IMG/VR virus record: IMGVR_UViG_3300010885_030283
Location: 1 to 22,320 of that record
Direction: 5' to 3' (one strand)
Length of the DNA: 22,320 bases
DNA from: a virus
In this document: positions 1 to 22,320 of the stretch, piece after piece
Layout of the letters: the number at the start of each line of letters is the position of its first letter
How positions within the stretch are numbered: position 1 is the first letter of the stretch
Translations under genes and position numbers: made by a program
Notes under the pieces: generated by a model
Seen by the model: the letters and a program-made list of their open reading frames with translations, nothing else
What the model was told of the DNA's origin: nothing
Database searches by the model: none

Positions 1-454
1 CTACAGCCAGACCTAGCACTATCGTAGCATTGATAGGCGGGCGCTGCGATAGAATGGCAACGCGGCAAGCCTCATGCCGCCTCTCGATCTCCGCAATATC
101 CGGCGGGAGAGGGGCGGTCGGCGGCGCATGGTATTTCCCGTCCACATCCTCAGCCGTCCATTTCGTCACGGCGATTTCCTCTTTCTCCACCGTCTCTTTC
201 GTCAGTGCTTCTAGGGCTTGGCGGAGGTCGCGCCGTTCTTGGTGGTCTTCAACATTGCCCACGGCGTTTTCAGCCGCCCCAACCACCTCCAGCACTAGCA
301 CGAGGTCTGGGCCGCTAACATACGAGCCTGGGTGTGTCGCAGCTTCCTCCAGCCGGTCTAGCGCACTCGCAGCAGCAGCAGTGCAAGTCATCATGTGCTT
401 CTCGGGCTGGTCTTGATACCAAGACCCTCCGCAGGTCTCGCAACGGTTTATCAT
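1..454 (-). CDS. Hypothetical phage protein with N-terminal C2HC zinc-finger-like motif (3' end outside window)
   Basis: I translated this gene by hand. Its frame is open from an ATG at 454 to the left edge (about 151 codons), so the C-terminus is missing. The start overlaps the stop of the preceding gene by four bases (ATGA at 454-451), which suggests translational coupling. The N-terminus shows Cys5-X2-Cys8, His20 and Cys24, i.e. C-X2-C-X11-H-X3-C, close to the spacing of a C2H2/C2HC zinc finger. After that comes an Ala/Glu/Leu-rich, probably helical segment and a proline-rich stretch with the motif HAPPTAPLPPDIAEI. I do not recognise a named family. It is the last visible gene of a leftward run of small accessory genes, so a regulatory or host-takeover role is possible but is inference only. 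The coding call rests on the long open frame, the overlap, and the lack of any competing gene on the other strand. Confidence 0.72.
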   Translation of the reverse strand, partial: MINRCETCGGSWYQDQPEKHMMTCTAAAASALDRLEEAATHPGSYVSGPDLVLVLEVVGAAENAVGNVEDHQERRDLRQALEALTKETVEKEEIAVTKWTAEDVDGKYHAPPTAPLPPDIAEIERRHEACRVAILSQRPPINATIVLGLAV

Positions 455-693
455 CTTTCAAAGTCCTCGCGCATCTTGTGCCAGAGGCGTTCGCAGCAAA
501 TCGCCTCATCTAACTCATCTCCCGTCGCTGGGCGGCCGTCAACCGTCAGCGTCAGGATTTCGATTTCAGGCTCTACGGCGGGCTCACCAGCGCAGGAGTA
601 CGTCGGCCCCCGCTCCGGCTGGCCGGGGGTGTATTTGTAGGTGATCTCCAACTCGACGTCGTTGTCGCCGTCGAAACTGTGAGTGCATTTCAT
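451..693 (-). CDS. Small acidic phage protein, hypothetical
   Basis: An 80-residue acidic protein. Its start (ATG at 693) overlaps the stop of the upstream gene by 4 bp (ATGA), and its own stop overlaps the next start by 4 bp, so it sits inside a coupled leftward cassette. The N-terminal half alternates charged and hydrophobic residues (VELEITYKYTPGQPERGPTY), like short beta strands. Next comes a Pro/Glu-rich region (EPAVEPEIEILTLTVDG) and a C-terminal helix-like piece with paired cysteines (EAICCERL). Short proteins combining a 'tY.YtPG.P' segment with a 'PAePpEieI..v' segment are common in the accessory regions of proteobacterial phages and are generally uncharacterised; I recognise the pattern, not a function. 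Coupling implies co-expression with the Ea22-like gene upstream. Confidence 0.72.
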   Translation of the reverse strand: MKCTHSFDGDNDVELEITYKYTPGQPERGPTYSCAGEPAVEPEIEILTLTVDGRPATGDELDEAICCERLWHKMREDFER

Positions 694-989
694 ACCGGAA
701 ACCCCTGCGCCGCGACGATGGCGTCGTGAAGCGCGTCCTGGGCTTTCGTGGAGGGGTGGATCGACGGCTGGTAGGGCAGGGTCTCCAAGTAGTCCAGGGC
801 CTGCCGAGCGGCCGCCAATAGCGCCGGAGCGGCTGCAATCAGCGCAGCGTTTGCAAAATGCTCCTGCTCACCAATCATTAGGCTCTCGCTGATATGTCCA
901 ATGGTCGAGTAGCAACCGTCTTTATTCGGCGCAGATACAATAGCGCGTGTCATGCCTCTAAAATTCCATGGTCCGGAAGTGTGGGTCAT
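690..989 (-). CDS. Ea22-like small phage protein
   Basis: About 99 residues. The frame opens at an ATG at 1022, but I place the start at 989. A clear AAGGAG (complement of 999-1004) lies nine bases upstream of that ATG, and the resulting N-terminus MTHTSGPWNFRG matches the typical 'HTPGPW' opening of this group. The centre carries FANAALIAAAPALLAAARQAL, a variant of the 'ANARLIAAAPELLEAL' motif found in many short phage proteins annotated as Ead/Ea22-like. Those proteins come from the accessory or early regions of lambdoid and other phages and have no established biochemical role. The stop overlaps the next gene's start (ATGA at 693-690). There is a 72-bp gap to the gene upstream, and the good ribosome-binding site there fits independent initiation. 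Family assignment is from remembered motifs. Confidence 0.78.
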   Translation of the reverse strand: MTHTSGPWNFRGMTRAIVSAPNKDGCYSTIGHISESLMIGEQEHFANAALIAAAPALLAAARQALDYLETLPYQPSIHPSTKAQDALHDAIVAAQGFPV

Positions 990-998
990 TGTGTGGTG

Positions 999-1004
999 CT
1001 CCTT
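999..1004 (-). promoter_or_regulatory. Ribosome-binding site that sets the 989 start
   Basis: On the - strand this reads AAGGAG, nine bases before the ATG at 989. It lies inside the frame that would be used from the upstream ATG at 1022, which favours the shorter Ea22-like protein. Confidence 0.65.
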
Positions 1005-1061
1005 GCTGTAAACGAATGACATACACTTAACGGCCGCAGATGGCTAGTGCAAGGGATTTGT

Positions 1062-1292
1062 TTACAGCTTCCGAAAGAGCGTGGCCATGTGCGCTGCGTA
1101 GGCCGCTTCGCGCGCCTCGGCGAGGTCGGCTTCGAAGGCTGCGTCCTCGGCTGCTTTGGCGGCGGCTTTGGCGGCGGCTTTTTTGGCGGCGCGTTCGGCT
1201 TCGTCAACAGCATATTCGGCATCTTCAGCCGCTTTGAGTTCCGCCGCGTAAATGGCTTGCAGTATCTCGCGGGCTTTTCGGATGCCCTTCAT
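1062..1292 (-). CDS. Ala/Lys/Glu-rich helical protein, hypothetical
   Basis: A 76-residue protein, about 38% alanine, with Lys, Glu and Asp making up much of the rest (for example AAKKAAAKAAAKAAEDAA). No proline or glycine occurs after residue 3, so it should form one nearly continuous charged helix or coiled coil. It has no hydrophobic membrane segment. The ATG at 1292 overlaps the stop of the larger Ala-rich gene upstream by 4 bp (ATGA) and has no obvious ribosome-binding site, so translation is probably coupled. Its pairing with another Ala-rich protein suggests the two may interact or have arisen from related repeat-like sequence; that is inference. Alanine-rich GC codon runs also open long frames on the opposite strand. 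I prefer this strand because of the coupled overlap and the non-random helical composition. Confidence 0.62.
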   Translation of the reverse strand: MKGIRKAREILQAIYAAELKAAEDAEYAVDEAERAAKKAAAKAAAKAAEDAAFEADLAEAREAAYAAHMATLFRKL

Positions 1293-1855
1293 AGCTGCCG
1301 CGCATACGCCGCACAGGCGGCGGTCGCGGCCGCGCGGGCCTTGTCGCGTGCGGCCTCTTCGGCGGCGACCTTGGCGGCGGCGTCGGCTGCGACGCGCGCG
1401 GCTGCTGCATCGGCGTGGGCCTTGGTGCGCGCGGCTGCGGCAGCGTCTCGCGCGGTTGCGTCGCGCAGCTCGGCTGGAATAGACAGGTCTTGGTACGACG
1501 CCGCGCGAGCTTTGTCGGCGGCCCGGTTGCCAGCTCTGCGCGCGTCGGCTTTGAAAATATTATCTGCGGCGGCGCGGGCGTCCGCCAGTGCGTGGTACGC
1601 GGCGGCTGCGCGAGTGTCGGCTGCGGCGCGAGCGTCGGCTGCCGCTGCGGCGGCTGTGTCGGCCGCCGCGCGGGCTTTGACCCCGGCGATGTAGGCCGCG
1701 TCAACGGCCGCTGCGGCGGCCGTGTCGGCTGCGTAGGCTGCGGGCGCGGCGTCGGCTGCGGCGCGAGCGTCGGCTGCGGCGCGGGTCGCGAAAGCGGCGC
1801 GATATTCAGCGCCGCGCTTGGCGTATGCGGCGCGCGCTTTGGTGTTGGCGTCCAT
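1289..1855 (-). CDS. Extremely alanine-rich protein (50% Ala), hypothetical
   Basis: A 188-residue protein in which I count 94 alanines. Asp, Arg, Lys and Tyr are sprinkled at short intervals, giving recurring units such as ARAAADTAA, DARAAADTRAA and KARAAAD. Only a short stretch around residues 121-130 (YQDLSIPAEL) breaks the pattern. The charged-alanine pattern predicts a long amphipathic or Alacoil-like helix bundle rather than a globular enzyme. The start at 1855 has a GGAG (GGAGA) about nine bases upstream. Its stop overlaps the next Ala-rich gene (ATGA). It is the first gene of the leftward cassette, just across the divergent intergenic region from the DUF932 unit. Alanine-rich proteins of unknown role occur in many phages; some superficially resemble LEA-like or antifreeze-like helices, but nothing here supports that function. 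The strand choice rests on the ribosome-binding site, the overlap, and biased but amino-acid-like composition. Confidence 0.65.
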   Translation of the reverse strand: MDANTKARAAYAKRGAEYRAAFATRAAADARAAADAAPAAYAADTAAAAAVDAAYIAGVKARAAADTAAAAAADARAAADTRAAAAYHALADARAAADNIFKADARRAGNRAADKARAASYQDLSIPAELRDATARDAAAAARTKAHADAAAARVAADAAAKVAAEEAARDKARAAATAACAAYARQL

Positions 1856-1954
1856 GGGTCATTCTCCGAAGGTTGTAAGTAATCTTATCACAAGGGGTAC
1901 GGAATGCAATTTGTAGATAAAATGACGTACAAGCGCCCGGAACGAGGGTTTCTG

Positions 1955-1982
1955 GGTCATAGATAGGTCATGGATAGGTCAT
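1955..1982. repeat. Three GGTCAT repeats phased at 11 bp (possible operator or iteron)
   Basis: GGTCAT starts at 1955, 1966 and 1977, exactly 11 bp apart, as GGTCATAGATA, GGTCATGGATA and GGTCATTAAAT. The phasing is about one helical turn. Further copies of the core occur at 2044 (GGTCA) and 2118 (TCTGGGTCAT, shared with 1952), and GGGTCATT also sits at the start of the first leftward gene (1855). Helical phasing next to divergent genes suggests a cooperative protein-binding site. Confidence 0.5.
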
Positions 1983-2248
1983 TAAATTGGGTGTGAATGG
2001 CCATGAAAAAATGCCGTAGAACCAAAGGGTTGTGGGGTGTCTAGGTCAAATAGTCATTCTTATGAGTTAATTTAGGAATAAATATAGATAGTGTAAATTC
2101 AAAACTGAAGCTTTCTGGGTCATTGAGCGATTTGAGAGGACCCTGAAATCTTTCAGCCGCTTCATTGGAGGTGCATTTGGGCGGGGTGATTTAGGGCTGA
2201 AGTAGAGGGACAAGAAGCAAAATAAAAAAGTCTTCGGCTTTGGGTTCC

Positions 2249-2365
2249 GTCGGCCTTGGGCTTGGCTGTGTGGGGGGTCGGCCTTGGGCTTGGCGTTGGT
2301 CGGCCTTGGGCTTGGCGTTGGTCGGCCTTGGGCTCGGTCGGCCTTGGGCTCCGTCGGCCTTGGGC
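2249..2365. repeat. Six copies of the 13-mer GTCGGCCTTGGGC
   Basis: Copies start at 2249, 2277, 2299, 2321, 2337 and 2353, giving spacings of 28, 22, 22, 16 and 16 bp. A degenerate copy may precede them near 2231. Spacers contain TTGGCGTT in two units. All spacings leave remainder 1 on division by 3, so the array does not encode a periodic protein. Confidence 0.85.
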
Positions 2366-2425
2366 AGGGCCGACCGGCGACCGGCCGACCGGCCGCCCGG
2401 CCGCTTGGCCGACCGGCGAAGGGGC

Positions 2426-2455
2426 GCGAAGCACCCCGATCTGCGGGTGCTTCGC
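2426..2455. repeat. Hairpin, copy 1 (11-bp stem)
   Basis: Inverted repeat with perfect 11-bp arms GCGAAGCACCC (2426-2436) and GGGTGCTTCGC (2445-2455) around the 8-nt loop CGATCTGC. It is repeated 46 bp downstream with the same loop. There is no T-run, so it is not a typical intrinsic terminator. Confidence 0.85.
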
Positions 2456-2469
2456 CGCCCGGCGAAGGT

Positions 2470-2503
2470 GCGCGAAGCACCCCGATCTGCGGGTGCTTCG
2501 CGC
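2470..2503. repeat. Hairpin, copy 2 (13-bp stem)
   Basis: Second copy of the hairpin, with perfect 13-bp arms (2470-2482 and 2491-2503) around the same loop CGATCTGC. The sequence ahead of both copies is also similar (GGCGAAGG then GCGCGAAG), so the repeated unit is about 46 bp. Confidence 0.85.
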
Positions 2504-2506
2504 GCC

Positions 2507-2527
2507 CGGCGACCGGCGACCGGCGAC
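2507..2527. repeat. Three tandem copies of heptamer CGGCGAC
   Basis: Perfect tandem CGGCGAC three times, followed by more CCGG-rich variants up to the large palindrome. The 7-bp period is the same as in the separate array at 4155-4210. Confidence 0.75.
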
Positions 2528-2555
2528 CGGCCGCCCGGCGACCGGCACCGGCCGC

Positions 2556-2610
2556 CCGGTCGCATGGCCGGACCAATACGGATTTCGTATTGGTCCGGCC
2601 ATGCGACCGG
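2556..2610. repeat. Perfect inverted repeat, 25-bp arms, 5-nt loop
   Basis: The left arm (2556-2580, starting CCGGTCGCATGGCC) is exactly complementary to the right arm (2586-2610) around the loop GATTT. The arms pair over all 25 positions with no mismatch, unlike an ordinary terminator, and there is no following T-run. It lies in the middle of the GC-rich repeat patch. Possible roles are a replication or packaging landmark, a dimeric-protein site, or a mobile palindromic element; the sequence alone does not decide. Confidence 0.9.
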
Positions 2611-2640
2611 CACCGGCACCGGCACCGGCACCGGCACCGG
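2611..2640. repeat. Five tandem copies of hexamer CACCGG
   Basis: Five perfect CACCGG units directly abut the right arm of the large palindrome. The left side of the palindrome has only one such unit (around 2545-2550), so the flanks are asymmetric. Confidence 0.85.
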
Positions 2641-2687
2641 CCGCCCGGCGACCGTTACCAGGGCGCGCATACCCAGATACCGTGCCA

Positions 2688-2715
2688 ATAAAAAAGATAA
2701 CGGACCCTTTTTTAT
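2688..2715. promoter_or_regulatory. AT-rich inverted repeat upstream of the DUF932 promoter
   Basis: ATAAAAAAG (2688-2696) and CTTTTTTAT (2707-2715) form a perfect 9-bp inverted repeat with a 10-nt loop. In addition AAGATAACG at 2694-2702 recurs at 2722-2730, and the surrounding 22 bases align with 18 matches at a 28-bp offset, the second copy overlapping the promoter. It may be a pair of operator half-sites or a weak terminator; I cannot tell which. Confidence 0.4.
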
Positions 2716-2717
2716 CC

Positions 2718-2746
2718 TTGCAAGATAACGTAAGGTTTTTTATAAC
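2718..2746 (+). promoter_or_regulatory. Sigma70-type promoter for the DUF932 unit
   Basis: TTGCAA (-35, 2718-2723), a 17-bp spacer and TATAAC (-10, 2741-2746) lie about 50 bp ahead of the DUF932 start. Both boxes are close to consensus and the spacing is optimal, so host RNA polymerase probably transcribes this unit. Confidence 0.65.
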
Positions 2747-2799
2747 ATCACCACCGCGCCGCAATTCGCTGCCGGTAAACACATAGGAAAGTCAACAAA

Positions 2800-3780
2800 A
2801 TGGCCCATAACATCGAAAAAATCGCATACCTCGGCAGCCGCGCAGACGTGTGGCACCACCTCGGATCCGAGATGACTTCTGGCATGTCGCTCGACGCATG
2901 GGCTCAAGAAGCGGGCCTTAACTGGGCGGCCGTCAAGGTTCCCGCGATTGCGGATTGCTCTAGCCTCGGTCGCGGCCCGGTCACAATGAAAGACCGCTCT
3001 TTCATCGTTCGCAGCGACACCGCAGCCCCGCTGGGCTACGTGTCGGGCGAGGATGAGACCAAGGGATACCGCATCTGCCAGCCGCTCGAGGTTCTCGACT
3101 GGTTTCAGCGCTATATCAGCGTCGATGATCGGTTTGAGCTTGATACCGCGATGTCGCTGAAGGGCGGCGCGCTTATCGCCGTGACCGCGAAATTTAACGG
3201 TGATTTGTCGGTGCTCGGTGAAGATCACCGGGCGCGCCTGCTTATGACCACCAGTTTTGACGGGTCGGCCTCGACTATCAATCAAATGACCATGACCAGG
3301 GTTGTTTGCAATAACACGTTAAACGTCGCGCTCAATGATAAGCGCGCCGCGATTAAGACCCGCCATAGCAGCGTGTTCGACGCGGCCGCCGTTGGTCGTG
3401 AGCTGGCGGGACTGGCGGAGAGCGTCGAGGGTTACAGCGCAATGGCGTCCGCCATGGCGGCCCACGATATGACACAGCGCGCCGTGTCGGACGTGTTCAA
3501 GCAACTGCTGAACATTCCGTTTGACGCGGTTTCCGAGGATATCAGCAGCAAAAAAATGAACGTGTTTTTAGCCTTGGTTAACAGCTATCAAGAGACCGTT
3601 GCGGAAGGCACGCAACCCGGCACGGCTTGGACTGTTCTTAACGCTGTTACACGCTACGTCGATCACGAGCGTTCGACGCGCGGCGGTGCCTCGCCGATGG
3701 AGGCCCGGTTCTTGTCCTCGCAATTCGGTTCGGGCGCTGCGATGAAGGCACAGGCCCACCAGCTCTTGTTGGCCGCGTGA
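2800..3780 (+). CDS. DUF932 family protein (phage/plasmid-like protein TIGR03299)
   Basis: A 326-residue protein matching the DUF932/TIGR03299 pattern: an N-terminal 'W H . L G' segment (WHHLGSEMTSGMSLDAWAQ), a following 'agLnW.v..vP' motif, a central region with 'N D K R A A I K T R H S' and 'T R V V C N N T L N', and a helical C-terminal half. Full-length members are about 300-350 residues, so this looks complete. The family is widespread on phages and plasmids; its biochemical role is not established, although proximity to replication genes is often noted. The start has AGGAAA nine bases upstream. It sits alone between two repeat-rich non-coding regions, with its own promoter upstream and a strong terminator downstream, and it shares a TGATG junction with a 23-codon membrane mini-gene. 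I am confident of the family, not of the function. Confidence 0.88.
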   Translation: MAHNIEKIAYLGSRADVWHHLGSEMTSGMSLDAWAQEAGLNWAAVKVPAIADCSSLGRGPVTMKDRSFIVRSDTAAPLGYVSGEDETKGYRICQPLEVLDWFQRYISVDDRFELDTAMSLKGGALIAVTAKFNGDLSVLGEDHRARLLMTTSFDGSASTINQMTMTRVVCNNTLNVALNDKRAAIKTRHSSVFDAAAVGRELAGLAESVEGYSAMASAMAAHDMTQRAVSDVFKQLLNIPFDAVSEDISSKKMNVFLALVNSYQETVAEGTQPGTAWTVLNAVTRYVDHERSTRGGASPMEARFLSSQFGSGAAMKAQAHQLLLAA

Positions 3781-3851
3781 TGGCCGCGCTCGACCTGCTC
3801 GCGGCGCTCGGGTTTGCGTGCCTGCTGTATGCAGCGCTGCTAGCGTTTTAA
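3780..3851 (+). CDS. Putative 23-residue single-pass membrane mini-protein
   Basis: A 23-codon frame starting MAALDLLAALGF and ending LLYAALLAF. Its ATG overlaps the DUF932 stop by one base (TGATG at 3778-3782), a classic termination-reinitiation junction. Apart from one Asp near the N-terminus, every residue is hydrophobic or small, so the whole peptide could span a membrane once. It ends 18 bp before a strong terminator, so it fits exactly in the DUF932 transcript. Peptides this short also arise by chance from Leu/Ala-rich GC sequence, and no ribosome-binding site is needed or seen. It could be a small membrane partner, toxin-like or holin-like peptide, or spurious; I have no family match. 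Confidence 0.45.
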   Translation: MAALDLLAALGFACLLYAALLAF

Positions 3852-3869
3852 GGTTCCCCCTGTCTACTC

Positions 3870-3899
3870 GGGCCCCGGTGAAAACCGGGGCCCTTTTTT
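3870..3899 (+). terminator. Strong intrinsic terminator of the DUF932 unit
   Basis: A perfect 10-bp stem, GGGCCCCGGT (3870-3879) with ACCGGGGCCC (3884-3893), a GAAA tetraloop, and six T (3894-3899). It ends the DUF932/mini-gene transcript and isolates it from the late operon. Confidence 0.93.
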
Positions 3900-3915
3900 A
3901 TGCCTGCGCCCTGCA

Positions 3916-4230
3916 CCCTGCGCCCTGCGCCCTGCTGCTGCGCCCTGCGCCCTGCGCCCTGCTGCTGCCCTGCTGCCTGCTGCCTGCTGCCTGCTGCCTG
4001 CTGCCTGCCCTGCCCGGCTGCTGCCTGCTGCCTGCTGCCCTGCGCCCTGCTGCTGCCCTGCTGCCCTGCTGCTGCCTGCTGCCTGCCCTGCCCGGCTGCT
4101 GCTGCTGCTGCCTGCTGCCTGCTGCCTGCTGCCCGGCTGCTGCTGCCCGGCTGCCTGCGCCCTGCGCCCTGCGCCCTGCGCCCTGCGCCCTGCGCCCTGC
4201 GCCCTGCGCCCTGCTGCTGCGCCCGGCGGG
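3916..4230. repeat. 315-nt A-free CTGC/CCTGCGC array
   Basis: Not one A occurs on the + strand over 315 nt. The sequence is built from CTG, CTGC, CCTGC and CTGCGCC words in irregular order, with blocks such as repeated CTGCCTG near 3970-4010. The - strand therefore contains many GGG or GG runs separated by short loops. Confidence 0.9.
4155..4210. repeat. Eight perfect tandem copies of heptamer CTGCGCC
   Basis: Eight consecutive 7-bp units. On the - strand this reads as GGG runs separated by the 4-nt loop CGCA, which satisfies the usual G-quadruplex pattern several times over. The 7-bp period rules out a frame-preserving protein repeat of one unit. Confidence 0.92.
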
Positions 4231-4405
4231 AAACGGTAGGCGGCGGCAGGCGGCCCGAAAGGTGCGGGGCCCCCCCCACGACCCCGCTTCGCCCCGGCCC
4301 GCGCAGCGAGCACCCCATGCTTTTCCCCCCCACACAAATATCAAAATTTTTTTTTTTTTTCTGCCAAATCTGCCAATGGCAGAAATGCCGATAAGTCTTC
4401 CGTAC

Positions 4406-4434
4406 TTGACTTTCTAATTTTTTTTTCCAATAAT
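4406..4434 (+). promoter_or_regulatory. Sigma70-type promoter of the late (morphogenesis) operon
   Basis: TTGACT (-35, 4406-4411), a 17-bp spacer containing nine T, and AATAAT (-10, 4429-4434), each 5 of 6 to consensus. It lies about 28 bp before the first late gene, whose AAGGAG ribosome-binding site is at 4451-4456. Confidence 0.65.
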
Positions 4435-4461
4435 TCCGGCCAGTATCAAAAAGGAGCTATC

Positions 4462-4785
4462 ATGGCCCGTATGCCGATGCCTGCCGCCCCCGCAATGATG
4501 GCCGATCCCGCGATGGCCGATGACGCCGCGATGACTGATGACGCCGCAATGATGGATGAGACTGAGATGGCCGAAGGCTATGTCATTGAAATCATCGTGA
4601 AGGCCGACGGTAGTTTTGCGGTCTCCAAGGAAGAGTTGCGGGCAGAGGCCGAAGAAGGCCCGGGCGAAGAAGCGATGAGCTACGACAGCCTTGGCCAAGC
4701 CATGAAAGCTGTTATGGACATCGTTAAGCAGAATCCGGTTGGTGAGTCAGAACAGAGTCAATTTGATGCCGGGTATGCCGCCTAA
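4462..4785 (+). CDS. Met/Ala/Asp-rich small protein, hypothetical
   Basis: A 107-residue acidic protein and the first gene of the rightward late operon. AAGGAG sits five bases before the ATG. The first 36 residues hold ten methionines in a repetitive Met-Ala-Asp pattern (ADPAMADDAAMTDDAAMMDE), probably disordered. A compact segment follows (VIEIIVKADGSFAVSKEELR) that looks like a beta hairpin and short helix, and the C-terminal part has one more predicted helix (QAMKAVMDIVK). Small proteins with an 'I.I.v..dG.f.V..e' core occur ahead of the terminase in other phages without known function. Its 3' end overlaps the start of the small terminase gene in another frame, so the two are probably coupled. 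I do not recognise a characterised family. Confidence 0.78.
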   Translation: MARMPMPAAPAMMADPAMADDAAMTDDAAMMDETEMAEGYVIEIIVKADGSFAVSKEELRAEAEEGPGEEAMSYDSLGQAMKAVMDIVKQNPVGESEQSQFDAGYAA

Positions 4786-5224
4786 ACAAGCTCGCTTCGC
4801 GGCGGCTTATGTGGCGAATGGTGGTAACAGCCTTGCGGCTGCGGCGACTGCGGGGTATGTGCAGGCCAACGCGACGGATATACTCAGAAAGCCAAAGGTA
4901 CAGGCCCTGATTGCGGAACTCGCGTCCAAGGCCGCACGAAAGTACGATCTGACGGTTGAGTTAGCGGCGGCAAATATCTACCGCGAGATGACGTTTGATC
5001 CGGCGTGTTTGTTCAATACGGACGGCACGGCAAAAAGCATTCACGAACTGAGCCCCGACACGCGCATGGCGTTGGCGGGTGTTGAGGTTGATGGGAATAT
5101 TGTTCGCTACAAGTGGGCGTCTAAGTCTGCCGCGCGCGGAGACCTAATGAAACACCTTGGTATGTTCGAGCGCGATAACGCGCAGAAGGGTGAAAGTCTG
5201 TCCCTCTTAATTAAATTGGTGTGA
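4766..5224 (+). CDS. terS: Terminase small subunit (Terminase_2-like)
   Basis: This is the DNA-recognition subunit of the packaging motor. It starts MPGMPPKQARFAAAYVANGG, which matches the 'ltpkQ..F...Y...gn...AA..AGY' opening of Terminase_2 small subunits, and then shows a helix-turn-helix-like stretch (SLAAAATAGYVQANATDILR) and 'kpkVqaLIaeL'. The frame extends upstream to a TTG at 4739, but family alignment favours ATG 4766 or 4775; I use 4766 (152 residues). Either choice overlaps the end of the preceding gene, with no strong ribosome-binding site, suggesting coupling. The C-terminal half (FDPACLFNTDGTAKSIHELS) resembles the oligomerisation and large-subunit-contact region of related proteins. 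Unusually, three tiny genes separate it from the large subunit. The family call is good; the exact start is uncertain. Confidence 0.88.
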   Translation: MPGMPPKQARFAAAYVANGGNSLAAAATAGYVQANATDILRKPKVQALIAELASKAARKYDLTVELAAANIYREMTFDPACLFNTDGTAKSIHELSPDTRMALAGVEVDGNIVRYKWASKSAARGDLMKHLGMFERDNAQKGESLSLLIKLV

Positions 5225-5225
5225 T

Positions 5226-5315
5226 ATGCACATGAAAAAAGCCGCAGTTAAGCCTAGCCCGAAAGATACTAAGAAGAAGCCGATGCCGTATTCGGCACCA
5301 AAGAAACCAAAGTGA
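5226..5315 (+). CDS. 29-residue Lys/Pro-rich basic peptide
   Basis: A very short gene starting one base after the small-terminase stop. It encodes MHMKKAAVKPSPKDTKKK followed by PMPYSAPKKPK. About a third of the residues are lysine and there is no acidic patch beyond one Asp, so it should be unstructured and able to bind nucleic acid. An internal ATG at 5232 is an alternative start. Its stop overlaps the GTG start of the next gene by four bases (GTGA at 5312-5315), which supports real translation despite the size. It is the first of three small, strongly basic genes wedged between the two terminase genes. I know no assigned function; DNA or RNA charge neutralisation in the virion or at the packaging motor is speculation. 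Confidence 0.55.
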   Translation: MHMKKAAVKPSPKDTKKKPMPYSAPKKPK

Positions 5316-5575
5316 CCGCTAAGAAAAGCGTGTCGCTAAGTGTTGGCCGAGGCGAGAAATTGCCGGTCAGCAAAGGTGCAGGCCTAACGGCTAAAGGTCG
5401 TGAGAAATACAACCGCGCGACCGGGTCAAATCTAAAAGCTCCGGCCCCTAGTCCTAAGACAAGCGCCGACAAAGGTCGAAAAGCTAGTTTCTGCGCCCGC
5501 ATGGCTGGGGTCGTTAAAAACGCTAGCGGCCCTGCCGAGCGCGCTAAAGCGGCACTCAAACGGTGGAAGTGTTAG
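5312..5575 (+). CDS. Small basic phage protein, DUF6321-like
   Basis: An 87-residue basic protein starting at GTG in a GTGA overlap with the previous stop. It contains the striking conserved block GAGLTAKGREKYNRATGSNL followed by KAPAP, then a Cys-containing motif KASFCARMAGVVK and a C-terminal ALKRWKC. The 'KGAGLTAKGRxKYNRATGSNLKAP ... SFCARMsG ... RWKC' arrangement is one I recognise from small proteins of many aquatic phages, grouped as a domain of unknown function (I believe DUF6321). The two conserved cysteines (in SFCAR and RWKC) could bind metal or form a disulfide, but no structure is known to me. It lies between the terminase genes in a cluster of basic mini-proteins, so a packaging-linked role is plausible but unproven. 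Confidence 0.78.
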   Translation: MTAKKSVSLSVGRGEKLPVSKGAGLTAKGREKYNRATGSNLKAPAPSPKTSADKGRKASFCARMAGVVKNASGPAERAKAALKRWKC

Positions 5576-5578
5576 CAA

Positions 5579-5719
5579 ATGAAGAAGCCCGGACTTTACG
5601 CCAACATTAACGCCAAACAGGCGAGGATTGCGGCGGGTAGCAACGAGAAGATGCGTAAGCCCGGCAGCCCCGGCGCGCCTACAGCTAAGGCGTTCAAGGA
5701 CTCAGCGAAGAAAAAATGA
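5579..5719 (+). CDS. 46-residue basic conserved phage mini-protein
   Basis: I translated this 46-codon gene by hand. It begins KKPGLYANINAKQARIAAGS after the initial Met and ends APTAKAFKDSAKKK. The pattern 'GLYANI.AK..RI..GS.EKMRKpGs.GAPTakaFk.aakt' is recurrent in short proteins of many T7-like and marine phages, where it is usually unnamed or annotated hypothetical. The stop overlaps the large-terminase start by four bases (ATGA at 5716-5719), so translation is coupled into the terminase. The protein is strongly basic with no hydrophobic core to speak of. Together with the two genes before it, it forms a conserved-looking mini-gene cluster between the small and large terminase genes. I have no function beyond its conservation; it is easily missed by automated calling. 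Confidence 0.75.
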   Translation: MKKPGLYANINAKQARIAAGSNEKMRKPGSPGAPTAKAFKDSAKKK

Positions 5720-6999
5720 GAGAGCTTCCACTAGAACTTCCCAAGAAGTTGGGGTTCTTGCTGGAACCACACCGCTACAAGGTTGTGTACGGTGGTCGAG
5801 GATCGGCCAAGAGTTGGTCGTTTGCGCGCACATTGATTGCGCTGGGGGCGTCTACACCCCTGAGAATACTCTGCGCGCGTGAGTTTCAACGCTCGATCAA
5901 AGATTCGGTACATCGGCTATTGTCGGACCAGATTCAGAAGATGGGTCTTGGAGCGTTTTACGAGGTTTTAGAGGCGGAGATTCGTGGCCGCAACGGCACG
6001 GAGTTCATCTTCGCGGGCTTGGCGGGGCACACGATTGAGTCGATCAAGTCGTATGAAGGTGTGAATATCGCGTGGATTGAGGAAGCGCAGACGGTATCCA
6101 AGCGGTCTTGGGACATTCTGACGCCTACCATTCGCGCGGAAAAGAGTGAGATCTGGGTGAGCTTTAACCCGGCTTTGGATACGGACGACACATGGCTTCG
6201 TTTTGTGGGTAGCCCGCCGCCGGGCGCGAAGGTTACCAAGATGAACTATCACGACAATCAGTGGTTTCCGGAAGTTTTGGAAGCCGAGCGTTTGTATTGC
6301 CAGCAGCACAATCCGGTCGATTACGCCAACATCTGGGAAGGCATCTGCGTCAGTGTGATATCGGGGGCTATTTATGCCCGCGAGGTTACCGAGATGCTGG
6401 AAGAGAACCGTGTTCGTCCGGTTCCGTATGACCCGGGCTTGCCGGTACATACCGTTTGGGATTTGGGTTGGAACGACGCCAACTCGGTGATTTTGCTTCA
6501 GCGGCTGCACTCTGAGGTTCGCATACTGGAGTATCTTGAGGGCAGCTATCGGTCGCTTCCGGAGTGGGTCGCGGAGTTGCAGAAGCGCCGGTATGTGTGG
6601 GGAACGGACTACTTGCCGCATGACGGCGGCCAAACACGCGGGCAGACGGGTAAGACCGACGCGCAGGTTGTTCGGTCGTTCGGGCGGCGGGTTGAGGTTA
6701 TGCCTCGAAATGATATAGAAGTAGGCATTCGCGCCGCGCGTGGTATGTTTCCTAGAGTCTACATGGACGAGATTAAGTGCGCGCGGTTGGTTGACTGTTT
6801 GAAACGCTATCGGCGTTCAGTTCCTGTATCTACCGGGGAACCGTCGTCGCCTGTACATGATGAATATAGTCACGGCGCAGATGCCTTTAGGGGTTTGGGC
6901 TTGATTGTAGACAAGATACGCAATGCAGGCGACCGGCCACCGCCGGAACGGCTGCCGAGTTTTTCCACATTCGACGCATCCATGGGTGCGTTGGGTTAA
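5716..6999 (+). CDS. terL: Terminase large subunit (PBSX/Terminase_3 type)
   Basis: This is the ATPase-nuclease that drives DNA into the prohead and cuts the concatemer. The protein has 427 residues, the usual size. The Walker A motif is GGRGSAKS at residues 26-33. The Walker B motif is NIAWIEEA at 117-124, with the catalytic glutamate among E122/E123. A coupling-type 'SFNP' lies shortly after. The C-terminal RNase H-like nuclease begins near 'VHTVWDLGWNDANSV', whose Asp residues are likely metal ligands, continues with 'YLPHDGG', and ends with 'HDEYSHGADAFR', supplying the last acidic residue. The start shares ATGA with the preceding mini-gene. The next gene has its own strong ribosome-binding site (AAAGGAG). 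The packaging mode (headful or cohesive ends) cannot be read from this sequence. Confidence 0.96.
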   Translation: MRELPLELPKKLGFLLEPHRYKVVYGGRGSAKSWSFARTLIALGASTPLRILCAREFQRSIKDSVHRLLSDQIQKMGLGAFYEVLEAEIRGRNGTEFIFAGLAGHTIESIKSYEGVNIAWIEEAQTVSKRSWDILTPTIRAEKSEIWVSFNPALDTDDTWLRFVGSPPPGAKVTKMNYHDNQWFPEVLEAERLYCQQHNPVDYANIWEGICVSVISGAIYAREVTEMLEENRVRPVPYDPGLPVHTVWDLGWNDANSVILLQRLHSEVRILEYLEGSYRSLPEWVAELQKRRYVWGTDYLPHDGGQTRGQTGKTDAQVVRSFGRRVEVMPRNDIEVGIRAARGMFPRVYMDEIKCARLVDCLKRYRRSVPVSTGEPSSPVHDEYSHGADAFRGLGLIVDKIRNAGDRPPPERLPSFSTFDASMGALG

Positions 7000-7014
7000 C
7001 AAAGGAGATTAGAG

Positions 7015-7662
7015 ATGGATCAAGTTCTTCAATATGGGCAGGTAGCCCCAGTCGCGATTAATACTAGCTTGCCTAACGGTACGCAAAGCGTCTTGCGTCT
7101 TGGCAACATGGGTGAAACTGTCGTTTCGCAGCTTCACGCACCTCTTTACGAGGCGACGTACCGCCGTGCAAAATTCTTTGGTTCTAACGGTGCCACACCG
7201 TCCATCACCACCGTAGCACTCGCCACCACTTACACCGGGCTGGTGTTGTACAATCCGGCCGGTACGACCGTAAATTTGGTGGTAGATACCGTTGGCTACT
7301 CGTTTCTGGTAGCCTTTCCTGCGGCCGCAACTGTCGGTTTGATGGTGGGTTATGCAGCGGCGGGCATTGTTACCGCTAGTGCGGCTGCGTCTCCCGGCGC
7401 GTCTAGCTTCGTTGGTGGCGGCACCCCCTCGCAGGGTAAGTGCGCTCTGTCGGCTACGTTGGTTGGTACGCCGGTTCTGCACACTGTGTTTGGCGCAGGG
7501 TTGACGGGTGCAATCTCTACGGCACCGCAAAATCAGACTATCTTTGATATGGGTGGTTCGCTCATTCTGCCTCCGGGCGCGTATGCGGCCATCTATACAT
7601 CGACAGCTTCGGGCGCGGCATCGTTGGCTGCGTCATTCCAATGGGAAGAAGTGCCTGTCTAA
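7015..7662 (+). CDS. Capsid-associated or minor structural protein, hypothetical
   Basis: A 215-residue protein rich in Ala, Gly, Thr, Ser and Val, with alternating hydrophobic residues typical of beta-sheet virion proteins. There is no signal peptide or catalytic motif. It opens with QYGQVAPVAINTSLPNGTQS and has a segment ELHAPLY/EATYRR-like ('VVSQLHAPLYEATYRRAKFF') and the C-terminal 'LPPGAYAAIYTSTASGAASL...FQWEEVPV'. Proteins of this shape sit near the terminase and portal genes of many environmental podovirus genomes and are annotated as structural or hypothetical; a decoration or head-fibre role is likely but is inference. AAAGGAG precedes the start at a good distance. Its stop overlaps the portal start by one base (TAATG). 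It resembles in composition, but not clearly in sequence, the small proteins downstream of the major capsid gene. Confidence 0.8.
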   Translation: MDQVLQYGQVAPVAINTSLPNGTQSVLRLGNMGETVVSQLHAPLYEATYRRAKFFGSNGATPSITTVALATTYTGLVLYNPAGTTVNLVVDTVGYSFLVAFPAAATVGLMVGYAAAGIVTASAAASPGASSFVGGGTPSQGKCALSATLVGTPVLHTVFGAGLTGAISTAPQNQTIFDMGGSLILPPGAYAAIYTSTASGAASLAASFQWEEVPV

Positions 7663-9953
7663 TGGATCTGCCTGAAGAGGTTCAAGCTCTAATAGACGCT
7701 GAAGAGTATCGGGACACCGTTACTCTCAGCGCCATAGGGCTGGCCATTGCAGGGCGACGTGAAGAGGCTAAGACTGCACGAAAGCAGTCTGGCATTGAAG
7801 ACACTTGGCTGGAAGCGGAAGAAGCCTACTTAGGCATCGACGATGCCAACCGGGGTGATTTCGCCGCTGCGCGCTGGATGAAGCCCAACAACATGGATGG
7901 GCCGGTCACCACGTCGCGGCGTAATGTTAGCGAGGAAGTTAAGTCGTCGGTCTTTGTTCGACTTACCTCGCGGTATGTGGACGCTGGAGCCGCGAAATTA
8001 GGTGAGATTCTTCTGCCTATAGACGACAAGGCGTTTAGTTTATCGCCCACTCCGATACCGGAGTTAATTAAAGGCAAAGCTGATCTAAGCCAAGTTGTAC
8101 ATAACGGCGTTCCGCTAGAGAAAGAAGACGGTCCGCTTACGGTAAAAGACCTTGCTGAAGAGAAGATGGCCATAGCTATGAAGAAAGCTAAGGCTGCTGA
8201 AAAACGTATTTACGACTGGATGGTGCAATGCCAGTACCCAGCGGAGATGCGTAAAGTTATCTTCGACGCGGCGCGTGTTGGCGTGGGCGTGTTGAAAGCT
8301 CCGTACCCTAAGATTGTTAAGGGTATGTCTATGACGCGCAACGTGTTGCAGATACGAGAGCAGCTTATGCCCGCCTCTAAGTGGGTTGATGTGTGGAACA
8401 TCTACCCGGACCCGGCGTGCGGCGAAAACATTCAAGACGGCGACTACATCTTTGAAAAAGATCATCTGTCCGCGCGGCAGCTACGCGAGCTGAAGGATCT
8501 TGACGGCTATTTGCCCTCGCAGATTGATAAGGTTCTTAAAGAAGGGCCGGGTAAAGTCAGTGTTATCTACCAGGGCCGCCCAGACGAGAAGCCAAACAAA
8601 CATCGTTTTGAGGTCTGGTATTACTACGGCACTTTGACGCGCGAAGAAATGGAGCGTTGTCAGCAGGGCTCTATGCGCGGGATAGACAAGAACGAAGTGT
8701 ACGCCCTCGTTACGCTGGTCAACGACTCGGTTATTCGCGCGACGATCAACCCGCTAGATTCGGGTGAATTTCCGTATCATGCGGTTCCGTGGCAGCGGCG
8801 GCCGGGACACTGGGTTGGCGTTGGTGTGAGTGAGCAGGTAAAAATGCCGCAGCGTATGGTTAACGCCGCGACGCGGGCTCTGTTGAACAACGCGGGTAAG
8901 TCTGCGGGCTGTCAGTTCGTTATCGATCAGGGCGGCATTGTTCCCGGTGACGGGCGCTGGACGCTGCTACCGGATAAGATCTGGTACAAGGTAGCGGACG
9001 CGGTAAGCGACGACGTTCGCAAGTCCTTCACATCTATCGTCATACCAAACATGACGCCCCAGTTGATGTCTATTGTGGAGTACGCCTTCCGTCTGGCGGA
9101 GGAGTCCACGTCTATTCCGCTGATTACGCAGGGACAGTCCGGCAAGACGACGCCGGACACCTTTGGTGCGGCGCAACTTCAGAACAACAATGCAAACCAG
9201 CTTCTGCGTAGTATCGGGTATGCGTTCGATGACTACATCACCGAGCCGGTTATTCGACAGTATTACGAATGGCTTTTGCTGGATCCCACGATTCCGGAAG
9301 ACGAAAAGGGGGATTTCCATATCGACGCTCACGGGTCTGTAGCGCTAGTCGAACGGGCTATTCAAGATCAAACCATCATGCAAATGGCACAGATGGCTAA
9401 GGATCCTGCGTTTGGTGTGGACCCCAAGAAGTGGTTCAAGCTGATGGCTAAGTCTAAGCGCCTCGATCCGCGAGAGTTGCAATACTCGGACGAGGAGATG
9501 GCGCAACTTGCTCAACAGCCGCCACCCCAAGCGCCTGCCGTACAGGTCGCGACTATCCGCGCCGAGATGGACAAGGCCAAGATTGCCGCTTCGCAGCAGG
9601 ACAATAAGGCCAGCCGCGATTTAGCTTTGCAAAAGATCAAGGTGGATACGGATCGGGACACGGTTTACGTTCAGTCCGAGCAGGAGCGCACGCGGATTAT
9701 GGGCGACGCGCGTATGCGTGAGATTGAGGTTAAACGGGAATTGGCCATGCTTGAGTACGCCAATAAACACCAGATTAGCCTTGAGAACGTGAAGGCGATG
9801 TTGGCTCGAACAGCTATGACTTTGGCCGCGCAGAAGCAACTTGCCGGGGTTGGACACGCAGTGGATATGCACAAGTTCAAGAACCCTCAAGTGGCTAAAC
9901 CGGAAGCTGAACCGCCGGGGCGTGCGGCTAACGGGCGGGCTTTTGAACAATGA
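7662..9953 (+). CDS. Portal protein
   Basis: This forms the dodecameric ring at the packaging vertex, through which DNA enters and leaves the head. I start it at the ATG at 7662 in a TAATG junction with the previous gene; the upstream in-frame ATG at 7641 lies inside that gene and would add seven residues. The product is about 763 residues, in the size range of large podovirus portals. Features include an N-terminal helical region, a 'SSVFVRLTSRYVDAGAAKLG' clip-proximal segment, the wing and stem region around 'HAVPWQRRPGHWVGVGVSEQ', a conserved 'PLITQGQSGKTTPDTFGAAQ' segment, and a long coiled-coil C-terminal helix (roughly residues 620-730, rich in Ala, Arg, Glu and Gln) like the barrel of P22-type portals. 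Position between terminase and scaffold confirms the call. The stop overlaps the next gene (ATGA). Confidence 0.93.
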   Translation: MDLPEEVQALIDAEEYRDTVTLSAIGLAIAGRREEAKTARKQSGIEDTWLEAEEAYLGIDDANRGDFAAARWMKPNNMDGPVTTSRRNVSEEVKSSVFVRLTSRYVDAGAAKLGEILLPIDDKAFSLSPTPIPELIKGKADLSQVVHNGVPLEKEDGPLTVKDLAEEKMAIAMKKAKAAEKRIYDWMVQCQYPAEMRKVIFDAARVGVGVLKAPYPKIVKGMSMTRNVLQIREQLMPASKWVDVWNIYPDPACGENIQDGDYIFEKDHLSARQLRELKDLDGYLPSQIDKVLKEGPGKVSVIYQGRPDEKPNKHRFEVWYYYGTLTREEMERCQQGSMRGIDKNEVYALVTLVNDSVIRATINPLDSGEFPYHAVPWQRRPGHWVGVGVSEQVKMPQRMVNAATRALLNNAGKSAGCQFVIDQGGIVPGDGRWTLLPDKIWYKVADAVSDDVRKSFTSIVIPNMTPQLMSIVEYAFRLAEESTSIPLITQGQSGKTTPDTFGAAQLQNNNANQLLRSIGYAFDDYITEPVIRQYYEWLLLDPTIPEDEKGDFHIDAHGSVALVERAIQDQTIMQMAQMAKDPAFGVDPKKWFKLMAKSKRLDPRELQYSDEEMAQLAQQPPPQAPAVQVATIRAEMDKAKIAASQQDNKASRDLALQKIKVDTDRDTVYVQSEQERTRIMGDARMREIEVKRELAMLEYANKHQISLENVKAMLARTAMTLAAQKQLAGVGHAVDMHKFKNPQVAKPEAEPPGRAANGRAFEQ

Positions 9954-10303
9954 TACAGGAACTTATCGGACGGGTTTTTGCGGCGCGGGATATAGCACAT
10001 CGTGCTCATTGGCGCACGACCAGCTTCGCGGTGCATGAGGCATTAAATGCGTTCTACAACGCTCTGCCGGAGTTGATCGATAGCATTGTCGAGACGCACC
10101 AGGGTCTGCTGGGTTTAGTAGATCCGGAGATTGTCCTGGCGGAAGATCCAAAGGATATTCTTGTCTGGATGAAGGGTGAAGCGGATTGGATAGAAGCTAA
10201 TCGTGAGCTTATTTGTATGGGGTCTAACGCCGTAGCCAACTTGGTAGACGGGCTAACCGGCCTTTACTTGACCACCATCTATAAGTTGGAGAATTTGAGG
10301 TGA
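9950..10303 (+). CDS. DUF5856-like helical protein
   Basis: A 117-residue protein, mostly alpha-helical, starting in an ATGA overlap with the portal stop and ending in a GTGA overlap with the next start. The segment AHWRTTSFAVHEALNAFYNAL followed by PELIDSIVETHQGLLG matches the pattern of phage DUF5856 proteins ('aH..HlqT.sya.H.al..yYd.i..liD.lvE.yQG'), a helical-bundle family reminiscent of Dps/ferritin folds. The His and Glu residues in these helices could form a di-metal site by analogy, but metal binding has not been shown here. The usual location of such genes close to structural genes fits. Its role in this phage is unknown. The family assignment is from memory of the motif. Confidence 0.72.
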   Translation: MIQELIGRVFAARDIAHRAHWRTTSFAVHEALNAFYNALPELIDSIVETHQGLLGLVDPEIVLAEDPKDILVWMKGEADWIEANRELICMGSNAVANLVDGLTGLYLTTIYKLENLR

Positions 10304-10497
10304 CTCTTGTCTTAACCGATGGGGAACGACACCACCCCCTCTGGCTAAAGTTGGAGGCGCACTTGCAAGCCCGCGCGAGTATTCTGCGGGCAAAGAATGA
10401 TGGGCCACTGGATCCGTTGCAAACTGCAACTATTCGTGGTCAAATTACGGAAGTGAAGGCGCTGCTCTCTTACGGCGCAACGCCGATTCTAGACTAA
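10300..10497 (+). CDS. Small conserved phage protein, hypothetical
   Basis: A 65-residue protein beginning at GTG in a GTGA overlap with the preceding gene. It has a hydrophilic N-terminus (TDGERHHPLWLKLEAHLQAR) and a helix-rich remainder containing 'LRAKNDGPLDPLQTATIRGQ' and a final 'EVKALLSYG'. The combination 'PLW.kL..hL..r...lRa.ND..l.p..Ta.lRG.I.e.kalL.lG' recurs in short proteins upstream of the scaffold gene in podovirus-type structural modules. It is too small for an enzyme and has no membrane segment, so a minor virion or assembly role is a reasonable guess but not established. After it comes a 41-bp gap with a weak 6-bp stem (ACAGAC/GTCTGT) and then the scaffold ribosome-binding site. 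Confidence 0.72.
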   Translation: MTLVLTDGERHHPLWLKLEAHLQARASILRAKNDGPLDPLQTATIRGQITEVKALLSYGATPILD

Positions 10498-10538
10498 CAG
10501 ACCACCGAATAGGCCGTCTGTCATCTAAGGGGTTTCTA

Positions 10539-11267
10539 ATGGCTGATAATGCTGTGGAGAAAGACGATCTGCAATTCGAAGCTGGGTTTGACGACTTACC
10601 ACCCACACCTCCGGTGCCGGTGGAAATAGCAGGCCCTAAATACGTCCAAGTAACCGAGGAAGATTATAAGAAGTTTCAGACAAACGCTGATAGCCTCGCT
10701 GAGATGCGCGCGGCGTATCAGAAACAGTTTGATACGGCTTTCGGAAAGCTAGGCGGAGTTGAACGGACGCTTACACAGCTCACGGCCAACGGACCCTCTG
10801 TGGAATTAACGGACGATGTCGTTTCGGATTTGGCTGAAGATTTTCCTGAATTAGCTGCTTTGCAGTTAAAATCGTTTCAGAAATTTGCTCAGACACTACG
10901 AACAGGCAACGCGCCGGTTAATCCAATAGACATAGACGAAAAGGTGCAGGCACGCGTAATAGCCTTGGAAACGGAAGCCCTTGAGGATGCACATCCTCAA
11001 TGGCGTGATTTAGTAGGAGCGCCCGGCTCAGATACCGCCTATCGCCAGTGGTTAGTTAAGCAAGATGCGGATTATCAGCAAAAGCTGAATAACACCAACT
11101 CTGCTTCGGTAATCGCCCGCTCAATAGATCGGTTCAAAGCTGGAACACCGAAACCATCAACCCGCCAAGCTGTTATGCGAAATGCCGTAACACCTAAAGG
11201 TGACGGCCGAAGTCAGGCAACCGCCGACTCGGATGATGATTTCAACGCTGGCTTTGCTGGCAGATAG
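10539..11267 (+). CDS. Capsid scaffolding protein
   Basis: A 242-residue acidic, highly polar and largely helical protein immediately upstream of the major capsid gene, which is the normal place and character of an internal scaffold. The first 40 residues are acidic and proline-rich (FDDLPPTPPVPVEIAGP), followed by a coiled-coil-like section (YKKFQTNADSLAEMRAAYQK...), an acidic centre (DDVVSDLAEDFPELAALQ) and a basic C-terminal region (IARSIDRFKAGTPKPSTRQA) that could bind the inner face of the shell. A Glu/Asp-rich tail ends in DDDFNAGFAGR. AAGGGG precedes the ATG. Its stop codon overlaps the AGGAG ribosome-binding site of the capsid gene. The assignment is by position and composition, since scaffold sequences are poorly conserved. 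Confidence 0.85.
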   Translation: MADNAVEKDDLQFEAGFDDLPPTPPVPVEIAGPKYVQVTEEDYKKFQTNADSLAEMRAAYQKQFDTAFGKLGGVERTLTQLTANGPSVELTDDVVSDLAEDFPELAALQLKSFQKFAQTLRTGNAPVNPIDIDEKVQARVIALETEALEDAHPQWRDLVGAPGSDTAYRQWLVKQDADYQQKLNNTNSASVIARSIDRFKAGTPKPSTRQAVMRNAVTPKGDGRSQATADSDDDFNAGFAGR

Positions 11268-11278
11268 GAGATTTAACA

Positions 11279-12349
11279 ATGGCTATTCAAACCTTTGCCC
11301 TGACGCCGGGCCGAATCAATAAGTTCAAAGGTGAAATTCTGGCTCATGCGGTTCCGCTTGAGTGTCTGGGTCGTGGCGGCCGTCAGGTCAAAATGCCCCG
11401 TAATAGCAGCGATACTTACGTTGCTCGTCGATTCTTGCCTTACGGCGCAACCTCCGCGAGCGCAAACAGCCAAGACCGTTTCTTTCAAAACGGTACGGGC
11501 GCTCGCGATACCGCCATTACGCAAGCGCATCTGACTTCGGAAGGCGTGACCCCCAGCCCGGAAAGCATCACTCCCGTGGATATCACGGTGGTTATGCAGC
11601 AGTATTCTTGCCTGTATGGTTTCACCGATAAGACCTACGACCTGTACGAAGATGATATTCCGAAGGCGATGATCGAACAGGTTGGCGAGCGTATGACGTT
11701 CGTTAACGAAATGATTATCTACGGAGCTCTTCGCGCCAGCACCAACCAGTATTACGGCGGCACGGGCACTACCCTTGCGACCGTCAACGGCGGACTTACG
11801 CTGGGCTTGGTCCGCAAGATTGCTAAGAACTTGCAAGCCAACCATGGTAAGCCAGTCAATAAGGTGCTGTCGGCTTCCGGCAATTTCGGCACGGATCCCG
11901 TTGCTGAGGGTTACACGGTGTACTGCCACACCGATCTTGAGCCCGATATTCGTGATATCCCGGGCTTTATTCCGGCTGAAAAGTACGCGTCGGGCACGCC
12001 TATGCCCAACGAAATTGGTAAGGTGGAACGCTTCCGCTTTATCACTTCACCCGATCTTCCTGCGGTTCAGGACGGCGGCGCGGCTGTTGGTTCTACCGGC
12101 CTGTATTCGACGACCGGAACCTCCATTGACGTGTATCCGTTCATCGTGACGGCGCAGGACGCTTGGAGCCAGATTGCTCTGCGCGGCAAAGAGTCCATGG
12201 ACCCCACGTTCATTCCCCCGGGCGCGAAGTCCAAGTCTGATCCGTTTGGTCAGCGCGGCTACGCGGGCACGATCTGGTGGAAAGCCGTGATGATCGAAAA
12301 TGCGGGTTGGATGGCTGTTGGTAACGTCGGTTCGAAGACGTTGTCGTAA
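11279..12349 (+). CDS. Major capsid protein, N4-gp56 family
   Basis: A 356-residue shell protein. The pattern fits the N4-gp56 family of HK97-fold capsids: an N-terminal 'tPgrInkfKGeIlaHAvP' segment (residues 8-25), 'LGRGGRQVKMPRNSSDTYVARRFLPYGA', a central stretch on stress-bearing strands (QQYSCLYGFTDKTYDLYEDD), 'QANHGKPVNKVLSASGNFGT', 'GYTVYCHTDLEPDIRDIPGF' and a C-terminal 'YAGTIWWKAVMIENAGWMAV'. AGGAG lies eight bases before the start. It follows the scaffold gene directly and is followed by a strong stem-loop, which fits a need for high expression. N4-gp56-type capsids occur in N4-like and many environmental podovirus genomes. High confidence in identity. Confidence 0.95.
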   Translation: MAIQTFALTPGRINKFKGEILAHAVPLECLGRGGRQVKMPRNSSDTYVARRFLPYGATSASANSQDRFFQNGTGARDTAITQAHLTSEGVTPSPESITPVDITVVMQQYSCLYGFTDKTYDLYEDDIPKAMIEQVGERMTFVNEMIIYGALRASTNQYYGGTGTTLATVNGGLTLGLVRKIAKNLQANHGKPVNKVLSASGNFGTDPVAEGYTVYCHTDLEPDIRDIPGFIPAEKYASGTPMPNEIGKVERFRFITSPDLPAVQDGGAAVGSTGLYSTTGTSIDVYPFIVTAQDAWSQIALRGKESMDPTFIPPGAKSKSDPFGQRGYAGTIWWKAVMIENAGWMAVGNVGSKTLS

Positions 12350-12354
12350 CCCAC

Positions 12355-12384
12355 TGGGGCCGGGAAACCGGCCCCACCCCTTTT
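12355..12384 (+). terminator. Intrinsic terminator-like hairpin after the capsid gene
   Basis: Stem TGGGGCCGG (12355-12363) with CCGGCCCCA (12368-12376), GAAA tetraloop, then CCCC and TTTT. The T-run is short, and the downstream genes belong to the same module, so it probably only partly terminates, raising capsid mRNA or stability relative to what follows. Confidence 0.65.
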
Positions 12385-12394
12385 GGAGATCAAC

Positions 12395-12901
12395 ATGACT
12401 ATGTACAGTACGGTTACTCAATTCCTTTCCGGCATGTCGGCCGAAAAGGACCGCAACGCGGTATTTCAAGTCGCGTCCCCGCTAGCGGATCGATACAACT
12501 CGGTGGCTACCGCTACGGCAGGGCTCGTTATTACCGCCACGTCAGGTAAAAAAGTTCCCAAAATCGGCGCGACTGCCTTTCACGGCATTGCGTCGGGCGT
12601 GCCCGTCACCATTGCGGCTTCCACGGATATGCCCGCCTTGGCGGGGTCTATCACGGCGGCTTACTACAATATCTTCTGCTTCTTTATCGATAGCGCGAGT
12701 GTCGTTACGAGCGCGATGGGTACGGAAGGAGCGTCGCTTGCGGCCGTAAAGTTCCCCCAGTTTCCAACTGGAAAGGCTCTCGTAGGCTACATTATTGTGA
12801 CCTACGCTAGCGCGTTTGTAGGCAACACTACGGCTTTGGATACGGCTACGACCCTTTATGTTAGCCCTACCGGAGCTTTCGACCCTAGCGTACTTATCTA
12901 A
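12395..12901 (+). CDS. Small structural protein (capsid-associated), hypothetical
   Basis: About 168 residues. I place the start at ATG 12395, with GGAG at 12385-12388 six bases before it; the frame extends upstream to a TTG, but that lies inside the ribosome-binding site. The protein is Ala, Thr, Ser and Val-rich with the pattern 'hG(I/V)ASGVPVTIAAST.M.AL', 'AYYNIFCFFIDSASVVTSAMG' and 'FPQFPTGKALVGYIIVTYAS', ending 'TTLYVSPTGAF'. This 'Y...F.ids.g.v....Gt.a....a.fP.lP.gk...Gyi.v.' layout is that of a family of small beta-rich proteins found after the capsid gene in environmental phages; I believe it is structural (decoration or head fibre), which is inference. The gene after it (12965-13465) appears to be a diverged paralogue of the same layout. 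Confidence 0.8.
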   Translation: MTMYSTVTQFLSGMSAEKDRNAVFQVASPLADRYNSVATATAGLVITATSGKKVPKIGATAFHGIASGVPVTIAASTDMPALAGSITAAYYNIFCFFIDSASVVTSAMGTEGASLAAVKFPQFPTGKALVGYIIVTYASAFVGNTTALDTATTLYVSPTGAFDPSVLI

Positions 12902-12964
12902 AATCTAAGTGGAACCAAGGCGTTCAAATTTCTGAACTGCCAACCCATTTGAAGGATAACTATC

Positions 12965-13465
12965 ATGGCTACTTTTACGCAACCTACTGGCCTTACTATC
13001 AATCTCACTAATGCGGGGTTTGTCGCTGGTACAACCAGCACCTACACCACCGCCGCAACAACCGCATTTACCATCAACGGAAAATTCGGCACGACACTCG
13101 CCGCGCAAACCAATACGGCGTCGCCGACGTTGGACTCGAATACAGGCGTCGCTTTTCCGGCCATCACTGCTAATAACTGCGCTTGTCTGGTGTGGGGCAC
13201 CACTCTCGCGGGCGCGATTGCTGTTTGTCAGGGGCCGAGCGTGGCAACTGCCGTTGGCGTAACGACCACTGTCGGCGCGTTCATTGCCGCTCCGCAGTTT
13301 CCGGCCCTTCCGGATGATTTTTGCCCGATGGCGTACCAGATCGTGCGTGTTTCGCCCACGGGTTCGAGCTTCACTATGGGCGTCACTAGCTGGACTGCGT
13401 CCGGCATCACTTGCACTACCATGAAGAACATTGCGACGCTGCCGGATCGTCCGCAGATCGCTTAA
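12965..13465 (+). CDS. Small structural protein, likely paralogue of the preceding gene
   Basis: A 166-residue protein with AAGGAT upstream of the ATG. It has a similar plan to the preceding gene: a Thr/Ala-rich N-terminal third, a central 'CACLVWGTTLAGAIAVCQGP', then 'FPALPDDFCPMAYQIVRVSP' and 'TGSSFTMGVTSWTAS'. The central 'G..iAv.qG ... FPALPdd...yqivrV' portion lines up with 'saVVTSAMGTEG ... FPQFPTGKALVGYIIV' of the neighbour. Four cysteines lie in the central and C-terminal portion, unlike the neighbour. I infer tandem duplication and divergence. Probable virion protein on the capsid exterior or head-tail region; no enzyme motif. It is followed by the gene at 13483 with a 17-bp gap. Confidence 0.8.
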   Translation: MATFTQPTGLTINLTNAGFVAGTTSTYTTAATTAFTINGKFGTTLAAQTNTASPTLDSNTGVAFPAITANNCACLVWGTTLAGAIAVCQGPSVATAVGVTTTVGAFIAAPQFPALPDDFCPMAYQIVRVSPTGSSFTMGVTSWTASGITCTTMKNIATLPDRPQIA

Positions 13466-13482
13466 CCCAATGAGGTATATTA

Positions 13483-13998
13483 ATGGAAACCGTGGCCCCT
13501 CCCGTTCGTAGAAACCGCCGTGAACTTCACATGGGGGATGTTAAGATTGAGCAGAAGGCGTCCATTGCTTCCATTGATGACCACAAGCCGGACATTATCC
13601 TCGCTGAACACGAGACATCGCTCGACTACTTGGGTGACCTCGCGTTCAACGAGGAACCGGTTACTATTCGGCTGGAACCCGCTGCGGAAAAATATGCTTC
13701 GCGGTGGATTCCATGCTGGGTAAATGGTAAAGGCGCAGAGGTTTTTGTAAACGGACGATGGGTTGAATTTGGCTATCTGCCTGTTGCCCAGCCGCTTACC
13801 ATCAAACGTAAATACGTTGACGTTCTGATTCGGTCCAAGATGGACACTATTCAGACCAATGTTATTGAGCGTGACAACGAAGACCCCCAGAACATGATCG
13901 ACCGGTCTACTTCTTCGACTGCGTTATTTTCCGTGTTGGAAGACCGCAATCCAAAAGGGGCGGCTTGGGCGACGGAACTTCGCCGTAGGGCCGGATGA
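13483..13998 (+). CDS. Hypothetical protein of the structural module
   Basis: A 171-residue protein, basic at the N-terminus (APPVRRNRRELHMGDV) and acidic in the middle (DDHKPDIILAEHETSLDYLG). A beta-rich central domain includes 'TIRLEPAAEKYASRWIPCWV NGKGAEVFVNG', and a further segment has 'LTIKRKYVDVLIRSKMDTIQ'. I recognise this kind of protein as common between the capsid and adaptor genes of N4-gp56-type environmental phages, always without a function assigned. Its stop overlaps the start of the adaptor gene by four bases (ATGA at 13995-13998), so it is probably needed in step with head-tail assembly. No signal peptide, no membrane segment, no catalytic motif. Confidence 0.78.
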   Translation: METVAPPVRRNRRELHMGDVKIEQKASIASIDDHKPDIILAEHETSLDYLGDLAFNEEPVTIRLEPAAEKYASRWIPCWVNGKGAEVFVNGRWVEFGYLPVAQPLTIKRKYVDVLIRSKMDTIQTNVIERDNEDPQNMIDRSTSSTALFSVLEDRNPKGAAWATELRRRAG

Positions 13999-14690
13999 AC
14001 TATCTCGAACTTTGTCAGCGAATGCGTCAAGAGTGCGGTATCTCCGGTACGGGGCCGTCTACGGTTGTCAATCAGACGGGCAATCTCAAACGCATTGTTG
14101 ACTGGGTTAATACAGCCTGGATTGATATTCAAACAGCCCATCAAGATTGGGACTGGATGCGCGCGAGCGCGTCTTTTCCCACGGTTGCTTCGCAGGCGAC
14201 CTATGCGCTAGGTACCGGCACGGGCACGGTAGGTGTCAGTGCCGCGACCTTCGGTAAGTGGGACCGCGATACGTTTCGTAACTACGATACGTCGGTAGGA
14301 ACCAACAGCGAAGTGTTCATGGGTTTCGTCCATTACGACACTTGGCGCGATACCTATTTTTACGGCGCGCTGCGGGCTACCACTACGCGCCCTATCGATA
14401 TGTCTATCACACCCACCAAGGCCATAGCTCTCGGTCCTCCACCGCTAGCGGGGTACACCATAACCGGGGACTACTTCTACGCACCGCTGGATATGACGGC
14501 GGACGCTGATATTCCGGCTTTACCGGCTCAGTTTCAAATGGCCATCATCTACCGGGCGATGATGTCATACGGGGCCTACGAGGCCGCGCCGGAAGTATAC
14601 CAAAGAGGCGAGCTTGAGTTTGGCAAACTGATGCGCCGTATGACCGCCGATAGAATACCAGAGACGATCTGGGGCGGCGCGCTATGCTGA
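13995..14690 (+). CDS. Head-tail adaptor (connector) protein
   Basis: A 231-residue protein that by position and sequence is the adaptor ring docking below the portal. The N-terminal helix (NYLELCQRMRQECGISGTGP) followed by 'VDWVNTAWIDIQTAHQDWDW' and 'ADIPALPAQFQMAIIYRAMM' are helices of the type seen in phage adaptor proteins (gp4 of P22, gp6/gp11-like connectors), and 'YFYAPLDMTAD' is a conserved-looking strand segment. It begins in an ATGA overlap. Its stop overlaps the start of the nozzle gene by seven bases, so adaptor and nozzle are coupled. The family assignment is at the level of fold and context rather than a named gene. Confidence 0.82.
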   Translation: MNYLELCQRMRQECGISGTGPSTVVNQTGNLKRIVDWVNTAWIDIQTAHQDWDWMRASASFPTVASQATYALGTGTGTVGVSAATFGKWDRDTFRNYDTSVGTNSEVFMGFVHYDTWRDTYFYGALRATTTRPIDMSITPTKAIALGPPPLAGYTITGDYFYAPLDMTADADIPALPAQFQMAIIYRAMMSYGAYEAAPEVYQRGELEFGKLMRRMTADRIPETIWGGALC

Positions 14691-16741
14691 CAATGTCTCC
14701 CGTAAAGTATCGCGCATTTACCTTACAGGGAGGCTATGACTTAACAACGCCTTCGCTAACTTTAAAGCCCGGCGCGTTTCGTACCGGACAGAATTTTACC
14801 ATCGCGGCTACGGGAGGATATTCTCGTATAGGCGGCTACGAACGCTATAGCGGGCAACTTAGCCCCAGCGCGGCCACATACTATATCGTACAGGTGGTGT
14901 CGTTTACCAACACGCCAACTACGGGCCAGACGCTGACGCAGGCCACAAGCGGGGCAACTGGGGTCATTTTTTATGTCGGGTCCAACTTTGTTGCCGTAAC
15001 CAAGGTAACGGGTGCTTTTGATGACACCCATACGGTGGCCGTCGGGGCGACTCCTATTGGCACCGCAACCACAACCACAACAATAGCGACCTCACTTGAA
15101 GACGCTCAATACCTGAATCTCGCAGCGGACGTATACCGGGCGGATATAAACCCGGTACCGGGTTCGGGCGCGGTGTTGGGTGTGGTAGGGGCCGTCTTCG
15201 CGGGTGTCAACTATCTGTATGCCTTTCGGGCTAATGTTGGTGCTTCGGCGGTTGATATGTATCAATCATCCGGCGCGGGCTGGACGCAAGTTACGTTTTA
15301 CAACGAAGTTGTTTTTACCGCCGGAGGAACGGCTACTCCGGCTGATGGGGCTGTATTAACTCAAGGCGGAGTGACGGCTACTGTTAAGCGTGTGGTAACG
15401 CGTAGCGGAACCTTTGCGGGATCTACTGCCGCAGGCGCGTTTATCATCACTAACCCCGCAGGGGGTAATTTTGCAAGCGGATCGGCCACGTTAACCGGCG
15501 GTTGCAGCGTCACTTTGAGCGGCGTACAGACGGCCATTACGCTGGCGGTAGGCGGAAAGTTTGAATTTGCGTCAGGTAACTTTTCTGGTCAGCTAGGAAC
15601 TCTGCGGCTTTACGGCTGCGACGGAGTTAACCGCGCGTTTGAGTTCGACGGCACCACATTGGTACCTATCGCAACGGGAGCTTCGCCCGACGCACCCAAG
15701 CACATAGCGGTCCACAAAAACTTTCTGTTTGTGTCGATCCAAAGCTCTATTTTTTATTCCGGGGTTGGAACGCCTTTTCGGTGGACGCCCGTTGACGGCG
15801 GCGGTGAAATAGCCACTGGCGATACAGTTACTAACCTGTTGGTTTTGCCGGGTAACCAGACCACGGCTACCCTGGTAATCACCGGGCGCAGCACAACATC
15901 CATGCTGTACGGCACGTCTGCCGCGACATGGAACTTTGTGACGTTTAACAGCGGCATCGGGGGAATAGATTACACAGCCCAGAATATGGCGGAGACCTAC
16001 ATATTTGATGACCGAGGCGTTGTTTCGTTACAGACCACATTGAACTTTGGCAACTTTACGTCCGCAAGTTTGACGCAGAACATTAGGCAGTTTATCGAGG
16101 ACAAGCGCACCAAAGTCGCGTTTTCAGTTGTGTCACGGGAAAAGAGCCAATACCGGGTGTTTTTTACCGATGGTTACGGATTGTACCTAACCATCGTAAA
16201 CGGAAAATACCTTGGGGCCGCCCCGGTGTATTTCAAAGATCCGGTGTATTGCGCGTGGGAAGGCGAAACTTCTACGGGCGCGGAGGTATCGTATTTTGGT
16301 GGGGCCTCCGGCGGGTATGTATACCAGCTTGATGTAGGCTCCTCTTTCGATGGTGAGGCTATCGATGCGTTTTTCACGTTAGCTTATGATTTTGCGGGGG
16401 CTCCCCGGCTGAATAAGCAGTGGCGGCACGCTAGCCTGGAAATGCAAGGCGACCATTACGCGGCTATCTCTTTTGGGTACAATTTAGGGTATAACTCTAC
16501 TGAGATAGACCAACCTGCTACGGTAGCATACGGCACTTCCTTTCAAGGCGCTCCGGCTTGGGATGTTTTTGTTTGGGATTCTTTCATATGGGATGGGACT
16601 ACATTAGCCCCAACCGAAGTTGACGTTGTTGGTACCGCCGAGAACATTCAGTCGTCTATTAGCTCGACTACCGATTATATGTACCCTTTTACAGTTAACA
16701 GCGTCATCTACCACTACACACCGCGTCGAGGATTAAGGTAG
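14684..16741 (+). CDS. Tail nozzle / stabilisation protein, P22 gp10-like
   Basis: A 685-residue beta-rich protein, starting with an ATG overlapping the adaptor stop by seven bases (ATG at 14693 is the alternative). The opening 'QGGYDLTTPSLTLKPGAFRT' and 'GGYSRIGGYERYSGQLSPSA' is the signature of podovirus tail-nozzle/head-stabilisation proteins, which form the lower part of the short tail. The centre is a long series of short Gly/Thr/Val strands fitting a beta-propeller or prism: 'FDGTTLVPIATGASPDAPKH', 'HKNFLFVSIQSSIFYSG', 'NLLVLPGN', 'STTSMLYGTSAATWNF'. Near the C-terminus 'NKQWRHASLEMQGDHYAAIS' and 'WDVFVWDSFIWDG' are typical of the family. Without a tail-tube or tape-measure gene around it, it argues for podovirus morphology. 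The next gene starts three bases later. Confidence 0.88.
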   Translation: MLTMSPVKYRAFTLQGGYDLTTPSLTLKPGAFRTGQNFTIAATGGYSRIGGYERYSGQLSPSAATYYIVQVVSFTNTPTTGQTLTQATSGATGVIFYVGSNFVAVTKVTGAFDDTHTVAVGATPIGTATTTTTIATSLEDAQYLNLAADVYRADINPVPGSGAVLGVVGAVFAGVNYLYAFRANVGASAVDMYQSSGAGWTQVTFYNEVVFTAGGTATPADGAVLTQGGVTATVKRVVTRSGTFAGSTAAGAFIITNPAGGNFASGSATLTGGCSVTLSGVQTAITLAVGGKFEFASGNFSGQLGTLRLYGCDGVNRAFEFDGTTLVPIATGASPDAPKHIAVHKNFLFVSIQSSIFYSGVGTPFRWTPVDGGGEIATGDTVTNLLVLPGNQTTATLVITGRSTTSMLYGTSAATWNFVTFNSGIGGIDYTAQNMAETYIFDDRGVVSLQTTLNFGNFTSASLTQNIRQFIEDKRTKVAFSVVSREKSQYRVFFTDGYGLYLTIVNGKYLGAAPVYFKDPVYCAWEGETSTGAEVSYFGGASGGYVYQLDVGSSFDGEAIDAFFTLAYDFAGAPRLNKQWRHASLEMQGDHYAAISFGYNLGYNSTEIDQPATVAYGTSFQGAPAWDVFVWDSFIWDGTTLAPTEVDVVGTAENIQSSISSTTDYMYPFTVNSVIYHYTPRRGLR

Positions 16742-16744
16742 AAA

Positions 16745-18820
16745 ATGACCAATTCATTCTATAATCACGGAACATACCCCGTTACCGGCGCGCCGGGCGC
16801 GTCTGCGGCGCTGCGTTCTGAACTAGATGCCATCACAACGGGGTTTTCGCTTTTTCCGACGCTCTCCGGTAACGCCAACAAAGCGCTAGTGGTTAACGCG
16901 GGCGGTACGGCCGTTACAGTAACTACCGGAACTTTGGCTCTTGCAGGCAACCTCGCTACCACGGGCGCGTTCAACACGACGATAGCTCAAGGTGCGACCA
17001 CCACGGTTACGCTTCCGCTTGTAAGCGGCACGCTGGCTACTTTGGCCGGTACCGAGACATTGTCTAACAAGACGATTGCGGCCTCGACCCTTAGTGGTAC
17101 GGTTTCCGGCGGCGGAAACCAAATCAATAACGTGATTATTGGTACCAGCACGCCTCTTGCGGGTACCTTCACGACGTTAACGGGCACCACCCTGTCGGCC
17201 ATAACATTGGGTGGCACGGTTTCCGGCGGCGGAAACCAGATCAATAACGTGATTATTGGTACCAGCACGCCTCTTGCCGGTACCTTTACGTCTTTAACCA
17301 CCACAACAGGAACTGTCTCTACTACCCCTACATCGACCACCGACATAGCCAATAAACTCTATGTAGACACCGTGGCGCAGGGATTAGATGCAAAAGCCTC
17401 CTGTATCGCCGCTACTACGGCAAACATCACTCTGTCGGGCACACAAACCGTTGACGGTATTGTACTTGTAGCTACTGATCGAGTGCTGGTTAAGAACCAA
17501 ACTGCCCCTGCGGAGAACGGTCTGTATCTTTGTGCTTCGGGTGCTTGGACGCGCACAACGGACGCGGACACTTGGGATGAGCTTCGGTCTGCCTTTGTGT
17601 TTATTGAGAAAGGCACCGTTTACGCCGACACCGGTTGGACCTGCACGATTGATTCGGGCGGAACGCTGGGCACAACTGCCGTTACTTGGGTACAATTCTC
17701 TGGTGCGGGATCATACACTGCGGGTACGGGTTTAACGCTAACAGGAACAGCTTTTAGTCTGACCGCGCCTGTTACGGTTGCTCTGGGCGGCACTAACGCC
17801 ACCTCGGCCGGTATAACGGCATTTAACAATATCACGGGTTACAGCGCCAGCGGCGCAACGGGAACCACCAGCACAAACTTGGTGTTCTCGGCTAGCCCTA
17901 CGCTTACTGGAACCTTAACGGCTGCTGCGGCCGTGCTCTCCGGAGCGCTTTCGGTTGCATCCGCTTCTGCGACGTCATTAGCTGTCGGCCTTAACGGCGC
18001 TACCAACCCGGCCTTTACGGTTGATTCATCTACTGGATCGCAAGTCGCGGGGTTAAAGATCACGGGCGCAGCAACGGCTGGCACGGTTGCTGTTGTTGTT
18101 ACGGATTCGGGTGCAAACGCTAGTTTGACTGTCAACGCCAAAGGTTCTGGCACTATTGGCATTGGCTCAGTCTCTACCGGGGCCGTCACAATCACACCCG
18201 CGACGACAATCACGGGTGTGGCTACTCTTACGGCGCAGCCTATCCTATCTAGTCTGACCGCCAGCAAACCTGTCTTTACGGACGCATCCAAAGGTTTGGT
18301 GAGCACGGGCACTTTGGCGTATGACCAGGGTGGCACGGGACAGACGACCTACGCTACCGGCGATATAGTTTACGCGAGCGCACCTAACACGCTCGCAAAG
18401 CTGACGGTTGGTTCAACGGGCCAAGTGTTAACGGTCGCTGCTGGTGTGCCAAGTTGGGCTACTGACACAACGACAGGCACCGTCACCAGTGTCGCGCAAA
18501 GTTTCACGGGCGGCTTGATCTCGGTCAGCGGTTCGCCCATCACAAGTAGCGGAACTTTAGCTCTTACTGTTGCTGGTACAAGCGGCGGCATTCCCTATTT
18601 CAGCAGCGCCTCAACTTGGGCCTCGTCAGCGGTACTAACTCAGTATGGCGTAGTTTATGGCGGCGGTGCTGGAGCGACTCCGGTTGCCACTGCCAACGGC
18701 ACGACAGGTCAAGTGTTGACCGCAACGACCGGCGGAGCGCCGAGTTGGGCAACATTGGCAACCGTATCGGTACCGGCTGGTGCCGGTATTTACACAGCTA
18801 ACAACTTCGGAGGCTTCTAA
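16745..18820 (+). CDS. Tail fibre protein
   Basis: A 691-residue trimeric-fibre-type protein. The N-terminus 'PGASAALRSELDAITTGFSL' followed by 'FPTLSGNANKALVVNAGG' is the usual virion-anchoring opening of podovirus fibres. Residues ~118-195 contain two near-identical 39-residue units (GTVSGGGNQINNVIIGTSTP each). Next comes a widely shared fibre domain from 'IANKLYVDTVAQGLDAKASC' through 'TDRVLVKNQTAPAENGLYLC' and 'WTRTTDADTW'. Further on are Gly/Thr repeats, 'DQGGTGQTTYATGDIVYASA', and two tail-repeat units ('STGQVLTVAAGVPSWA' and 'TTGQVLTATTGGAPSWA'). There is no recognisable enzymatic or chaperone domain at the C-terminus, which ends 'AGIYTANNFGGF'. Codon use is Thr/Ala/Gly-rich. It is likely the shaft-forming fibre, with host contact by the genes downstream. 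Confidence 0.87.
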   Translation: MTNSFYNHGTYPVTGAPGASAALRSELDAITTGFSLFPTLSGNANKALVVNAGGTAVTVTTGTLALAGNLATTGAFNTTIAQGATTTVTLPLVSGTLATLAGTETLSNKTIAASTLSGTVSGGGNQINNVIIGTSTPLAGTFTTLTGTTLSAITLGGTVSGGGNQINNVIIGTSTPLAGTFTSLTTTTGTVSTTPTSTTDIANKLYVDTVAQGLDAKASCIAATTANITLSGTQTVDGIVLVATDRVLVKNQTAPAENGLYLCASGAWTRTTDADTWDELRSAFVFIEKGTVYADTGWTCTIDSGGTLGTTAVTWVQFSGAGSYTAGTGLTLTGTAFSLTAPVTVALGGTNATSAGITAFNNITGYSASGATGTTSTNLVFSASPTLTGTLTAAAAVLSGALSVASASATSLAVGLNGATNPAFTVDSSTGSQVAGLKITGAATAGTVAVVVTDSGANASLTVNAKGSGTIGIGSVSTGAVTITPATTITGVATLTAQPILSSLTASKPVFTDASKGLVSTGTLAYDQGGTGQTTYATGDIVYASAPNTLAKLTVGSTGQVLTVAAGVPSWATDTTTGTVTSVAQSFTGGLISVSGSPITSSGTLALTVAGTSGGIPYFSSASTWASSAVLTQYGVVYGGGAGATPVATANGTTGQVLTATTGGAPSWATLATVSVPAGAGIYTANNFGGF
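17099..17289 (+). repeat. Direct duplication inside the tail fibre gene (117-bp period)
   Basis: The sequence from 17099 to about 17172 recurs at 17216 to about 17289 with only a few substitutions, including matching synonymous positions. The offset of 117 bp equals 39 codons, so the frame is kept. High nucleotide identity implies recent duplication or ongoing gene conversion in the fibre shaft. Each unit also contains a 7-bp inverted repeat GTTTCCG/CGGAAAC. Confidence 0.88.
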
Positions 18821-19266
18821 TGGCCGTTACATCAACACCAATTTTTGCTCAAACGCCGTACATTAAATCGCTGAACATGTCAGCCATCACGGCTTGCACA
18901 ACGCGAGGCCCAACGGCTACGGCTAACCTTGCGGCGGCGAACATCACGGCGTTTGTTCCCGTCAGCACCAACGGTCTACGCATTGACAGCATTGGCGTTA
19001 CAGCGGCATCAACTGGCATCTCGGTTGCCTCTGTTGCTAACATTGTTGGCATTTGGGCCTGGGACGGAACGACGGCGTTTCTGATTAACGAAATCCTGAC
19101 CACTGTTGTTTCGCCGTCGGCTACTGCGCTTTCGTATAGTGGCACGTTGACCTACGCGCAGCCGCTGATTCTTCCTGCGGCTTTTGCGTTGTATGCCTCA
19201 GTTTCAGTGACAACAACGGCGGCTGGTGCGGCCTTGGTCGTGACTGCCTACGGTGGAGCTTACTAA
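18820..19266 (+). CDS. Small tail/structural protein, hypothetical
   Basis: A 148-residue protein whose ATG shares one base with the fibre stop (TAATG), implying coupled translation. The sequence is Ala/Thr/Ser/Val-rich with amphipathic strands: 'SLNMSAITACTTRGPTATAN', 'VPVSTNGLRIDSIGVTAAST', 'IVGIWAWDGTTAFLINEILT' and 'YAQPLILPAAFALYASVSVT'. It lacks a signal peptide despite the hydrophobic stretches. Proteins with a 'G.riDsI.vta.sts.....a..v.iw..dGt' layout are found with tail-fibre genes in aquatic phages and appear to be small virion beta-sandwich proteins; I do not know their function. It precedes another small protein by one base. Confidence 0.78.
   Translation: MAVTSTPIFAQTPYIKSLNMSAITACTTRGPTATANLAAANITAFVPVSTNGLRIDSIGVTAASTGISVASVANIVGIWAWDGTTAFLINEILTTVVSPSATALSYSGTLTYAQPLILPAAFALYASVSVTTTAAGAALVVTAYGGAY
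19255..19258 (+). promoter_or_regulatory. Ribosome-binding site that sets the 19268 start
   Basis: GGAG nine bases ahead of the ATG at 19268, inside the end of the previous gene. The frame could also begin at a GTG at 19253, but that overlaps the ribosome-binding site itself, so 19268 is preferred. Confidence 0.6.
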
Positions 19267-19267
19267 A

Positions 19268-19738
19268 ATGACTGTTGCGACAGGCTCATTTAACTACGGT
19301 TCGATTATCAAGGCCGCGCATGTCGGCGGCTTGGCTAGTAGTTTGCTTGAAACAGCGACTGTCAACACAACCGTCGCGCCTGGATCGACGGGCAATACGA
19401 CAATCAACTACGACGTTAATTCACAGTCGGTGTTGTATTTTTCAACTAACGTGACGGCTAACTGGACGCTCAACATTCGGTATGCAACCGGCACATCGTT
19501 GAACTCGGCATTGGCTGTTGGTCAGTCGGTTACGTTCGTAATGATTGTGACAACGGGCGCTACGGCTTACTACAACAACGCAATTACCATTGATGGTGTT
19601 TCTATCACGCCTAAGTACCAAGGCGGCACGGCATGGTCCGCTGGCAATGCAAGCTCGTGGGACGTTTACACTTACACCGCGATTAAAACAGCCGCCAACA
19701 CTTACGTTTTGTTGGCTGCACAGACGCAGTTCAAATAA
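19268..19738 (+). CDS. Small tail/structural protein, hypothetical
   Basis: About 156 residues from ATG 19268. It is beta-rich with Asn/Thr/Ser/Gly content: 'SFNYGSIIKAAHVGGLASSL', 'NTTINYDVNSQSVLYFSTNV', 'TANWTLNIRYATGTSLNSAL' and 'QSVTFVMIVTTGATAYYNNA', ending with 'TYVLLAAQTQFK'. The 'NWtlNir....tsLns.l..Gqs.t.v.i.t.Gatayy.n...iDg' layout is one I recognise from small proteins paired with glycine-rich tail proteins in cyanophage and other aquatic phage genomes, where it is thought to be part of the fibre or baseplate region. No enzymatic motif. The next gene begins immediately after its stop codon. Confidence 0.8.
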   Translation: MTVATGSFNYGSIIKAAHVGGLASSLLETATVNTTVAPGSTGNTTINYDVNSQSVLYFSTNVTANWTLNIRYATGTSLNSALAVGQSVTFVMIVTTGATAYYNNAITIDGVSITPKYQGGTAWSAGNASSWDVYTYTAIKTAANTYVLLAAQTQFK

Positions 19739-21418
19739 ATGCCGTTGATTGCAACACGCGGCGGTTTGTCGGCCCTGGCCTTTGGCATGTTTGGCAAGAA
19801 AGGCGGCACCACCATCATCGTGTCCTTCACCGATGGCAGTGGCACTTGGCTATGCCCCACGGGCGTGACCACTGTTGACTACCTCGTCGTTGCGGGTGGT
19901 GGTGGAAGTGGTGGTGGAAATCACCCTGGCAATAACGGCGGCGGCGGTGGCGGTGCGGGGGGTTTTCGCACTGGCACAGGCTTGGCTGTCACGGCTGGTA
20001 ATTTGTACACCGTGACCATTGGCGCTGGTGGGGCGGGTGGCACCACAACAGCTAGTTTCTGTATAGGAACAAATGGTTCTAACTCTGTATTTTCAAGTAT
20101 CACATCAAATGGCGGCGGTGGTGGCGCGGCTACAGAACGCAATGGCCCTTCTCCAAGCGGTACGGTTAATCAAAATGGCTTATCTGGCGGGTCGGGTGGC
20201 GGCGGTAGTAGTGTTTTTGTAGCTGGTGTCGGTGGCACTGGAAACACGCCAAGCACTTCACCATCCCAAGGCAATGTTGGCGGAGACGGATCAGCTTCGT
20301 CTACTGCTTATGGTGCGGGAGGGGGAGGGGGCGCTTCGGCGGGTGGCACTTCTGGCACTGGGTCTTCGGGTGGTAATGGCGGTGCAGGAACAGCATCTAG
20401 CCTTTCTGGCGGCAGCGTAACATATGCTGGCGGCGGCGGCGGCGGTGCTTATGCGACGGCTGCGGGTACTGGAGGTTCTGGTGGTGGAGGAAATGGAGCA
20501 TATGATGGGGCTACAAACAACACCACAGGATCAGTTAATACCGGCGGTGGTGGCGGCGGCTGTAGCAGAGCGAATGTTGGTAAGGCAGGCGGCTCTGGCG
20601 TCGTAATCCTCAGCTACACTCTTCCTGCGCTCCCGACCATAATGGTGTTCCCGGCAACAGCTACATTTACAATGCCAACCGGCGTGACCAACGTTGACTA
20701 CCTTGTCGTCGCGGGTGGTGCGGGTGGATCTAGTACTCTTTCTGGCGGCGGCGGCGCTGGTGGATTTAGAACTGGCACCGGTTTAGCCGTAACAGCAGGG
20801 ACTTCTTATACAGTTACGGTTGGTGCTGGCGGTGCTGGTCAATCCAGTCGAACAAGTAATGGCGGCAACGGCACTGATTCTGTATTCAGCACAATCACTT
20901 CAACAGGCGGCGGCGGCGGAGGAAGAAACGACGGTTCTGGCGTAGCACAGGCAGGTTCTGCTGGCGGCTCTGGCGGCGGCGGTGCGGCAGGTGGGTCTGG
21001 CACGTTTACCGGTGGTGCGGGCAACACTCCTTCAACAAGCCCCAGCCAAGGTAGTGCAGGTGGCACAGGCGCATCTACAGCTTGGTACGGCGGAGGTGGC
21101 GGCGGCGGCGCATCAGCCGTTGGCGGCAATGGGTCTGGTACAGACGGTGGCGCTGGTGGCGCAGGAACAGCATCTTCAATTAGCGGCTCGTCTGTACCCT
21201 ACGCTGGCGGCGGTGGTGGTGGTATTTATGACGTAGCTTCTGGTGTGGCTGGTGCTGGTGGTTCAGGTGGCGGCGGTGCTGGAGCTAAAGGCAGCGTTAC
21301 GGCTACATCTGGAACAGCAAGCACAGGTGGCGGTGGCGGTGGCGGCGGGTACGGCCCAGGTGAAGGAACAGGCGGCACAGGCGGCTCAGGCATCGTGATT
21401 CTAAAACTAAACGCATAG
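19739..21418 (+). CDS. Two-domain glycine-rich tail adhesin
   Basis: A 559-residue protein with extreme glycine content, organised as two copies of the same domain. Domain 1 (about residues 28-298) runs from 'VDYLVVAGGGGSGGG' through 'GGFRTGTGLAVTAGNLYTVT', 'GNTPSTSPSQGNVGGDGSAS' and 'GSVTYAGGGGGGAYA' to 'GSGVVILSY'. Domain 2 (about 300-559) repeats the same milestones ('VDYLVVAGGAGG', 'GGFRTGTGLAVTAGTSYTVT', 'GNTPSTSPSQGSAGGTGAS', 'GSSVPYAGGGGGGIYD', 'GSGIVILKL'). Runs of G-G-X-G are what polyglycine II-type bundles look like, as in the S16 gp38 adhesin, where the loops between the glycine helices bind the receptor. The variable loops here are the likely host-contact regions. The function is inference from family resemblance. 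The ATG directly abuts the previous stop. Confidence 0.88.
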   Translation: MPLIATRGGLSALAFGMFGKKGGTTIIVSFTDGSGTWLCPTGVTTVDYLVVAGGGGSGGGNHPGNNGGGGGGAGGFRTGTGLAVTAGNLYTVTIGAGGAGGTTTASFCIGTNGSNSVFSSITSNGGGGGAATERNGPSPSGTVNQNGLSGGSGGGGSSVFVAGVGGTGNTPSTSPSQGNVGGDGSASSTAYGAGGGGGASAGGTSGTGSSGGNGGAGTASSLSGGSVTYAGGGGGGAYATAAGTGGSGGGGNGAYDGATNNTTGSVNTGGGGGGCSRANVGKAGGSGVVILSYTLPALPTIMVFPATATFTMPTGVTNVDYLVVAGGAGGSSTLSGGGGAGGFRTGTGLAVTAGTSYTVTVGAGGAGQSSRTSNGGNGTDSVFSTITSTGGGGGGRNDGSGVAQAGSAGGSGGGGAAGGSGTFTGGAGNTPSTSPSQGSAGGTGASTAWYGGGGGGGASAVGGNGSGTDGGAGGAGTASSISGSSVPYAGGGGGGIYDVASGVAGAGGSGGGGAGAKGSVTATSGTASTGGGGGGGGYGPGEGTGGTGGSGIVILKLNA

Positions 21419-21426
21419 GCAAGGAC

Positions 21427-21687
21427 ATGGTTACAAAGAGATACATGATTCTCGGCATCGACATGGCGGTGAACTTGCTTCGCCCCGGCGCGAAGTGGGA
21501 GTGGACTGGCGGGGTTGGCTTTACGCGCTGGGAAGACCCGCGTTTGCAGCCGAGCAAAGATGAAGTCGAGGAGACGATTGAGAAGATCAAAGCGTTTGAG
21601 GACTCAATCAATACAATCTGGCTCCCTGAGCAAGTTGCCGAAAACGAAAAGAAAGAACAAGAGATTGAACAGGCGATGGCATCGTGA
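21427..21687 (+). CDS. Small conserved phage protein, hypothetical (tail-fibre associated)
   Basis: An 86-residue protein with AAGGAC shortly before the ATG. It contains 'PGAKWEWTGGVGFTRWEDPR' followed by a helix 'SKDEVEETIEKIKAFEDSIN' and 'TIWLPEQ', then a charged coiled tail (ENEKKEQEIEQ). The 'W.W.gg..ftrWeDpR.qPs.dEV.eti.kIKaFEDSI.tIWlpeq' pattern is one I recognise from small proteins next to fibre genes in marine and freshwater phages. Some fibre-neighbouring proteins of this size act as assembly chaperones, but that is inference for this one. The stop overlaps the GTG start of the 2OG-oxygenase gene (GTGA at 21684-21687), so the two are coupled. Confidence 0.75.
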   Translation: MVTKRYMILGIDMAVNLLRPGAKWEWTGGVGFTRWEDPRLQPSKDEVEETIEKIKAFEDSINTIWLPEQVAENEKKEQEIEQAMAS

Positions 21688-22283
21688 TTACGCACAACCT
21701 GTTTCCAACGCCTGTATCGTTCCTTGAGCTAGGCCGCGAGTTTAGCGAAGAGGAAACCGACTTCCTGCTGAACCTTGAGCAGAAGCCCAACGACGGCAAC
21801 ACGACTAGCAAAGAGCGTCATCTGCTAGATGACCCCAAGCTGGCTTCGTTGCGTGAGTTTATGGACGCTTCGGTTGCTTCGTACTTCAAGGAAATTTACA
21901 GCCCGAAGAACGAAGTCAGCCTCCGCATTACACAGTCTTGGGTGAACTACACCAAGCCGGGGCAGTGGCACCACAAACATGCCCACCCAAACTCGTTCAT
22001 CAGCGGCGTGTTCTACATTAAGGCCAACAAAGAGACTGACCGTATTCACTTCTTTAAAGACGGCTACCAGCAGATCAAATTGCCAGTGGATCAGTTCAAT
22101 CTGTACAACTCAGAAAGCTGGTGGTTGCCGGTTGGAGCGGGTGAACTGATCCTGTTCCCATCCTCTTTTACACACATGGTCGAGGCTGTAAAAGGCGAAG
22201 ACCTGCGCGTTAGTATGTCGTTCAACACCTTCCCAGTGGGTTATGTCGGAGACGACGACAGCCTCACCGGCTTGCACCTGTAA
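21684..22283 (+). CDS. Putative 2OG-Fe(II) oxygenase (TIGR02466-like)
   Basis: A 199-residue protein beginning at GTG in a GTGA overlap. The start 'ITHNLFPTPVSFLELGREFS' is the standard opening of the TIGR02466 group, and the length is typical for it. The double-stranded beta-helix core shows 'WHHKHAHPNSFISGVFYI' with likely iron ligands His99 and His101, the distal His164 in 'LFPSSFTHMVEAV', and Arg175 in 'DLRVSMSFN' as the 2-oxoglutarate carboxylate contact. Such enzymes use iron and 2-oxoglutarate for hydroxylation, but the substrate for this phage-borne group is not established. The location after the fibre genes is common in cyanophage and pelagiphage-like genomes. A role in virion protein or host-metabolite modification is possible. 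The next gene starts 12 bases after the stop. Confidence 0.87.
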   Translation: MITHNLFPTPVSFLELGREFSEEETDFLLNLEQKPNDGNTTSKERHLLDDPKLASLREFMDASVASYFKEIYSPKNEVSLRITQSWVNYTKPGQWHHKHAHPNSFISGVFYIKANKETDRIHFFKDGYQQIKLPVDQFNLYNSESWWLPVGAGELILFPSSFTHMVEAVKGEDLRVSMSFNTFPVGYVGDDDSLTGLHL

Positions 22284-22294
22284 GGATCAGGCAC

Positions 22295-22320
22295 ATGGCC
22301 CATTTCGCTGAATTAGACGC
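22295..22320 (+). CDS. Conserved phage protein, 5' end only
   Basis: Only the first codons lie in the window: ATG at 22295 giving MAHFAELD, then cut off. AAGGAT sits just upstream, overlapping the preceding stop region. 'MAHFAE(L/I)D..N.V..V.VV' is a recurrent opening of a small protein that follows fibre and oxygenase genes in many aquatic phages; it is uncharacterised. Identity rests on eight residues plus context. Confidence 0.55.

Follow-up and report, generated by a model that had tools for sequence, protein, structure and literature searches.

What kind of element is a stretch of 315 nucleotides, at positions 3916-4230 of a phage genome fragment, from which adenine is entirely missing? 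The DNA analyzed here, hereafter called the window, is a 22,320-base IMG/VR viral fragment from an uncultured tailed phage with a podovirus-like portal and an SU10-type adaptor. From left to right, the region around the tract consists of a DUF932 gene, a 23-codon open reading frame, a terminator, a repeat array, a conserved block, a promoter, and the packaging operon (Table 1). The initial annotation had placed the tract between a strong terminator and the late promoter; both elements are present, and the promoter is that of the packaging operon, beginning 185 nt past the end of the array. Terminator calls throughout are computational, some of them made by eye. Downstream of the first packaging gene lie the small (4739-5224) and large (5716-6999) terminase subunits. 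Searches for Rfam families and tRNAs found none, and no named phage relative of the window was found by DNA comparison.

Table 1 Features of the window in and around the A-free tract.
Feature	Position	Strand	Evidence
Second GC-rich tandem array set, filling the spacer that precedes the DUF932 gene	2230-2680		TRF rows 2249-2641, low complexity
DUF932-family gene; its operon ends at the terminator	2800-3780	+	PF06067 E=4e-37, phrog_1221
Strong predicted intrinsic terminator, GGGCCCCGGTGAAAACCGGGGCCC-TTTTTT, -23.7 kcal/mol	3870-3901	+	Identical hairpin in L009
CTG/CTGCC/CTGCGCC minisatellite array; A-free core 3916-4230	3901-4221		Repeat calls, word tiling, orthologous arrays in L009, L019, L020
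Eight perfect heptamers; GGGCGCA repeats, strict quadruplex motif	4155-4210	-	
Conserved array-to-promoter block; its minus-strand G-runs are also conserved (4270-4300, G4Hunter up to 2.4)	4255-4345		Alignment of relatives
Conserved sigma70-like promoter TTGACT-17-AATAAT, T-tract spacer	4406-4434	+	Alignment of relatives
First gene of packaging operon, 107 aa, variable MADDA repeats	4462-4785	+	

The absence of A is exact. The tract (C 153, G 95, T 67) exceeds every other A-free run in the window, of which the longest has 136 nt, and the maximum reached in 200 second-order Markov simulations was 69 nt. CTGC had been proposed as a building word and occurs 67 times in the tract; positions 4155-4210, described as eight perfect heptamers, read exactly as eight copies of CTGCGCC. 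The array starts slightly earlier than its A-free core, at about 3901, directly 3' of the terminator, and is broken by a lone A at 3915 that is also present in the related contig L009. A tiling with six words, including CTG, CTGC, CTGCC and CTGCGCC, fits the array at 0.02 changes per nt. The tract is free of A because these words hold none and the array is homogeneous. Active avoidance of A was considered and rejected: A was the product in 6 of 53 substitutions away from the tiling words, few of which are real substitutions, and these gave no evidence for selection against A in the array. A coding array was likewise rejected; the six frames owe their openness solely to composition, since a stop codon requires A on one strand or T on the other. 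The minus strand carries 23 GGCAG and 22 GCAGGG words. In its short tandem units with strand asymmetry and GGCAG/CAGGG core words, the array has the makeup of a minisatellite.

Several contigs from related phages carry the same region. Proteins of L009 are 86-99% identical to those of the window (DUF932 86%, large terminase 99%), and in this contig the same terminator hairpin is followed, in the same place and between the same flanks, by roughly 330 nt of CTGC array, whose units cannot be aligned one to one with those of the window array. The first bases of the L019 and L020 contigs (terminase 94%) fall within CTGC arrays at this position, and the L016 and L018 contigs begin just 3' of the array. 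The array-length comparison suggested by the initial annotation shows that the arrays of the window, L009, L019 and L020 differ in both length and order, as is characteristic of minisatellites, the lengths being those given by short-read assemblies. Words are common to the arrays of these relatives and their order is not; the downstream block and promoter, by comparison, can be aligned with many invariant columns. Unalignable arrays of the same words, in the same place, in L009, L019 and L020 from separate samples indicate that the array is real. A further relative, L024 (86%), lacks an array upstream of the same small gene, and its upstream stretch looks rearranged. Positions 1-150 of L024, upstream of the spacer, resemble a fragment of a large terminase gene, and the upstream stretch may be a chimera or a rearrangement.

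Other small features of the region were seen in the course of these comparisons. A 23-residue hydrophobic open reading frame (MAALDLLAALGFACLLYAALLAF, 3780-3851) overlaps the stop codon of the DUF932 gene and is kept in L009 (1726-1797) despite a different coding stretch preceding it there. At 4490-4560, 18-nt tandem repeats encode the MADDA-like repeats at the N-terminus of the 107-residue protein, and the copy number of these repeats differs in L009, L018 and L020. The L009 contig starts within a CGACCGCC array that matches in position the second array region of the window (2230-2680). Within that region the window has a perfect 25-bp inverted repeat with a 5-nt loop (2556-2610), possibly a cruciform or an origin element.

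Comparable arrays were sought by exact-word scans of 2.9 million viral contigs, which cover arrays holding the searched words and gave up to 32 loci per word among the matches listed; viral loci were grouped into lineages by shared proteins. Among these matches, a CTGC array that is C-rich on the transcript abuts a hairpin and T-run terminator in seven lineages (window/L009, L126/L128, L146/L150/L151, L116, L119/L235, L218/L224 and L135), with the terminators of L146 and L135 completed by eye. Full independence of L116 and L128 is uncertain, since the two share a distant upstream gene (36%). Similar arrays appear, from sequence comparison, to arise repeatedly in the same kind of place, next to terminators in about six other viral lineages among the matches listed. 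The opposite, G-rich transcript orientation was seen in L112 and in shorter arrays of phages with a phrog_2554 gene (L113, L114, L107 and others). Long CTGC arrays lean to the C-rich orientation at 7:1 (sign test, p = 0.07) or 7:2 (p = 0.18), neither of which is significant; the bias is only suggestive, and a strict orientation rule was rejected on the 7:1 count and on the contradicting phrog_2554 group. Terminator adjacency was found for roughly eight viral lineages versus two bacterial ones among the matches listed, and most bacterial arrays of this word lie away from terminators. A general bacterial habit was also rejected: a T-run followed by an array was found in none of 385 bacterial genomes of one class in the C-rich orientation and in one of 385 in the G-rich orientation. 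In whole viral records, an array stands at only one of several terminators. The longest array seen, a 985-nt CCTGC/CGTG array at 514-1498 of the unrelated viral contig L137, lies just upstream of a TTGACA-type promoter. No description of post-terminator arrays in phages was found in the literature searched.

Turnover behind shared terminators is visible at two further loci. In the homologous contigs L119 and L235 (66-73% protein identity), a CCTGCGC and a CCCTGC array, respectively, stand behind terminators at one locus. The related isolates RpAliso, RcXuper and MD18, which were picked via their phrog_2554 protein and not via arrays, share the operon-end hairpin GGGCGGCATTGCCGCCCG. Behind this hairpin RpAliso has a 29-nt unit in 4.1 copies, RcXuper has an unrelated 27-nt unit in 2.9 copies, and MD18 has no array. 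As far as sequences can tell, this trio is the clearest evidence for the gain, replacement and loss of arrays behind a conserved terminator. These repeats resemble the window array in standing immediately behind an operon-end terminator hairpin, but differ from it in their unrelated 27-29-nt units, G-richer transcript strand and fewer copies. In RcXuper (L263 2311-2562; record positions 135891-136142), the annotated gene RCXUPER_220 overlaps both hairpin and 27-nt array; this call is probably spurious, produced by the absence of stops in the repeat.

The initial annotation had interpreted the tract as a quadruplex or i-motif element that may block replication forks or transcription, give rise to R-loops, or exert control over late transcription, and this interpretation is only partly supported. 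Quadruplex potential on the minus strand was confirmed, with strict G3N1-7 motifs at 3909-3932 and 4160-4211; a third, missing from that annotation, lies at 4270-4300, and no strict motif was found elsewhere in the window on either strand. Despite these motifs, G4Hunter averages only 0.7 over the array. That a quadruplex is the key property of the array was not borne out by the relatives: strict motifs number three in the window, one in L009, and none in the array portions present in L019 and L020, whereas the G-run block outside the array is stronger and better conserved, with minus-strand G4Hunter values of 1.7-2.2 at 4270-4300 in all six relatives. This block has the top quadruplex score near the array and is kept in L009, L016, L018, L019 and L020; if a quadruplex matters here, it appears to be the better candidate. 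R-loops require G-rich RNA, and because the rightward transcript is C-rich, the orientation is wrong for an R-loop role. Altogether, a quadruplex tract with such effects is improbable. More improbable still is a role in packaging (as a cos/pac site) or as a replication origin. The array does lie about 500 bp upstream of the small terminase gene, and several relatives' contigs start in or beside it, but the window and L009 contigs run straight through, contig breaks at a repeat are usual assembly behavior, and the scanned genes flanking similar arrays in other phages are not terminases. Equally remote is that the tract is an assembly artefact or a type III restriction decoy of same-direction CAGCAG sites. 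The source is a short-read metagenome and CTGCTG occurs 29 times in the array; against these points, the same type of array is found in contigs from several other samples, and CAGCAG sites outside the array have no strand bias (11 versus 9), on which ground the decoy was rejected. Independent contigs with the same array seem to answer the artefact concern in part, copy number being taken from short reads. R-loop, packaging and restriction-decoy roles are not supported.

A transcriptional insulator is a more serious, though still doubtful, alternative. Polymerase that escaped the terminator would enter a long, C-rich, untranslated stretch with a G-rich template, and early read-through would be kept from the packaging operon by Rho loading on the C-rich RNA or by template-strand quadruplexes stopping polymerase. 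C outnumbers G across 3837-4242 and then across 4238-4453, and no plus-strand stretch of this kind is longer; of the 78-nt windows between 3837 and 4453, nearly all have a C/G ratio above 1.3 (mean 1.63), with spaced cytosines. These values satisfy the RhoTermPredict rule of C/G>1 in 78-nt windows (PMC6407284), and in vitro, RNA yields are lower with a G-rich template strand than with the reverse orientation (PMC7341879). The seven lineages with a terminator abutting a C-rich-transcript array, which were ascertained by their arrays, also fit. The array resembles Rho-dependent terminators in that C outnumbers G for hundreds of nucleotides of transcript that follow an operon and are not translated. 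Whereas rut sites are unstructured and poor in G, the array transcript is 29% G, has a minimum free energy at or below that of shuffles (z -2.0, -0.4), so that it folds about as well or better, and follows an intrinsic terminator; an unusual RNA fold was rejected as not clearly beyond shuffles. Orientation also varies in similar phage arrays, with L112, the phrog_2554 group and RpAliso G-rich on the transcript, MD18 has no array, and the bacterial class surveyed has none in the C-rich orientation. A back-up termination role is possible. A broader version, somewhat less probable again, is that post-terminator arrays are convergent insulators coded by composition: if position and base bias were selected and words turned over freely, unrelated phages would be rebuilding a back-up termination zone at a single operon boundary.

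The reading preferred here, to which we assign a probability a little under 0.6, is that the A-free tract is a hypervariable minisatellite with birth-and-death turnover in an inert terminator-promoter spacer, with mainly a spacing effect. The array would fill the space that separates the DUF932 operon terminator from the packaging operon promoter. This spacer is untranslated and normally untranscribed and, with neither coding nor promoter function to constrain it, would tolerate arrays. Growth from short CTG/CTGCC/CTGCGCC words would proceed via replication slippage and repeat recombination, probably promoted by the G-rich minus strand, whose GGCAG/CAGGG words could form fold-back structures. 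GGCAG and CAGGG repeats are described as unstable and structure-forming in mouse minisatellites (PMC2248197; PMC4882425), and instability of G-tract repeats has been seen in E. coli (PMC10530614). The phage array shares with the mouse minisatellites Pc-1 and Ms6-hm the core words on its G-rich side, an asymmetry between strands, rapid turnover of units and a noncoding nature. It differs from them in residing in a phage genome, in its mixed 3-, 4-, 5- and 7-nt words, in its fixed position between terminator and promoter, and in an instability deduced from relatives only. Arrays would be born, reshuffled, replaced and lost within the spacer, and for the phage the effect would be mainly extra spacing behind the terminator, with no sequence-specific role. 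Structure-promoted slippage or recombination in an unconstrained spacer would require the fewest assumptions for these data. Against the minisatellite reading, the array keeps its place and words within the family, terminator adjacency seems commoner in viral than in bacterial arrays, and orientation leans 7:1, all of which hint at some function. Most likely, the array is spacer DNA that the phage tolerates, and not a specific switch.

Insofar as this reading holds, the boundaries of phage operons are hot spots at which minisatellites arise, switch words and vanish behind an otherwise conserved terminator. A minisatellite at an operon boundary also explains why contigs break there. Open frames and quadruplex scores within such arrays should be treated with caution, as by-products of composition. 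Were an insulating effect to be shown, the arrays would represent a sequence-independent kind of termination back-up.
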